Assembly (NCBI RefSeq): GCF_003340345.1
Contig: NZ_PPTQ01000011.1
Span: forward strand, 1-64,000
Direction: 5' to 3'
Origin: Paraeggerthella hongkongensis
Lineage (GTDB): Bacteria; Actinomycetota; Coriobacteriia; Coriobacteriales; Eggerthellaceae
Length of the DNA stretch: 64,000 bases
In this document: in pieces, positions 1-64,000 of the stretch
Numbering within the stretch: position 1 is the stretch's first letter
How the letters are laid out: the number at the start of each line of letters is the position of its first letter
The notes under the pieces: generated by a model
What the model saw: only the letters and a program-made list of their open reading frames with translations
What the model was told of the DNA's origin: nothing
Databases searched by the model: none
Position numbers and translations under genes: made by a program

Positions 1-89
1 GGGCTGGCGACGCCTTCGGGCTTGGCGGAGCCGACGGGGCGGCGGGGTCGGCGCTACTCGGACGCTTCGATTTGCCGCAGAGGTTTTCA

Positions 90-241
90 GGTTCTGTCAA
101 AACGGACGAGTTTTGCGGCGGTTTTTCGTCTTGCAGAGAGATGACGCTGCGGGGCGTTTTTCATCATGCCTGGTCAAAAGGCTGCTTGTTGCATTTATCC
201 TGATTCGAGAACCAGCAAAACTCGTCCGTTTTGACAGAACC
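90..241. repeat. Dispersed inverted-repeat element, copy R1
   Basis: Positions 90-116 and 215-241 are a perfect 27-bp inverted repeat whose arms contain CAAAACTCGTCCGTTTTG, itself a small palindrome (CAAAAC/GTTTTG). The interior (117-214) is exactly 98 nt and aligns without gaps to the interiors of copies at 16040-16189 and 44109-44254, sharing GCGTTTT, CCTGGTCA and TTTATCCT blocks. It lies downstream of the groEL stop. No open reading frame inside it is credible. Positions 1-89 hold nothing I can name. Confidence 0.85.
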
Positions 242-292
242 GGCCCGCACGCGCGCAGGCGCGGGCCACATGCGGGCGCAAGGGGCACACAC

Positions 293-322
293 AAGAAGGG
301 CGACCCGCGGGCCGCCCTTCTT
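293..322 (-). terminator. Putative terminator after groEL
   Basis: AAGAAGGGCG (293-302) pairs perfectly with CGCCCTTCTT (313-322) around a GC-rich loop, about 35 nt past the groEL stop. The U-tract on the minus strand is weak, so this is an imperfect intrinsic terminator. Confidence 0.6.
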
Positions 323-357
323 TCCGAGTTTAAATTGTGCGATGCAGGCCGCAGGGC

Positions 358-2010
<1,653 letters not shown>

Positions 2011-2041
2011 TCAACTGCGTTGTTGTTAGCGGGATATTCGC

Positions 2042-2329
2042 TTATGCAAAGACAGCGTACAGATCGTCCGCGCGAAGAATGAGCACGTCCTCGCCGTCCA
2101 CGTGAATCTCGGTGCCGCCGAACTTGCCGTAGACGACCTTGTCGCCCACCTTCACCGGAACGGGAACCAGGTTGCCGTCCTTATCGAGCTTGCCGTCGCC
2201 CACAGCCAGAACGGTGCCGCTCTGGGGCTTTTCCTTCGCTTCGGTCGCAAGGTACAGACCCGACGCCGTGGTCTCCTCGGCCTCGTCCTGCTTGACGATG
2301 ACGCGATCACCCAGGGGTTTCAGATTCAT
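2042..2329 (-). CDS. groS: 10 kDa co-chaperonin GroES
   Basis: Seven-subunit lid of the GroEL chamber; 95 residues starting MNLKPLGDRV, the usual GroES N-terminus. The reading frame is open 29 codons further upstream, but that stretch overlaps the CIRCE operator and has no family similarity. The ATG at 2329 has an AAGGAAGG Shine-Dalgarno at good spacing, so I take that start. First gene of the groES-groEL operon. Confidence 0.97.
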   Translation of the reverse strand: MNLKPLGDRVIVKQDEAEETTASGLYLATEAKEKPQSGTVLAVGDGKLDKDGNLVPVPVKVGDKVVYGKFGGTEIHVDGEDVLILRADDLYAVFA

Positions 2330-2409
2330 AACGTGCCTTCCTTTCGTCGTCCGACTCGCGTAGCGGAACGTTTGATGTTCGCTATGTAACCACTCGATTG
2401 CGGTGACTG

Positions 2410-2436
2410 CTAGCACTCATCGTTAGCGAGTGCTAA
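2410..2436 (-). promoter_or_regulatory. CIRCE operator (HrcA binding site)
   Basis: CTAGCACTC (2410-2418), nine spacer bases, then GAGTGCTAA (2428-2436). This matches the classical TTAGCACTC-N9-GAGTGCTAA heat-shock operator with one mismatch. It lies just downstream of the -10 box and about 80 nt before the groES start. It predicts HrcA repression of groES-groEL; hrcA is not in this window. Confidence 0.95.
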
Positions 2437-2446
2437 ACATTGCGTT

Positions 2447-2474
2447 ATCATAGCAGCCTCATCGCCGATTGCAA
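2447..2474 (-). promoter_or_regulatory. groES-groEL promoter
   Basis: On the minus strand TTGCAA (2469-2474) and TATGAT (2447-2452) are separated by 16 nt, a good housekeeping-sigma promoter. The CIRCE element begins about 10 nt downstream, so bound HrcA would cover the transcription start. Confidence 0.75.
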
Positions 2475-2656
2475 GAGTATTCAGAGAAATCTAAGCCCAT
2501 GCGTTTCAGGTTTGACAGAATCGCCAAACGATCGTCACAATTGGGCCGCCGGACGGTGCGCGCAACGTACGCCGCGCGCAAGCGGCGCGAGCCCGATTCG
2601 GGAACCTTCGCCAAGCAATGGCCGCGCACAAGAAGCGAGGCCCTGCCGCAACCGCG

Positions 2657-3355
2657 TCAGCTGGCACCCGGACGAACCAGCCCGCTTTCGTATGCCTTCA
2701 CCACCAACTGAGCGCGATCGTGCGCGTCCAGCTTGGCCATGATGCGCGCCAGATGGGTTTTCACCGTGGCGGGAGAAATGAACAAATCGGCCCCTATCTG
2801 CTCGTTCGTCATCCCGCGCGCAACGAGCACCAGGATTTCGCGCTCGCGATCGGTCAGCGCGCCGATAGCAGACCGAACCCCTGCGCCGTCCCCCGGAACA
2901 AGCGGGCGCGACGCGACGAACTCCTCGATCAGACGACGCGTAATGGACGGCTGAATAAGGGCGTCCCCCCGTGCGACCACGCGAACGGCAGCGGCGATCT
3001 CGTCGGGTTCGGCATCCTTGAGAAGAAAGCCGCTTGCACCGGCGGCCAGGGCATCGTACACGTACTCGTCCAGATCGAACGTCGTCAGGATAAGCACGCG
3101 AACGTCCTCGAGCCGAGGATCGTTGCTGATAGCGCGCGTAGCTTCGATGCCGTTCATGTGCGGCATGCGAATGTCCATGAGCACCACGTCGGGCCGCAGG
3201 CGCTGCGCCAGCTCCACCGCCTCCTGGCCGTCGCGCGCCTCGCCCACCACGTCGATGTCGCCGTACGTGAGCAGGATCAGGCGAAACCCGCTGCGCACAA
3301 GATCCTGGTCGTCGGCCACCAGCACGCGCACCTTGCCTCCATCGTTACGCTCCAT
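2657..3355 (-). CDS. NarL/DesR-type response regulator
   Basis: DNA-binding partner of the histidine kinase encoded just upstream. The receiver domain (about 9-125) has the acidic pair D15/D16, the likely phosphorylation site D61 (LMDIRMP) and the conserved K113. A LuxR-type helix-turn-helix occupies about 165-225 (LTDREREILVLVARGMTNEQI). The 232-residue length is normal for NarL/FixJ regulators. The start overlaps the kinase stop by 11 nt, so the two are translationally coupled. The signal sensed is not evident from the sequence. Confidence 0.9.
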   Translation of the reverse strand: MERNDGGKVRVLVADDQDLVRSGFRLILLTYGDIDVVGEARDGQEAVELAQRLRPDVVLMDIRMPHMNGIEATRAISNDPRLEDVRVLILTTFDLDEYVYDALAAGASGFLLKDAEPDEIAAAVRVVARGDALIQPSITRRLIEEFVASRPLVPGDGAGVRSAIGALTDREREILVLVARGMTNEQIGADLFISPATVKTHLARIMAKLDAHDRAQLVVKAYESGLVRPGAS

Positions 3356-4625
3356 GCTGCGCCTCCGCTCCCTTAACCGGAATGCTGGCCATCACGCGGA
3401 AACCGCCTTCCGCGGCGTTGCCTGCGGAAAACGTTCCGCCCAGCAGATGAACGCGCTCGGACATTCCCGCAATGCCATGCCCCGCCCCGTCGGCAGCCTG
3501 GGGAAGGCCGTCGCGCAGCGCAAGCGCGCCGACAGCGGGCTCGAACCCGCGTCCGTCGTCCTTCACCGTCAGGCGCGCCTGCCCGTCCTCGATCGCAAGG
3601 CGAATCGAAACCTCGTGGGCGCCCGCATGCCTGACTATATTGGTTGCCGCTTCCCGCGCTATGCCGAACAAGGCCATGTCGACGTGCGCAGGAACGCCGG
3701 CACGATCGTAGCCCGCAGCGTCGAGGCGCACCGAAAGCCCCGCGTCGCGCAGGTACGCGGCCAAGTCCTCCAGCCTATCCGTCCCCGATGCCGGCGCCGT
3801 TTCGGCCGTCTCGTCGCCGTGCCGCAGCACCCCGATCATGCTGCGGATGTCGTCGAGCGCCGTTTTAGCCGTGGCCCGCACCGTGGCGACGGCCTCCTTC
3901 GCCGCCGCAGGATCCACGTCGATCAAGCGCTCGGCGGCAGCGGCCTGGATGCTCACGGCCGACAGCGAATGAGCAGTGATGTCGTGCACTTCGCGCGCAA
4001 TGCGCACGCGCTCCTCCTCCACGCGACGCGCGGCCTCCTCTTCGCGCGAGCGCTCCGCTTCGAGCGCCCGCTGCTCGGTGGCTTCGACGTACGCGCGATG
4101 CGTGCGGTACGCATAGCCCGCAAGGGCGGCGGCCAGCACCAGCGCGATGTTTTGGAACCGCGTGAAAAACGTCAGGCTGGCGGTGCGCGAGGGCGCGTCC
4201 ATCAGCAACAACCCCGCAACTGCCACAACCGCCGCAAGCGCCGCCTCTGCACGGCCGCGCTCGTTGGCTATGGTGTACACCGCTATCACGGGCCCCACCA
4301 CGGTCAAGGAAAACCCGCTGAACGCATTCTGCAATCCAAGAAACGACACGAAGCAGAACAGGAACACGGGCCAGGGAAAGCGCCGGCGCAAAACCAGCGG
4401 CAACGTGGTGATGGCAAGCGCCACGAACACCTGCACGTTCGGCACCACGTTTACCATGCCCAGGTACTGGCGCAACGCCAGATCGGGAATCACAATCGAC
4501 GAAGCCGTCAGCATGAGCTGCGCGCTTCCGAACAAAAACGCCAGCAAGGCGACGGCCGCGTCAATACCCCAATCGCGAGGCGTCATCGAACGATTATGTA
4601 CTAGATAGTTATCCATGCGTGCCAT
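3345..4625 (-). CDS. DesK/NarX-type sensor histidine kinase
   Basis: Membrane sensor kinase of 426 residues. About five hydrophobic segments lie within residues 20-172, followed by a charged coiled-coil linker (about 180-208). The HisKA_3 dimerisation box has the phospho-accepting H214 (REVHDITAHSLSAV), and a HATPase domain follows with the DDGRGF and GHGIAGM ATP-lid motifs. Family precedents include sensing of membrane state or small envelope ligands. ATGs at 4625 and 4616 are both possible; I list the first. The downstream regulator overlaps by 11 nt. Confidence 0.88.
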   Translation of the reverse strand: MARMDNYLVHNRSMTPRDWGIDAAVALLAFLFGSAQLMLTASSIVIPDLALRQYLGMVNVVPNVQVFVALAITTLPLVLRRRFPWPVFLFCFVSFLGLQNAFSGFSLTVVGPVIAVYTIANERGRAEAALAAVVAVAGLLLMDAPSRTASLTFFTRFQNIALVLAAALAGYAYRTHRAYVEATEQRALEAERSREEEAARRVEEERVRIAREVHDITAHSLSAVSIQAAAAERLIDVDPAAAKEAVATVRATAKTALDDIRSMIGVLRHGDETAETAPASGTDRLEDLAAYLRDAGLSVRLDAAGYDRAGVPAHVDMALFGIAREAATNIVRHAGAHEVSIRLAIEDGQARLTVKDDGRGFEPAVGALALRDGLPQAADGAGHGIAGMSERVHLLGGTFSAGNAAEGGFRVMASIPVKGAEAQHGA

Positions 4626-4686
4626 ACTACGCGACCTTGAACACGCGCGCCATACACCAGCAGGCGTACTGCAGGGAACAAAACCG

Positions 4687-6372
4687 TTACAGACGAGGCG
4701 ACTCCACCAAGTCGATCAACTGCTGGCGCGTATGGATACCCAGCTTGGAATAGATGTTGCGCACGTGGCTGCGAACGGTATTTTCGGTTACGAACAGCGC
4801 TTCGGCAATATATGCCTTCGTGCGGCCCCGCGCCAGATAAACCAGCACCTCCGCCTCGCGCTCCGTCAGGCCGCCCTCCCGAGCAACGGCGGCACAGCGC
4901 GATTCAAGCGCACGCTCCCCTTCGGACGCCGCATCGGCCTGCGTCGCCGCAGCATCCGCCTGCGCAGCCGCAAGCGCGCCGTCGACGCCCGGCCCGTCCT
5001 GGCCAGCCCCTTCGCGGCGGCGCTTCCGATCCCGCGAGAAGAACACGAGCGCCATGCACAGCGCGTACAGCACCACCACGATAATCACCAAAAAGCGCAT
5101 GGTGTGCTCGCCTTCGTCGCTCGGCCCGCCTCCCGCAACCGCCGCAGCGAACCCGCCCAGCAGCGCAACGGCCAAGAACACGCGCGCGACGCCCATCGTC
5201 ACGCCCATGAGCACGTACGGAGACACGCGCCGCACATGCGCGACCTCGGCCACCAGGTACGTGATCAAAAGCGCCACGAAGTAGTAGCTACCCAGCAAGA
5301 GCATGTAGAACACCAGGTTGTACATTTCGCTGAGAAACGGCAGGAACACCAGCATGGCGGCCAGCACCGGCATGATGACGCGCGACACCGTCGACACCTT
5401 CGGCATGCGGTGCATCACGAACACGACGAAGCAGAACACGATGATCGCGCCCACAATGGCCCCGGACGACACCTTGCCGGAGCCTTCGAAGTCAAGGGAT
5501 CCCGTCAGCATGAAGCTGTTCAAAAGCCCGATAACGGCTTCCAGCACGAAAAACGCCACTACGGAATCGCCCAACTCCAAAAACGCATCGCGATACGCGG
5601 CAAACCGCGCGCGGAAAGAAGCCTTGTCCTGGCCGCCTGCGCTTGCGCCCGCGCCTGCTCCTGCATCCGCATTGACGCACGCGGGAGCGCCCTCGCCCTG
5701 CTCGCACGCACGCGCATCGCCCGCGGCGGCCTCGGCACCCGCGGGCGGCGCTCCCTCGGCGCACACGTGCGGCAGCGCACGACGGACGAACCGTGCGCAC
5801 AGCGCCGCTACCACAAGCAACACGCAGCTCAGCTTCATCTGCACGTCGGGATCAAGCGGCGTCAGCTCGGCCGAAACCACCACGTTCAACAGCATGCCCA
5901 GCGCAATCTGCGTAACGATCACGCTCGGCTTTTCCGCTGAGAACACTTCGATCCAAAACAGCGAGAGCATCACCGATCCCGCGCCGTACAGCACACCCGG
6001 AATCAGCAGAGCCATGTCGGCAGGAAGCGAAAGGACCACTCCCGCAAGGGCGGCAGCGTTAGCGGCAATCAGAAGCCCCGTCGGCAACACGTAGGGCATG
6101 GAGAACGCCTTGAGCCGACCGGTCAAAGCAAGCAGCACGGCGATGCCCGCGCACACGACCACCGAGCACGCCACCACCACGTTGAAGAACAGGTCGGGAA
6201 CGAACAGAAACGGCGACTTCACGAACGCGAAGGCCGAAAGGTACGCGCTGGAGTTCACGCCCCGGTACAATCCGAAACCCAAAACAATCGCGGCAGAAAG
6301 CACAAAAGGACGCACGCTCGCGCGTGACGAATGCGTTTCTTTTCCCCGGCTTCTCTCCCTCATGCTCTGCAT
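4687..6372 (-). CDS. Membrane-embedded LuxR-type transcriptional regulator
   Basis: 561 residues. A long polytopic membrane part (about residues 18-430, around 12 hydrophobic segments) is followed by an acidic Ala-rich linker and a C-terminal LuxR helix-turn-helix (LTEREAEVLVYLARGRT). This architecture is typical of Eggerthellaceae regulators that sit beside substrate-specific flavin or molybdenum reductases and respond to the substrate. It is transcribed divergently from the flavoprotein at 6569, so that is its likely target. The frame stays open to 6984 but overlaps that gene. The start is uncertain (6372 or 6363) because neither ATG has a well-spaced ribosome binding site. Confidence 0.85.
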   Translation of the reverse strand: MQSMRERSRGKETHSSRASVRPFVLSAAIVLGFGLYRGVNSSAYLSAFAFVKSPFLFVPDLFFNVVVACSVVVCAGIAVLLALTGRLKAFSMPYVLPTGLLIAANAAALAGVVLSLPADMALLIPGVLYGAGSVMLSLFWIEVFSAEKPSVIVTQIALGMLLNVVVSAELTPLDPDVQMKLSCVLLVVAALCARFVRRALPHVCAEGAPPAGAEAAAGDARACEQGEGAPACVNADAGAGAGASAGGQDKASFRARFAAYRDAFLELGDSVVAFFVLEAVIGLLNSFMLTGSLDFEGSGKVSSGAIVGAIIVFCFVVFVMHRMPKVSTVSRVIMPVLAAMLVFLPFLSEMYNLVFYMLLLGSYYFVALLITYLVAEVAHVRRVSPYVLMGVTMGVARVFLAVALLGGFAAAVAGGGPSDEGEHTMRFLVIIVVVLYALCMALVFFSRDRKRRREGAGQDGPGVDGALAAAQADAAATQADAASEGERALESRCAAVAREGGLTEREAEVLVYLARGRTKAYIAEALFVTENTVRSHVRNIYSKLGIHTRQQLIDLVESPRL

Positions 6373-6568
6373 GATACGGTATGGGCAACCTTCCCACCAG
6401 CAGAAATTCAAACCCTCCTGCAATATAGTCCGAAACGGACGGTGACGGAACAAGCCGGCATCCGTATGGTGAACCCCGTCGCACAGCAACGGCGACGCAC
6501 AACAGGAGGAGCCGCAGCCAACCGAAACCATGCTCGGTGCAGGATGCGGCCCAAGGAGGGAGACCATC

Positions 6569-8062
6569 ATGGAAACAAGCATGAATCGTCGTAATTTCTT
6601 GAAGGCGGCCATCGCCTCGGGCGCCGTCATCGCCGCCGGCGGCGCGCTTGCCGGATGCGCCAGCAACAACACGGCGGGCAGCAGCACCGGCGCGGAGAAC
6701 GTGGTAGGAACCGCCCCGGTTTCGTTCAGCGACGAAACCGACGTGCTCATTCTGGGCACGGGCATTGCCGGCATGTCCGCAGCCATGGATCCGGTGGAAG
6801 CCGGCCACAAGGTCATGCTGGTGGACAAGCTGGAGCGCGTGGGCGGCGAGAGCTTCATCGCCTGCGGCGTTATGAACGTCGTCGGATCGAAGATGCAGAA
6901 GGACGCCGGCCTTGAGGTTGACCCCGAGACGAACTGGCAGAAGTTCCTCCCCATCCTTGAGAAAAAGGGCGAGACCGATGACATGGACTACAAGCACAAC
7001 GTCTACGTCTACCAGACCGAGTGGGCCGACCGCGTAGCCGCCGACTACGGCGCGGTGTTCCAGCCCATCACCGACTACATGGGCACGGGCGCGCCCACGT
7101 CCATGCTGCTGCCCGGCAACGGCATCGGCGACATGCAGGCCGTGCTCACGCCGCTGCAGAAGGGCCTGGAGAAAAAGGGCGCCACGTACAAGCTGAACCT
7201 GCGCGCCACGAACTTCATCGTCGACGGCGAGGGCGCGCCCATCGGTGTGCGCTTCAACGACGAGAAGAACGGTAAGACCGTCGACATCAAGGCGAAGAAG
7301 ATCATCGTGGCTACGGGCGGATTCTCCTGCAACCAGGAAATGGTGTCCACCTACCTGCCCAGCCAGGCTCGCCTGGGGCCGCTGACGGTCAACTCCATGG
7401 GCGAAGGCCACCAGATGTGCAAGGCGCTGGGCGGCGTGTACACGCACATGGACATGGAAGCGAACCGCATGAGCGACCTGGCGCAGGTTACCGTTTGGGG
7501 CTACTTCTCCCCGCAGGTGCAGGTGACGCCGCAGGGCCGTCGCTTCATCAAGGAGGACCAGAGCCACGACTCCCCCGACGCCGCCGCCAAGCTGGGCTTG
7601 GGCTTCTGGTGGACCATTTTCGACGACCAGGCCATCAACAGCAGCCAGAAGTGGAACGTCGAGATGAACATGAAGGGCAACGCCGATCGCCTGGTGGGCC
7701 CGTGCTCCACCCTTGAGGAATTGGCCACCGCCATGGACGTTCCCGCAGCCAACCTGCTGGAGACGTTCGCCCGTTACGACGAGCTGGTAGCCGCCGGCGA
7801 GGACACGGACTTCAAGAAGAAGCTGTTCCTGCAGTCGCTTTCCGCTCCGTACTACGCCATGAAGCACTTCCCGTACCGCTACAAGACCCATGGCGGCATG
7901 AAGATCACCACCGACAGCCAGCTTACGGACAAGGACGGCACCCCCATCCCCAACGTGTACTGCTGCGGCTCCACCGTGGCCGACAGCGGCAGCGACCTGT
8001 CCCCCAACGCCGGCAGCGGCTTGATCAGCGGCAAGGCCGTCGTTGAGGCTCTGAAGGCATAA
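6569..8062 (+). CDS. Tat-exported FAD-dependent reductase (fumarate reductase-like fold)
   Basis: 497 residues. A twin-arginine signal (NRRNFLKAA, R7-R8) is followed by a hydrophobic stretch and a lipobox LAGC with Cys30, suggesting an exported, possibly lipid-anchored flavoprotein. The FAD-binding GTGIAG is at 63-68 and a GGES motif follows. It has the FAD_binding_2 fold only, with no FMN-binding or heme domain. By eye, substrate residues of classical fumarate reductases are replaced (KTHGG in place of HTMGG, no Arg near the C-terminal flavin motif), so the substrate is probably not fumarate. The start is fixed by AAGGAGGG eight nt before ATG 6569. Probably a terminal reductase for a specific organic acceptor. 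Confidence 0.85.
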   Translation: METSMNRRNFLKAAIASGAVIAAGGALAGCASNNTAGSSTGAENVVGTAPVSFSDETDVLILGTGIAGMSAAMDPVEAGHKVMLVDKLERVGGESFIACGVMNVVGSKMQKDAGLEVDPETNWQKFLPILEKKGETDDMDYKHNVYVYQTEWADRVAADYGAVFQPITDYMGTGAPTSMLLPGNGIGDMQAVLTPLQKGLEKKGATYKLNLRATNFIVDGEGAPIGVRFNDEKNGKTVDIKAKKIIVATGGFSCNQEMVSTYLPSQARLGPLTVNSMGEGHQMCKALGGVYTHMDMEANRMSDLAQVTVWGYFSPQVQVTPQGRRFIKEDQSHDSPDAAAKLGLGFWWTIFDDQAINSSQKWNVEMNMKGNADRLVGPCSTLEELATAMDVPAANLLETFARYDELVAAGEDTDFKKKLFLQSLSAPYYAMKHFPYRYKTHGGMKITTDSQLTDKDGTPIPNVYCCGSTVADSGSDLSPNAGSGLISGKAVVEALKA

Positions 8063-8088
8063 CCCGATTCACACCCCTCCCCCTCGGA

Positions 8089-8118
8089 AAGGGCTCGAGC
8101 CGCACGGCTCGAGCCCTT
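8089..8118 (+). terminator. Intrinsic terminator after the first flavoprotein
   Basis: AAGGGCTCGAGCCG (8089-8102) pairs perfectly with CGGCTCGAGCCCTT (8105-8118), followed by TCTTTTC. This is a convincing terminator for the plus-strand reductase gene. Confidence 0.85.
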
Positions 8119-8170
8119 CTTTTCAATCGAACAAGACGGGAGGAAACCGAACGCCGCCCGCGCAGACCTG

Positions 8171-8210
8171 CCGCACAGGGCGCGCCGCGCATTCAACGCG
8201 CCCTGTGCGG
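8171..8210 (-). terminator. Hairpin after the second flavoprotein
   Basis: CCGCACAGGGCGCG (8171-8184) and CGCGCCCTGTGCGG (8197-8210) form a perfect 14-bp stem with a 12-nt loop, 17 nt past the minus-strand stop at 8227. There is no U-tract, so termination strength is unclear. Confidence 0.55.
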
Positions 8211-8226
8211 CGCGAAGCCCTGGCGT

Positions 8227-9741
8227 TTAGCGAGCCGCCTCGAGCGCCGACACCACGGCCTCGCCCACCAGCATGCCGAACGCACCGTTCGAGGCCAGGC
8301 CCTCTCCTCCGTTCGCAGCCACCGACCCGCAACAGTACACGTTGCGGATGGAAGCCCCCGACGTACCGGTCAGGCGACCGTTTTCGTCAGTCAGCACACC
8401 GCCGCGCGTGCGGTAGCGAACGGGAAGCTGCTTGATCGCGTAATAGGGAGCCTGCAAGCTTTTCAAATTCACCGTACGGCCGAAATCATCGTCCTTTCCA
8501 GCCGAAACCAGTTTGTCGAAGCGATCCATCGTAGCTTGCAGCACGTCGGCTGGAACCCCGATTGCCGCGGCAAGCTCGGCCGCGTCGTCACAGGGCCCCA
8601 CCAGGCGCTTCGCGTATTTGCTGGTCATCTGAGCGGCGCTGCGAGACTGCGACCCGTCGCTTATCCGCTTGTCGAACACCGTCCACCAGTACCCGCGATC
8701 CTGGCTGAAGCACGCGTTCGCCGGCGCGTTCACGTCGTCCTCGCACGCAAAGCGACGCCCCTGCGCATCCACGATCAGCGTGGGAGCGAACATGCCCCAG
8801 GCCGACACTTGCGGCAAGTCGCTGGTCAAAGGCAGGGTCCCGTCCATGCCCGACAGCTGCCCGCCGGCCCGTCGGCACAGCTCCTGGCCTTCTCCCATGG
8901 AAGCGTACGTGAAGCAACCCGCCCTGAGCAGCGCGGGGGCATGAGCGCTCACCAACGGCTGACTGCTGGCAAACCCGCCGGTGGCAACCACTACCGCTCC
9001 AGCCCGAACGTCGACGACCGAACCGCTTTCCTCCACGAAAAAGCGCATGCCGCACACCACCGCGCTTTCGTCCAGGATGAACGCGACCGCGCGGTACCCC
9101 GTCTGGAACGCCGCGCCCTTGCTTGACAGGCCATCGCGCAGGGGAACCATGACGGACTGCATGTCGCCCAGACCGTTTTTCGGCAGCATGACAGCGTCGT
9201 TAACGCCCTCCTTCCCGTAGGTGGACGGGTCGGCGAACTGCGCACCGTAGCTCTCGGACAGGCGGTCGACCCATCTCGGGGCGGCTAGGTACAACGATTT
9301 CGCGAAATCGAGATTGCCCACGCCTGCAGCGGAAAGCTCTTTCTTGCGAGCCGGCCACGCGTCTTCGGCACTTTGCGCGAAACCCGCTTTCTTCTGCAGC
9401 TTGCTGCCGGCCACGTGCATGATGCCGTCCGCGTCGTAGCTTTCGCCCCCCAGCAGGCTCAACTTGTCAACCACCATCACCTTGTAGCCAGCCTCGGCAG
9501 GGGCCATGGCCGCAGACAAACCGGAAACGCCGCTGCCCACGATCAGCACGTCGACCGAGTTCGAAAAGGAAACGGGCGGCTGCGCCACCACCGTGGAAAC
9601 CTGCGACGCGCCATCGGAATCGGCCGAGGGCACCAGCGTGTTCGATATGCGCTCGACCGACGAGCATGCCCCCAGCACGCCCCCAGCGGCGAACGCGGTA
9701 GCGGAAAGGCCCGCAAGCTTGAAAAAGGCGCGGCGCTCCAT
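8227..9741 (-). CDS. Second Tat-exported FAD-dependent reductase, paralogue of the first
   Basis: 504 residues. The N-terminus MERRAFFKLAG has a twin-arginine motif, a hydrophobic core and lipobox LGAC (Cys26). GSGVSG at 69-74 binds FAD. It aligns with the reductase at 6569 over its whole length (GYWWTVFDK against GFWWTIFDD; APYYAIKQLPVRYRTRGG against APYYAMKHFPYRYKTHGG; shared NVYCCGS). The two genes are tail to tail, consistent with an old duplication followed by divergence. It too lacks the fumarate-reductase substrate residues. AAGGAG lies eight nt before the ATG at 9741; the frame continues upstream but without signal-peptide logic. No regulator is adjacent. Confidence 0.84.
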   Translation of the reverse strand: MERRAFFKLAGLSATAFAAGGVLGACSSVERISNTLVPSADSDGASQVSTVVAQPPVSFSNSVDVLIVGSGVSGLSAAMAPAEAGYKVMVVDKLSLLGGESYDADGIMHVAGSKLQKKAGFAQSAEDAWPARKKELSAAGVGNLDFAKSLYLAAPRWVDRLSESYGAQFADPSTYGKEGVNDAVMLPKNGLGDMQSVMVPLRDGLSSKGAAFQTGYRAVAFILDESAVVCGMRFFVEESGSVVDVRAGAVVVATGGFASSQPLVSAHAPALLRAGCFTYASMGEGQELCRRAGGQLSGMDGTLPLTSDLPQVSAWGMFAPTLIVDAQGRRFACEDDVNAPANACFSQDRGYWWTVFDKRISDGSQSRSAAQMTSKYAKRLVGPCDDAAELAAAIGVPADVLQATMDRFDKLVSAGKDDDFGRTVNLKSLQAPYYAIKQLPVRYRTRGGVLTDENGRLTGTSGASIRNVYCCGSVAANGGEGLASNGAFGMLVGEAVVSALEAAR

Positions 9742-9887
9742 GCAGCAGGCTCCTTCGTTTCGAGGTAAAGGCACGAATCGCCTCCGAGTATAGTGAGGCC
9801 GCGTTCGCTTGTCGCGACATCCTTGCCAGCCGCCACTCAATCTTCGCAAAGCGCGAAAACGGGTCGAGCGTCAGCTCGGCTTCGCGC

Positions 9888-10706
9888 TCACTCGTAGAAC
9901 GAAACAGCAGGCGACGGCGGCTCCAACGCCCGCTTGAACGCCGTAGCGCGCACCGTGGCGAGCACGCGGTCGACGTCCCCTTCGGCAAATCCCGACTCCT
10001 TGAGGGCGGCGGCGTCCTGGCCATGTTCGACATGGGCCAGCAGCAGCTTGTCGAGCGTCGCGTAGTCGATGCCCATGCTTTTCTCGTCCTCTTGATCGGG
10101 AGACAGCTCCGCACTGGGAGGCTTGGTCAGCACGCGCTCGGGGATAGGCGGAACCTGACCGTTCGACGCGGCTTGCGCGTTGCGCCAACGAGACGCCGCG
10201 TACACGTCGGTCTTGTACAGGCCGCCCAAGGGAGCGAATGCGCCGGCCATGTCGCCGTACAGCGTGGAATAGCCCATCATGGCCTCGCTCTTGTTGCCCG
10301 TGTTCACCAGCATCCAGCCATGCGCGTTCGAAAGCGCCATCAAGCACGTCATGCGGCAGCGGGCCTGGGTGTTTTCAGCCGCAAGGCCCCGCAGCTCCCC
10401 TCCGCAGGCTTCGGCAAGCGCGCGCTCGAAAGCCTCGTACGGCTCGCAAATGGACACGACGCGCGACTCCATCCCCAGATTGGACGCAAGTTCCTGGGCG
10501 TCTTCAAGAGAGTGCGGCGTCGAGTAAGGCCCCGGCAGCAGCACGCAGTGAACGCGCTCGGCACCGAACGCGTCTGCGCACATCACGGCCACCAGCGCCG
10601 AGTCGATTCCGCCCGACAGCCCTATAACCACATCGGAAAAGCCCGCGCCCTCCACGTACTCCTTCAGAGCCTTGACGCAAAGGCGATACCGTTCGTCAAT
10701 GTGCAT
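9888..10706 (-). CDS. nadE: NH3-dependent NAD+ synthetase
   Basis: Final step of NAD synthesis: amidation of deamido-NAD with ammonia and ATP. At 272 residues it matches the short ammonia-dependent form with no glutaminase domain. The PP-loop GLSGGIDS (29-36) and the TGNKSE motif are present. The start at 10706 (MHIDERYR) has an AAAGGG site; the frame extends upstream into hypB and is not used. It is followed by the convergent side of the flavoprotein gene. Confidence 0.95.
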   Translation of the reverse strand: MHIDERYRLCVKALKEYVEGAGFSDVVIGLSGGIDSALVAVMCADAFGAERVHCVLLPGPYSTPHSLEDAQELASNLGMESRVVSICEPYEAFERALAEACGGELRGLAAENTQARCRMTCLMALSNAHGWMLVNTGNKSEAMMGYSTLYGDMAGAFAPLGGLYKTDVYAASRWRNAQAASNGQVPPIPERVLTKPPSAELSPDQEDEKSMGIDYATLDKLLLAHVEHGQDAAALKESGFAEGDVDRVLATVRATAFKRALEPPSPAVSFYE

Positions 10707-10810
10707 GATAGCAACCCTTTCATCCGCGCTTGTCCGCCCAGTATGAAAGCCCTTTGTTACATCGGTGTTGCCAACCTCCAAACCGGGGCGGCGCATCCCG
10801 AAAAGAGGGC

Positions 10811-11464
10811 CTACTGGATTGCGCGAATGCGATTCGCCAGCCATTCCGCCCATTCCTCCACGCCGTCGCCCTTCGTGGCGGCAATCGGGAAGATGGGAGC
10901 CTGCGGATTCAGCTGCTTGACGGACGCCTCGAACGCATCGCGGTCGAAATTGAACACGGGCAGCGTGTCCACCTTGTTGAGGACCACCGCTTCCGCCGCT
11001 TGGAACACGCCCGGGTACTTGAGGGGCTTGTCGTCCCCTTCGGGCACCGACAGGATCATAGCCTTCATGTTCTCGCCCAGGTCGAAATCGGTCGGGCACA
11101 CCAGGTTGCCCACGTTCTCCACGATGATGAGGTCGAGCCGCTCCAAATCGAGCACGTCGACGGCGCGCTTGATCATGGCGCTTTCCAGATGGCACGCACC
11201 GCCCGTGTTGATTTGCACGGCCGCGATGCCCTGCGCCTTTATCTTCTCGGCGTCCACGTTGCTGGCGATGTCGCCCTCGATGACGGCAATGTTGAACTCG
11301 TCGCGCAAGGCGTCGATGGTAGCCAAGATGGTGGACGTCTTGCCCGATCCGGGGCTGGCAAGCAGATCGAGCACGAACACGTGGTTCTCCGCGAAACGTC
11401 GACGCAAGTCAGCTGCCAGCTGGTCGTTTTTGTCGAGGATGGGCTGCTTCATGTCAATCTGCAT
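10811..11464 (-). CDS. hypB: Hydrogenase nickel incorporation GTPase HypB
   Basis: GTPase that delivers nickel to [NiFe]-hydrogenase with HypA. At 217 residues it has the P-loop ASPGSGKTS (about 34-42), switch and base-recognition segments, and a Cys in VCPTDFD. The N-terminal CxxCGC nickel motif and His-rich stretch found in some HypB proteins are absent. The start is 3 nt after the hypA stop, so the pair is one operon. No hydrogenase structural gene is in the window. Confidence 0.94.
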   Translation of the reverse strand: MQIDMKQPILDKNDQLAADLRRRFAENHVFVLDLLASPGSGKTSTILATIDALRDEFNIAVIEGDIASNVDAEKIKAQGIAAVQINTGGACHLESAMIKRAVDVLDLERLDLIIVENVGNLVCPTDFDLGENMKAMILSVPEGDDKPLKYPGVFQAAEAVVLNKVDTLPVFNFDRDAFEASVKQLNPQAPIFPIAATKGDGVEEWAEWLANRIRAIQ

Positions 11465-11467
11465 ACG

Positions 11468-11851
11468 TTACTCCTTGCCTTCCGCTTCGTCCTCTTCGCC
11501 TTCATCGGGAATATCCACTTCTATGCTGTCGATCTGTAGTTCGCGACCCGCAATGAGCTTGGTCGTGAAGCTGTTGCACTCGGGACAGAGCAGGTGGAAC
11601 CGGTCGTGCTCGAACTCAGCACCGCATTCCAGGCAGCGCGACTTCGGCTTGACCATGGTGATCTGAAGCTCGGCGCCCTGCACCATGGTGTTCTCGGACA
11701 GCGCCTCGAACGCGAACACCAGCGCGTCTTCAATGGCTTCGGTCATCTCGCCAACCGAAAGGTTGACCTTGAGCACGCTGGTGGCCCCGGCTTGCTTCGC
11801 CGATTCCTGAACCGCTTCCATCACGCCCGTCATGATCCCTAATTCGTGCAT
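11468..11851 (-). CDS. hypA: Hydrogenase nickel metallochaperone HypA
   Basis: 127 residues beginning MHELGIM; the N-terminal Met-His-Glu is the nickel-binding end in HypA. A zinc site of two CxxC pairs (CLEC and CPEC) lies in the middle. The C-terminus is an acidic extension rich in Glu and Asp. The longer upstream frame is rejected because MHE must be N-terminal for nickel binding. Translationally close to hypB. Confidence 0.94.
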   Translation of the reverse strand: MHELGIMTGVMEAVQESAKQAGATSVLKVNLSVGEMTEAIEDALVFAFEALSENTMVQGAELQITMVKPKSRCLECGAEFEHDRFHLLCPECNSFTTKLIAGRELQIDSIEVDIPDEGEEDEAEGKE

Positions 11852-11959
11852 GCCGCTCCTTCGCACTTGTTTTTCGTCCCCGCCCATAGTATCCGAATGT
11901 TCGCGGCGCGCGAAGCCAAGATGCGAAGCCTTGGCGCGAACGCCACTCGGAATACGCAA

Positions 11960-11987
11960 ACGGCCTGCCGCAAACGCGACAGGCCGT
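11960..11987 (-). terminator. Terminator after tatC
   Basis: ACGGCCTGCCGC (11960-11971) and GCGACAGGCCGT (11976-11987) form a 12-bp stem with one mismatch and a four-base loop, 29 nt past the tatC stop. A modest T-containing run follows on the minus strand. Confidence 0.65.
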
Positions 11988-12015
11988 CATAAACAAACGC
12001 AGTATCAGAGAACCG

Positions 12016-12852
12016 TTACTTCTTGGCCTTCTTTGCTTTCGTCTTGGCCAATGCGGCATCCTGCGCCGCCTCTTCGGCTTCTTCGCGCTCGATCTCCTCG
12101 TTCTGCTTCTTGATGCGCTTGCTCAGAACGATGCGCGAGATAAGCAGGCTGACCTCGTACATGCCGATCATGGCAGCGAACATGAGCAGCATGGTGACCG
12201 GCGAGGCATCGGGCGTGGCCATGGCGGAAATAACCATGAGCACCACGTAGACCATGCGCCAGCTGCCGCGCAGCTTCTTATAGGGCACCACGTCGAAGAT
12301 GACCAGGTAGAACACGACCAGGGGAAGCTCGAACGCCACGCCGAAGCCCAGCTCGAACTTGATGATCATGTCGATGTACGACGACATGCGCGGCGCGACG
12401 GTGCCCAGGCCTGCCGCCTGATCCGTCAGCCACTGGAACGCCGGGTTCAGGATGATCAGGTAGCAGAACACCGTGCCGAAGATGAACAGGGCCACGGCGG
12501 CGGCAAACGTGGGGATGAACCACTTGCGCTCGCTCGGCTTCAGCGCTGGCAGGAAGAAAGCGAGGATCTGCCACAAGATCACCGGAGCGCAGGCAACAAG
12601 CGAGGCCCACAGCGAAATCTTGAAACGCGTCGAGAACGCCTCAAAGGGGTCGATGGCCTGCAACGATGCAAACCCGCTTGCATCTTGAGGCAAGAATTCG
12701 GAAATAGGCAGCAGCAAGAACTGGCCCATGATGGGCGTCGCCATGTAGAACACGACCACCGCGATAGCCAAGCAAGCGATGATGCGCACCAAGCGCATGC
12801 GCAGCTCGCCCAGGTGGTCGAACAGGGGCATACGTGCCGGTCCGATAGGCAT
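12016..12852 (-). CDS. tatC: Twin-arginine translocase subunit TatC
   Basis: Receptor subunit of the Tat export channel; 278 residues with six membrane segments. The N-terminal FDHLGELRMRLVRI region recognises twin-arginine signals. The C-terminus is a charged Lys/Glu/Ala tail longer than in E. coli. It lies 3 nt after the tatB-like gene and forms an operon with it. The two Tat-signal flavoproteins about 3 kb away are plausible clients. Confidence 0.96.
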   Translation of the reverse strand: MPIGPARMPLFDHLGELRMRLVRIIACLAIAVVVFYMATPIMGQFLLLPISEFLPQDASGFASLQAIDPFEAFSTRFKISLWASLVACAPVILWQILAFFLPALKPSERKWFIPTFAAAVALFIFGTVFCYLIILNPAFQWLTDQAAGLGTVAPRMSSYIDMIIKFELGFGVAFELPLVVFYLVIFDVVPYKKLRGSWRMVYVVLMVISAMATPDASPVTMLLMFAAMIGMYEVSLLISRIVLSKRIKKQNEEIEREEAEEAAQDAALAKTKAKKAKK

Positions 12853-12855
12853 GGC

Positions 12856-13683
12856 TTATTCCCCCTTCTCGTTCTTCTCGGCCGCAGCTTTGGCAGCTTC
12901 AGCGGCTTTCCTGTTTGCGGCGCGCGTAGCGGCGGCCTTCTTCGCCGCAGCGGAACGTGCGGCGGCCTTCTCAGCATCGGTCTTGGCAGCTGCGGGCTTT
13001 TTAGCGGCAGAAGGCTTCTTCGCGGCGGACTTCGCCGGGGCCTTGGCTTCCGGCTTGGCAGCTGCGGGCTTGGCGGCCGTCGCGGTTGCAGCAGGCTTGG
13101 CGGCGGGTGCGGGCTGGGCCTTCGCGGCGGGCGTCGACGCCTTGGCTGCGGGCTTCGTGCCGTACAGCTCGTCGGGCGAGGGCTTGGCCTTGGAGGCGGC
13201 GTCGGCGGTTGCCGGCTGCGCGGCAGCAGCCTCGACAGGCTTCGGCGTTTCGAACGACCCGTCCGGCTTCGCGATGGGCTTCGGCGTCGCAGACGCAGCA
13301 GCGGCCGTCGTAGCCGCGGCCGTCGCAGCAGCGGCAGCCGGCGCCTCCGCGGCCTTCTCGGCCTCGGCAGCCTTCTTGGCCGCGCGCTCCTTGTCGTAAC
13401 GAGCCTTGCGCTCCGAGAAGCTTTCGGTCTTCTCTTCCTTCTTGTCGTCCTTGCCGATCTCGGACACCTTCGACAGGGCCTCGAGCGGGTTCTTGAACGG
13501 CTCGTCAGAGGTGGGGTCGTAGACTTCCGTCTTGATGACCTTGTTCATCTCTTCCTGAGCGCTTCTGAACTTGCTGATTGCCTTCCCCAACGTCTTAGCC
13601 ATTGCTGGCAGCTTATCGGGCCCGAAAATAAGGAACCCGAACAGCAGAATGAGGAATAACTCGAATCCACCGATACCAAACAA
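12856..13683 (-). CDS. tatB: TatA/TatB-family translocase subunit with long Ala-Lys-Pro tail
   Basis: The N-terminal membrane helix with FGPDKLP hinge and amphipathic helix (residues 1-50) is unmistakably TatA/B. The MFGIGGFELF start and position before tatC favour TatB. At 275 residues it is much longer than usual (about 90-180). Residues from about 105 onward are a low-complexity Ala/Pro/Lys region with repeated KPAAAKP-like units. It may be a single bifunctional TatA/TatB unless another tatA exists elsewhere. Confidence 0.88.
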   Translation of the reverse strand: MFGIGGFELFLILLFGFLIFGPDKLPAMAKTLGKAISKFRSAQEEMNKVIKTEVYDPTSDEPFKNPLEALSKVSEIGKDDKKEEKTESFSERKARYDKERAAKKAAEAEKAAEAPAAAAATAAATTAAAASATPKPIAKPDGSFETPKPVEAAAAQPATADAASKAKPSPDELYGTKPAAKASTPAAKAQPAPAAKPAATATAAKPAAAKPEAKAPAKSAAKKPSAAKKPAAAKTDAEKAAARSAAAKKAAATRAANRKAAEAAKAAAEKNEKGE

Positions 13684-14072
13684 AGCAAACCCCTTTGTGC
13701 GGTCTTATCATCTTCTCAACGCCGCGCCTCTGCGCGGCAACGATTTATAGTATCACAACCGCGCCCGCGTAAGGCAAAGGAGTCTACTTGGCAATAAAAA
13801 GTGTGCGAGAACTCCCCGGCATCGGGGCGTACCGGGCACGACGAGCACCGTGATCGCCGCAGCGGCAACAATCGAAGTCATGAAATCACGGGACGCCCGC
13901 ACCGACGATGCGCCCGGAACTCGCACCCAGGAAGCAACGTACGCGCCACATGCCCGGAACCGAAACCGGCCGACTCCTGCGGCGCGTACGCACGCACCAA
14001 CGCCAAAAAACGCACGGGGCGAACGCACATGCGTCCGCCCCGCCTTCATCCGAACAACCCGGAAACCAGCGC
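13684..14072. other. Intergenic stretch without a supported gene
   Basis: About 390 bases between the start of tatB and the stop of the small membrane protein. Reading frames on both strands are Arg/Ala-rich, lack ribosome binding sites and resemble no family. It must hold the tatBC promoter. Confidence 0.5.
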
Positions 14073-14273
14073 CTACGAGCCGGTCCCCAAAAACGCAAGG
14101 GCCACCGTTGGGATGCCCAGCGCCAAAACCAAGATCACGCATATCACGATCGTGAACAGCTTCTTGGTTTTCTCGGCGGCCTCTCGGCGCTCCTTGTCCT
14201 TGCGCTCGCGCTCCTGAGCGGCCTTGATGCGGTCGCTCTTCTGCTTTGCCGTCAGCTTTTGATTCGTTCCCAT
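14073..14273 (-). CDS. Small single-pass membrane protein, unknown function
   Basis: 66 residues. The first 40 are highly charged and helical (Lys/Glu/Arg-rich, possible coiled coil), followed by one strong membrane segment (about 42-62) and a short exterior tail. Its ATG is 3 nt after the stop of the amidohydrolase gene, so it is the second gene of that operon. I do not recognise a family. Confidence 0.7.
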   Translation of the reverse strand: MGTNQKLTAKQKSDRIKAAQERERKDKERREAAEKTKKLFTIVICVILVLALGIPTVALAFLGTGS

Positions 14274-14276
14274 GTG

Positions 14277-15632
14277 CTATACCCTCAACTTACCGCGGAT
14301 CTCGATGACGCGGGCGATGTTCTTGGCAACCTCCACGCCCACGTTCCACTTGTTCTTCTCGTACAGCGAAACGCCGTCGACCATGGTCATGAGCACGTCC
14401 GAGCCGCTGCACGCGTTCACGACGGCCGAAACCGGATCGCTTGTGGGCGTCTGATGCGAACCCGACAGGTCAAGCGCCACGATGTCGGCGCGCTTGCCCA
14501 CTTCCAGCGAGCCGATCTTGTCGTCAAGCTTCAACGCGCGCGCCGCGCCGATGGTGGTCATCTCCAGCATGGTCTGCGAATCCAGGAAGGTGCCCACGTT
14601 CACAGCGCGCTGCACCAACATGCCGATGCGCATCTCGATGAGGATGTCCGTGGAGTCGGTTGCGGCAGGCGAATCGGTGCCCAGGCCCATGCGCAAGCCG
14701 GCGCGCATGAACTTGTCGATGGGGGCAACGCCCATGCCCAGCTGCGCGTTGCAGCGCGGGCACACGGCCACGCCCACGTCGTATTCCTTGAGCTTCTGAA
14801 TGTCCTTGTCGTCAACATGCACGCAATGAATGGCCAGCACGTTGTCGGATTCGAACGCGCCCCAGTTCAGCGCATAACGAACCGGCGTGGTACCCGTGGG
14901 AAGCCACGGCGGAATCTCAACGAAACCGCGCTTCTGGTCCATGGTGTGCACCGAGAACGGCGAGGAGCCGTACTTGATGAAGTTGTACTCTTCGCGGTTG
15001 CCCGCCATGTGCATGGCGACGGGGACGTTCTCGCGGCGAGCGAACTCGGATATCTTGCCGAACACGGACGGATGGCATGCGTACATGGACGTGGGAGCCA
15101 CGCCGATGGTGATGCGGTCGCCGTCCACTTCCTCGCGCCAGTGCATGATGTCGTTTTCCGCCAGGCGCATCGCGTAGTCCACGCGACGCTTGTCCATGGC
15201 GCCCACCTCGCGGTAGATGACGCTGCGCATGCCCAGCTTCTGCGTGGCCGTGCACGCCGCGCCCGTTGCCGTGATGTCCGCAACGCACGTGATGCCGCTG
15301 GAAAGCGCTTCCAAACCGCCCAGGATAGCGGAGTCGTACCAGTCGCTCACGTCCATCTTCGCGCTTTTTTCCATCATGGACATGATCCACGTGGTATAGG
15401 GAACGTCATGCACGATTCCGCGCATGACCGCGTTCTCAAGATGCGTGTGCAAATCGATAAGACCCGGCATAATGGCGGCCATGCCGAAGTCGACCACTTC
15501 CTCGTCGGGGTAGCGCAGCTTGAGCATGTCGATCGAGCCGATGTCGCGAATAGCCCCGTCGCGAACGAGCACCGCGCCGTTATGCAGCGGCTCGGACGTG
15601 ATGGGAAGAACGTACTGTGCGCACAAGAGCAT
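14277..15632 (-). CDS. Amidohydrolase/deaminase, candidate aminodeoxyfutalosine deaminase
   Basis: 451-residue metal-dependent hydrolase of the TrzN/MtaD type. The HxH motif is in DLHTHLE; further metal or substrate residues are in VAMHMAGNREE, LAIHCVHVDD, CPRCNAQLG and GLGTDSPAATDS. This combination resembles deaminases of adenine-containing nucleosides such as S-adenosylhomocysteine, methylthioadenosine or 6-aminodeoxyfutalosine (MqnX). A menaquinone methyltransferase gene 5 kb away gives weak support for MqnX. GGAG lies five nt before ATG 15632; a second ATG at 15671 is possible. Confidence 0.82.
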   Translation of the reverse strand: MLLCAQYVLPITSEPLHNGAVLVRDGAIRDIGSIDMLKLRYPDEEVVDFGMAAIMPGLIDLHTHLENAVMRGIVHDVPYTTWIMSMMEKSAKMDVSDWYDSAILGGLEALSSGITCVADITATGAACTATQKLGMRSVIYREVGAMDKRRVDYAMRLAENDIMHWREEVDGDRITIGVAPTSMYACHPSVFGKISEFARRENVPVAMHMAGNREEYNFIKYGSSPFSVHTMDQKRGFVEIPPWLPTGTTPVRYALNWGAFESDNVLAIHCVHVDDKDIQKLKEYDVGVAVCPRCNAQLGMGVAPIDKFMRAGLRMGLGTDSPAATDSTDILIEMRIGMLVQRAVNVGTFLDSQTMLEMTTIGAARALKLDDKIGSLEVGKRADIVALDLSGSHQTPTSDPVSAVVNACSGSDVLMTMVDGVSLYEKNKWNVGVEVAKNIARVIEIRGKLRV

Positions 15633-15775
15633 AGCTGCTCCGCCCTTTCTCCCATGATTCCCGTAATTCATGCATTTTCGTGTAACGGCTATCATAGCAT
15701 TCTCCAACCGCTCTTCCGCGAAAGCACACAGGCCAATCGGCGAGGTGCAGGACCTTGACGAGGCGCGTGATCCTG

Positions 15776-16036
15776 GCGGCAGAAGGCGGGATTGCGCTGG
15801 ACGCGAAATCGCGGCGATTCGGGGAGGGATCGCGGCGGGGTGCCGCCCTCGGCGCCAGGCGGGATTGCGCGGACGGGTTAGGATGGGGGCTGGGCCCCTA
15901 GAGCCTTGGTGCCGAATCCCCGGAGTCCGGGGCTCCGAATCCCCAAACCCCCGAAACCTTGGAGTCCCCGAACCTTGATTTCCAGAGCTTCGGGCTTTCG
16001 GAACCTTAAATCCCCCGAGTCCGGGGCTCCGAAGTC
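15776..16036. repeat. GC-rich degenerate direct repeats in intergenic region
   Basis: GGCGGGATTGCGC occurs twice (about 15785 and 15857). TCCGGGGCTCCGAA units occur at about 15928-15941 and 16018-16033 in CCCC/GAATCC-rich DNA. Weak hairpins (CGGAG...CTCCG) are possible. No coding frame is supported. It precedes element R2. Confidence 0.5.
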
Positions 16037-16039
16037 CAG

Positions 16040-16189
16040 CCGCTGTCAAAACGAGCGAGTTTTGCTGGTCCTCAAATGAGGATAAAGCCACATCGCATCT
16101 CGATGACCAGGCACGATGTAAAACGCTTGTCAGCAACCCACGGCGTCAGGGCGAAAAATCCCCGCAAAACTCGTCCGTTTTGACAGCGG
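16040..16189. repeat. Dispersed inverted-repeat element, copy R2 (reverse orientation)
   Basis: Terminal arms 16040-16065 and 16164-16189 match at 24 of 26 positions. The interior (16066-16163) is exactly 98 nt. Read on the minus strand it aligns gaplessly with copies R1 and R3, with shared GCGTTTTACATCG, CCTGGTCA and CTTTATCCT. It lies in the divergent region between the amidohydrolase and radical SAM genes. Confidence 0.85.
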
Positions 16190-16270
16190 ACCCGCGCGGC
16201 ACCCGCAAAACTCGTCCGTTTTGGCAATCCAGCGGCACGCACCCGCAAAACTCGTCCGTTTTGGCAGCGG
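16161..16270. repeat. Tandem 40-nt units of the R2 terminal arm
   Basis: ACCCGCAAAACTCGTCCGTT begins at 16201 and again at 16241, and a near-identical unit begins at 16161. This is three units with an exact 40-nt period: 26 conserved bases plus 14 variable ones. A decayed fourth unit (GCGCAAAACTTGCTCGGCA) is at about 16301. The unit equals the right arm of element R2. Confidence 0.85.
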
Positions 16271-16403
16271 GCGCCCGTTTCGGCAACGCGACACGCATGC
16301 GCGCGCAAAACTTGCTCGGCAAACTTCGCGCACCCATTATTCGGCGCGAAAAATAATCCGCGTGCACCTCAAAATTCAACAAGGTAACGATCGGCAGGCG
16401 CGC

Positions 16404-16409
16404 TATACT
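16404..16409 (+). promoter_or_regulatory. -10 box implying a near-leaderless transcript
   Basis: TATACT at 16404-16409 ends only 10 nt before the ATG at 16420. If transcription starts the usual 6-8 nt later, the 5' leader is a few bases long, which would explain the absence of a Shine-Dalgarno. No strong -35 hexamer is visible. Confidence 0.45.
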
Positions 16410-16419
16410 TCTCGGCAGT

Positions 16420-18705
16420 ATGCAAACATTAGACATGACATATATCCACGCGCCCGCAACCTACGACTTTCGCGAGCGCTCCATCATGTACGGACCGGTG
16501 TCCGACATGGTGCCCTCCACGCCCATCTTCGAAATGTACCCGCTGGGGCTGACCACGCTGTGCGAGTACCTGGAACGACACGGTCTGCGATCGCGCATCT
16601 ACAACCTGGCTTCCATGATGCTGCACAAGAAGAACTTCGACGTGGAGAAGAACCTCGCGCGCCTGGACTCGCACATGTTCGGCATCGACCTGCACTGGAT
16701 GCCGCACTGCCACGGCTCGGTGGAAGTGGCGAAAATCCTCAAGCGGCTGCACCCGCGCACGCCCATCAGCTTCGGCGGACTGTCGTCGTCGATCTTCCAC
16801 GAAGACCTGATCAAGTACGATTGCATCGACTTCGTATTCCGCGGCGACTCCACCGAAGAGCCCATGCGCATGCTGGTGGAGCGCGTGGCGCGTGCAGCCA
16901 AAACGCACACGCCGCTGGGCGATTTGTCGGACATTCCCAACCTCACCTGGAAAGATGCCGAAGGCTCCATCCACATCAACCCCTTGAGCTGGGTTCCCGA
17001 CGACATGAACGCCATATCCATGGACTACGACTACCCCATGAAGGGCGTGCTGCGCCACCACGACATGACCAGCTACCTGCCCATGAAGGGCTGGCTGAGC
17101 TACCCTGTGACCGCCAGCCTGACCTGCCGCGGCTGCGCGCGCAACTGCGCCACGTGCGGCGGTAGCGCCTACGCGTTCAAGAACCACTTCGGTCGCCGGC
17201 GCGTAGCCTGGCGTGATCCGAAGCTGCTGATCCGCGACATCCAGCACGTGCAGGACCATATCTGGGGCCCCATCTTCGTGCTGAACGACTTCCTGCAAGC
17301 CGGCGAGGATTACACGCACGAGTTCATCACGGGGCTCAAAGGAAAGGTGCACAACCCCATCGGGTTCGAGTTCTTCGGCCCGCCGCCGGGCGGCGACGAA
17401 TTCTACCAGCTGCTGGACAAGAACCTGGGCAACTGGTCGGTGGAGATTTCAGCGGAAAGCCACGACGACGACGTTCGCGCGGCGTTCGGCAAGGGCCACT
17501 ACACGATGGCCGAGCTGGAAGAAACCATCGTGGACGCGCTTTCGCACCCCAACTGCGAACGGTTCGACCTGTACTTCATGACGGGCATCCCCAAGCAAAC
17601 GGCGGCCAGCGTGCGCGAAACAGGCGCGTACGTGCAGCATTTGTACGAGCGCGTGAACTACGATCCGCGCCTGGTGGTGCTGACCAGCCCCATGGCGCCG
17701 TTTTTGGACGTGGGATCCATCGCGTTCGACAACCCGGAAAAGTACGGCTACAAGCTGCGCGCCCGCACGTTCGAGGAGCATCGCGAGCGCATGATCCTGC
17801 CCTCGTGGAAGCACATCATGAACTACGAGAGCATCTACATGTCCGTGGACGAGATGGTGGACGCCACCTACGACGCGGCGCTCGACCTCAACCGCATCAA
17901 AGGCGAGCACGGCATCCTGGATCCGGGCATGGCCGCCGCCACCGACAAGCGCATCCGCGAGGCGCGCGAGCAGATGAACCGCCTGGACGACGTCCTGTAC
18001 AACGGCACCGGCCGCATCGATGCGCGGCTGGCGACGCTCAAGGAGGAGTTCGAGCGCCTGTCCGAGAACACGGTTGCTGAAAAATCGGAGTTGAACTGGG
18101 CGTTCGATGTAAAGCCCACGCATGCGAAGCACCTGGCGAAGCTCTGGTTCACCAACGAGCCCGCCAACGCCCTGGCGAAGCTGACCGGAACGTGGCGCCC
18201 TGCAGCAAGCGATTTCGACTACCCCGATCAGGAGAACGGCGTGCTCTCCCCCGCCTGGAACGCCGACGGAACGGCCAACTGCACGTTCAAAGGGCTTGCC
18301 GTGGACGGCATCGCCGACGGACGCGCGCTTTCGGACGATACGGGCGCGCAGGTAGCCGCGTTCGGCAGCGTGGTGGCGCCGGGATTTTCCCAGGAGAACA
18401 CGAACGAGGCGTTCGATGCCGCCAACGCGCATCTGGAAGCCGGACGTGCGGGCACGGGCATCGAAGCGGGGCGGCATGCGGCCATCCGGGCCGAAGCGCT
18501 GCGCACGGTGGAGCACGACCCCCTGCTCGAGCAGATGATGGCGGAGGAGCGCGAACGCGAGGAAGCGCTGGCGCGCGGCGAGATCGCGCGTACGGTGCCG
18601 CGCGACGCCGGCGGCCTTCAAGGCGCGGGCGGCGTCAAGGGCGCGCGTGAGGCGCGCAAGCTCGAGAAGCTGCGCGACCGCAAAACGGAGAACCCTGCCA
18701 GCTAA
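16420..18705 (+). CDS. B12-binding-domain radical SAM protein
   Basis: 761 residues. The N-terminal part (about 15-165) has the Rossmann-like cobalamin-binding fold typical of this class but no DxHxxG motif. The radical SAM core begins at about 225 with CARNCATC, the CxxxCxxC iron-sulfur motif, inside a Cys-rich stretch (CRGCARNCATCGG). A TIM-barrel continues to about 480. The last 180 residues are a family-specific domain ending in a charged Arg/Glu/Ala tail. Related proteins of unknown substrate occur in archaea and actinobacteria. Start could be 16420 or 16435. A strong terminator follows. Confidence 0.85.
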   Translation: MQTLDMTYIHAPATYDFRERSIMYGPVSDMVPSTPIFEMYPLGLTTLCEYLERHGLRSRIYNLASMMLHKKNFDVEKNLARLDSHMFGIDLHWMPHCHGSVEVAKILKRLHPRTPISFGGLSSSIFHEDLIKYDCIDFVFRGDSTEEPMRMLVERVARAAKTHTPLGDLSDIPNLTWKDAEGSIHINPLSWVPDDMNAISMDYDYPMKGVLRHHDMTSYLPMKGWLSYPVTASLTCRGCARNCATCGGSAYAFKNHFGRRRVAWRDPKLLIRDIQHVQDHIWGPIFVLNDFLQAGEDYTHEFITGLKGKVHNPIGFEFFGPPPGGDEFYQLLDKNLGNWSVEISAESHDDDVRAAFGKGHYTMAELEETIVDALSHPNCERFDLYFMTGIPKQTAASVRETGAYVQHLYERVNYDPRLVVLTSPMAPFLDVGSIAFDNPEKYGYKLRARTFEEHRERMILPSWKHIMNYESIYMSVDEMVDATYDAALDLNRIKGEHGILDPGMAAATDKRIREAREQMNRLDDVLYNGTGRIDARLATLKEEFERLSENTVAEKSELNWAFDVKPTHAKHLAKLWFTNEPANALAKLTGTWRPAASDFDYPDQENGVLSPAWNADGTANCTFKGLAVDGIADGRALSDDTGAQVAAFGSVVAPGFSQENTNEAFDAANAHLEAGRAGTGIEAGRHAAIRAEALRTVEHDPLLEQMMAEEREREEALARGEIARTVPRDAGGLQGAGGVKGAREARKLEKLRDRKTENPAS

Positions 18706-18764
18706 CGGCGCATCCGCCGCTGCATGGCATTCGATAGCGAGTTGGACGGCGGGATCGTCCGCCT

Positions 18765-18801
18765 GGGCGCCGCGGCAAAAATAGTCGCGGCGCCCTTTTT
18801 T
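18765..18801 (+). terminator. Strong intrinsic terminator
   Basis: GGGCGCCGCG (18765-18774) pairs perfectly with CGCGGCGCCC (18786-18795), followed by six T residues (18796-18801). It ends the radical SAM transcript. Confidence 0.93.
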
Positions 18802-18848
18802 GTCATCGGCAAGCCAACCCGACCGGCGCGCCGGCGCTTTGCGCCGCG

Positions 18849-21005
18849 CTAGCCGATCCCGTCCCTACTCAACAGCGGCGTCAGCTTCCCCTGCGCCAAC
18901 AGCGTGATCCTTCCCGTGGCGCGCGACACGGTGGTGTAGAGCCGACGGCGCGACAAGGGATCGTCCGGGAACGTGCGCTCGCTTGCTTCGGGCACGATCA
19001 CGTGGTCGAATTCCAGGCCCTTCGCAAGCTTGAGCGACGTGAGGACAACGCCGCTCGTAGGCAGCGTCGCCTCGGCGTCGATGAGCGGAGGCGCGCCGTC
19101 CCCCAGCTTCTTCTGCAGCTGCTTCGCCTGGTGCTTCTGCGGCAGGATCACCGCCGTAAGGCCCTCGTCCGCAGACGCCGCCTCGATGACGCGCACCAGC
19201 TCCCGATCGCGCTCCTCTTCGGTGGCGCGCTCGATGATGGCCGGGGCCTCCTCCTGGCGGCGTATGGACGAGATGCGCAGGCGCTCCTCGTCCGCAAGCA
19301 GGCCGGCGAACAGCGCGGTGATGGCGGGCGAAGACCGGTAGCTGGTCATGAGCCGACATTCCTCCACCGAGCCGCGGGCTTTCTGGAATACGGCTTTGAC
19401 GTCGTCAAACGTTGCCGTATCGGGACCGATGGCCTGATTTTGGTCGCCCAGGAGCAAGAAGTGGGCACGGCGGAAATAGCGCGCCAGCACCGTAAGCTGG
19501 GCCGCCGTGTAGTCTTGCACCTCGTCGATCATCACGTACTTGGCATCCGGATTGCCCAGCCCCGTGAGCGCCATCTTCAAGTACAGCCATTCCACGGGCA
19601 CCAGGTTCTCCACGCCGAGCAGGCGCATACCGATGCGGTCGATGCGCAGCCAGTCGTCGTTCTCGACGGCTTTGCGCGCGGCAGCGTAACGATCGTCCAC
19701 GTACTGCTGCGCCCAAACGCGCGCTTCGTCTTCGTCCTGCGCGTCGAACGTTTCGCGGAAGAGCGCCACCTGCTCGTCGGGGCTCAAGGCCGACAGCTCG
19801 TCGAGAATTCGATCGGACGTCGCTATCTGCTTCAGGCGCGTGTCCAGACGGTGCGCCAGCTCGTCGCGCATGAGCGACACCAGGTGCGGGCCGGCCGGAA
19901 TGTTCTTGAACTTAGCCGCCACCTGAAGGATCTGCCCCACGGACAGCAGGCGATCCCCGTTGCAGTGCACCTCTTTGAAGTCGTGCGGGTCGAACGCGAA
20001 TCCCGCGCACGCCGCATCGATGCGCTCAAGCCGGTCGAGCGCCACGTTCACCTGCCCGCCCGTGCGATCGGGCGGCATGAGCTGTTGCAAAAACTCGCTC
20101 CACGTAAGGCATTCGGGGTTGCGCTCGCCCAGATCGGGCAGCACGTTGTCGATGTAGCTTTGGAACACGGGGTTGGGCGTGATCAGGAACACCTGGCTAG
20201 GATCCAGGCTTTCGCGCTGCTGGTAGAACAGGTAGGCGATGCGCTGCATGAGCACCGAGGTCTTGCCGCTGCCGGCAATGCCGTTCACCAGCAGAGCCGG
20301 CACGTCTTCATGGCGAATGACCTGGTTCTGCTCCTTTTGGATGGTGGCGGTGATGGACTGCATCTTGGCCGAGCGCTGCTTGGACAGCGACGCCAGCAAC
20401 AGCGAATCCTGGATGGCCACCGTGGTGTCGAAGTACGCGTTCAGGCGGTCCTTGTCCACGTCGAACTGTCGGCGCAGCTTAAGGTCAACGTTGATGGTGC
20501 GCCCGTTGGCCTGGTACGAAGTGGGGCCGTTGTCCTGGTTGTAGTACACCTCGGCCACCGGCGAGCGCCAGTCCACCACCAGGCGGCGGTAGGAATCGTC
20601 GGACACGCCCGCAGTGCCAATGTAGAGCTCTTTGGGGTCTTCGCCCGGCTTGAACTGAAGGACCACTTTCGCAAAGTAGGGCTGGCCGAGCAGCAGCCGT
20701 ATGCTGTTGAGCTTTTCGGCATCGACGCTCTGCGCCATGTTGTACGCGTCGATCACGCGGTTAACGGTGGCGAAATCGGCGTATGTCTCCATGGCGTCAG
20801 CGTAGCTGGCCAGGTTCACCGACAGCTCGTCCACCATGGCAAGCTTGTCGGCGGCGGCGTCTTTGCTGTTCTTGTCCATTTTCGCCACCAGATCGGCGGC
20901 CATCGACCGCAGCGTAGCGTACGTTTCGCTCAGATGGCGCTGCTCCGCTTCGAATACGGGGTCTTGCGCCGAAGATGCTTCGAGGTGCGTGGTGTCGGTG
21001 TGCAA
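18849..21005 (-). CDS. UvrD-like helicase, HelD/HelR type
   Basis: 718 residues. The N-terminal ~150 residues are helical and coiled-coil-like, as in the RNA-polymerase-binding HelD arm. The Walker A is NGIAGSGKTSVLMQRI (about 230), Walker B is MIDEVQDYTA, and DQNQAIG is helicase motif III-like. C-terminal superfamily 1 motifs include TSLKLAKGLEFD and YTTVSRA. HelD proteins release stalled RNA polymerase from DNA. Translation begins at a TTG, chosen because AAGGAG lies five nt upstream. Confidence 0.88.
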   Translation of the reverse strand: MHTDTTHLEASSAQDPVFEAEQRHLSETYATLRSMAADLVAKMDKNSKDAAADKLAMVDELSVNLASYADAMETYADFATVNRVIDAYNMAQSVDAEKLNSIRLLLGQPYFAKVVLQFKPGEDPKELYIGTAGVSDDSYRRLVVDWRSPVAEVYYNQDNGPTSYQANGRTINVDLKLRRQFDVDKDRLNAYFDTTVAIQDSLLLASLSKQRSAKMQSITATIQKEQNQVIRHEDVPALLVNGIAGSGKTSVLMQRIAYLFYQQRESLDPSQVFLITPNPVFQSYIDNVLPDLGERNPECLTWSEFLQQLMPPDRTGGQVNVALDRLERIDAACAGFAFDPHDFKEVHCNGDRLLSVGQILQVAAKFKNIPAGPHLVSLMRDELAHRLDTRLKQIATSDRILDELSALSPDEQVALFRETFDAQDEDEARVWAQQYVDDRYAAARKAVENDDWLRIDRIGMRLLGVENLVPVEWLYLKMALTGLGNPDAKYVMIDEVQDYTAAQLTVLARYFRRAHFLLLGDQNQAIGPDTATFDDVKAVFQKARGSVEECRLMTSYRSSPAITALFAGLLADEERLRISSIRRQEEAPAIIERATEEERDRELVRVIEAASADEGLTAVILPQKHQAKQLQKKLGDGAPPLIDAEATLPTSGVVLTSLKLAKGLEFDHVIVPEASERTFPDDPLSRRRLYTTVSRATGRITLLAQGKLTPLLSRDGIG

Positions 21006-21163
21006 CGGTACTCCTTGATCGAATGTGCAAGGGGAGATTATACGGGTCTGCGCCCGCGTTTCCCAGCGACTTCACGCTTCTTGCTGAAACCGTAACCCAG
21101 GGGCAGGCGGGCTGGCGTATACTGTGCTCTCGCACGATTCCCGATCGCAATGGAGCATCACCT

Positions 21164-21910
21164 GTGAGCATCGACACCGCCACCGGCAAGGAAGCGCCTG
21201 CGGACATCTCGTCCGAGCGCGTGAAAGACATCTTCTCCACCATCGCCAAGAAGTACGAACGCTTCAACGCCGTCTCGAGCTTCGGCGCTTACAAGGCGTG
21301 GCTGTCCGGCATGATGCGCCAGGCTCCCATCAGCCCCAACGCAGACGTGTTGGACATCGCGGGCGGCACGGGCGACGTGACCTTCACCGTGGCGCGGGCG
21401 AAGCATCCGCGACACATCCAGTGCACCGACCTGGTCGACGAGATGCTCGACGTTGCACGCATGCACTACGCCGACGGCAAGGCCGACGGCGTGCCGGTTG
21501 ATTTCGAGGTGGTGGACGCGCAGAACATTCCGTACGCCGACGCGAGCTACGACGTCATCACCATGGCGTACGGCATCCGCAACATGCCCGAGCGCGACCG
21601 GGCGCTTTCCGAAATGTTCCGCGTGCTGAAGCCCGGCGGGTCGCTCGTGTGCCTGGAATTCTCCACGCCGCCGAACGCGGTATGGCGCGCCCTGTACAAC
21701 TTCTACTTGAAGCACCTGATCCCCTTCTGGGGAGGCCTGATCACCGGCGACCGCGAGGGCTTCGTGTACCTATCGCGCTCCATCAAGGCGTTCCCCAACC
21801 AGCAAGGGCTGGCCGACATGATGACGCGCGCCGGATTCACGGATGTGACCTGGAAGAACTACACCGGGGGCATCGCCGCCGTCCACGTAGCGAAGAAGCC
21901 GGAGGCCTAA
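21164..21910 (+). CDS. menG: Demethylmenaquinone methyltransferase
   Basis: SAM-dependent C-methylation of the quinone ring, the last menaquinone step. At 248 residues it has the SAM-binding LDIAGGTGDVTF (residue ~65) and UbiE/MenG signatures YERFNAVSSFG at the N-terminus, AYGIRNMP, and the ending EFSTPP...YLSRSIKAFPNQ. The GTG start at 21164 follows a TGGAG site; upstream in-frame codons lack similarity. A 5-codon ATG reading frame (21150-21167) ends in a TGA overlapping this GTG, possibly coupling translation. Confidence 0.95.
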   Translation: MSIDTATGKEAPADISSERVKDIFSTIAKKYERFNAVSSFGAYKAWLSGMMRQAPISPNADVLDIAGGTGDVTFTVARAKHPRHIQCTDLVDEMLDVARMHYADGKADGVPVDFEVVDAQNIPYADASYDVITMAYGIRNMPERDRALSEMFRVLKPGGSLVCLEFSTPPNAVWRALYNFYLKHLIPFWGGLITGDREGFVYLSRSIKAFPNQQGLADMMTRAGFTDVTWKNYTGGIAAVHVAKKPEA

Positions 21911-22048
21911 AGCCTGCGAAAGGCCGGCTGACGCTTCGATCGAAAGAAGGCTGAGCTAGTCGAGACGCGCTCGAGCGCCAAGTCCGACCGACGCCGAAAC
22001 GCAACTGCACATCAACGGCGGTTCGATGCTACCGCTTGCGCGCTCAAA

Positions 22049-22200
22049 TGCACGATTCTTCCCCCAATGTTGCGTTCGAAGGACCTGCCAAGAGGCAACC
22101 TTCGATGCGATCGCGCGTTTCGCCTGGTCGCAGGTTGTTCGCTGTCGGCAGAAAGGCTTCGGCATGCACTCGAACGCAACATTGGGGGAAGAATCGTGCA
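22049..22200. repeat. Large perfect inverted repeat, copy R5
   Basis: A 31-bp perfect inverted repeat at 22049-22079 and 22170-22200 (arms contain TTCCCCCAATGTTGCG) encloses 90 nt. The interior holds GCGCGTTTCGCCTGGTCG, resembling the GCGTTTT...CCTGGTCA core of elements R1-R3, although the arms are unrelated. It lies between the convergent ends of menG and kdpE. The 417-base gap holds no supported gene. Confidence 0.85.
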
Positions 22201-22327
22201 GCAAGCAGACCATTCGCTGTCGAATCGGCGCTGATGCGCACCGGTGCGCACCGCCTTCCGAGCAGGGCGGCTTGCAACGAAGCGGGAAAACGGGCTCGAG
22301 ACGGAGCCGGAAGACGAAGCCAGCGTC

Positions 22328-23035
22328 TCACTCGACGCGCATCATGCGGTAGCCTACGCCGACGTGGGTCTGGATGTAAAGGGGGTTGGCCGGGTCGGGC
22401 TCGATCTTCTTGCGCAGGGTTGCCATGAACACGCGCAGCGACGAGCGATCGGACGCCAAAGCGCTTCCCCACACCTCCTTGAGCAGGAAGTTGTGCGTGA
22501 GCACCTTGCCCGTGTTGCGCGCCAGCAGGCACAGCAGCTTGTACTCGAACGGCGTGAGGTGCACCTCCTGCCCATCGCGCTGCACGCAGGTGGAAGCGTA
22601 GTCGATGGTAAGGCCGCCGTTGCGATACACCGGATCCTCGGCACCTTCCTGCATGGCGCGCTCGCGATCAAGACGGCGCAGCGCAACGCGCACGCGAGCA
22701 AGCAGCTCGTCAACCGAGAAAGGCTTCACCAGGTAGTCATCGGCTCCGGCGTCGAGCGCCTCCACCTTGTCGGCATCCTCCAAGCGGGCCGACAGCACGA
22801 TCACCGGCAACGACGACCATCCGCGCAAGGTGCGAATGACGTCGACCCCATCGCCATCAGGCAATCCGAGGTCAAGTATGACCAGATCAGGGGGATGCGA
22901 AGACAGCTCCAACAGCGCCTGCGCAACCGAGCGCGCCTCTCGATGAGCGTAGTCGTGCAGCTCGAGCGTCGTCGTCACCAAACGGCGCACCGCCGCATCA
23001 TCCTCAACAACCAGTATCCGATACCGTTCAGCCAC
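22328..23035 (-). CDS. kdpE: KdpE response regulator
   Basis: OmpR-type activator of the kdp operon, phosphorylated by KdpD. At 235 residues the receiver domain (about 5-118) has VVEDDAAV, phospho-Asp in LDLGLPDGDG and Lys in LVKPFS. The winged-helix C-terminus (about 140-232) has the LTPFEYKLL and VGYRM motifs. The GTG start at 23035 overlaps the kdpD stop (GTGGCTGA). The frame continues upstream inside kdpD as a shadow. Confidence 0.95.
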   Translation of the reverse strand: MAERYRILVVEDDAAVRRLVTTTLELHDYAHREARSVAQALLELSSHPPDLVILDLGLPDGDGVDVIRTLRGWSSLPVIVLSARLEDADKVEALDAGADDYLVKPFSVDELLARVRVALRRLDRERAMQEGAEDPVYRNGGLTIDYASTCVQRDGQEVHLTPFEYKLLCLLARNTGKVLTHNFLLKEVWGSALASDRSSLRVFMATLRKKIEPDPANPLYIQTHVGVGYRMMRVE

Positions 23036-25823
23036 GTACCGCCTCCACCGATCGAGCGACCACATCTTCAGCATCCACCGCGGGCAGCGTGAACCAGAAC
23101 TCGCTGCCGCAAGGCTTCCTGTTGCGCACTTGCAAAGTCCCGCCGTGAACCTCGACGATCGAGCGGCACAGCGAAAGGCCCAGGCCCATGCCGCGCTTGA
23201 AATCTCCGCTCTTGCCGCCGGGCTTGCCCGTAGAGCCATTGTAGAACATATCGAAGATGTGCTTGCGGTCCTCGTCCGGGATTCCCGGACCCTCGTCCGA
23301 AACCGCGATCCGCACGCGCGGCAGCCCGTCCTCGACGGCGCGGCGCGCGGTCACGGCGATGCAGCTTCCCTCGGGCGCATAGGCAATGGCGTTGTTCACC
23401 AGGTTGATCACAACCTGCACGATCAGGCGCGCGTCCATCTCGGCCATAAGCAGCTCGTCCTCCAAATCGACGCGCACGCAACGATCCGCAATGCGCCGAT
23501 CGACATGCCGAAGCGCCTCCTGCACCACATCGCCGACCAGCTCGGGCTGCACCGCCAGCTGCATGGTGCCGTTGTCGATGCGCGTGATGGACAGCAGGTT
23601 CTCGACCAGCGTGACCAACCAACGCGCGTCGTCGTGAATATCGCGCAGCAGGCGCCGCTTCTGCTGCGCTGTCAGTGCGTCCTCATCGTGCAGCAGCATG
23701 TCCGCATCCCCCGAAATGCTGGTGAGAGGCGTGCGCAGATCATGAGAGATCGTCCGCAGCAAGTTCGCGCGCAACGTTTCCTTTTCCATGCGCATCTCCA
23801 TGCGGCGGCGCTCGTCGGCGAACAGGATCTGCTCGGTCGCCTGCCCGCATTCGTCAAGAATGGCAAGCAGCAGGTTCTTTTCGAACGCACCGAAATCCTC
23901 TTCCCCGTCGATGTCGTCCATGGCAACGCCAGCCACGCCGAACACGACGTCTTTCGACCGAATGGGCAGGTAGAGGCAGTGCGCGTTGGCCAGCGTGTCG
24001 GTTGTGGCGCCCGCGCGCTCGTTGTTCGACGCCGACCACGCCGCCACCGCAGCCTCGGCGGGGGAAGCCAGCACGGCCGTATCCGTCGCGCCGCCTATCG
24101 TTCCCGGAACATCGTGGAGCTCGGGGTTCGCCAGGCTTCCGTCGCCGAGCATCCGGTACATCACCACGGGGCGGTTCAGCAGCTTGATGACCTGCTCGGC
24201 CGCGAACCGAAAGCACTCGTCGGCGGTCGACGCGCCCTGAAGCTTGCGGCTCGACTCAAGCAGAACCTCCATGCGGTACGCGCGACGCGCGGTGCTTTCG
24301 GCCTGGCGTTTCATGCGGATGGCCAAAGACGACGCAGCAAACGTCCCCACCAGCAAAAACGCGAAGATGAACGGGTAGTTCAGCCCAACGGCGTGCAGCG
24401 TGAAGCGCGGCACGGTGAAGAAGAAGTTGTACGCGAACACGCTGCCGAGCGAGGCGAACAGCGCGTAGAAGAATCCGTCGGCGCGCGTGGCCATGAGCAG
24501 CGCCACGATGAGATACAGCATGAGAACCACCGACCCCGCCAAGCCCAGCTCGTAGATCACCAGGCCCAAGGCCGTGGCAAGCGCGACCGACGCGAGGGCC
24601 CGCCATATATCGGCAACCGTGAAATGGAAGCCCGTCGCCTCGCGCAGCCGCCCGTACTGAGCGGGCAGGTCCTTGGTGGGCACCACGTCCACCACGGCAC
24701 CGTGCGCAAGCTTCATCAGCCGGTTGACCAGGCTTTCCGGCCCCCACCCCAGCGCGCGGAAGCCGCCAATGGCGTTTCCCACCACAATATGGGTCGCCCC
24801 TGCGGTTTCCGCGTACTGCGCAATCTGCTGCGCTATGTCGTCGCCGAACAGCGTGACCACATGCGCGCCCAGCTCTTCGGCCAAATCGACGTTCGCCCGC
24901 AGGCGCCCGCGCCGTTCGGCGTCGAGCTTCTTGCTCTGCGACGACTCCACCACCACCGCGGTGAACGCGCCATGGTACGACTCCGCCATGTTGGCCGCGG
25001 CGCGAATGGCCTTCACGTTGCCGGCGTAGGGAGTCACGTACACTAGCACGTCCTCGCCCGCCTCCACGCGCGCGCCCGACTCGCCGCACTCGGCCTTGCG
25101 CGTCAAGCGATCGGCCATGCGGCGAAGCGCGATCTCGCGCAGCGCCGCCAGGTTCTTGCGCGAGAAGAAGTTGCCGAGCGCCGTGCGCGCACGGTCGGGC
25201 AGGTAGATCTTCCCCGACTCCAAACGATCGATCAAATCGTCCGGCTCGATGTCCACCAGCTCCACCGAAGCCGCCTGGTCGAAAATGCGATCGGGAATGC
25301 GCTCGGAAACGCTTACGTGCGTGATGGCGGCGATCTTGTCGTTCAAGCCCTCCAGATGCTGCACGTTCACCGTCGTGAACACGCTGATGCCCGCGCGCAG
25401 CAGCTCCTCGACGTCTTGATAGCGCTTCCGATGGCGGCACCCGGGGGCGTTCGTGTGAGCCAGCTCGTCCACCAGCACGATCTGCGGGCGGCGCGAAAGC
25501 ACCGCATCCAGGTCGAATTCGCGCAAGGTGATGCCTCGATGCGTGACGGCGCGCGGCGAAATCTGCTCCAAGCCTTCCGTCAACGCCATGGTGTCCACTC
25601 TTGTATGGGGCTCCACGTAGCCCACCACCACGTCGAAACCCTTGTCGAGCACCGCATGGGCCTCTTCCAGCATGGCGTACGTCTTGCCGACGCCCGCCGC
25701 ATAGCCGAAGAATATCTTGAGCTTGCCGCGCGCGTCGCCCTCGGCAGCTTCCCCCTCGACGATCTGGCGCAGAATAGCATCGGGGTCGCGGCGCGTCTCC
25801 AAATCGCCCATCGATGCAGCCAT
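23028..25823 (-). CDS. kdpD: KdpD osmosensitive K+ channel histidine kinase
   Basis: Turgor and potassium sensor kinase, 931 residues. The N-terminal KdpD domain has Walker A GYAAGVGKTYAML (about 40). A universal-stress-protein-like domain follows (to ~380), then four membrane helices (~400-500), a GAF-like region, HisKA with the phospho-His in TISHDLRTPLTS and a HATPase domain (DEGPGIP, GMGLGLSL). The start at ATG 25823 has GGAAGGAA upstream. It lies 92 nt downstream of kdpC in the same operon. Confidence 0.96.
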   Translation of the reverse strand: MAASMGDLETRRDPDAILRQIVEGEAAEGDARGKLKIFFGYAAGVGKTYAMLEEAHAVLDKGFDVVVGYVEPHTRVDTMALTEGLEQISPRAVTHRGITLREFDLDAVLSRRPQIVLVDELAHTNAPGCRHRKRYQDVEELLRAGISVFTTVNVQHLEGLNDKIAAITHVSVSERIPDRIFDQAASVELVDIEPDDLIDRLESGKIYLPDRARTALGNFFSRKNLAALREIALRRMADRLTRKAECGESGARVEAGEDVLVYVTPYAGNVKAIRAAANMAESYHGAFTAVVVESSQSKKLDAERRGRLRANVDLAEELGAHVVTLFGDDIAQQIAQYAETAGATHIVVGNAIGGFRALGWGPESLVNRLMKLAHGAVVDVVPTKDLPAQYGRLREATGFHFTVADIWRALASVALATALGLVIYELGLAGSVVLMLYLIVALLMATRADGFFYALFASLGSVFAYNFFFTVPRFTLHAVGLNYPFIFAFLLVGTFAASSLAIRMKRQAESTARRAYRMEVLLESSRKLQGASTADECFRFAAEQVIKLLNRPVVMYRMLGDGSLANPELHDVPGTIGGATDTAVLASPAEAAVAAWSASNNERAGATTDTLANAHCLYLPIRSKDVVFGVAGVAMDDIDGEEDFGAFEKNLLLAILDECGQATEQILFADERRRMEMRMEKETLRANLLRTISHDLRTPLTSISGDADMLLHDEDALTAQQKRRLLRDIHDDARWLVTLVENLLSITRIDNGTMQLAVQPELVGDVVQEALRHVDRRIADRCVRVDLEDELLMAEMDARLIVQVVINLVNNAIAYAPEGSCIAVTARRAVEDGLPRVRIAVSDEGPGIPDEDRKHIFDMFYNGSTGKPGGKSGDFKRGMGLGLSLCRSIVEVHGGTLQVRNRKPCGSEFWFTLPAVDAEDVVARSVEAVRG

Positions 25824-25915
25824 AGCGTTCCTTCCAACCGGAGGTGGAGCCGACGCACGTCGCGCCCGCCCCACCGTTCATCATACCTACGTTGCCGCCG
25901 CCGGTGCGACGTGCG

Positions 25916-26536
25916 TTACCGAACCGGCAAGATGCCGTCCAGCATCAGGTTCACCTTCAGCACGTTCACGCGCGCGTCTCCCAAAATTCCCCCTTGCGGC
26001 TGCTCCGTGCAACGCTCGATGATAGCGCGAATGTCGCGGGGGCTTTTGCCCGTGGTCCTGGCCAAGCGCTCGACTTGATACTCGGCCGCCGCCGGAGAGA
26101 TATGCGGGTCGAAACCGCTGCCCGACTCGGTAACCAAATCGCTCGGAATGGGCTTGTTGCCCTGTTCCGGATGGGCCGCGCGAAGAGCGTCGATGCGCGC
26201 CTGCACGGTTTCAGCGAACTCGTCGCCAGCCGGACTGAGGTTCGACGGAGCATACCACAGCACCTTGGATCCTCGATCGTCGGTGAACGTCTTTGCGTCG
26301 GGGCTCATAGGGCGCCCCCATAGATGGTCTTCGCCCGCAAACGGCTGGCCCACCAGCTCGCTGCCGTACGCGGTGCCGTCAACTTCGATGGTAGACCCGT
26401 TAGCCTGATGAGGGAAAGCCAGCTGAGCCAAAACCGTGCAGGCAAACGTGTACGCAACGCCGCATAAAAGCGTGACCACCAGGAAGAACAGCACTGCGCT
26501 TCCCCACAGCTTCGCTCCGTTTCCCACATGCAACAT
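25916..26536 (-). CDS. kdpC: K+-transporting ATPase subunit KdpC
   Basis: Small accessory subunit that bridges KdpA and KdpB and raises ATP affinity. 206 residues, with one N-terminal membrane segment (about 12-35), then the conserved GSELVGQPF and SGSGFDPHISPAAA motifs. The gap to kdpB is 30 nt. Length and motifs are normal. Confidence 0.96.
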   Translation of the reverse strand: MLHVGNGAKLWGSAVLFFLVVTLLCGVAYTFACTVLAQLAFPHQANGSTIEVDGTAYGSELVGQPFAGEDHLWGRPMSPDAKTFTDDRGSKVLWYAPSNLSPAGDEFAETVQARIDALRAAHPEQGNKPIPSDLVTESGSGFDPHISPAAAEYQVERLARTTGKSPRDIRAIIERCTEQPQGGILGDARVNVLKVNLMLDGILPVR

Positions 26537-26566
26537 AATGATCTCCTCTCGTCTAACGATCCTGCG

Positions 26567-28720
26567 CTACGCAATGCCCAGCGCCGTGATAGCCATATCA
26601 AGAACCTTGATGGCCACAAACGGAAGCACGATTCCGCCCAGGCCGTACACCAGCAAGTTGCGCGTCAGCAGGCTTTGCGACGTTGCCTCGCGGTACTTCA
26701 CCCCTTTGAGCGCCAGCGGAATGAGCGCCACGATGATCAGCGCGTTATAGGTGACCGCAGCCAGAATGGCCGTTGTCGGGCTGGTCAGGTGCATGACGTT
26801 GAGCGCATCGAGGGCAGGGTACAGCGGGACGAACAGCGCCGGAACGATGGCGAAGTACTTCGCCATATCGTTAGCGATGGAGAACGTGGTCAGGCTTCCG
26901 CGCGTCATGAGCAGCTGCTTGCCGATGCGCACGATGTCGAGCAGCTTCGTGGGGCTGGAATCAAGGTCGACCATGTTGCCAGCCTCCTTCGCCGCCTGGG
27001 TGCCGCTGTTCATGGCAACGGCCACATCGGCCTGCGCAAGCGCGGGAGCATCGTTCGTGCCGTCGCCCGTCATGGCCACCATGTGCCCTTCGGCCTGGTA
27101 CTGGCGGATGGCGGCGAGCTTCGTTTCGGGCGTTGCCTCGGCAATGAAGTCGTCCACGCCCGCCTCGGCAGCGATAGCCGCAGCCGTCAGGGGATTGTCG
27201 CCCGTGATCATGACGGTCTTGATGCCCATCGTGCGCAGGTCGGCGAAATTCTCCCTGATGCCCTGCTTCACGATGTCCTTCAGGTACACCACGCCCAGCA
27301 CGCGATGATCGCGCGCGACGAGCAACGGTGTACCGCCCGCGCGCGAAACGCGCTCGACGGCAAGCGCGCATTGGGCGCTGTACCGCCCGCCGCCCGCTTC
27401 CACGTAACGCTTCACCGCATCGGCCGCGCCCTTGCGAATCTCATGGCCGTCGAAATCCACGCCGCTCATCCGCGTTTGAGCCGTGAACGGGATCGACGCC
27501 ATGCCCGACCCCTCCAGCACCCGTGCGCGAATGCCGAAGCGCTCCTTCGCCAGCACCACGATGCTGCGGCCTTCCGGCGTTTCGTCCGTCAGGCTGGCCA
27601 ACTGGGCCGCGTCGGCCAGATCGCGCTCGTCGGCACCGTCGACCGCAACGAACTCGGCCGCCTGGCGGTTGCCCAGCGTGATGGTGCCGGTTTTGTCCAG
27701 CAGCAGCACGTCCACATCGCCCGCCGCCTCCACGGCGCGGCCGCTCATGGCCAGCACGTTCGCCTGGTTCAGGCGGCTCATGCCGGCAATGCCGATAGCC
27801 GAGAGCAGCGCGCCGATCGTAGTGGGAGCCAAGCACACGAACAGCGCAACGAGCGAGGTGATGGACGTGGGATTCGCCATGCCCTGTTGGTTGGCGCCGA
27901 ACCCGCTGAAAGCGAACAGCGCCACCGACACGGTCAGAAACACGATGGTCAGCGCAATGAGCAGGATCTCGAGCGCGATCTCGTTCGGCGTTTTCTTGCG
28001 TGCCGCCGATTCGACCATGGCGATCATCTGGTCGAGGAAACTGTGCCCCGCATCGGCGGTCACGCGCACCACCAGCCAATCGGACAGCACCGTAGTGCCG
28101 CCGGTCACAGCTGAGCGGTCGCCGCCCGCCTCGCGGATGACCGGGGCGGATTCGCCCGTGATGGCGCTCTCGTCCACCGAAGCCGCCCCTCTGACAATCT
28201 CCCCGTCAGCGGGAATCTGCTCGCCAGCGGACACGAAGAACACGTCCTTCTTCTTGAGGAGCGCCGAGCTTACCTCGTCGGCATTGAGGCGGAAGTACTC
28301 GGCGGGATCGTCGACATGCGCGCCCTTGGCCACCATGGCCTCGTTGAGCTTGTGCGCGTCGATGTCGCGCTTGGCGGCGCGCAGAGCGTCGGCCTGAGCC
28401 TTGCCGCGACCCTCTGCGAGAGCTTCGGCGAAGTTCGCGAACAGCACCGTCAGCCACAGGACCGCCGAAACCGCCAGGGTAAAAGCCGGGTGCGCGTCCG
28501 CCACGCCGAACAGGGAAAGAACGAACAGCGCCGACGTCAGGGCGGCCGAAAGGTACACCATGAGCATGACGGGATTCTTCGCCTGCTCGTTCGGCTTGAG
28601 CTTCGCAAACGAATCGGCCACGGCGCGCTTCGCGAGCTCGCGCATCGCTGCGTCTTTTCGCGAACCGCCCTTGGCGCCACGGGAGCCTAGCAGCGCGGCC
28701 TTGCCTTGTGCAGCAGTCAT
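26567..28720 (-). CDS. kdpB: K+-transporting P-type ATPase subunit KdpB
   Basis: Catalytic P-type ATPase subunit, 717 residues. The phosphorylation motif is [13 protein letters not shown]; the TGES-type actuator motif (ITGES), [13 protein letters not shown] hinge and [16 protein letters not shown] are all intact. About seven membrane segments. The N-terminus carries about 25 extra basic residues compared with E. coli KdpB. It follows kdpA by 19 nt. Confidence 0.97.
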
Positions 28721-28739
28721 CTTGCCTTCACCAACCTTC

Positions 28740-30515
28740 CTACAAAGCCATCGTCAACTGCTCGGCAACGGGGCCCAGCGCAAGCGCCGGGAGCATCGTC
28801 AGCGCGCCGATCAGCACCACCATAAGCACCAACAAGAACACGAACAGCCCATTGCTGGTGGACAACGTGCCAGCGCTGGTAGCCACCGTACGCCGACGAG
28901 CGAACCCGCCGGCAAGCGCGCATGCCGCCGCCAGGGGGATAAACCGGTTCGCCAGCATTTCCAGGGCAAGGACCGTGTTGATCAGGGGCGTGTTGGCGTT
29001 GAACCCGGCAAACGCCGATCCGTTGTTGCCGCCGGCAGAGACGGCCGCGTACAGCACCTCGGAGAACCCGTGCGCGCCGGGGTTTCCCAAACTGGCAACC
29101 GTAGCGGGATCAAGGCTCATGATGGCGGCACCCGCCAAGATGAGCAGCGGCGTAGTGATGCACAGGATCACGGCCATGCGCATCTCTTTCGGGCCGATTT
29201 TCTTGCCCAGGTACTCGGGCGTTCGGCCCACCATCAGCCCGGCGATGAACACCGTCAGGATCACGAATCCCAGCATGCCGTACAGTCCGCATCCCACGCC
29301 GCCGAACACCACTTCGCCCAGCGAGATCAAAACGATGGGGACCATGCCGCCAAGCGGCGTGAAGCTGTCGTGCATGGCGTTGACCGAGCCGTTCGAGGCC
29401 GCCGTGGTGAACGCGGCCCACAAGGAAGAATCGGTTACGCCGAAGCGCGTCTCCTTGCCCTCCATGTTCCCGCCGGACTGGCCGTCGAAGCCCATGTACA
29501 CCTGGCCGCCTGCCGCAAGTTGGGGCGTTCCCGCCTGCTCGAAGAAGGCGATTGCCGCCAGCGCCCCTATGAGCAGGATGAACATAGCCGCGAATATCGC
29601 GCGCCCCTGCCGGCGATCCATGACGAATCGTCCGAAGCTGAACACGCACGCCATAGGAACCAGCAGCATGGAAAGACACTGCACCAGATTCGTGAGGGGC
29701 GTCGGATTTTCAAGCGCGCTTGCAGAGTTGGCGCCGTTGAACCCGCCGCCGTTCGTGCCCAGCTGCTTGATGGCAACCTGGCTGGCCTGCGGCCCCATGG
29801 GCACCACGGCCTGATCGATCGTCTCAACCGCGCTGGGGTCGTTAGCGGAAACCACCTCTCCCTCGGCGTTCACGCCAACCGGCTCCAAAAGCTGAACCGT
29901 CTGGTACTCGTCGATGTTCTGGAGAGAGCCTTGCCATACGTTGACCATCGTCGCAACCAGGGCAAGCGGAATGAAGATGAACAGGATGGCGCGCGACACG
30001 TCAACGAAAAAGTTGCCAAGACCTTCGCCCCCTTCGCTCACCAAGCCGCGAAACAGCGCGAACAGGACGGCCAGGCCCACCGCCGGCGTCGCGAAGTTCT
30101 GAACCGTAAGGCCAAACGCCTGCGAGAAGTAGCTGAGGGTGCTTTCGCCGCTGTACGCTTGCCAATTCGTGTTGGTAACGAAACTTGCTGCAGTATTGAA
30201 TGCCAGGTCAACCGGGAGACCAGGGAGCTTTTCGGGATTCAGGGGCAACATTCCTTGCAGCAGCAAAAGAGCGAACAGCCCAACCAAGCAGACGGCGGAA
30301 AACACCAGCGCGCTGGCAAGATAGCGCTTCCAGCCCATGTCTTCGGCCTTGTCGATGCCGATGCAGCAGCATATCGCATTCTCGACAGGCACGAGCACGC
30401 GCGACAGCACGGTGCGCTCGCCCGCCATGACTTTATTGATGTATAGGCTCAGGGGAATGGCAAGGGCAACCAGCAGCGCCAGGTAGATGCCGTATTCAAA
30501 GAGATTTCCCGTCAT
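28740..30515 (-). CDS. kdpA: K+-transporting ATPase subunit KdpA
   Basis: Potassium-selective channel-like subunit of the Kdp pump, 591 residues with about ten membrane segments and four degenerate pore loops. Selectivity-region motifs [13 protein letters not shown] and NNGSAFAGF are present. Its ATG (30515) overlaps the kdpF stop by four nt (ATGA), so the genes are translationally coupled. Confidence 0.97.
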
Positions 30516-30604
30516 CGTCCGTCGCCGCCCTTCAGCAGCTTGCAGAACAAGTAGAACGCAAGCAGCACGCTCAGCCCGCCAACGAAGCCCGTTACGAATT
30601 CCAT
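30512..30604 (-). CDS. kdpF: KdpF small stabilising subunit
   Basis: A 30-residue single-helix peptide starting MEFVTGFVGGLSVLLAFYLF and ending in charged KGGDGR. Size, hydrophobicity and position directly before kdpA match KdpF, a small membrane peptide that stabilises the complex. AAGGAAGG lies a few bases before the ATG. It is too short for routine ORF calls. Confidence 0.93.
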   Translation of the reverse strand: MEFVTGFVGGLSVLLAFYLFCKLLKGGDGR

Positions 30605-31033
30605 CGTGGTCCTTCCTTCTTCTTTACGTTGCGCAGGTTCCGCGCGGATGCTGCCCCCGAGAGGAGCGACCCGTGCCGCGCGAAACCCTCGTGTGGCGAT
30701 ACGGCAGAAACCGGCAGGTCAACCCCCGTTCGCTCGGGGCTAGCAGTGCGCGCCGGGACACCGCCACATACTCAGCATAGAAGGGAGCGCGCAAGCATGG
30801 CGTAAAGATGCCGGCGCGAACGTTAAGATGGGATAAAGACGATCGAGAAAGTTGAAGCGAGCTGCGGTTGGTCCGCTGTTGCGGCGCGGGGCGCGGGGCG
30901 CGGGGCGCAGCATGGCACACCGAGACGGAACGCGGGGCGCGGGGGCGATCATGCGGCGCGGCCGGCCAACCGGTTCGCCGCCATCGCGGCGCGATGCCGC
31001 CAGCCTCGGCCCTCCGCCCCCTCGCCACCCGGT
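30605..31033. other. kdp upstream region
   Basis: Contains the kdp promoter and a GC-rich 5' leader of unknown length. I looked for a cyclic-di-AMP riboswitch, known ahead of some potassium-uptake genes, and could not recognise its conserved blocks. No coding frame here is convincing. Confidence 0.4.
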
Positions 31034-31241
31034 TGCGCACGAAAAACCGACTTCGCTGGCAGGTTTTGACGGTTTGAAGTCGTCGAGATTGGCGCCGCCC
31101 CCGTTGCCGTTCGGCTTGCCTTTCGTTATGCCTGGTCACAGCGCTGGGCTGCTGTGCTGCGCTTTCGCGGGCGCTTACCCGGTCGGCTCAAACGACCTCA
31201 AACCGTCAAAACCTGCCAGCGGGAGCGTTTTTTCGTGCGCA
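31034..31241. repeat. Large imperfect inverted repeat, copy R4
   Basis: Arms 31034-31083 and 31191-31241 are about 50 nt each and match at all but about seven positions. The strongest part is GCTGGCAGGTTTTGACGG extending through GGTTTGA. The interior contains CGTTATGCCTGGTCA, like the core of R1-R3, and the arms share GTTTTGAC/GTCAAAAC with that family. It lies between kdpF and the tsaBD fusion gene. Confidence 0.8.
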
Positions 31242-31530
31242 AGGCGCCGATCCCGGGCAAGCGAGGGCGATTTTCCGCGCGTACGCTGCCGTTTCGAGCA
31301 AACGAAGCGTGGTTCTCGGGCCGCCGACGGCGTCGACGGCGAGCGCCGACAACAAGCGCGAAGCGAAATCCCTCGACCCCGCGGCGCGCGCCGGGCGCGG
31401 CGCGGCAGACGTCTCGCCATCACGCAATTGTTGCTCCGACCGTTCCGCGCCGCGCGCCGCGCGCCCGCAGCAGGCCCGCAAGCCCCGAGCGACGCGCAAC
31501 CTCAAAGGAGAAACCTGGAGGACAGGCTTC
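31242..31530. other. GC-rich spacer without a supported gene
   Basis: Low-complexity Arg/Ala-coding DNA in all frames downstream of the tsaB-rimI-tsaD stop. No ribosome binding site, family similarity or clear terminator was seen. Confidence 0.4.
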
Positions 31531-33999
31531 CTAGTACGGCTCGTCCAAGTTGGCGTGGGCCTGGGCATCGGCGTCCAAGCCGAAGAACTTGCCCTGCCGA
31601 TAGCGATCGAGCGCCACCAGCGCGATCATGCCGGCGTTGTCGCCGCACGCGCTCAAGGGCGGCATGACCAGGCGTACGCGCAAGCGCTCGCACAAGCTTT
31701 CGTACGCAGCGCGCAGCACCGGATTCGCCGCCACGCCGCCACCCAGGCAGAACGTGCGCGCGCCCGTTTGCCGCAAAGCCATTTCGGCCTTCTTCACCTG
31801 CACGTCCACAACCGCCTGCTGAAAGCTGGCGCACACGTCAGGCACGTCGGCGTCGCGGCCCGCCGCGCGTTCGTTGTTGATGTACGTGACTACGGCGGTT
31901 TTGAGCCCCGAAAGCGAGAAGCGCAAATCCCCTGAATGCATCATGGCGCGCGGAAACGCGATAGCGCGCGGGTCGCCCTTGGCCGCCTCGCGCGAGATCA
32001 CGGGACCGCCCGGATACCCCAGGCCAAGCGCCTTCGCTACCTTGTCGAACGCCTCTCCCACCGCGTCGTCGATCGTGGCTCCCAAAGTTTCGTAGTCGCC
32101 CCAATCCTTCATGTGCACAAGCAGCGTATTGCCGCCCGACACAAGCGACACCACAGCCGGCGGCGCGAAATCGGGCGCGCCGATCTTGTTCGCATACAGA
32201 TGGCCTTCCAGGTGATGCACGCCGATGAACGGCTTTTCGACAGCCCAGGCAGCGCCCTTCGCGAATGCGACGCCCACCACCAGCGCGCCGACCAGCCCCG
32301 GTGCGTACGTCACGGAAACAGCGTCGAGGTCGCTCCACGTCAACCGAGAAACGCCCAGATGATCAGCGGCAACGTCGAAGCACTCGTCGCACACGCCGCA
32401 GATGGCTTCGATATGCTTTCGGCTGGCGATCTCGGGAACCACGCCGCCGAACCGCGCGTGGAAGTCTATCTGGGAAGCCACCACGTCGGACACCAACGTG
32501 CCCGCGCCGTCCACGATGGCTGCCGCCGTCTCGTCGCACGACGACTCGATGGCCAAAATGAGCGGGCGCACGAAATCGGAAGCCTCCGCGCAAGGGGACG
32601 CGCCCGCAGGCGACGAAGCGCGCGCTTCGTCGATGTGCAGCGCCATGCCCGCAACGTCGTGCTGGGCCAGCGGCAAGGGGCCTTCCAGGATGAGCGCGTC
32701 TTCGCCGTCGGAATAGTACCGAGGACGCGTGCCGATCGATCGGAAGCCAAGCGCCTCGTAGAACGCATGCGCGCCCTTGTTGCCCGCGCGGACCTCAAGC
32801 GAGCACGTCGAAGCGCCCAGATCGCGCGCATCGGACGCCACGCGCGCGAGCAGTTCGCGAGCGATGCCGCACCGACGCCACGACAAATCAACCCCCACTT
32901 TGAGGACCTGCACCTGCCCGTCGACCACCCATCCGCCGGCATAGCCGATCAAATGATCCTGGCTGTACGCCGCCCACCAGGTGCGATCGCCTCGCGGCAG
33001 CTCGTCTGCAACCAGCGCTGCGCTCCAAGCATCCGAACCCATGACCGTCGATTCCAAAGCCGCAACATCGGCTGCATGGGCAGCGTCAAGCGGCTTGTAG
33101 GTAATGCCGCTCGCATCGGGACGCGCGTTCAAAATCGCCGTATCGTGCATGCTGGCGCGCTGGTCTCTCCGAGGCGCCACGTCCTGCACGCCAGCCGTCA
33201 AATTGCGCGGATCGTTCTTGGACAGGCGAATGCGCTCGTTCTCTTCCGCGTCCGACAAGCGCGTGTACACCGGCAACGCGAACGCCGGATCGTGCGCAAC
33301 CGCGTCGAACGGATCCGCATCGCCCGCACGCCATGCAGCTTGCAGCGCCAGCAAAAGGCCCCGCCCCGTAGGCGTCCAGAGCGCTTCGGCAAGCGCCGAT
33401 CCGCATGGATCGAACAGGTCCGCGTACTTGCGCAGCGCATCTCCGGCAATCAGCAGATTCGACAGGCCCGCTGCCGTCAGCTCTTCCGCAGCTGCTTCGA
33501 CTTTCACCACGCGATCGGCTTCCAAGCGCTCGATGCCCTGTTCGTTCAAGGTGTAGCGCACCGGATACACCTCTTTGCGCATGGCGTCCGCCACCACCGC
33601 TAAGGCGCCGCGCGCGCCGTCGGCCTGCGCGTTCCATGCCACCGCGTCAAGCGACGACACGCCAATCAGGGGAACCTCAAGCGCCGAAGCGACGCCTTTC
33701 GCCGTTGCCATGGCAATGCGAACGCCCGTGAACGACCCCGGCCCGCGCCCGACGACCACGCAGGCGATCTGCTTGCGCGAGACGCCGGCTTCGGCCAAAG
33801 CCGCGTCGATGCGCGGCAGCAGCTGGGTATTCGACGCGCGGCGGGCCTCCGCCTCGACCGACGCGACCAATTCGACGGTACGGCTTTCGGAATGCAGCGC
33901 GCCCAGCCCGATGGCGATCACTTCATTAGCCGTGTCGAATGCAAGCACGTACGTTGCACGCGCAGACGCGCCCTGCGGACGCGGAGCAGCTTCACCCAC
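31531..33999 (-). CDS. TsaB-RimI-TsaD triple fusion (tRNA t6A synthesis)
   Basis: 822 residues carrying three complete domains. TsaB-like at about 17-250 (LAFDTANEVIAIG, GRGPGSFTGVRI). A GNAT acetyltransferase of the RimI type at about 300-445 (VGVDLSWRRCGIARELL). TsaD at about 485-822 (ILAIESSCDETAAA, metal-binding HLEGHLYAN, SGGNTLL, LGGGVAANPVLR). TsaB and TsaD with TsaE transfer threonylcarbamoyl to A37 of ANN-decoding tRNAs; RimI acetylates ribosomal protein S18. GTG start with GAGG upstream, 4 nt after the tsaE stop. No frameshift or internal stop is seen, so the fusion looks real. Confidence 0.93.
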   Translation of the reverse strand: MGEAAPRPQGASARATYVLAFDTANEVIAIGLGALHSESRTVELVASVEAEARRASNTQLLPRIDAALAEAGVSRKQIACVVVGRGPGSFTGVRIAMATAKGVASALEVPLIGVSSLDAVAWNAQADGARGALAVVADAMRKEVYPVRYTLNEQGIERLEADRVVKVEAAAEELTAAGLSNLLIAGDALRKYADLFDPCGSALAEALWTPTGRGLLLALQAAWRAGDADPFDAVAHDPAFALPVYTRLSDAEENERIRLSKNDPRNLTAGVQDVAPRRDQRASMHDTAILNARPDASGITYKPLDAAHAADVAALESTVMGSDAWSAALVADELPRGDRTWWAAYSQDHLIGYAGGWVVDGQVQVLKVGVDLSWRRCGIARELLARVASDARDLGASTCSLEVRAGNKGAHAFYEALGFRSIGTRPRYYSDGEDALILEGPLPLAQHDVAGMALHIDEARASSPAGASPCAEASDFVRPLILAIESSCDETAAAIVDGAGTLVSDVVASQIDFHARFGGVVPEIASRKHIEAICGVCDECFDVAADHLGVSRLTWSDLDAVSVTYAPGLVGALVVGVAFAKGAAWAVEKPFIGVHHLEGHLYANKIGAPDFAPPAVVSLVSGGNTLLVHMKDWGDYETLGATIDDAVGEAFDKVAKALGLGYPGGPVISREAAKGDPRAIAFPRAMMHSGDLRFSLSGLKTAVVTYINNERAAGRDADVPDVCASFQQAVVDVQVKKAEMALRQTGARTFCLGGGVAANPVLRAAYESLCERLRVRLVMPPLSACGDNAGMIALVALDRYRQGKFFGLDADAQAHANLDEPY

Positions 34000-34003
34000 C
34001 TGG

Positions 34004-34510
34004 TTACCTCGCAGACTTCATAAGGCGCGACTTGGAGTCCTTCGCCCAAAGAAACAAGAGCTGGCGCGACCGATCGCCGTACGCATGCGCCTCCACGGAG
34101 CGGTTCCCTTCGGAATCCACCGAAATGCACACCTCCAGATACCCGTACGGAAGCGACTCGGGAAACTTCTCGCCCCATTCGATGAACGACGCGCCGTCGG
34201 CATCTATGGTTTCGTAATAGCCGGTGTCCTCCAGTTGGTCGGCGGAGTCCAGTCTATACAGATCGAAATGATAGAGCGGCAGCGTGCCGCCGGGATACGT
34301 GAGCAAGATATTGAAGGTTGGGCTGGTCACCTGGTCGCGAACGCCCAGGCCAGCCGCCACGCCTTGCACGAACTGCGTCTTGCCCGCGCCCAGATCGCCC
34401 GTAAGCACGATGACGTCGCCAGCGTGCAGATACGGCGCCAGCGTGACCGCAAGCTGCTTCGTCGCCTCGGACGACGTGGTCTTGCGCGTGTATGTTAACC
34501 CGTTAGCCAT
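34004..34510 (-). CDS. tsaE: tRNA t6A synthesis ATPase TsaE
   Basis: P-loop ATPase that drives the TsaBD catalytic cycle. 168 residues from [11 protein letters not shown], with Walker [15 protein letters not shown] at ~38-50, [10 protein letters not shown], and the YHFDLYRLD and FIEWGEKF signatures. The longer upstream frame has no similarity. It precedes the TsaB-RimI-TsaD gene with 4 nt between them, giving one operon with every t6A factor except TsaC. Confidence 0.95.
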
Positions 34511-34615
34511 ACCCCGTATGATACGACAACCCGGCAAGACGCGGGAGCCGTTTCGGAATATCCCCATGCAAGGCGCGCGTACCTGCCCCGAAAGTCCCGA
34601 ACGCGCGCAGAAGCG

Positions 34616-35410
34616 CTACTTCACCACGAAGTCGCCGGGCAGGCGCGGAGCGGTGCGACGGTACGTCACCGCCGGATATCCCAGCAGCATGCACGTTTGA
34701 AGCGGGCGATCCTGCACCTCCAGCCACGACTTCACCGCCGGAAGCCCCTCGGCCGCACGGCACAAGTACCCGTTGAAAAGCATGCCCAGGCCAAGCGATG
34801 CGGCCATAAGCTCCATGTTCTGCGAAGCAAGACCGGCGTCGTCCGCGCGATCAGCCACCACGAACACCACCGCGGGGGCGTTACGGAACAGAAAGTCGCG
34901 CGAGGGTTCCGCCTTCACGCCCTCCAGGAACAGAGCGCATTGCGCAGCCCATCGGGGCCGATCGGATCCAGGCGAAGCAAGCACGTCCTCGATGCCGCCC
35001 CACACCAGCCGCTTGAGCTCGTCCAGGCCGTCCTGCACCACCACGAACCGACACCCTTGCGCGTTCTTAGCCGTGGCGGTGTAGCGTCCGGCCTGCAAGA
35101 TCAGGTCGATCTTCTGGCGCTCCACCGCACAAGGCCGATACCTCCGAATGCTGCGCCGCGACTTGATCGCCTGCAGCAGATCGTGCGCGTCGACGAAGCG
35201 AGAAAGCGGCTCGGCGGGCTCCACGTCGGCCATATCGTAGCCGGAAATGGACACGGCACCCGTCGGGCACACGGCCACGCAATGCCCGCACAGGATGCAC
35301 CGACCCAAAACCTGGGCGATTCCGTTCTGAATGCGCAGGTCATCGGCTACGCAATCGTCTGCGCACCTGCTGCACCCGATGCAGCGAGCCTCGTCGATCT
35401 CAACCCGCAT
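34616..35410 (-). CDS. Ferredoxin-nitroreductase family protein
   Basis: 264 residues. The N-terminal ~55 residues hold two 4Fe-4S motifs ([11 protein letters not shown] and [12 protein letters not shown]), and the rest is a nitroreductase-type FMN domain ([25 protein letters not shown]). Such proteins pass electrons from ferredoxin-like clusters to a flavin; substrates vary and cannot be deduced. Its GTG/ATG region is 4 nt from the folD stop, suggesting co-transcription with the one-carbon genes. Confidence 0.87.
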
Positions 35411-35414
35411 CGCG

Positions 35415-36266
35415 CTACCTCAGCAATGCTTCCGCGGCAGCCACGGTATGAGCCATCGTCACCGAGGTGGTCACGGTTCCGATGCCGCCCGGCACCGGCG
35501 TGATGGCGCCCACGATGGGCTCCACCTCGTCGAAGTTCACGTCGCCGCACAGCTTGCCGTGTGTATCGAAGTTGATGCCCACGTCGAGCACCGTCTGACC
35601 GGGACTGAAGAACTCGGCCCCGTACGCCCGCGCGCGCCCCGTCGCGCAGATGACGATGTCGGCCTCGCGGCAAATGGCCGGCAGGTTCTCGGTCCGGGAA
35701 TGGCAGATAGTCACGCTGGCGTTGCGCCGCAGCAGCATCATGGACACCGGCTTGCCCACCACCAGGCTGCGGCCGACCACCACCACGTGCTTGCCCACCA
35801 GGGGCACGTCGTAATGGTCGAGCATTTCAACGCAGGCCGCAGCGGTGCACGGCGGAAACCCGTCGCTCGCATCGGTGAACACGGAGGCCAGCGAGGCAAG
35901 CGATATGCCGTCGACGTCCTTCGCCGGAGCAAGCGCGTTGCACATGGCCTTCTCGTCGATGAAGCTGGGCAAGGGGCGAAACATGAGGCACCCGTGCACG
36001 GTCTTGTCGTAATTGATGGACTGAAGCGTTGCCTGCAAGGCAGCCTGCGGAGCGAACTCGTCCAGCACGTACGGCTTGACCGCGATGCCCAGGCTTTCCG
36101 CGCGCTTGACGGCCGTGCGCTCGTAGGACAGGTCGTCGGGACGCGCGCCCACGCGCACAAGAGCGAGCGTGGGAACGATTCCCTCCTGCCGCAGAACCTC
36201 GATGCGCGCGCCCATGTCCTGCGCCATGCGATCGACGACGGGCTTCCCTTTCAGCTGAATGGCCAT
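35415..36266 (-). CDS. folD: Methylene-THF dehydrogenase / methenyl-THF cyclohydrolase FolD
   Basis: Bifunctional folate enzyme interconverting methylene-, methenyl- and formyl-tetrahydrofolate. 283 residues from MAIQLKGK, with an active-site Tyr/Lys region (YERTAVKRAE), the GRSLVVGKP dinucleotide motif and the C-terminal TPVPGGIGTVT signature. AAAGGAG precedes ATG 36266. It is 14 nt after fchA, in one operon. Confidence 0.96.
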   Translation of the reverse strand: MAIQLKGKPVVDRMAQDMGARIEVLRQEGIVPTLALVRVGARPDDLSYERTAVKRAESLGIAVKPYVLDEFAPQAALQATLQSINYDKTVHGCLMFRPLPSFIDEKAMCNALAPAKDVDGISLASLASVFTDASDGFPPCTAAACVEMLDHYDVPLVGKHVVVVGRSLVVGKPVSMMLLRRNASVTICHSRTENLPAICREADIVICATGRARAYGAEFFSPGQTVLDVGINFDTHGKLCGDVNFDEVEPIVGAITPVPGGIGTVTTSVTMAHTVAAAEALLR

Positions 36267-36280
36267 ACGATCAGGCTCCT

Positions 36281-36892
36281 TTACGAAACAGCTTGCTTGA
36301 CGTGCGCGAACAGATCGTCGCACTGAGCACGAACGGAATCGGCAACGGCGTTGGCCTGGTCGCGATAGCGCGCGGCCCGGTCGCGATCATCCATCGAAGC
36401 GGCGTTGATGAATATGTTGAGGCTCGCCCCGTCCACGGCGGCGCGCGCGAACGCCGCAGCTACGCCGGCATCGGAGAGGGCCATCCGGCTGCCGTGGTAC
36501 GCCAGGAAGTCGGTCAGCTCGACCACCTCCGCAATGCGCTGCATAATTTCCAGGGGGACGTCGCATGCGCCCACAAGCGCGGTTTGCAGCGCTTCGTTTT
36601 TCGCCGCCTGCTCCTCGGGCGTCGCCTTGGGCATGCGATACGCAGCGGCCAGCGGCGCGAACGCGCGCGCATCCTCGTCCACCAGCTCGATCAAACGCTC
36701 CCGCACGGCGGCAAGCTTTTCCAGCGTCACGTACGCGTCGGCCTCCACGTCGGCGTACGTTTTCTTGCCCACGGTCAGGTTCCCCACCATGGAAGCAAGG
36801 GCCGAAGCCAGCGCGCCCACGTACGCGGAGGCCCCTCCCCCGCCCGGCGTTGGAGCGGAGCTAGCCAATTCCTCGATGAACTTCGTATCCAT
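36281..36892 (-). CDS. fchA: Formimidoyltetrahydrofolate cyclodeaminase-like protein (FchA)
   Basis: 203 residues of the cyclodeaminase / methenyl-THF cyclohydrolase family, with the diagnostic N-terminal APTPGGGGASAYVGALASAL. The rest is helical and contains the usual VGKKTY segment. Next to folD and fhs it probably acts as a 5,10-methenyl-THF cyclohydrolase or formimino-THF cyclodeaminase in one-carbon flow. The start MDTKFIEEL at 36892 is preferred over the upstream Met, which lacks family similarity. Confidence 0.9.
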   Translation of the reverse strand: MDTKFIEELASSAPTPGGGGASAYVGALASALASMVGNLTVGKKTYADVEADAYVTLEKLAAVRERLIELVDEDARAFAPLAAAYRMPKATPEEQAAKNEALQTALVGACDVPLEIMQRIAEVVELTDFLAYHGSRMALSDAGVAAAFARAAVDGASLNIFINAASMDDRDRAARYRDQANAVADSVRAQCDDLFAHVKQAVS

Positions 36893-37172
36893 TCGGGCCT
36901 CCTCGCAGGCAAGTCCAAAGCGCATTCCAGCTGACCGGAAACCGGGTGCGCGACGGCAACACGTTCCCAGCGCGCTCTACGCGCCTTTTCTTGAAACGGT
37001 CATTGTGCCAGAAAGCCCGCATCCGAACAGCGCCTGCCGCCCAAAAACAGGCCGGTTTGGCAGGAATTCCACGGCGGAGGGAGCGCGAGGGAGCGGAGAG
37101 GGCCGCCCGATGACGGAGAGCGAGCGCCCCGCCGAAGCTTTGGTCGCCCAGGTTGGCGTAGTAAATCAGCGA

Positions 37173-37272
37173 GGGCTTCCACGGTGCCCCAGATCGGCCC
37201 GTTTCGCGGCCGAGCGTGCTTCGCACGTGAGGGCAAGCGAAAAAGGGTCGAGATGGAGTGCCGTGGAAGCCC
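37173..37272. repeat. Inverted repeat in the fhs-fchA spacer
   Basis: GGGCTTCCACGG (37173-37184) and CCGTGGAAGCCC (37261-37272) are a perfect 12-bp inverted repeat around 76 nt. TTCCACGG occurs again at about 37074. The whole 424-base spacer (36893-37316) is rich in secondary structure and contains no supported gene. Confidence 0.6.
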
Positions 37273-37283
37273 GCAGCGTCGGC

Positions 37284-37314
37284 GTGTTCCGCCGTTCTCC
37301 GAACGGCGGAACAC
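37284..37314 (-). terminator. Hairpin after fhs
   Basis: GTGTTCCGCCGTTC (37284-37297) and GAACGGCGGAACAC (37301-37314) form a perfect 14-bp stem with a 3-nt loop, 3 nt past the fhs stop codon. It lacks a U-tract but probably ends or stabilises the transcript. Confidence 0.75.
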
Positions 37315-37316
37315 GA

Positions 37317-39005
37317 TTAGAACAGTCCGGAAATCTTGCCGGTTTCGTCCACGTCGATCTTGAACGCAGCCGGGCTCTTCCCCAGGCCGGGCATGGTCAT
37401 GATGGATCCCGTCAGGGCCACCACGAAGCCGGCGCCCGCAGACACCTTCGCCTGGCGAACGGTCACCGTGAAGTCGCGCGGCGCGCCCAGCTTGGTCTGG
37501 TCGTCGCTGAACGAGTACTGGGTCTTGGCCATGCACACGGGCATGTTGCCGAACCCGAGCGCCTCAAGCTGCGCCAGCTCCTTCTTCGCAGCCGGCTCGA
37601 ACGTCACGCCGTCGGCGTGGTAGATGCGCTTCGCGATGGCCTCGATCTTCTGAGCCAGCGTCAGGTCGTCGTCGTAAGAGAACTCGAACGTCTCGGCGCT
37701 GCGGCCCTCGGCGTCGCCCTCTTCGCACAGGCGCACCACCTCGTCGGCCAGCGCCTGGCCGCCCTTGCCGCCCTTCGCCCACACCTCGGACAGCGCAACG
37801 TTCACGCCCAGTTCGCGGCACTTGGCTTCCACCAGGTCCAACTCGGCCTTGGTGTCGGTCGGGAACGCGTTGATGGCAACAACGCACGGCAGGTTGTACA
37901 CCTTCGTGATGTTCTCCACGTGCTGCAGCAGGTTGGGCAGGCCGGCCTCCAGGGCCTCCAGGTTTTCCTCATTGAGGTCAGCCTTCGCCACGCCGCCGTG
38001 ATTCTTGAGCGCGCGCACCGTGGCAACCACGACCACGGCGTCGGGCTTGAGGCCCGCCAAGCGGCACTTGATGTCCAGGAACTTCTCCGCACCCAGGTCG
38101 GCACCGAAGCCGGCCTCGGTCACGCAGTAATCGCCCAGCGCCATGGCCATGCGCGTGGCCATGATGGAGTTGCAGCCGTGCGCGATGTTGGCGAAGGGAC
38201 CGCCGTGCACGAACGCCGGCGTGCCTTCGAGCGTCTGCACCAGGTTCGGCTTCAAGGCGTCCTTCAGCAGCGCCGTCATAGCGCCCTCGGCATGCAGGTC
38301 GTGCGCCGTAACCGGCTTGTCGTCGTAGGTGTAGCCCACCACGATGCGGCCCAGGCGCTCCTTGAGATCGGTAATGGAAGTGGCCAGGCAGAAAATGGCC
38401 ATGACCTCGGAGGCCACCGTAATGTCGAAGCCGTCCTCGCGCGGCACGCCATGCGCCTTGCCGCCCAAACCGTCCACGATGTTGCGCAGCTGGCGGTCGT
38501 TCATGTCCACCACGCGCTTCCACGTGATCTTGCGCACGTCGATGCCCAGCTCGTTGCCGTTGTGGATGTGCGCATCCAGCAGAGCCGCCAGCAGGTTGTT
38601 GGCCGCGCCGATGGCATGGAAGTCGCCCGTGAAGTGCAGGTTGATGTCCTCCATGGGAATAACCTGGGCGTATCCGCCGCCCGCCGCGCCGCCCTTGATG
38701 CCGAACACGGGACCGAGCGAAGGCTCGCGCAGAGCCACGACCACGTTCTTGTCCTGAAGGGCCAGCGCATCGGCTAAACCTACCGTCGTGGTGGTCTTGC
38801 CTTCGCCGGCCGGCGTGGGGTTGATGGCCGTGACCAGGATGAGCTTGCCCGGCGCGTGCTCCACGTCCGCGAGCAAGTTGTAGTCGACTTTCGCCTTGTT
38901 GGTGCCGTACATCTCCAGGTACGACTCCGGCACGCCCGCCTTCTTGGCGATCGCGCTGATGTGCTCGGGGGTGGTCGCTTGGGCAATTTCAATGTCACTC
39001 AACAC
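37317..39005 (-). CDS. fhs: Formate-tetrahydrofolate ligase
   Basis: ATP-dependent activation of formate to 10-formyl-THF; 562 residues, normal length. The nucleotide-binding [15 protein letters not shown] is at about 64-78, with [18 protein letters not shown] and THF-site motifs further on. A GTG start with GAGGG upstream fits; TTG one codon later is an alternative. With fchA and folD downstream it forms the methyl-branch folate module. Confidence 0.97.
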
Positions 39006-39102
39006 GTCGGGCCCTCACTTTCTTGGTTTGGTCTGGACTTTTCGGAATTATGAAGTATAGCGCGCACACCGGCGCAAAACGGCGGGCATGCGGTCGAAGG
39101 TC

Positions 39103-39912
39103 TTAGGATAGGGCAATGCGGTCGCACAATCCGCATTCCGCCTGATCCGCCGACGCCTCGTACACCAAGCGCAACCCTTCCAACGTCAGATCGGGATTGG
39201 TCGTCGTAATGGTCTGCGACTGGGCGGCCACGCGAGAAGCAAGCCCGCCCGTAGCAACCACGGTGGTCTGGTAGCCCAGCTGATCGAAGATACGGCGCAC
39301 CAGCCCGTCCACGCGATCGGCCTCGCCGTAAACGATGCCCGCCTGAATGGCCTGCTCGGTGTTGTGCCCGATAGCAGTATGGGGATCGACCAGGTCGATG
39401 GCGCCCAGCTTGGTCGCGTGATCGAACAACGCCGACGACGACGTTTCGATGCCCGGGGCAATCACGCCGCCCACAAACCGACCCTGATCGTCCACTACCT
39501 CCATGTTGGTGGCCGTGCCGAAATCGACCACGATCACCGGCGCGCCGTACAACGCCTTCGCCGCCACTGCGTCGGCCACGCGGTCCGCGCCGATCTCGTG
39601 CGGGTTGGGATAGTCGGCCTCGAACAAATTCCCTGCGGTTTCAGCCGAGCACACCAGCGCGTGCTTGCCGATCATGCGCTTCGTCGCATCGCACCACGCC
39701 GCCGTCAGCTGCGGAACCACCGAAGCAAGCGCCACGCCGTCCAGGTCGTCGAACGCGATGCCCTCGGAGCTCAGCAAAGGCACCAGCTTGACGCGAAGCT
39801 CGTCCGACGTATGGCGCTTGTTGGTGGCCACGCGCCACCGAAACCGAAGAGCCCCCTCCTGGTAGATGCCGAATACCGTTTGCGTGTTCCCCACGTCGAT
39901 AGCAAGTAACAT
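39103..39912 (-). CDS. coaX: Type III pantothenate kinase
   Basis: First step of coenzyme A synthesis. 269 residues with ASKHA-fold motifs: AIDVGNTQTVFGI at the N-terminus, GADRVADAVAA in the middle (pantothenate and K+ site), VVDFGTATNMEVV and a GGVIAPG turn. Often next to birA elsewhere, but not here. A shared 131-nt divergent region separates it from the response regulator at 40044. Confidence 0.95.
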   Translation of the reverse strand: MLLAIDVGNTQTVFGIYQEGALRFRWRVATNKRHTSDELRVKLVPLLSSEGIAFDDLDGVALASVVPQLTAAWCDATKRMIGKHALVCSAETAGNLFEADYPNPHEIGADRVADAVAAKALYGAPVIVVDFGTATNMEVVDDQGRFVGGVIAPGIETSSSALFDHATKLGAIDLVDPHTAIGHNTEQAIQAGIVYGEADRVDGLVRRIFDQLGYQTTVVATGGLASRVAAQSQTITTTNPDLTLEGLRLVYEASADQAECGLCDRIALS

Positions 39913-40043
39913 GTTTCTGACAGTCTCCTTATACGACGCTTGAAATGTTTATAGTTGCTCTCGTCATTATGTCATTATAGCAACCCGCCCACGCTCATCT
40001 GTCAGGCAGCGGCCACGGGACCTATCTGATAGAAAGGCACCAC

Positions 40044-40739
40044 ATGAACGACACCCCGCATCGCATCCTCGTTGTAGACGACGAGCCGTCGATTACCGAA
40101 TTCGTCAGCTACGCCCTGAAGAAAGAGGGCTTCTACACCGACGTCGTGGACAACGGCGAAGACGCCCTGGCGCTGGCCACGAAAAACTCTTACGACCTGT
40201 TCGTTCTTGATATCATGCTGCCGGGCATGGACGGCTACGAGCTGTGCCGTCGCCTGCGCTCGAAGACCACCGTTCCCGTCCTGTTCCTTTCGGCGCGCGA
40301 CACCGAGCTGGACAAAGTGGTCGGTCTGGAAATCGGCGGCGACGACTACCTGGCCAAGCCCTTCGGCGTGCGCGAGCTGATCGCACGCGTGCGCGCGCTG
40401 CTGCGCCGCGGGTCGGGCGGAGATTTCCCCGGGGCCAACCATGCGGTCACCGCAAGCGGCATCACCCTGGACGAAGACGCCCACACAGCAGCGGGCGAGC
40501 ATGGCGAAATCGAGCTTACGCCGCGCGAATTCGAACTGCTGGCCAGCCTGATGAAGAATGCCGGAAAAGTGGTTTCGCGCGAAGATCTGCTCCGCGACGC
40601 CTGGGGTTGGGAGTACTTGACCGAAACCAAGACCGTCGACACGCACATCAAGCGTCTGCGTGATAAGATTGAGTCCGCCGGTTACGATCCCGGCCTGGTG
40701 GAAACGGTACGCGGATACGGATACAGGTTCAAGCAATAA
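40044..40739 (+). CDS. OmpR-family response regulator
   Basis: 231 residues. The receiver domain has VVDDEPS, phospho-Asp in LDIMLPGMDGYE and Lys in YLAKPFGVRE. The winged-helix DNA-binding domain (about 135-230) has LTPREFELLASLM and RGYGYRFKQ. AGAAAGG precedes the ATG. The gene overlaps or abuts the histidine kinase that follows, forming a standard pair. The controlled genes are not evident. Confidence 0.93.
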   Translation: MNDTPHRILVVDDEPSITEFVSYALKKEGFYTDVVDNGEDALALATKNSYDLFVLDIMLPGMDGYELCRRLRSKTTVPVLFLSARDTELDKVVGLEIGGDDYLAKPFGVRELIARVRALLRRGSGGDFPGANHAVTASGITLDEDAHTAAGEHGEIELTPREFELLASLMKNAGKVVSREDLLRDAWGWEYLTETKTVDTHIKRLRDKIESAGYDPGLVETVRGYGYRFKQ

Positions 40740-40762
40740 AAAGACTGCAGACATATTTCTCA

Positions 40763-41785
40763 TTGCTGGCAACCTTGCTTTCGCTGCTTGCCAGCGCAGT
40801 TGTTCTCCTGGTTTGCCTTCTCGCCTTCGGCACTCCGCCGAGGGCGTTTTTGCTGCTGATTCCCGTCCTGCTGGTCACGTTCCCTTTAAGCCTGGTCATC
40901 GGCCATTTTCTGTCAGAGCCGCTGCGCATGCTGGCCAAGAAGACCGCCGCGTACCGATCGGGCATGGACGTGTCCATCGAGGCGGATGGCAGAATGCTGG
41001 AGGCCGATCATCTGGCAAACGATTTCCGCGCGCTTGTTCAAACGGCAAAGACGCAGCAGCATGATCTGGCGCTGAAAGAGCGTCGCCAAGCTGCCTTCAT
41101 CAGCGACGTTGCCCACGAGTTGCGGACCCCCCTGACCGCCATCCGCGGCAACGCCGAAATGCTGGAAGACCCCGACCTTCCTGCGGAGCTGCACGATAAG
41201 TTCTGCTCCATCATCATCAACGAGAGCGAGCGCCTCAGCCGCCTGACGCACGATCTGCTCACCCTTCAGCGCATAGAAGACGACAGCATGCCCTTCGAGC
41301 TTTCGCGCGTGAACCTTCGGGAGCTTGCCTCGGGCGTGGTCGATGCGCTGGAGCCCATCCTACGCGACCGGCAGGCGCACACCGAGATCATGGGAGAAGC
41401 GCCCGACGTGCTGGGAAATCCCGACAGGCTCAAGCAGGCCGTCACGAACCTGGTGGAGAACGCAAGCCGATTCATCGAGCTGGGCGGCCATATCACCATC
41501 GAGCTGTTCGGGTTGAGGGGCAACTCCATCATCGCCGTGAGAGACGACGGCACCGGCTTCGGTGACGTAGATCCGAAACTCCTGTTCGACCGCTTCTACC
41601 GCACCGACGCCTCGCGAAGCCGCGGAACGGGCGGCACGGGGCTGGGCCTGGCCATCGTGAAATCCGTGGTCGAAGCACATGACGGCACCGTCGAGGCCAT
41701 CAACCTGCCCGACGGCGGCGCCTGCTTCATCATCGCCTTGCCGTCCATCCCGGCCGACATCCGCACCGACCAGTCGGGACGGTAA
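40763..41785 (+). CDS. Sensor histidine kinase paired with the OmpR regulator
   Basis: 340 residues from the TTG at 40763. Two membrane segments lie close together near the N-terminus with almost no external loop, followed by a HAMP-like linker, the phospho-His box SDVAHELRTPLTAIRGNAEML and a HATPase domain (VRDDGTGF, GTGGTGLGLAIVKS). The TTG start leaves no basic residues before the first helix. The same frame extends upstream to codons reading IKRLQTYFS, where an ATA at 40736 overlaps the regulator stop. True initiation is therefore uncertain. A tiny external loop suggests intramembrane sensing. Confidence 0.86.
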   Translation: MLATLLSLLASAVVLLVCLLAFGTPPRAFLLLIPVLLVTFPLSLVIGHFLSEPLRMLAKKTAAYRSGMDVSIEADGRMLEADHLANDFRALVQTAKTQQHDLALKERRQAAFISDVAHELRTPLTAIRGNAEMLEDPDLPAELHDKFCSIIINESERLSRLTHDLLTLQRIEDDSMPFELSRVNLRELASGVVDALEPILRDRQAHTEIMGEAPDVLGNPDRLKQAVTNLVENASRFIELGGHITIELFGLRGNSIIAVRDDGTGFGDVDPKLLFDRFYRTDASRSRGTGGTGLGLAIVKSVVEAHDGTVEAINLPDGGACFIIALPSIPADIRTDQSGR

Positions 41786-41799
41786 GCTGCGCGAAAACG

Positions 41800-42291
41800 C
41801 TAGCGTGCCGGGTGATGGGCATGGCGGCGCGTCGAACGGAAAAGCACGAACGCAAGAACGGCAACGATCACGACGCTCGTTCCGATAGCGCACACGGCCT
41901 GCAAATGAATGGCGGGGATGCCCACCAGCATGCCAATAATGTACGGAACCAACCAAGCAAGCCATACCACCGTGCTGAACGTGTGGAATCGCAGCATCGA
42001 ACGCTCGTTTTGACGAACGTAGGTGACGGTTGCCCAAGTGGCGTGAATCAACATGAGCGCGATGGCTAGCATGCCGGTAATCGCATGCACGCCAAAGCCC
42101 GACGCACCCGATTGCTGCGCGATATTGCTCATGAGCATGGTTCCCGTCGTGTCGCAAGTCAGACCCGCCCAGAACAGAACCACATGACGGAGCGACAGCG
42201 TCCCCGACCGACGCTCGCCGAACACGCCGATGGTGTACAGGATCAGCGCAAACGTGATAGCGGTGCTCGCTGCAATCAAATCCCAGCTCAT
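41800..42291 (-). CDS. HsmA/TIGR03987-type membrane protein
   Basis: 163 residues with four to five hydrophobic segments and conserved His residues (RHVVLFWAG, GVHAITGML, LIHATWATV). The pattern matches the TIGR03987 / HsmA family, small membrane proteins of unclear function sometimes linked to heme or redox homeostasis. AAAGGAG precedes the ATG at 42291. It is transcribed divergently from a tetR gene with a palindromic operator between them, so it is probably that regulator's target. Confidence 0.8.
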   Translation of the reverse strand: MSWDLIAASTAITFALILYTIGVFGERRSGTLSLRHVVLFWAGLTCDTTGTMLMSNIAQQSGASGFGVHAITGMLAIALMLIHATWATVTYVRQNERSMLRFHTFSTVVWLAWLVPYIIGMLVGIPAIHLQAVCAIGTSVVIVAVLAFVLFRSTRRHAHHPAR

Positions 42292-42333
42292 TGCATGCTC
42301 CTTTCGTTATCGGGCAATCGCCCGTCTATATAT

Positions 42334-42365
42334 ATGAACCTCGTTCATTAATGAACAAGGTTCAT
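42334..42365. promoter_or_regulatory. TetR-type operator between hsmA-like gene and tetR
   Basis: Two 16-bp halves, ATGAACCTCGTTCATT and AATGAACAAGGTTCAT, are inverted copies differing at one position. Each half itself contains GAAC/GTTC repeats, so up to two dimers could bind. The site is 43 nt upstream of the HsmA-like start and 131 nt before the tetR start. Confidence 0.85.
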
Positions 42366-42495
42366 ATTAGAAAGAGGGCTCGCTCATGGCAAGCAGTCTG
42401 GAAGATCGCCACGGTTTCTTCACGCCCGCGTTCGCATCCTTCCTCTACAATGAGGATCGTTCGCGCACCGACTACCCTTCGTACGGGAGGCTTCC

Positions 42496-43059
42496 ATGGG
42501 TAATAAGCCCGTCATCACCAAGCAACAGGTACTGGATGCAGCATTCGAGCTGGCCAGCACGAAAGGCCTTTCGGGATTGAGCATCCGGGAGGTCGCACGA
42601 TCCTGCGACGTTGCCGTTGGCACGGTTTATAACTCCTATCCCACAAAGTCCGACCTGGTCAACGATGTGGTAGGAAAATTCTGGAACGAATCGCTTTCCT
42701 GTTTCATGCCGTTGGCTGCTGCAAACGGCGACTTCGTGGATCTCTGCCGAGACCTTGCCGCCAAGCTTTCGGTTGCCCTCGAGAAGTTTCGCAACGACTG
42801 GCTGGCGGAGGTATCTACGCTCAACACGCACGATCTTGCCGCAGCGCACCTGCGCGAGGAAGCGTGCTTTGCGCACATCCGAAAAGGCCTGATCTACGCA
42901 ATCGAGCGCGATCCCCGCATCGTCAAAGAACGGCTCGAGGGTCCCCTTGCGCCGGAACCCCTGTGCGTTTTCGTATGGGCCAGCATGCTCACCTCCGTCA
43001 AACGGGGAGATTTTTCCTGCGAAACGCTGTTCGAGCTGCTCAGACGAACGCTGTACTAA
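42496..43059 (+). CDS. TetR-family transcriptional regulator
   Basis: 187 residues. The N-terminal helix-turn-helix (about 8-55) reads VLDAAFELASTKGLSGLSIREVA...VGTVYNSYPTKSDLV, a clear TetR signature. The C-terminal ligand domain is unassigned. GGGAGG precedes the ATG. It probably represses the divergent HsmA-like gene through the palindrome at 42334-42365 and may autoregulate. Confidence 0.92.
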   Translation: MGNKPVITKQQVLDAAFELASTKGLSGLSIREVARSCDVAVGTVYNSYPTKSDLVNDVVGKFWNESLSCFMPLAAANGDFVDLCRDLAAKLSVALEKFRNDWLAEVSTLNTHDLAAAHLREEACFAHIRKGLIYAIERDPRIVKERLEGPLAPEPLCVFVWASMLTSVKRGDFSCETLFELLRRTLY

Positions 43060-43103
43060 GAACGCAAAGAGGGTGCAACCCGCGCCGGAAGGGGAACGAG
43101 CGC

Positions 43104-43847
43104 ATGATCATCGGCATAACGACCACCTTCGTGGTGGAAGAGCAAAAGGACGAGCGCGTTCCCGTCGAACGCGTTACGGCAGAGTACGTGCGACGCGTTG
43201 CCGCCACGGGAGCGGTGCCTGTTCTGCTGCCGCCGATAGACGGCACGGACGAAGACAACGAACGCATCGCACGCGAGCTTATCGAACGCATCGACGGGCT
43301 GGTGCTTGCCGGCGGAGGCGACATCGCGCCGACCCGATACGGCGACCACGAACAGCTTCCCGAAACAACTTACGTGTTCGACACGCGCGACGCGCTGGAG
43401 CTGGAGCTTGCCCGACTCGCGCACAAATTCGACGTTCCCACGCTGGGCATCTGCCGCGGCATGCAGGTCATGAACGTAGCCCTTGGTGGCACGCTGCACC
43501 AAGACGTGCACGCCTGCGGCCTGACTACGGCAAAGCATCAGCAAAAGCCGCCTTACGACGTGACGCAGCAAAACGTTCGCCTTGCTGTCGACAGCGCGCT
43601 AGGACGCGCGCTTCAGGCAGATCCGCAGGTCAAGGGCCCGCAACGCACGATCACCGTGAATTCCATGCACCATCAGGCGGTATCCGAGGTCGCACCGTCG
43701 CTTCGCGTGTCGGCCGTCAGCGACGACGGGCTGATCGAAGGCTTGGAAGATCCCACGCGCACGTTTTTCCTGGGCGTTCAGTGGCACCCCGAGTACTTGG
43801 ACGACAACGCTCCCCTGTTCCAGGCGCTCGCCGACGCCGCGCGCTAG
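43104..43847 (+). CDS. Class I glutamine amidotransferase-like hydrolase (PuuD/peptidase C26 type)
   Basis: 247 residues. The nucleophile Cys is in LGICRGMQVMN, and the catalytic His/Glu in VQWHPEY near the C-terminus. The family includes gamma-glutamyl-GABA hydrolase of the putrescine pathway, but no other puu genes are adjacent, so the substrate is open. GGAAGGGG precedes ATG 43104. It begins 44 nt after tetR and could be co-transcribed. Confidence 0.88.
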   Translation: MIIGITTTFVVEEQKDERVPVERVTAEYVRRVAATGAVPVLLPPIDGTDEDNERIARELIERIDGLVLAGGGDIAPTRYGDHEQLPETTYVFDTRDALELELARLAHKFDVPTLGICRGMQVMNVALGGTLHQDVHACGLTTAKHQQKPPYDVTQQNVRLAVDSALGRALQADPQVKGPQRTITVNSMHHQAVSEVAPSLRVSAVSDDGLIEGLEDPTRTFFLGVQWHPEYLDDNAPLFQALADAAR

Positions 43848-43896
43848 GGCGCATCAGCGCGCGGAACGAAACGCGGGCGCGCCGAGTCCGTGCAGA

Positions 43897-43996
43897 GCGC
43901 GGGATGCGGGATGCGGAATGCACGGGCATCGGGGCCGTGCGGCGCGCAAAGCGCGGGATGCGGGATACATGGCATCGGGGCCGTGCGACGCGCAAA
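43897..43996. repeat. Short tandem duplication in intergenic DNA
   Basis: A 54-nt unit (43897-43950) is repeated at 43951-43996 with an 8-nt deletion. Shared blocks are GCGCGGGATGCGGGAT, GGCATCGGGGCCGTGCG and CGCGCAAA. No coding potential is evident. Confidence 0.8.
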
Positions 43997-44108
43997 GCGC
44001 TAACATGCCGAAGCCGCACGTTGCGGCCGCCACGGCGTGCAGCATGCGGCGCTCGGCGATGCCCCCAGACCGCGCCAAACAAACCCAGCAGCAAAAGCCC
44101 GATCGCTT

Positions 44109-44254
44109 CCTGTCAAAACAATCGAGTTTTGCGGCGATTTTCCGCCCCTGAGGAAGCAGCTTCTGGAACGCGTTTTACATCGCCCCAGGTCATGCAGCCA
44201 TCATAAGCCTTTATCCTGGTTTAAGGACCAGCAAAACTCGCTCGTTTTGACAGG
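44109..44254. repeat. Dispersed inverted-repeat element, copy R3
   Basis: Arms 44109-44132 and 44231-44254 match at 22 of 24 positions (CCTGTCAAAAC...CGAGTTTTGC). The interior is exactly 98 nt, as in R1 and R2. By hand count 65 of the 98 interior positions equal R2 read on its minus strand. It lies between the amidotransferase-like gene and fabH. The full 682-base spacer has no supported gene. Confidence 0.85.
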
Positions 44255-44454
44255 ACGCGCGAAGCCGAAGCAGAACCGCGCGCAGGGAGCCCGCGCGGAG
44301 CGCAGCCGAAAGCGCATCCTCCCTCGAACCGCGCGCCGCCGCCCCCTCCTCAAGGCGCGCCTCAAAGCGCACCTTGCCCGAATCCCATTGTGAAGGTAGC
44401 CTGATGTTTCCGTAAAGCAAGCCGCACCGCCTGATGCAACCTCGGCACCGATGC

Positions 44455-44481
44455 TATACTACTTTTAGTTTGATTATCAAA
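44455..44481 (+). promoter_or_regulatory. fabH promoter with FabT-like operator
   Basis: TATACT (44455-44460) is a good -10 box. Nine bases later TTTGATTATCAAA (44469-44481) is a perfect palindrome, preceded by TAG, and matches the FabT box known from Firmicutes fatty-acid synthesis genes. It would overlap the transcription start, the right place for a repressor. A weak -35 (CTGATG, 44431-44436) is 18 nt upstream. Confidence 0.75.
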
Positions 44482-44529
44482 GTATTTGCTCGCCAGGCAC
44501 GGCTGCCTGGCGGCCGGGAACGGAGCACT

Positions 44530-45639
44530 ATGGGCTGCACGATCATCGGATGCGGGAAAGCGCTTCCCGCGCTAGACGTCGACAACAACGCATTGGCAAC
44601 GCTGGTGGACACAAGCGACGAATGGATCGCGTCGCGCACCGGCATCGAAAGCCGACGCATCGCCTCTGACGAAACAAGCACCGACCTGAGCGAAAGCGCC
44701 GCGCGTCAGGCACTCGGCTGGAGCGAAGGCGGCTACGCGGAGCGCGTCGTGGACGCCAGCGAAATCGACCTTGTCATCTTCGCCACCATCTCGCCCGACG
44801 TGATGGTCCCCTCGTGCGCGGGGCTGCTGCGCAAACGCCTGGGGCTCTCGAACGCCGCGGCATTCGACCTGAACGCCGCATGCTCAGGATTCGTGTACGG
44901 CCTCTCGGTCGCAGAATCGATGATGGCGGCATGCGCGCCCAACGTCGCAGGCGCAAAGGGGCGCAACCTCATTCGCCGGGCGCTCATCGTGGGCTCGGAG
45001 CGCTTGTCGCGCATCACCAACTGGGACGACCGCAACACGTGCGTGCTGTTCGGCGACGGTGCCGGAGCGGCCGTGGTGGAATGGAACCAGGACCGTGCCG
45101 GCATTTTGAGCAGCTTCATTGCAAACGAGGACGATCCTTCCAATGCGCTCACATGCCCTGCCGCCTACGATTCCCCGGTTCCCTTCGATGCGGACGGCGT
45201 GAACAACGGCGCAAGATCGAACGATCGATCGCTGACGTCCATCGATGAAGAACTGGGCATAGCACAGCTGATTGCAGCCGGCGAACCACGCCAGGTACTG
45301 CGCATGGACGGGCCGAAGGTGTTCAAATTCGCGGCAGACGCTATGGCTACCGCCGTGTTCTCCGCTTTGGAACGCGCGGACCTGACGCTTGATGACGTGG
45401 CACTTGTCGTCCCCCACCAGGCTAACGAGCGCATCATCAAATACGCTGCGAAGAAAATGGGGCGTCCGCTTGACTTCTTCCAGGTTTCCATTGCCCATCG
45501 CGGCAATTCATCGGCCGCATGCGTGCCGATGACTTTGGCGGACGCGTACGAAAACGGGCGCATCAAACCGGGCGACATCGTAGTGCTTGTGGCTTTCGGC
45601 GGCGGCTTCACCTCGGGCGCCGTCGTCTACCAAGCGTAG
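44530..45639 (+). CDS. fabH: Beta-ketoacyl-ACP synthase III
   Basis: Initiates fatty acid synthesis by condensing acyl-CoA with malonyl-ACP. 369 residues, with an insertion of about 35 residues relative to E. coli FabH around residues 200-245. The Cys-His-Asn triad is visible in LNAACSGFVYGL, VVPHQANERI and AHRGNSSAACVPM. The start MGCTIIGCG at 44530 has GGAG upstream; the longer frame runs through the promoter. It stands alone, without other fab genes. Confidence 0.94.
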   Translation: MGCTIIGCGKALPALDVDNNALATLVDTSDEWIASRTGIESRRIASDETSTDLSESAARQALGWSEGGYAERVVDASEIDLVIFATISPDVMVPSCAGLLRKRLGLSNAAAFDLNAACSGFVYGLSVAESMMAACAPNVAGAKGRNLIRRALIVGSERLSRITNWDDRNTCVLFGDGAGAAVVEWNQDRAGILSSFIANEDDPSNALTCPAAYDSPVPFDADGVNNGARSNDRSLTSIDEELGIAQLIAAGEPRQVLRMDGPKVFKFAADAMATAVFSALERADLTLDDVALVVPHQANERIIKYAAKKMGRPLDFFQVSIAHRGNSSAACVPMTLADAYENGRIKPGDIVVLVAFGGGFTSGAVVYQA

Positions 45640-45666
45640 GAAATTGCGCTTCTAGCGTGAGATAGA

Positions 45667-45703
45667 CGGGGAGGGGCGAGGTCAACGACCTCGCCCCTCC
45701 CCG
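45667..45703. terminator. Bidirectional terminator between fabH and bioY
   Basis: CGGGGAGGGGCGAGGTC (45667-45683) pairs perfectly with GACCTCGCCCCTCCCCG (45687-45703) around three bases. This 17-bp stem sits between two convergent genes. It lacks a long T-run on either strand. Confidence 0.8.
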
Positions 45704-45751
45704 TTCCATGTGCGAACCCGCATCGCGGATACGCGCGCTCTGCCGTCGCGC

Positions 45752-46351
45752 TTATCGCTGCGGCACGGCGGTGCGTACGGCACGTGCGCAGATGGCAGCC
45801 GCCACCATCTTCAGCACGTCGACCACCACGAACGGAGCAATCGTGGTCATGAACGCAGCCATGGGATCGGTCCCGGTCACCGCCATGAACTGCGCCCAGC
45901 CGCACACGTACACCACGCACAGAAACACCAGGCAAACGGCAACATCCAGCACCAGCCCCTTCACTACGGAAACTTTCCCGTCACCCTCAAAACGACCGCG
46001 CAGCGCATGCAGCACCAGAAACACCACTGCTGCGCCCACCAGGCATCCCCACAAGTAACCGCCCGTGGGACCCGCCAGAACGCCGATGCCGCCGCGCATG
46101 CTGGAAAACACCGGCAACCCGATAGCGCCCAGCACCAGATAGCCGGCAATCGCGGCAAGGCATTGCTTGGGCGTGAGCACCAGAATGGCAAACGCGAACG
46201 CGAACATCTGCAACGTGAACGGAACCGGACCCAGCGGAACAGTCACCCAAGCGGAAACGGCCATGATGGCGATCGAAAGGCCGACGAACGCTATCGAACG
46301 CGTGCGGGACGCCGCGCCCTTCTTCTGCACCTTGCTGCGTGCTTCTTCCAT
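45752..46351 (-). CDS. bioY: Biotin transporter BioY
   Basis: Substrate-binding S-component of an ECF biotin transporter; 199 residues, six membrane segments. Family motifs VPFTLQ and GPTGGYLWG are present. AAGGAG lies nine nt before ATG 46351; ATG 46369 is an alternative. A BirA-type operator lies 66-98 nt upstream, predicting repression by biotin. No ECF ATPase genes are adjacent. Confidence 0.93.
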   Translation of the reverse strand: MEEARSKVQKKGAASRTRSIAFVGLSIAIMAVSAWVTVPLGPVPFTLQMFAFAFAILVLTPKQCLAAIAGYLVLGAIGLPVFSSMRGGIGVLAGPTGGYLWGCLVGAAVVFLVLHALRGRFEGDGKVSVVKGLVLDVAVCLVFLCVVYVCGWAQFMAVTGTDPMAAFMTTIAPFVVVDVLKMVAAAICARAVRTAVPQR

Positions 46352-46416
46352 GCGAAGACTCTCCTTCATCTCAACTCGATACTGCAAGGCGTCTATGCTA
46401 GCGCACGTTGCCCTAA

Positions 46417-46449
46417 TTGTGAATCAAGAGGTCATCGCAAGGGTGACAA
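46417..46449 (-). promoter_or_regulatory. Candidate BirA/biotin operator
   Basis: TTGTGAATC (46417-46425), 15 spacer bases, GGGTGACAA (46441-46449). Both halves match the TTGTAAACC-N15-GGTTTACAA biotin operator at seven of nine positions with the correct spacing. It lies upstream of bioY. The birA gene in this window encodes no DNA-binding domain, so the acting regulator would be elsewhere. Confidence 0.6.
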
Positions 46450-46502
46450 TCGCCGATTCGCGCAAAGCGAGCCGAAGTAAGCGCACGGCTGCAAACATGA
46501 AC

Positions 46503-46535
46503 GCGCGGTATCGTTCAAACAGTCCGATACCGCGC
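46503..46535. terminator. Hairpin between bioY upstream region and the MATE gene
   Basis: GCGCGGTATCG (46503-46513) and CGATACCGCGC (46525-46535) form a perfect 11-bp stem, 7 nt past the MATE stop. CTTCTTTTT follows on the plus strand, so it has a T-run only in that direction. Confidence 0.7.
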
Positions 46536-46541
46536 TTCTTT

Positions 46542-48050
46542 TTAGAACTTGGCTTTGATCTCGCCCGCCTCGAGCTTCTTGAGTCGACCCATTTCTACAA
46601 CGATGAACACAACCGTAACAAAAATGGACAGGAAGTCCGAGATCGGCGTGGCAAAATACAGCGCATCCAAGCTGGTGAACTGCGGGAACCAACCCGGCAA
46701 AACCATCGGCAGGCAAACAAGCAGCGGAACCAGGAACAGAATCTGACGCGTCAGCGACAAGAAGATGGACTTCGCAGGCTGGCCCGTAGCCTGGAAGTAG
46801 TTCGATCCCACGATCTGGAACCCAATGAACGGAAGCATGATCAGCTGCACCTTCAGCGCGAACACCGTGAAGTTCTGCAAGTTCGGATCCACGATGCCGA
46901 AAAAGCCCACGATCTCTTCCGGGAATATGTGCACGAGGGCCCACAGCACCAAACCTATGCCCGTAGCACCGAAAATACCGTACCAGAGCGTCTTTTTCAC
47001 ACGCTCGAACAGGTGGGCGCCGTAGTTGAAGCCCAGCAGGGGCTGTATCGCGATGGCAACTCCAATCAACGGCAGAACGGCGAACATGGCCACGCGTTGC
47101 ACCACGCCGATAGATGCAAGGGCCCCTTCCGCACCCAAAACGCTCATGGAACCGTACATATTCAGCAGGTTGTTCAGCACGAAGTTGACCACGGCCATGC
47201 CCGCTTGAACCGCAAAGCTTGCCAAACCCAGCGACATGATAAGACCCACCGTTCGACCATGAAGGGGCATGCTGCGCAAGCGCAGTTTCATGGGAACGTT
47301 TTTAGTAAAGATGAAGTACCACAGCACGCACGCGCACGAGATTGCCTGGCCGAACACCGTGGCGAGCGCGCTTCCCTGCACGCCCCAGCCAAACACCATC
47401 ACGAACAAGTAATTGAACACCGTGCAGGCCACCGCGCCAATAATCATGGTGGAGAGCGCACGGTTAGGAGCACCGGCAGTACGGATAAAGTTGTTCACGC
47501 CCATGCCGATGCACTGGAAAATGAATCCCAGAGAGATAATCTGGATGAACGAGCGCGCATATTCCCAATCTTCCGGCGTTGCACCGGACACCTTCAACAA
47601 CCCGTCTATGCAAATCGGAATATGCACGATCACGGCCACGATGATGCACATGACGATAGAAAGCGAAACGGTGTTGCCCAAGCTTCGCTCGGCTTCGTCG
47701 CGCTTGCCTTCGCCCATGCGCAGCGCGGCCAATGCGTTGCCGCCATTGCCCACCAGCATGGCGATAGCCATGAACACCGTCATAATAGGCATGGCAACCG
47801 TTGCCGTAGCCAGACCGATCTCGCCCATGGCCTGCCCCAGAAAAATGGAGTCGATCAGGTTGTATGCGCCGTTCACCAACATGCCCAGGATAGAGGGGAT
47901 GGCAAATTCCACGATCAGGCGAGGAATGGACGCCGTGCCCATGCGCGTGACTTTATCTTCTTTCGGATGCTTTCGTTCGGGCGATCCGGAACCCTGCGGA
48001 GGCGCCGTCTGAAGAGACCCGGACGGCGTCGTTTCACTCGTTGCTACCAT
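46542..48050 (-). CDS. MATE-family efflux transporter
   Basis: 502 residues with twelve membrane segments in two homologous halves (first half begins about residue 45: RLIVEFAIPSILGMLVNGAY). Cation-coupled multidrug or metabolite export; substrate unknown. The hydrophilic N-terminus of about 40 residues is longer than usual. A strong 20-bp hairpin lies upstream at 48229-48284. No regulator is adjacent. Confidence 0.92.
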   Translation of the reverse strand: MVATSETTPSGSLQTAPPQGSGSPERKHPKEDKVTRMGTASIPRLIVEFAIPSILGMLVNGAYNLIDSIFLGQAMGEIGLATATVAMPIMTVFMAIAMLVGNGGNALAALRMGEGKRDEAERSLGNTVSLSIVMCIIVAVIVHIPICIDGLLKVSGATPEDWEYARSFIQIISLGFIFQCIGMGVNNFIRTAGAPNRALSTMIIGAVACTVFNYLFVMVFGWGVQGSALATVFGQAISCACVLWYFIFTKNVPMKLRLRSMPLHGRTVGLIMSLGLASFAVQAGMAVVNFVLNNLLNMYGSMSVLGAEGALASIGVVQRVAMFAVLPLIGVAIAIQPLLGFNYGAHLFERVKKTLWYGIFGATGIGLVLWALVHIFPEEIVGFFGIVDPNLQNFTVFALKVQLIMLPFIGFQIVGSNYFQATGQPAKSIFLSLTRQILFLVPLLVCLPMVLPGWFPQFTSLDALYFATPISDFLSIFVTVVFIVVEMGRLKKLEAGEIKAKF

Positions 48051-48228
48051 GCCTTCGATGCTGCCTTTCGCTCATTTCGTACAAAGAGAACGCTCTATTG
48101 TACTCCCTTTCGAGCACATTACGAGGAACCGTATGCATACTCCACGAAGGCTCGGAGATCGGATGCGGAAGCGGAAAGCGCGGAACGCGCGAAGGACCCA
48201 ACGGCCTCAATGTCCCGGCGCCCTCCAT

Positions 48229-48284
48229 ATTGTCGCCCGAAACGTACGGTTTTCGAGCAGAAAGCGTACGTTTCGGGCGACAAT
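48229..48284. repeat. Perfect 20-bp inverted repeat upstream of the MATE gene
   Basis: ATTGTCGCCCGAAACGTACG (48229-48248) and its exact complement (48265-48284) flank 16 nt. The loop itself can pair further (TTTC/GAAA). There is no U-tract. It lies between the MATE start and the birA stop and might be a terminator, an operator or a member of the repeat family. Confidence 0.85.
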
Positions 48285-48322
48285 GCGCTTGCGACGCCGC
48301 AATCGCCGCTGCAAGGGCGACC

Positions 48323-49150
48323 CTACGCGATATGGGCTTCGCCCGAAGTGACGGGGGTTTCCAGGCCGGCGTCGTCGCACAACACGAGCCGGCCGAAAGA
48401 ATCAACCCGCGCAACCGTCCCTTCCGCGATAAGCGTCCCTTCTCGATCAACCAGGCGCACCTGCTTGCCCGAAAGAAGCGCATGCTCGTTGTACTCGCCA
48501 GCAAGCGGCTCGAATCCATCGCGCGTCCATAGCTGGTAGAGCAGGGAAAACTCGATTGCGATTGCATCGAACACGCAGTCGAGCGCATCTGTGGGATCCT
48601 CGTGCGCCAACGCTGGAACGATGTCGGCAACGTACGCGGGTACGTTCTTGCCCCCCACTTCGGCGCGCTCGACCGGCGGAATGACGTTCACGCCCGTTCC
48701 CACGCACACCCCGCCCGCATGCGCCTCCAGCGAGACGCCGCACAGTTTCTTGAACGTCGAACGGTCCATCGCAACCGGCGTCGCAGAGGGCGCCGAGCCA
48801 TCGCAGGAAGCCGCCGTCGATACCAGCACCACGTCGTTTGGCCACTTGATCGCTACAGCTTGAACCGCGTCAGGCGAAAGGCCAGCCAACGCCCGGCGAA
48901 CGGCCATCGACACGACCAGGCTCAAGGTCGGCAGCGTGAATGCGGGAACCTCGGGACGAAGCAGCCACGAACAGTACAGCCCGCCCTCGGGGCTGACCCA
49001 CGTACGGCCCTGCCGACCGTAGCCGCCCGTCTGCACGCGAGCGCGCACCACCAGGCCTTCGCCCTCGCCCGCCTCAAGCGCCTGTTTCACCTCGTCGTTC
49101 GTCGAAGCAACACGATCAAGGTCGCGCACGCGAAGCGTCAGCTGGCTCAC
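48323..49150 (-). CDS. birA: Biotin-[acetyl-CoA-carboxylase] ligase (no HTH domain)
   Basis: Attaches biotin to carboxylases through biotinyl-AMP. 275 residues with the adenylate-binding GGYGRQGRTW, KWPNDVVL and a C-terminal SH3-like domain (VRLVDREGTLIAEGTVARVD). The N-terminal winged helix of repressor-type BirA is absent, so it is enzyme only. The GTG start overlaps the folPK stop by four nt (GTGA). Confidence 0.94.
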   Translation of the reverse strand: MSQLTLRVRDLDRVASTNDEVKQALEAGEGEGLVVRARVQTGGYGRQGRTWVSPEGGLYCSWLLRPEVPAFTLPTLSLVVSMAVRRALAGLSPDAVQAVAIKWPNDVVLVSTAASCDGSAPSATPVAMDRSTFKKLCGVSLEAHAGGVCVGTGVNVIPPVERAEVGGKNVPAYVADIVPALAHEDPTDALDCVFDAIAIEFSLLYQLWTRDGFEPLAGEYNEHALLSGKQVRLVDREGTLIAEGTVARVDSFGRLVLCDDAGLETPVTSGEAHIA

Positions 49151-50454
49151 AACCGAGCAGCCTTCCCCACCGTTACGCCTTCGTCCGTCACCACAACGTC
49201 GTTAGCCAGCACATGACCGGGATGCAGCTCCAGGAGCGGCTTCACGGTGAAATCGCGCTCGAGCAAACGAGGATGGGGCAACGTGAGCACTTCCGAATCA
49301 ACCACGTACAGCTGATAGTCCAGAATGTCGAGGTCGCACGTCCGCGGACCGTTCTCGATCTGGCGCACGCGGCCCAGGCTGTTCTCGATTGCCTGCAGGT
49401 AGCCCAGCAGCTCCTTCGGGGCAATTCCGGTTCGCAGCAGCACCACGGCGTTCACGAACACGTCCTGGTCAAGGTAGTAGGCCGGCTCGCTTTCGTAAAA
49501 GCTCGATATGTCGATGATTTGCGTGTCGGGCAGCGAGCACATCTCGGTGATGGCCTGATTGAGCATGGCGATCTTGCCTTCGCGCTCCTCGCCCGGGCTT
49601 GCCACCAAGGGCACGTTGCAGCCCAGCCCGATCAGCGCGTACGGACGCAGGTCCTTGAGCGCCTCCACGGTAGCCTTCACGTTGTGCGCGCGAACCACGC
49701 TCGCACCCAGCTCGCAAGCCATGAGCGCCTCGGCAGCGGACACGGCGTCACGATCGGCGGGGTTTTCGATGCCGTACGCATATCCAAGGAAGCTCTTGCG
49801 AGAAACCGCCACCATCACCGGGTGGCCCAAGCGCGTCAGCTCCTGGAAATTGCGCACCAGCTCCAGTGTCTGTTGCGGCGTTTTCCCAAATCCGGGACCA
49901 GGATCAAGGCATATACGGTCGCGCGCGATGCCCTTGGCCTCCAGCATGGCCGCTTGATCGCGCAGCCAGTCGCGCACCTCAACCACGACATCTCGATACG
50001 TGGGGTCGTCCTGCATGGTGGCAGGTTCGCCCTGCATGTGCATGACCACCAGCCCGCACGTGCTTTCGCTCACGGCCTCCACCATAGCCGGATCGGTGAA
50101 TCCCGACACGTCGTTGACGATGGCCGCACCCGCCTCCAGGCACGCGCGAGCCACGGCCGCATGTCGCGTGTCGATGCTCACGCACACGCCCTCGGATGCA
50201 AGCGCGCGCACCACGGGCAGCACGCGGGCAATCTCCTGAGCCTCGGACACGGGCTGCGCGCCCGGGCGCGTGGACTCGCCGCCCACGTCGATAATGCGGG
50301 CCCCTTCGTCCATCATGCGTCGCGCATGAGCCAGCGCCTCCTCGGGCGCATCGTGCATACCGCCGTCCGAAAAGGAGTCGGGGGTAACGTTGAGGATGCC
50401 CATCACGATGGGCATCCTGGTATCAAACGTATAGTCAGCGCAACGCCACATCAT
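49147..50454 (-). CDS. FolP-FolK fusion (dihydropteroate synthase / HPPK)
   Basis: 435 residues with two folate enzymes in one chain. Dihydropteroate synthase at about 12-270 (MGILNVTPDSFSDGG, DVGGESTRPGA, DPGPGFGKTPQQ). 6-hydroxymethyl-7,8-dihydropterin pyrophosphokinase at about 275-435 (YALIGLGCNVPLVAS, GPRTCDLDILDY). FolK makes the substrate for FolP. The domain order FolP-FolK is the reverse of the HPPK-DHPS order of plants and protozoa; no FolB domain is present. Its start overlaps the ftsH stop by 4 nt. Confidence 0.94.
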   Translation of the reverse strand: MMWRCADYTFDTRMPIVMGILNVTPDSFSDGGMHDAPEEALAHARRMMDEGARIIDVGGESTRPGAQPVSEAQEIARVLPVVRALASEGVCVSIDTRHAAVARACLEAGAAIVNDVSGFTDPAMVEAVSESTCGLVVMHMQGEPATMQDDPTYRDVVVEVRDWLRDQAAMLEAKGIARDRICLDPGPGFGKTPQQTLELVRNFQELTRLGHPVMVAVSRKSFLGYAYGIENPADRDAVSAAEALMACELGASVVRAHNVKATVEALKDLRPYALIGLGCNVPLVASPGEEREGKIAMLNQAITEMCSLPDTQIIDISSFYESEPAYYLDQDVFVNAVVLLRTGIAPKELLGYLQAIENSLGRVRQIENGPRTCDLDILDYQLYVVDSEVLTLPHPRLLERDFTVKPLLELHPGHVLANDVVVTDEGVTVGKAARL

Positions 50455-52709
50455 CGTGCGGTTCCGTCGCCTTTCTCATCGTTGGACTGGGGCTGACCCG
50501 CAGAAGCGTCAGACGGCGCAGGAGCAGCGGGGTCGTTCGAAGGCGCAGCGGGCGCCACCGCATCCGGCGCAGCGGGCGCGCGGAACGGCGGATTCGGATC
50601 CTGATCGCCCGGCTCGATCGGCTCTTCCTTCCAATTGGGGTCGGCAAGCTTCTCGTCACGCTCGCGCGCGGCGCGCTCCTCCGCCTCCTTCTTGGCGATG
50701 ATCTCGTCCTCGTGCTTCAGGTATTCGTCCCACGTGTTGTCCAGCAAGGCCAAGCACGCCTCGCCCTCCACGGTTTCGCGCTCCAGCAGCACGTTGGCCA
50801 TCAGGTCCATCTGCTCGCGATGGCTCACCAGAATGTCGTACGCCCGATCGTGCGCTTCCTTCATGATGCGCGCAACCTCGTCGTCGATGCGGCGCGCCGT
50901 TTCCTCGGAGTAATCCTGCGTGTTGCCGTAGTCGCGACCCAGGAACACCTCGTGATTGGGCTGGCCGAACACCTGCGTGCCCAGCTCGGTGCTCATGCCG
51001 TACTGCGTCACGATGGCGCGCGCCATCTTGGTAGCACGCTCAAGGTCGTTCGAAGCGCCCGTGGTGATGTCGTCGCAGAAGATCTCCTCCGCCACGCGAC
51101 CGCCCATGAACACGGCCAGCTCGTCGCGCATCTCGCCCAGCGAGTTGAGCACCTTGTCCTCCTTGGGGATGGACAACGTGTAGCCCAGCGCGCGGCCGCG
51201 CGAAATGATCGATATCTTATGCACGGGATCGGCATGGGGCAGCAGGTGTCCCACCAGGGCGTGTCCGCTCTCGTGGTACGCGATGGTGTGCTTCGTGCGC
51301 TCGTCCAGCACGCGACCCTTGCGCTCGGGGCCTGCGATAACACGCTCCATCGACTCGCTGACTTCCTGCTGGGTGATGATCTTCTTGCCACGGCGGGCGG
51401 TCAGCAGCGCAGACTCGTTCATAAGGTTGGAAAGATCCGCACCGGTAAAGCCGGGGGTGAGCTTCGCCACCTTTGCCAGGTCGACGTCGCTGCCCAAAGG
51501 CTTGTCCTTGGAGTGAACCTGCAGGATGCGCTCGCGACCCTTGACGTCGGGCGCGTCCACCACAATCTGGCGATCGAAGCGGCCGGGGCGCAGCAAGGCG
51601 GGATCGAGTACGTCGGCACGGTTGGTCGCCGCGATCAGCACCACGGAATCATTGGCCTCGAAACCGTCCATCTCCACCAGCAACTGGTTGAGCGTTTGCT
51701 CGCGCTCATCGTGACCGCCGCCCAAACCGGTGCCGCGCTGACGGCCCACGGCGTCGATCTCGTCGATGAAGATAATGGAAGGGGAAGCTTCCTTCGCCTG
51801 CTGGAACAGGTCGCGCACGCGGGACGCGCCCACGCCCACGAACATCTCGACGAAGTCCGAGCCGGAAATGCTGAAGAACGGAACGCCCGCTTCGCCAGCG
51901 ACGGCGCGCGCCAACAGCGTCTTGCCGGTACCCGGAGGGCCCACCAGCAGGCAGCCGCGCGGAATCTTCGCGCCCATGGACTGGTACTTGGCGGGATTCG
52001 CCAGGAAGTCCTTGATTTCCTGCATCTCCTCTACAGCCTCGTCCACGCCGGCAACGTCGGAGAATTTGACGTCGGGGCGCTCTTCGATGCTCTTCTTGGT
52101 TTTAGCCTTGCCGAAGCTCATCTGGGAGTTGTTCGCCTTCTGCATGGAATTGAAGAAGAAGAACAGCAGGCCGCCGATCAGGATGATGGGAAGCAGCGTG
52201 GACAGAATGCTGGCCCACGGGCTGGGCAATTGCACCTCGTACGGCACGTTCGGGTGAGCGGCCATCAGCTCGCCGATGGAGCCGCCTGCGTACGTGGACG
52301 TGAACTTATGCTCGCTGCCCAAGGTCACGGAACTCAAGTCGGACGTTCCCACGCCGCCCAAGGCCTTGCCCGTTTCAGGATTCTTGATGGTTGCCATCTT
52401 CGCGTTCAGCGCCTGGAAAGCCCCGTTGAACGCGTCGGCCGCAGTCGAGCCCGCGGTGATAGCCGGGTAGTACGTGCCGGACACCGTGTAGTCGCCCGCG
52501 TTGTACACCACCTTCGTCATGCGGTCCTGCTCGACGGCCTGAACGAACTCCGAGGTGATCAGGCGATCGGTAGGCATAGACCCCGACGTGGACATGTTCA
52601 TGAACTGCTGCCCTACGAAAAAGGCAATGATCATGAACAAGATGACCGATATGACGGTCGTCCGAGGGTTCGGCTGCTGAAACTGTGATTGTTTGTTTTG
52701 CTGTGCCAT
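50451..52709 (-). CDS. ftsH: ATP-dependent zinc metalloprotease FtsH
   Basis: Membrane-anchored AAA+ protease for membrane and short-lived regulatory proteins. 752 residues: membrane helix at ~16-36, external domain, second helix at ~165-188, Walker [15 protein letters not shown], Walker [16 protein letters not shown], and the zinc site HESGH. The C-terminal ~80 residues are a Pro/Ala/Asp-rich tail. It follows hpt by 17 nt. Confidence 0.97.
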
Positions 52710-52726
52710 AAAGCCTTGCTTTCGGG

Positions 52727-53296
52727 TTAGTAGATCTCCGGCTTCAAAACGCCGATGTAGGGAAGGTTGCGGTAACGCTCCGCGAAATCGAGCCCATAGC
52801 CTACGATAAACTCATCGGGACATTCAAAGCCAATATACTTGCAATCAATCTTCGCCTGCGCCGGCGTCTGCTTGCGCAGCAACGTCGCAACCTCGATGGA
52901 GGCAGGACCGCGCGACGACAGGTTCTTCAACAGGTACTTCAAAGTAAGGCCGGAATCGAGGATGTCTTCGGCCACGATAACGTGCCGCCCCTCGATTTCG
53001 GAGGAAAGGTCCTTGAGGATGCGCACCACGCCGGAGCTTTTCGCGCCGTTGCCGTACGACGAAATGGCCATGTAGTCCATCTCGAGCGGCAGCTCAATCG
53101 CACGAGCCAGATCCGCCATGAAAATTGCAGCGCCGCGCAGAACCGACACGAGCACGATGCCCTCGTCGGCGACCTTCGCGTAATCGTTCGTGATCGCCGC
53201 CCCGATTTCGCCCACGCGCCGGGCTAGATCGTCTTCGGTGAACAGGATCTCCGCAATGTCTTGATGCACGGTTTCGGCCTCTTCGTCGCTTTCCAT
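52727..53296 (-). CDS. hpt: Hypoxanthine phosphoribosyltransferase
   Basis: Purine salvage: hypoxanthine or guanine plus PRPP to the nucleotide. 189 residues with the PRPP-binding VIVAEDILDSGLTLKYLL, SVLRGAAIFMADL and the DFAERYRNLPYIGVLKPE ending. It heads the hpt-ftsH-folPK-birA operon, a gene order conserved in many Gram-positives. Confidence 0.96.
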   Translation of the reverse strand: MESDEEAETVHQDIAEILFTEDDLARRVGEIGAAITNDYAKVADEGIVLVSVLRGAAIFMADLARAIELPLEMDYMAISSYGNGAKSSGVVRILKDLSSEIEGRHVIVAEDILDSGLTLKYLLKNLSSRGPASIEVATLLRKQTPAQAKIDCKYIGFECPDEFIVGYGLDFAERYRNLPYIGVLKPEIY

Positions 53297-53490
53297 TCGT
53301 ATCCTTGACCGCCCATGCGCGAATGCGCATTACGTGAGCAAGGACGTCAACGCTTACCATGAGTTCGGTTAGTGTACCATTGCCCTCCAAGCAAAAGGAG
53401 ACAATACGGTAACGCCGCCCCACATGCCACGATAATTACATTGTGCCGCAGGAACTGGGGCTTTATAAGCAACCGTCCGTCGTTGAAGCG

Positions 53491-54195
53491 CTAGGCGAGC
53501 GAAGTCTTCAAGTCCGGGAACTCTTCGAGCAAGCGCTTTACCGGCAAGCCGATAACCGTGTCGAGGTCGCCCTGCACGTGCTTCACAAGATCGGCTCCGG
53601 CTCCTTGGACGGCATACGCGCCAGCCTTGTCGAACGATTCGCCTTTGCGCAGGTACTCGACGATCTGGTCGTCGCTCAGCTCGTGAAACGTCACGGCAGC
53701 GCTGTCCACGAACGTGCGGAAGCCCAGCGATACCTGGTCGGGCTCGGGCGCGGCGACCAGCCATACGGATACGGCGGTGATCACTTCGTGCGTGGTGCCG
53801 GCCAGTCGACGCAGCATGCGCTTCGCGTCGGAAAGGCTCACGGGCTTCCCGAAAATCTCGCCCTCGCACACCACCATGGTGTCGGCGCCCAAAACGGCGG
53901 CCATGCCCGTGTAATCGCCCGACAGGACCTCTTGAACCACGGCTCCGGCTTTGCGCTCTGCCAGCTTTTTAGCCACTTCGGGCGGGTCGGCAAGCAAATC
54001 GGGCTCCAACGTTTCGTCAACTTCGGACACGCGGACGGTGAATTCCACGCCTTCCCGCTCCAGCAGCTCGCGGCGTCGCGGCGACCCGCTGGCCAAAATG
54101 ACGTCGACGGCGGGTGCGGGCTGGGTAGAAGGCGCAGCCGACTGAGCCTCGGCGCTTGCGGACTCTTGAGATGAAATGTTCTGTTCGTTTTCCAT
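53491..54195 (-). CDS. maf: Maf-like nucleotide pyrophosphatase
   Basis: House-cleaning NTP pyrophosphatase acting on dTTP/UTP or modified nucleotides. 234 residues; after an N-terminal polar extension of ~30 residues rich in Ser/Ala/Gln comes VDVILASGSPRRRELLE, the family signature, with VLGADTMVV and a QGAGADLV motif. The start at 54195 fits; the frame is open further but enters tilS. It lies between tilS and hpt, a less common position. Confidence 0.92.
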   Translation of the reverse strand: MENEQNISSQESASAEAQSAAPSTQPAPAVDVILASGSPRRRELLEREGVEFTVRVSEVDETLEPDLLADPPEVAKKLAERKAGAVVQEVLSGDYTGMAAVLGADTMVVCEGEIFGKPVSLSDAKRMLRRLAGTTHEVITAVSVWLVAAPEPDQVSLGFRTFVDSAAVTFHELSDDQIVEYLRKGESFDKAGAYAVQGAGADLVKHVQGDLDTVIGLPVKRLLEEFPDLKTSLA

Positions 54196-54281
54196 GACGG
54201 GTATTGTACCACCTTGGCGAAGCGCACAAGAAAACGGCGCACTTCTCCAACAAGCCCGAATGGACGCAGGCGCGCGAGGCG

Positions 54282-55400
54282 CTAGACCCGCTTCCTTCGC
54301 GCACGAAACGCAGCCATGGGCTCTATGCGCACGCCCTGCTTGTTGGCGCTGATGGCCAAATCGCCCTGCACGTTGGCCACGTACCCGCCCCTTGGGCGCG
54401 CTTCGCCCCATGCGGCCAGCACGGCGTCCACGGAAGCAGTCTCCACCCGCGCTTCGGGTCCCAGCATGTGATGCAAGATGCGCACCGCCACGCGACGAAG
54501 CAACGGAACGGGCTGCTCTCCCAGCTCGGGGGCCAGAACGCAACCGGCGTCGAAATCGGGGGACTGCCCGGGAACATGCTCGATCCAGGACGCATGTTGC
54601 TCAACCAGATCGTCCACCAAGCTCTCGAGCATGTCGTCTTCGTCGGCGATCAGGTTCATGGTTCGGCACAGCACTTCCATGAGCTGGGTATTTCGCTCTT
54701 TCGCACGCGGCACGATCTCGTGGCGCACGTACGCGCGAAACCGGTCGGTATGGGCATTCGTGGCATCCTCGCGCCACAGCGCGCCCGAATCGTCGCGCGC
54801 CACCGGCAAGCCGGCCTGTGCGCGGTCGTCCAAATACGCCCGAAGATCATCGCGCGTCGCGTCCAGCAACGGACGAACCACCGGCCCGTTTCGGTACCGC
54901 ATCGCGCGAAAGCCGCCCGGCCCCGTACCCACGATGGACCTCATGTAGAAGCTCTCCACGCGGTCGTCGGCTGTGTGAGCCGTGAAAATACGCCCGTCCG
55001 CAAGCGGCGCGGACGCGTGCAGGCACAGGCTTTCGAGCGCTTCGTTCGCGGCAAGATAGCGCTCGCGCCGCGCGACGGCCTCCACGTTCTCGCCCGTGCG
55101 CTGCGCCTCGCGCGCTATATCGACCTCGCACAAGAACAGCGGCACGGCCAGCAGCTCGGCAAGCTCTTCCACGAACCGCGCGTCGGCATCGGCGTCTTCG
55201 CCCCTGAGCTTGTGATTCACGTGCAACATGGCAAGCGGGCCCACCAGCCCTTCGTCGTGCAGGTCGCGAGCCAAATATGCCAGCGCCGTCGAATCCGACC
55301 CCCCTGACACCATAAGAAGCACCGGGGCGTCCGGCTTCGCCAAGTCGCGCTCGGAAACGGCGGCAGCAATGCGCTGACGCAGGATGTTCGATTCGCTCAC
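54282..55400 (-). CDS. tilS: tRNA(Ile)-lysidine synthase
   Basis: Converts C34 of tRNA-Ile(CAU) to lysidine. 372 residues with the PP-loop VSGGSDSTALAYLARD (about 31-46), NHKLRGEDADADARFV and the TAHTADDRVE motif. The C-terminal domain is short. The GTG start at 55400 follows AAGGGGAG; the upstream frame is unrelated. Confidence 0.94.
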   Translation of the reverse strand: MSESNILRQRIAAAVSERDLAKPDAPVLLMVSGGSDSTALAYLARDLHDEGLVGPLAMLHVNHKLRGEDADADARFVEELAELLAVPLFLCEVDIAREAQRTGENVEAVARRERYLAANEALESLCLHASAPLADGRIFTAHTADDRVESFYMRSIVGTGPGGFRAMRYRNGPVVRPLLDATRDDLRAYLDDRAQAGLPVARDDSGALWREDATNAHTDRFRAYVRHEIVPRAKERNTQLMEVLCRTMNLIADEDDMLESLVDDLVEQHASWIEHVPGQSPDFDAGCVLAPELGEQPVPLLRRVAVRILHHMLGPEARVETASVDAVLAAWGEARPRGGYVANVQGDLAISANKQGVRIEPMAAFRARRKRV

Positions 55401-55581
55401 GTTCGCTCCCCTTCTCGCATATCCCGCCGATCGAACCCACTCGAAAGCGGCGAAGCCCAAACGGGGCCTTCAAGTCCAACAGGACGCCAAGCGTCTTGGC
55501 GATATCATACTCCTCCCTAAGGGCTCTGTCCTGAAGCACGTCCGAGCCTCGAGCCACGCGGGAAGGCAGCTTGGGCAACGC

Positions 55582-57039
55582 TCAATCGGACAGCTTCGAT
55601 TTCCCCGTTTGCTTCGCACGGTACAGCGCGGCATTCGCCAACTGGTACAACGAAAGAAACGAGCTCTTCCCAAGGCTGGCCCGGGCCATCCCAACGCTGA
55701 TGGAGACCTTTTTTCTTTCGCCAGCGTCGGTCAGCACGTAGAAATCGCGGATCAGGGCATTGGTTTTTTCTTCCACCTGGTCAACGTCCCAATCGCCCGG
55801 CAGGTACACAACGAACTCGTCGCCGCCGATGCGCCCGACGATGCCCGCAGCCCCGAACGCATCTTGCAATCTGCTGGCGCACTCCCTGAGAACCGCATCC
55901 CCCCAAAGATGCCCGCCCTCGTCGTTGATATTCTTGAAGTCGTCCAGATCTATAACAAGCAAGGTAGCGGACGCGTTCTCCCCCGCTTCCGAAATGCTCT
56001 GGGTGATCGCATCTTCGACCGCCTTCCGATTGTAGACTCCGGTCAGCCCGTCCACTTGGGCTGCCCGCTCCAGAATCGCCTGGGTCCTTTTTTGCTCGCG
56101 CAGTCGGCCTACGACAATCGCGCACAACAGGCCCAGCATGATGACGACCAGCTCCACGGTCAGCCAAAGTCCGTACTGCTCCAGGTTGACGAGTTTTCCG
56201 CGCAGCGAGTTTTCCGTAATCGTCACCACAACATACCAGTCGTTCGCGTCTATGGGGCCATACGTGCAGTAATGCACAGCGTCGCCTGCGGAGTATACGG
56301 AAAACCCCTGCTTCCCTTCGGCGAAATCCGCACGCATGGCTTCTGCCGATGACTGCTCGAAGGTCAGGTCGGATAGCGCGTCAAAAATATCAAGGCCGAA
56401 CTGATCGGAGGTTTCGCCGCTGACAACCTTGCCGGCGCTGCTGACGATCCCTATCTGCGCCGTGCCGTCCAGCAGGCTGTTCTCCAAAAGCGAAGGAAAT
56501 TCCCTGATGTTGTACGAGGAAACCAGAACGCCCGGAGTGCCGCCCATGGTAACCGGGGCGACCACGCCAAAAATGACTTCATCCAACTCATCGGTGTAAA
56601 AGGGCTGGGAAAAAACCGGCTCCCGTATCTCGGACAGCAAGACCCCGTCCAGGCGCGTGTTTTCCTCATTCCGCCCCTGGTAGCCATCGTAGCTGGTGTA
56701 GGTGCAGCCGTCGAAGGTGACGAAAAGCGCGCGGACAACATTGGACGTTTCGGCATAGCCCTCAAGGATTTGCAGAATGTCCTCGTCCGTCTGCAATTCC
56801 GCATGACTGAGCGTCAACGCCATGGAAGCGGTCAGGTTCTTCAAATAGTCCAGTTCGTTTTGAATGAGCAGGGCGCTATTCTTTTGGACGGCCTCGATTT
56901 GAGAGCGCATGTCTTCGTCGATATAGGAGTTAACCTGCATTCGAAAGTTGAGAAAACACCCGAATATCAATGCGACAGCTACCGCCACCTCGCAGAGAAC
57001 GACTCCTGTTTTGCTTAAAGACCGGAATGCTCTTTTCAA
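55582..57039 (-). CDS. Membrane diguanylate cyclase with extracytoplasmic sensor
   Basis: 485 residues. One N-terminal membrane helix (about 12-31), an external sensor region of about 240 residues resembling dCache (YTSYDGYQGRNEENTRLDG), a second helix (~285-305), and a GGDEF domain (about 320-480). The active-site motif GRIGGDEFVVYLPG is intact, so c-di-GMP synthesis is expected. I do not see an RxxD inhibitory site five residues before GGDEF. The ligand is unknown. Confidence 0.92.
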   Translation of the reverse strand: MKRAFRSLSKTGVVLCEVAVAVALIFGCFLNFRMQVNSYIDEDMRSQIEAVQKNSALLIQNELDYLKNLTASMALTLSHAELQTDEDILQILEGYAETSNVVRALFVTFDGCTYTSYDGYQGRNEENTRLDGVLLSEIREPVFSQPFYTDELDEVIFGVVAPVTMGGTPGVLVSSYNIREFPSLLENSLLDGTAQIGIVSSAGKVVSGETSDQFGLDIFDALSDLTFEQSSAEAMRADFAEGKQGFSVYSAGDAVHYCTYGPIDANDWYVVVTITENSLRGKLVNLEQYGLWLTVELVVIMLGLLCAIVVGRLREQKRTQAILERAAQVDGLTGVYNRKAVEDAITQSISEAGENASATLLVIDLDDFKNINDEGGHLWGDAVLRECASRLQDAFGAAGIVGRIGGDEFVVYLPGDWDVDQVEEKTNALIRDFYVLTDAGERKKVSISVGMARASLGKSSFLSLYQLANAALYRAKQTGKSKLSD

Positions 57040-57076
57040 CCCGCCATCCCCCTTACGCCCTTACGATCTCATGGAA

Positions 57077-58393
57077 TCAAGGCTCCCGCGTCAACGACAC
57101 GACGGTCTCGATGTGATCGGTATGGGGGAACATGTCAACCGGCTGAACAACCTTGACCGTAAAGCCTCGGTCACGTAGAAACGCCAGGTCACGCACTTGA
57201 GTTGTAGGGTTGCAGGAAATGTAAACCATGCGCTTCGGGGCAAGCGCCACGGCAGCGTGCAAGAATTCCTCGCTCGCGCCGGCGCGCGGCGGATCCATCA
57301 GCAGCACGTCTACGCGCTGGCCGTCAGCCGCCTGCTCGCGCATGAAATCGCCCGCGTCGCCCACCACGAACCGGGCGTTTTCCACCCCGTTGTGCCGGGC
57401 GTTCTCGCGCGCGTCGCGAATGGCCGAAGCCACGCTGTCCACGCCCGTCACCTGCGCGGCGCCGTGCTTTGCCGCCACCAAGCCAATGGTGCCCGTGCCG
57501 CAGTAGGCGTCGATGGCGCTCTCGCTGCCGGTGAATTCGGCCAGCTCGATGGCACGGCGGTACAGAACTTCAGTTTGAACTGCGTTGACCTGGTAAAACG
57601 ACTGCGACGATATGCGGAAGCTCAGTCCGCACAGCTTATCCAATATGAAGCCGGGGCCATAGAGCGTTTGCTCGCGCTGCCCCAAGATGACATTCGTCTG
57701 ACGCTCGTTGACGTTCTGCACGACCGTCGTGACGCCGGGGCAGCGCTTGACCAAGTCGCGGCAGAAATTCCGCGACGCCGGGAACTCCCGCCCGTTCGTT
57801 ACCAGCGTGACCAGCACCTCTTCGCTTGTATGCCCCACGCGCACAATGGCATGGCGCAAAAACCCCACCCCTTTGTCTTCGTCGTAAGGCGTTATGCCGT
57901 AGCGCGGCATAAGATCGCGAATGGCCCGGATAATGCGTTTGGCCTGCTGGTTTTCCAACAGGCAGGCATCGGTGGAAACGATGCGATGCGTACCTGCGGC
58001 ATACATGCCGCACAAGATCTCGCGCCGGGGAGCTGCGCCCTTGCCGTTCTTGCCGCCTTTGCCGCTCTTGCCTCGACCTTCCTTCGAGCGATCGGCTTTT
58101 CCCTTGCCGCCCGGCGCGGGGAGCTTGCGACCGGGCGCGTACGGAGACGCCACCTTATTGCGGTAGTAATAGGGGTCTTCCATTCCCAAAATAGGCAGAA
58201 GCGCAGACGGATCGGCCACCTGCGCGAACAGCTTCGCAACCTGCGCATCTTTGGCAGCAAGCTGATCGGCGTACGCCACGCTGATATGCTGGCACGCACC
58301 GCACTGGCGCTCAACGGGGCATTCGGGATGCGGCACGGCATCTTCCAACACGCTTGCGCATGCGCCCTTACTGCCAAACGAGGAATTTTGCAT
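57077..58393 (-). CDS. RlmD/RumA-family RNA (uracil-C5) methyltransferase
   Basis: 438 residues, no TRAM domain. The iron-sulfur cysteines CPVERQCGAC (C-x5-C-x2-C) and a fourth Cys in DACLLEN match RlmD. The SAM motif is IDAYCGTGTIGL and the catalytic Cys is in VYISCNPTT. A Gly/Lys/Arg-rich insertion of about 30 residues (about 95-125) is unusual and may bind RNA. The start at 58393 lies inside the upstream gntR gene, overlapping it by 26 nt. Confidence 0.9.
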   Translation of the reverse strand: MQNSSFGSKGACASVLEDAVPHPECPVERQCGACQHISVAYADQLAAKDAQVAKLFAQVADPSALLPILGMEDPYYYRNKVASPYAPGRKLPAPGGKGKADRSKEGRGKSGKGGKNGKGAAPRREILCGMYAAGTHRIVSTDACLLENQQAKRIIRAIRDLMPRYGITPYDEDKGVGFLRHAIVRVGHTSEEVLVTLVTNGREFPASRNFCRDLVKRCPGVTTVVQNVNERQTNVILGQREQTLYGPGFILDKLCGLSFRISSQSFYQVNAVQTEVLYRRAIELAEFTGSESAIDAYCGTGTIGLVAAKHGAAQVTGVDSVASAIRDARENARHNGVENARFVVGDAGDFMREQAADGQRVDVLLMDPPRAGASEEFLHAAVALAPKRMVYISCNPTTQVRDLAFLRDRGFTVKVVQPVDMFPHTDHIETVVSLTREP

Positions 58394-59021
58394 TGTCGTC
58401 ACTCCAATGAACATCGCGGATATAGCGTTGCAGGCCCGCACCGTCGCGGCTTTCGAACAAGCGCACGATTTCGGCATGCTCGTCGTTTGCCTGCCGCAAA
58501 AGGCCGTCCAAATCGGATTCGGCAACGCGGGCGTACTCGCGCTTCATGAAGCAGCGGTTCAACTGCCGGATAAGCTCCACCAAGCGAGCGTTTCCGCACT
58601 TCTCCATATAGCAGGCGTGAAAGTCGCGCTGAAGATCGTCGTATTTTTTATACAGGCGCTTCTCGATGGCCAGCTCCATCGAACCGTGCAGAAACTGCAG
58701 TTGGGCAAGGTCCTCGTCGGTCATGCGGTCCACCGCAAGCAGAGCCGCCCGCCCGTCTAAAGGCCCGATGACCTCGACAATCTCCCGAGCGCTGTCCTCG
58801 GTCACGCTTTTCACGTAAAACCCCTTGCGCGGAACGTTTTCAAGATAACCGTCGGAGGCAAGCTGAATGAGAGCCTCGCGCACCGGCGTACGGCTCACGC
58901 CTAGCGCTTCGCATATCTGCTGCTCGCTGATCTTGTGGTCGTCGGCCAGCGCACCGCCGTCAATAAGATCAACGATGTAGTCGTACACATGGCCCTTCAG
59001 CGACCGGTACTCGTTTGTCAT
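58368..59021 (-). CDS. GntR-family regulator (FCD subfamily)
   Basis: 217 residues. The N-terminal winged helix (about 5-70) reads HKISEQQICEALGVSRTPVREAL, and the helical FCD ligand domain follows with the expected metal-type His residues (FHACYMEKCGN). Divergent from the DDAH-like gene, it may control that gene through the palindrome at 59289-59300. Its 3' end overlaps the methyltransferase start. Confidence 0.9.
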   Translation of the reverse strand: MTNEYRSLKGHVYDYIVDLIDGGALADDHKISEQQICEALGVSRTPVREALIQLASDGYLENVPRKGFYVKSVTEDSAREIVEVIGPLDGRAALLAVDRMTDEDLAQLQFLHGSMELAIEKRLYKKYDDLQRDFHACYMEKCGNARLVELIRQLNRCFMKREYARVAESDLDGLLRQANDEHAEIVRLFESRDGAGLQRYIRDVHWSDDNAKFLVWQ

Positions 59022-59288
59022 GTAATCCGCCTGTCACGCTGCTGCACTGCATACCAATATATCATACGCGCAACCCTGCCCTCTGCGAAGAACAGGGCAA
59101 ACGAGCCCTTAGACATTCCCGAAAACAGCCAGGCGCAAACGCCGGGGTGCCGACCTTTTTCACGCATGCCTGCTTCACGCGCGCTCGCTTGCTTTCCCCA
59201 AGATCGACCGGGCTTTGCACCGCCAAGCCGCCCGAGCGCGTTGCCAAGGCGTCGTGTCCGGGCGGTAACTTTTTCCTTATACGCCTTG

Positions 59289-59300
59289 ATTGTATACAAT
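59289..59300. promoter_or_regulatory. Palindromic operator candidate upstream of the DDAH-like gene
   Basis: ATTGTATACAAT is a perfect 12-bp palindrome of the TTGTATACAA type bound by many FCD-GntR proteins. Its right half, TACAAT, can also serve as a -10 box for the gene at 59365. The 343-base divergent gap otherwise shows no gene. Confidence 0.65.
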
Positions 59301-59364
59301 ATCCAAGCTACAGTTTGCACCGTAAGGAATACCGGCAGCACCGAACCGCGCGAAAGGATTCGCA

Positions 59365-60141
59365 ATGACCAAGTTCACGAACGTCATCGTCCGCCGCCCC
59401 GCCAAATCGATGGTCGAAGGCATCACCTCCGCACCCGAGCTGGGCAAGCCCGACTACGAGCTGGCCTGCAAGCAGCATGACGACTACATTGCGGCCCTGA
59501 AGGAATGCGGCGTCGAAGTAACCGTCCTGCCCGCACTCGAGCAGTTCCCCGACTCCTGCTTCGTCGAGGACCCGGCGGTCATCACCCGCAAGGGCGCCAT
59601 CATCGCGAACCCTGGCGCCGCCAGCCGCAACGGCGAGAAAGACGAGATCGAGCCCGCCGTTCGCCAGTTCTTCGATGACGAGCACGTGAAGCACATCGTT
59701 GCCCCGGGCACGCTGGACGGCGGCGACGTCATGATGGTGGGCGACCACTTCTACGTGGGACGCTCCGCTCGCACCAATGAAGAGGGCATCCGCCAGTTCT
59801 TCGAGATCTTGGAAGGCTGGGGGCTCGAAGGCTCCGAAGTGCCGCTGGAATTCGTCCTGCACCTGAAGACGGGCGTGAACTACCTCGAGGACAACAACAT
59901 GCTGGTGTCCGGCGAATTCGTGACGAAGCCCGACTTCGCTCAGTACAACAAGATCCAGATTCCCGAGGACGAGGCCTACGCCGCCAACTGCATCTGGGTG
60001 AACGGCACGGTCATCGTGCCCGAGGGCTACCCGACCGTCTTGGCAGCCGTGCAGGACGCGGGCTACCAGACGCTGACCGTCGACACGTCCGAGTACCGCA
60101 AGCTGGACGGCGGCCTGAGCTGCCTGTCGCTGCGCTTCTAA
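59365..60141 (+). CDS. Dimethylargininase / arginine deiminase-like hydrolase
   Basis: 258 residues of the amidinotransferase fold. The catalytic Cys is in the C-terminal GGLSCLSLRF, His in FVLHLKTG, and acidic substrate residues in FPDSCFVEDPAV and TLDGGDVM. This matches DDAH, which makes citrulline from methylarginines; related enzymes act on other guanidino compounds. AAAGGA precedes the ATG. A GntR regulator gene lies divergently upstream. Confidence 0.9.
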   Translation: MTKFTNVIVRRPAKSMVEGITSAPELGKPDYELACKQHDDYIAALKECGVEVTVLPALEQFPDSCFVEDPAVITRKGAIIANPGAASRNGEKDEIEPAVRQFFDDEHVKHIVAPGTLDGGDVMMVGDHFYVGRSARTNEEGIRQFFEILEGWGLEGSEVPLEFVLHLKTGVNYLEDNNMLVSGEFVTKPDFAQYNKIQIPEDEAYAANCIWVNGTVIVPEGYPTVLAAVQDAGYQTLTVDTSEYRKLDGGLSCLSLRF

Positions 60142-60158
60142 CCCAACGCTCGCTTGAT

Positions 60159-60192
60159 ACGCAGGCCCGGCATGCTCATGTCGGGCCTGCGT
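60159..60192 (+). terminator. Hairpin after the DDAH-like gene
   Basis: ACGCAGGCCCG (60159-60169) and CGGGCCTGCGT (60182-60192) form a perfect 11-bp stem with a 12-nt loop, 18 nt after the stop. No T-run follows. Confidence 0.7.
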
Positions 60193-60322
60193 GCAGATAA
60201 GCCCGCTCAAAACCGAAGGACAACGCCAGCGTAAGCGGTAACGGATCTATAACTCTTTTAAGAAGCATTCAGCGACGCACGGTATAGTAGTCTGCGAGAC
60301 ACCGTACGTGAAAGGACTTCCC

Positions 60323-60694
60323 ATGAACTTCATCATCCGCTGGCTGGTCACCGCTATCGCCGTCGGCGTGGCCGTATGGCTGGTTCCCGGCATCGAGATC
60401 ATCGGCGGCAACGAGGCATGGGTGGGAATCGCCATCTTCGGCTTGATGTTGGCGCTTGTCAACATCAGCATCAAACCGCTCATGCAGGTGCTGAGCCTTC
60501 CCATCACCGTCATCACGCTAGGCATCTTCTACCTGATCGTAAACACGTTTTTGCTGTACGTTGCCGCATGGCTTGCAAACGGCATCTTCCAAGTTGGGTT
60601 CGCCATTGCCACCTTCGGCAGCGCGTTCGTGGCGTCCATCGTGATCAGCATCGTGTCGGGAATCATGAATTCCCTGGTAGGAGCCGACGACTAG
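60323..60694 (+). CDS. PF04020-type four-helix membrane protein (phage-holin-like)
   Basis: 123 residues, four membrane segments. It resembles the mycobacterial four-TMS holin superfamily (ALVNISIKPLMQVLSLPITV signature). Function is unproven; not part of a prophage here. AAAGGA precedes ATG 60323; TATAGT at about 60284 is a likely -10 box. Two LrgAB holin-like genes follow. Confidence 0.85.
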   Translation: MNFIIRWLVTAIAVGVAVWLVPGIEIIGGNEAWVGIAIFGLMLALVNISIKPLMQVLSLPITVITLGIFYLIVNTFLLYVAAWLANGIFQVGFAIATFGSAFVASIVISIVSGIMNSLVGADD

Positions 60695-60847
60695 AACGCC
60701 AAGCGCCCGCAAGCACCGCGTCTTTCGACGCTGCCCGACGGTCCCGATCGCCTTGTGCGAAAGGGATCGTTTTTCTATCTCCAGAAAGCCTCCATGGACA
60801 ACCGAGCATTTCGCTTTATGATGGACAGGAACTAGCCGCTTCGCATT

Positions 60848-60899
60848 GATCCGATGCCCGCGGGCGCCGCACGTCGTCGTCGCGCGCGGGCATCGGATC
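60848..60899. promoter_or_regulatory. Large hairpin directly upstream of lrgA
   Basis: GATCCGATGCCCGCG (60848-60862) and CGCGGGCATCGGATC (60885-60899) are a perfect 15-bp inverted repeat with a 22-nt loop, ending about 25 nt before the lrgA ATG. It has no T-run. It could be a terminator-like attenuator or a protein-binding site. Confidence 0.7.
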
Positions 60900-60924
60900 C
60901 GCACATCACGTGAGGATCCGAACC

Positions 60925-61395
60925 ATGGAGCACATCGAAGGCGTCTCTCGCGACGCCTCGGGACACGCGTCTACGTCCCCGAAAAACGCCGCATCATGGC
61001 GATCGAAAACCGGTGCCGCCGCAAAGCGCATCGCGAAAATTCTCGCCCAACTCGTCTTGCTTCTGGGCGTGTACGCCGCAGGCTGCGCGCTCGCCTCGGT
61101 ACTTCCCATCACCCTGCCTGGAAACATCGTGGGCATGGTGCTGCTGCTGGCGCTTTTGGGAACGGGCCTCTTGAAAACGCGGCATGTCGGCGATGCGTGC
61201 ACGTGCCTTATCGACAACATGTCGCTGTTCTTCATTCCCGCCGGAGTTGCCATCATGGGGTGCGTTTCCCTGCTGGAAGGAAACGTGGCGAAGTTTGCCC
61301 TGGTCTGCGTAGCAACAACCGTGCTGGTGTTTTTGGCTACGTCAGGAACCGTGGTGTTCGTATCGCGCCTGATGGATCGATGGGAAAAGAGGTAG
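60925..61395 (+). CDS. lrgA: LrgA/CidA-family membrane protein
   Basis: 156 residues with four membrane segments; LPGNIVGMVLLLALL and FFIPAGVAIMG are family signatures. The N-terminal cytoplasmic extension of about 40 residues is longer than usual. With LrgB it modulates murein hydrolase activity in staphylococci, and in other bacteria the pair imports pyruvate. TGAGGA precedes ATG 60925. It lies 3 nt from lrgB. Confidence 0.92.
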   Translation: MEHIEGVSRDASGHASTSPKNAASWRSKTGAAAKRIAKILAQLVLLLGVYAAGCALASVLPITLPGNIVGMVLLLALLGTGLLKTRHVGDACTCLIDNMSLFFIPAGVAIMGCVSLLEGNVAKFALVCVATTVLVFLATSGTVVFVSRLMDRWEKR

Positions 61396-61398
61396 AGC

Positions 61399-62088
61399 AT
61401 GGCGCCGCTTATTCTCACGCTTGTTGTGGGCACCGTGCTTTCCGTTGCGACGTTCAAGCTTTCGGTCCTGCTGTACCGCCGCGTTAACTCCCCGCTTCTC
61501 AATCCCCTCCTGGTCACGGTGGTATTCGTCATCGCCGTGCTGAGCATCTTTCGCATTCCGCTGGAATCCTACGAGGAAAGCGTCCGGGTGATCTCGTTCT
61601 TGCTGGGACCCGCAACCGTAGCGCTGGCATATTCGGTATACCAGCAGCGCCAGATCCTGAAGAAGCACTTCGCACCTATTTTCGCCGGCTGCTTGGTAGG
61701 CTCCATCGTTTCCATGGTCAGCGCGTACGGGTTGTGCAAACTGCTCGGTTTGGGCGACGACATGGCGCTTTCGTTCGTTCCCAAGTCGGTCACCACGCCC
61801 ATCGCCATCGCCGTTTCCCAGCAGCTTGGAGGCATCACCTCCATCACGGTGGCGGCCGTTATCGTAACCGGCGTTCTGGGAGCCATATTCGCGCCGCTCA
61901 TGACGCGCGTGTTCCGCGTGCGCAACCGCGTGGCACGCGGCGTGGCCATCGGAACCTGCGCACACGCCGTTGGCACCACCAAAGCTATCGAAATGGGAGA
62001 GCTCGAAGGCGCCATGAGCGGCGTGGCCATCGCGGTGGCGGGCCTGCTCACAACTGCCATCGTGATCGTAGCCAGCTGCTTCATGTAA
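61399..62088 (+). CDS. lrgB: LrgB/CidB-family membrane protein
   Basis: 229 residues, seven or so membrane segments, with LLGPATVALAYSVY, PKSVTTPIAIAVS and the C-terminal GTCAHAVGTTKAIEMGE signatures of LrgB. Partner of the LrgA gene immediately upstream. Role as for LrgA: membrane channel or pyruvate-transport component. A palindromic terminator starts at its stop codon. Confidence 0.94.
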   Translation: MAPLILTLVVGTVLSVATFKLSVLLYRRVNSPLLNPLLVTVVFVIAVLSIFRIPLESYEESVRVISFLLGPATVALAYSVYQQRQILKKHFAPIFAGCLVGSIVSMVSAYGLCKLLGLGDDMALSFVPKSVTTPIAIAVSQQLGGITSITVAAVIVTGVLGAIFAPLMTRVFRVRNRVARGVAIGTCAHAVGTTKAIEMGELEGAMSGVAIAVAGLLTTAIVIVASCFM

Positions 62089-62114
62089 GTCGGGGGCCGC
62101 ATGCGGCCCCCGAC
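62089..62114. terminator. Bidirectional terminator between lrgB and the alcohol dehydrogenase
   Basis: GTCGGGGGCCGC and GCGGCCCCCGAC flank AT, a perfect 26-bp palindrome between convergent genes. T-runs are absent on both sides. Confidence 0.75.
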
Positions 62115-62123
62115 AATCACATG

Positions 62124-63311
62124 CTATTCGTCGCCCGATGCAAAAGCGATGCGATAGATGGCCTTTGCGTCGTCCATGCTCAGCTTCTTGAAGCTGCCGA
62201 ACGGCTCGCCCTTGTTCTCCTTGAGCGTGGGGATCAGCTTGTCGATATCGGCTTCTTCAACGCCCAGCTCGTCCAAGGTCGTCGGCATGCCCAACGACGC
62301 GAAGAACGAACGGGTTTCGTCGATAGCCGACAGAGCGTCGGCGTCCATATCTCCTGTGGGAGCCAGCCCGAACACCTCGCGCCCGTAGTAGGCGAAGCGA
62401 GCCGGGTTCGCGTCGTACACGAATTCCATCCAAGCCGGGAACATGACGGCCAAGCCCGCGCCGTGGGTAATCTCCGGATACAGTGCGGAAAGCTCGTGCT
62501 CCAAGCCGTGCGTTGCCCAGTCCTCATGCCGACCAACGCCCGCCAAACCCTGATGGCACAGCATGCCCGCCCACATGACGTTTGCACGCGCATCGTAATT
62601 GTCGGGATCGGCCAGAACGCGCGGAGCCTCGGCGCGCACCGTCTTCATAAGCGACAAGCACAGATTGTCCGTCACCGGAACCGCGCCCACGTCGTCGAAG
62701 AAGCGCTCGAGCAAGTGGCAGAACATATCGGTGCAGCCGGCAGCCGTCTGGAACGGCGGCAAGGTGAACGTGAGCTCAGGGTTCATGAACGCAAGCTTCG
62801 GGCGCTGCGCGTTGTTCGCATACCCCGTTTTCATTTGCAGCGCATCGTTCGAGACCACCGTGTTCTTCGACGCCTCGCTGCCAGCCGCCGGAATGGTCAG
62901 CACCACGGCAATGGGCAGCACGTCGTTCGTCGGCTGCTTCGACTCGAAGAAATCCCACACGTCGCCTTCGTAGCGCGCGCCCACCGCGATCGCCTTCGCC
63001 GAGTCAACAACCGACCCACCGCCCACAGCCAGCACCCAATCCACCTCGTGCTGCTTGCATAGCGCTACGCCTTCGCGCACCAACGTGATTTCAGGGTTGG
63101 GACGAACGCCCCCCAACGTCACGTGCTCGATGCCGTGCGCCTCCAAAGACTCTTTGACGCGATCGATCAAGCCGCTGGCCAAAGCGCTTTTGCCGCCGAA
63201 ATGCAGCAGCACCTTCCGGGCGCCACGTTCGGCCAACTTTGTCCCCACCTGCAGTTCTGCGTCTTTGCCGAATACGAAATGAGTCGGCGACACGAATTCA
63301 AAGTTCTCCAT
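62124..63311 (-). CDS. Iron-containing alcohol dehydrogenase (BdhA/YqdH type)
   Basis: 395 residues, group III metal-dependent dehydrogenase, probably NADPH- or NADH-linked butanol-type. The dinucleotide motif is VGGGSVVDSAKAIA. Metal ligands are visible in TAAGCTDMFCHLLE and the His of THGLEHELSA. It reduces aldehydes or ketones during fermentation; substrate unknown. Starts at 63311, 63317 or a TTG at 63323 are all possible, as no strong ribosome site distinguishes them. Confidence 0.93.
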   Translation of the reverse strand: MENFEFVSPTHFVFGKDAELQVGTKLAERGARKVLLHFGGKSALASGLIDRVKESLEAHGIEHVTLGGVRPNPEITLVREGVALCKQHEVDWVLAVGGGSVVDSAKAIAVGARYEGDVWDFFESKQPTNDVLPIAVVLTIPAAGSEASKNTVVSNDALQMKTGYANNAQRPKLAFMNPELTFTLPPFQTAAGCTDMFCHLLERFFDDVGAVPVTDNLCLSLMKTVRAEAPRVLADPDNYDARANVMWAGMLCHQGLAGVGRHEDWATHGLEHELSALYPEITHGAGLAVMFPAWMEFVYDANPARFAYYGREVFGLAPTGDMDADALSAIDETRSFFASLGMPTTLDELGVEEADIDKLIPTLKENKGEPFGSFKKLSMDDAKAIYRIAFASGDE

Positions 63312-63438
63312 GACCATGACCAACTTTCTTTTGACTGAACCGTTACCGCGCCCCGAGCGCAGCAGGCTTGCCGCCTAGCGTACAATAGCAAGCATAGTAC
63401 ATACGCGTGTACCGTACACCGTTCGAAAGGAAATTGCC

Positions 63439-63984
63439 ATGCCTAACTCTGATGCGAAAGTAGTTCGTGGGCTGAGCATTGCCGTCTTGATTCTGTCCAT
63501 ACTTGCCGTTGCCGGCTCCTTGCTGGTCATGATCTTCCTGGGTATCGGCGGCGTAGCGCTCAGCGATCCAAGCGTCGCGAGTTCCGCCGCTATCGAGATC
63601 GACAACGGCTCGGGGATAAGCGCGGACTCTCTGAGCGGCGACGAGGTTGTTGTCCTAGCCATGCTGAGCCTGGGCGTTCTCGGCATGTTCATGGGCTGGT
63701 TGATAATCTGCTCCATCGTTCCGTTGGTGGCGGCAATCCTGGGAATGCGCAACTACAACAACGTGGACAAACTGGGCGGAGCTTTCGGCTGGGCCATCGC
63801 AGGCGCCGTATTCTCGTTTTTGTGCGGCAACCTTATTACCATGGTGCTGCTTATCGTATCCGCCGTGTACATCAACAAGCTGAGGCGCGCGCCCATGGTG
63901 CCCTACGGTCAGGCGCAGCCCGTGTACGGTTACGCACAGCAGCCCGGAAACCAGCAGCAGCCTCCCACCCCTCCGGCGCAGTAG
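63439..63984 (+). CDS. DUF4190-like small membrane protein
   Basis: 181 residues. Four hydrophobic segments (about 10-35, 70-90, 92-102, 115-140) surround a Ser/Asp-rich external loop; the C-terminal tail is rich in Gln, Pro and Tyr (YGQAQPVYGYAQQ). The core resembles DUF4190. AAAGGA precedes the ATG. Function unknown. Confidence 0.75.
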   Translation: MPNSDAKVVRGLSIAVLILSILAVAGSLLVMIFLGIGGVALSDPSVASSAAIEIDNGSGISADSLSGDEVVVLAMLSLGVLGMFMGWLIICSIVPLVAAILGMRNYNNVDKLGGAFGWAIAGAVFSFLCGNLITMVLLIVSAVYINKLRRAPMVPYGQAQPVYGYAQQPGNQQQPPTPPAQ

Positions 63985-64000
63985 CGCAACCTTGTTCGAG

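Follow-up and report, generated by a model that had tools for sequence, protein, structure and literature searches.

The inverted-repeat element of this stretch of Paraeggerthella hongkongensis DNA belongs to a superfamily of short repeats in which the arms are interchangeable and the centre is fixed, and in which, across many genera and in families unrelated to each other, both ends lie whole B-DNA turns from that centre. Literature searches turned up no account of repeats like these in Eggerthella or Coriobacteria, and the element family, which extends across an order of gut Actinobacteria, is apparently undescribed so far. The window, by which we mean the whole 64,000-nt stretch that was analysed (contig NZ_PPTQ01000011.1, positions 1 to 64,000), holds five members in total (Table 1). 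Three of them (R1, R2 and R3, here called family i) had been picked out in a first-pass annotation made from the sequence alone; the other two, at 22049-22200 and 31033-31242, went unrecognised there as belonging to the same superfamily.

Table 1. Superfamily members in the window and their parts. Scores and E-values are from the second of two covariance models (R2 model).
Feature	Position	Strand	Score or spacing
Family-i element R1, 142 bp, TG...CA ends	95..236	+	98.8 bits
R1 arms	95-116 and 215-236		inverted repeat reaches out to 90-241
R1 central box, CCTGGTCA	169..176	+	74 bp to left end, 67 bp to right end
Family-i element R2, same length as R1	16044..16185	-	98.0 bits
Central box of element R2, CCTGGTCA	16104..16111	-	
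Two tandem right-arm extras beside element R2	16205..16263 (16205-16223, 16245-16263)	+	
Member whose arms (TGCACGATTCTTCCCCCAATGTTGCGTTCGA) are unrelated; perfect inverted repeat of 31 bp, total length 152 bp	22049..22200	+	E 0.0012
Box of the 22049-22200 member, CCTGGTCG	22123	+	74/77 bp from ends
Element of a second multi-copy family; TGGCAGGTTTTGACGGTTTG in its arms, TTGCGCACGAAAAACCG as outer extension	31033..31242	+	E 2e-6
Box of the 31033-31242 member, CCTGGTCA	31131	+	74/87 bp to inner TG ends 31057, 31218
Family-i element R3	44111..44252	+	95.2 bits
Central box of element R3, CCAGGTCA	44185..44192	+	

The perfect 27-bp inverted repeat 90-116/215-241 enclosing 98 nt, which the first-pass annotation described at R1, is present as reported, and the 98-nt interior recurs at 16040-16189 (in minus orientation) and 44109-44254 when it is measured on the homologous arm core; the arms of these two copies are about 90% complementary. 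The blocks named there as conserved correspond to true columns of a gapless 32-sequence alignment. The arm motif occurs eight times in the window, against none in 100 shuffled windows. The member at 31033-31242 forms a 51-bp inverted repeat. The extra single arms near element R2 lie about 40 bp apart, and tandem arms are likewise seen in two other genomes (G058, G113). An inverted repeat at 48229-48284, starting near TGTCGCCCGAAACG, has near-perfect 24-bp arms and a loop of 8 bp; it matches the R2 model weakly on both strands and may be an internally deleted member.

The proposal of a dispersed, non-autonomous inverted-repeat element is borne out, with many more copies, by the whole genome (G000; 2.86 Mb in 53 contigs), where the arm pattern has 75 sites, nearly all paired at exactly 117 bp. 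Family i alone is represented by 34 full copies, with a core of 136 bp in 32 of them, 135 bp in one and 146 bp in one. These copies align gapless across 156 columns with a median interior identity of only about 61%, and their arms grow outward by copy-specific complementary bases. The R2 model finds at least about 60 distinct elements in this genome, in several arm families. Copies are almost all intergenic, with one predicted overlap among 20 extra loci (home-made gene calls), and they show the terminal inverted repeats, lack of coding capacity and multiple occurrence by which MITEs are defined. Elsewhere in the bacterial family the arm pattern is absent save for two lone matches; among all sequenced species, the exact pattern returned P. 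hongkongensis and otherwise chance matches or unrelated repeats only.

Building a covariance model and scanning relatives with it had been proposed along with the original description. Such a model made from the Paraeggerthella copies (R1 model) found full-length relatives in 15 genera, and the R2 model found relatives in 189 of the 397 genomes of the order (64 of 123 genera). Arm sequences are unrelated from one genus to the next, but each pair remains complementary over 15 to 45 bp; within one genome, too, families have unrelated arms. In all, 68 arms fall into 40 clusters with no 10-mer in common. The inverted-repeat layout is kept throughout, and so is a central box that reads roughly TTTnCATnnTnCCWGGTCA. 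A complete genome of inferred genus Eggerthella (G055) carries one family of about 15 copies, again with a 98-nt interior. These copies also have a conserved tATGA-N9-TCA immediately outside the left arm only, which could be an additional binding site or a promoter -10. Phage and plasmid collections yielded no convincing relative. In a Planctomycetota MAG, JPMR_metabat.7 (JAKPGL records), a similar 9-mer pair belongs to an inverted-repeat element that is unrelated to this family; the MAG has over 20 almost identical copies of it, each about 120-126 bp long with CTGGAGTTTTGCAAA at the ends.

The lengths of 134 R2-model matches cluster at about 143, 154, 165, 176, 187 and 198 bp, and the gaps between these values are empty. 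For quantisation at 10.5 bp, the Rayleigh p is about 1e-26 over all 134 matches, a test that counts paralogues and in which relatedness inflates p-values; it is about 2e-11 in genomes outside those that prompted the idea, and about 2e-8 in the tails alone. Distances between ends and centre are stepped as well: the TG end lies 63/64, 72-77 (mostly 74), 83-86, 94/95 or 105 bp to the left of the box, and the right end lies 55-58, 65-68, 74-77 or 86-89 bp beyond it, with best periods of 10.5 bp on the left and about 10.1-10.5 bp on the right. When each distance is counted once per genus, the ladder captures, with a tolerance of 1.6 bp, 17 of 19 non-reference distances on the left (binomial p about 1e-7) and 27 of 33 on the right (about 2e-9); the choice of anchor is partly free in families with several TG steps, a freedom absent from the length test, which rests on model boundaries only. 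The window members and 20 further elements of the same genome, read after the ladder had been seen, nearly all fit it, with left/right spacings of 74/67, 74/76, 74/77, 74/87 and 84/66, and one of 72/74. An added helical turn takes about 10.5 bp in B-DNA and about 22 nt in RNA. B-DNA phasing of this kind points to a looped nucleoprotein complex and makes a structured RNA less likely.

Copy number is about equal in the genome of a sister species (G076), the only congener compared. At least 26 own copies pair by their flanks with a copy at the same site there, always in identical orientation, and several others that seem unshared do exist in G076, cut by insertion sequences (ISs) at contig ends. 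The suggestion that the element spread recently thus fails. No substitution falls in arm columns 21-28 and 130-137 in any of the 21 gapless orthologue pairs, compared with 17-22% in variable interior columns and about 20% in the flanks, and the length of the element has changed about ten times less often than expected from the rate of gaps in the flanks. Copies were found via their arms, which biases arm conservation upwards; this bias cannot fully explain it, because nearly all own copies are accounted for. Since arms and centre are strongly conserved at orthologous sites while flanks have diverged by about 20%, the Paraeggerthella copies are old and sequence-constrained locus by locus, and they are either still in use or kept by the host.

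To the reading that these are non-autonomous, transposon-like elements working as a paired-end DNA loop, with copies now maintained in Paraeggerthella, we give about an even chance. Each element would be a short non-coding double-stranded DNA with three parts predicted to be contacted by protein, namely two end sites and a centre. The putative end sites are inverted, with TG...CA ends and lineage-specific arms of about 20-50 bp, and the candidate central site is asymmetric (CCWGGTCA flanked by TTTnCAT). One protein, as a dimer, would bind the ends and another, perhaps a bending protein, the centre, so that the element closes into a loop with both ends on the same face. Less firmly, a transposase or recombinase acting in trans may spread the element, the loop being its paired-end complex; in that case only in-register lengths could ever move. 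Arms would then drift apart with diversification of the end-binding protein, the partner at the centre staying as it is. That the elements are mobile is something we infer.

Quantised lengths and phased end-to-centre distances speak for this looped mobile element, and it also accommodates an interior that stays at 98 nt in Paraeggerthella and in G055 despite sequence divergence, TG...CA terminal inverted repeats, a dispersed and mostly intergenic distribution, and several arm families within a genome. Locus-level arm conservation and the rarity of length changes among Paraeggerthella orthologues fit copies that are maintained, and the same length logic has been published for Paramecium internal eliminated sequences (IESs), in a paper that cites it for IS50 too (PMC3464196). 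Other results count against this reading. In G000, G076 and G055 no autonomous partner sharing the ends turned up, all arm sites there being short pairs, single arms or IS-cut copies, and the own genome has no Y1 transposase (PF01797, RAYT). No target-site duplication was seen at copies. The search for empty-site orthologues that the first-pass annotation had recommended was run; it gave deletions, and a different member at one locus, but no precise empty site. Orthologous sites in Paraeggerthella are filled or deleted, and one Eggerthella orthologue has shrunk to fused arms through an internal deletion, so that losses resemble deletions. Conservation site by site in Paraeggerthella is unexpected for a spent mobile copy, and the copy-specific outward extension of arms is unlike an ordinary transposon end.

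The main rival is a host-maintained DNA-loop site, with a chromosomal protein on the arms and a second on the centre, whose loop organises the nucleoid or tunes nearby transcription; the sites would have spread long ago and now be a property of the host. Looping explains helical phasing equally well here, and purifying selection at each locus, a length fixed between two species and the keeping of the same loci all speak for it. So does one intergenic locus (G055:C2:58534): three Eggerthella species (the others being G052 and G053) each have a different member there, the arms being unrelated, and G054 has none. We nevertheless think this explanation unlikely, if the strongest of the alternatives. 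Copies show no gene-orientation preference beyond local background (home-made gene calls), and the 43 elements of G055 show neither replichore orientation nor an ori-ter gradient. Most tested loci do not share the element between the Eggerthella species compared, which speaks for a mobile element and against a host site, and each genome holds several unrelated arm families. The same lack of polarity in G055 led us to reject a replichore-polar site, and the lack of any relation to gene orientation a terminator or promoter role.

Much less probable is that these are ordinary decayed MITEs whose apparent length ladder reflects common descent and chance. Related copies do share lengths, and kinship inflates the p-values. 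However, the ladder survives when each distance is counted once per genus, on restriction to held-out genomes and on restriction to the tails, and orthologous copies are conserved instead of decaying.

The first-pass annotation offered a structured RNA as its other possibility, with the arms as an outer helix and small hairpins inside. Arms that remain complementary while unrelated in sequence would suit this, as would the small inner dyads GGCG-TTTT-CGCC and TATCCT-AGGA and a TATGAT-like box before the left arm in Eggerthella copies. Length steps of one DNA turn are hard to obtain from RNA helices, however, and the interior column pairs that rank highest are mostly non-complementary and look like subfamily correlation, not clean covariation. 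Nor do family-i arms show a GU-strand asymmetry: counted at fixed positions, GU and AC mismatches number 47 and 48 in them and are about equal in other genera (41 and 33), but 20 and 8 in two families of the own genome. Copies bear no relation to gene orientation, and an Rfam search gave no match. We regard a structured RNA as slightly less probable still than decayed MITEs. An inverton, in which the arms are recombinase sites and the interior is an invertible promoter, is suggested by intergenic inverted repeats of about 20 bp and is highly implausible, given that 0 of 26 orthologue pairs are flipped relative to their flanks and that orientation is unrelated to genes. A coding role was likewise rejected: frames cross some copies in Eggerthella and in G087/G088, and the Paraeggerthella centre has no three-base substitution pattern.

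To our knowledge, Paramecium IESs are the main known case of helix-quantised lengths over natural elements. A bacterial counterpart in which three sites are phased would offer a cheap genetic readout of nucleoprotein-complex geometry and a starting point for a protein search, and the elements make up part of the large intergenic regions of these genomes. IESs are short DNAs whose lengths fall in steps of about 10 bp, explained by a looped transpososome-like complex (PMC3464196). They share this length distribution with the present elements, but are eukaryotic and unique-copy and lack long arms or a centre box, whereas here phasing also holds relative to a central site. Precedents for DNA loops include the IS50 helical-twist experiments, the lac and ara loops and the Hin enhancer (cited in PMC3464196), in which two or three bound sites depend on helical phase; those are single loci or constructs, in contrast to natural elements across an order. 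More tentatively than the looped mobile element itself, we consider it possible that Coriobacteriia harbour a new class of three-site DNA element, served by a dedicated end-binding protein family and a conserved centre-binding factor, which would amount to a natural helical-twist experiment: the centre and the register would be constant, and arm specificity would diversify both inside a genome and from one genome to another.

Among bacterial small repeats, Correia/NEMIS, RUP, ERIC, RPE and YPAL have been reviewed together (PMC2229807). Some contain an IHF site internally, which may be analogous to the central box. MITEs and other small mobile repeats are alike in being 100-200 bp long, dispersed, mostly intergenic and bounded by inverted repeats (PMC2229807). 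In contrast to them, the present elements have TG...CA instead of TA ends, no visible target-site duplication and quantised lengths, and the superfamily keeps its centre and register while the arms become unrelated. ERIC, with a 127-bp enterobacterial consensus, is set apart by its description (PMC2229807), differing in host order, ends and arm layout. REPINs with RAYT (PMC3116915) also have two inverted repeats, a variable spacer, conserved arms and several families per genome, but a REPIN/RAYT system was rejected on the missing RAYT gene; a conserved centre, a fixed and phased length, and perfect arms of up to 45 bp in relatives of the element are further differences.

Some details of individual copies may be added. 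One contig end in the own genome (G000:C52:1-172) folds back perfectly around an element, probably an assembly artefact arising from the hairpin. An IS3-like IS (rve transposase plus HTH_21) is inserted in an element arm at G000:C34, about 104325-105860, with the junction CACCCCC|AAACTCG and an apparent 4-bp AAAC duplication; the same junction recurs at four G076 sites (C3:154893, C10:118, C32:1035 and C39:102), which suggests that ISs prefer the arm as a target. Finally, at G000:C34:176952-177116 a family-iii element is nested between outer arms TGGGCGCGAATCGGGACC, which also bound an Eggerthella element in G052, making this arm family common to two genera.
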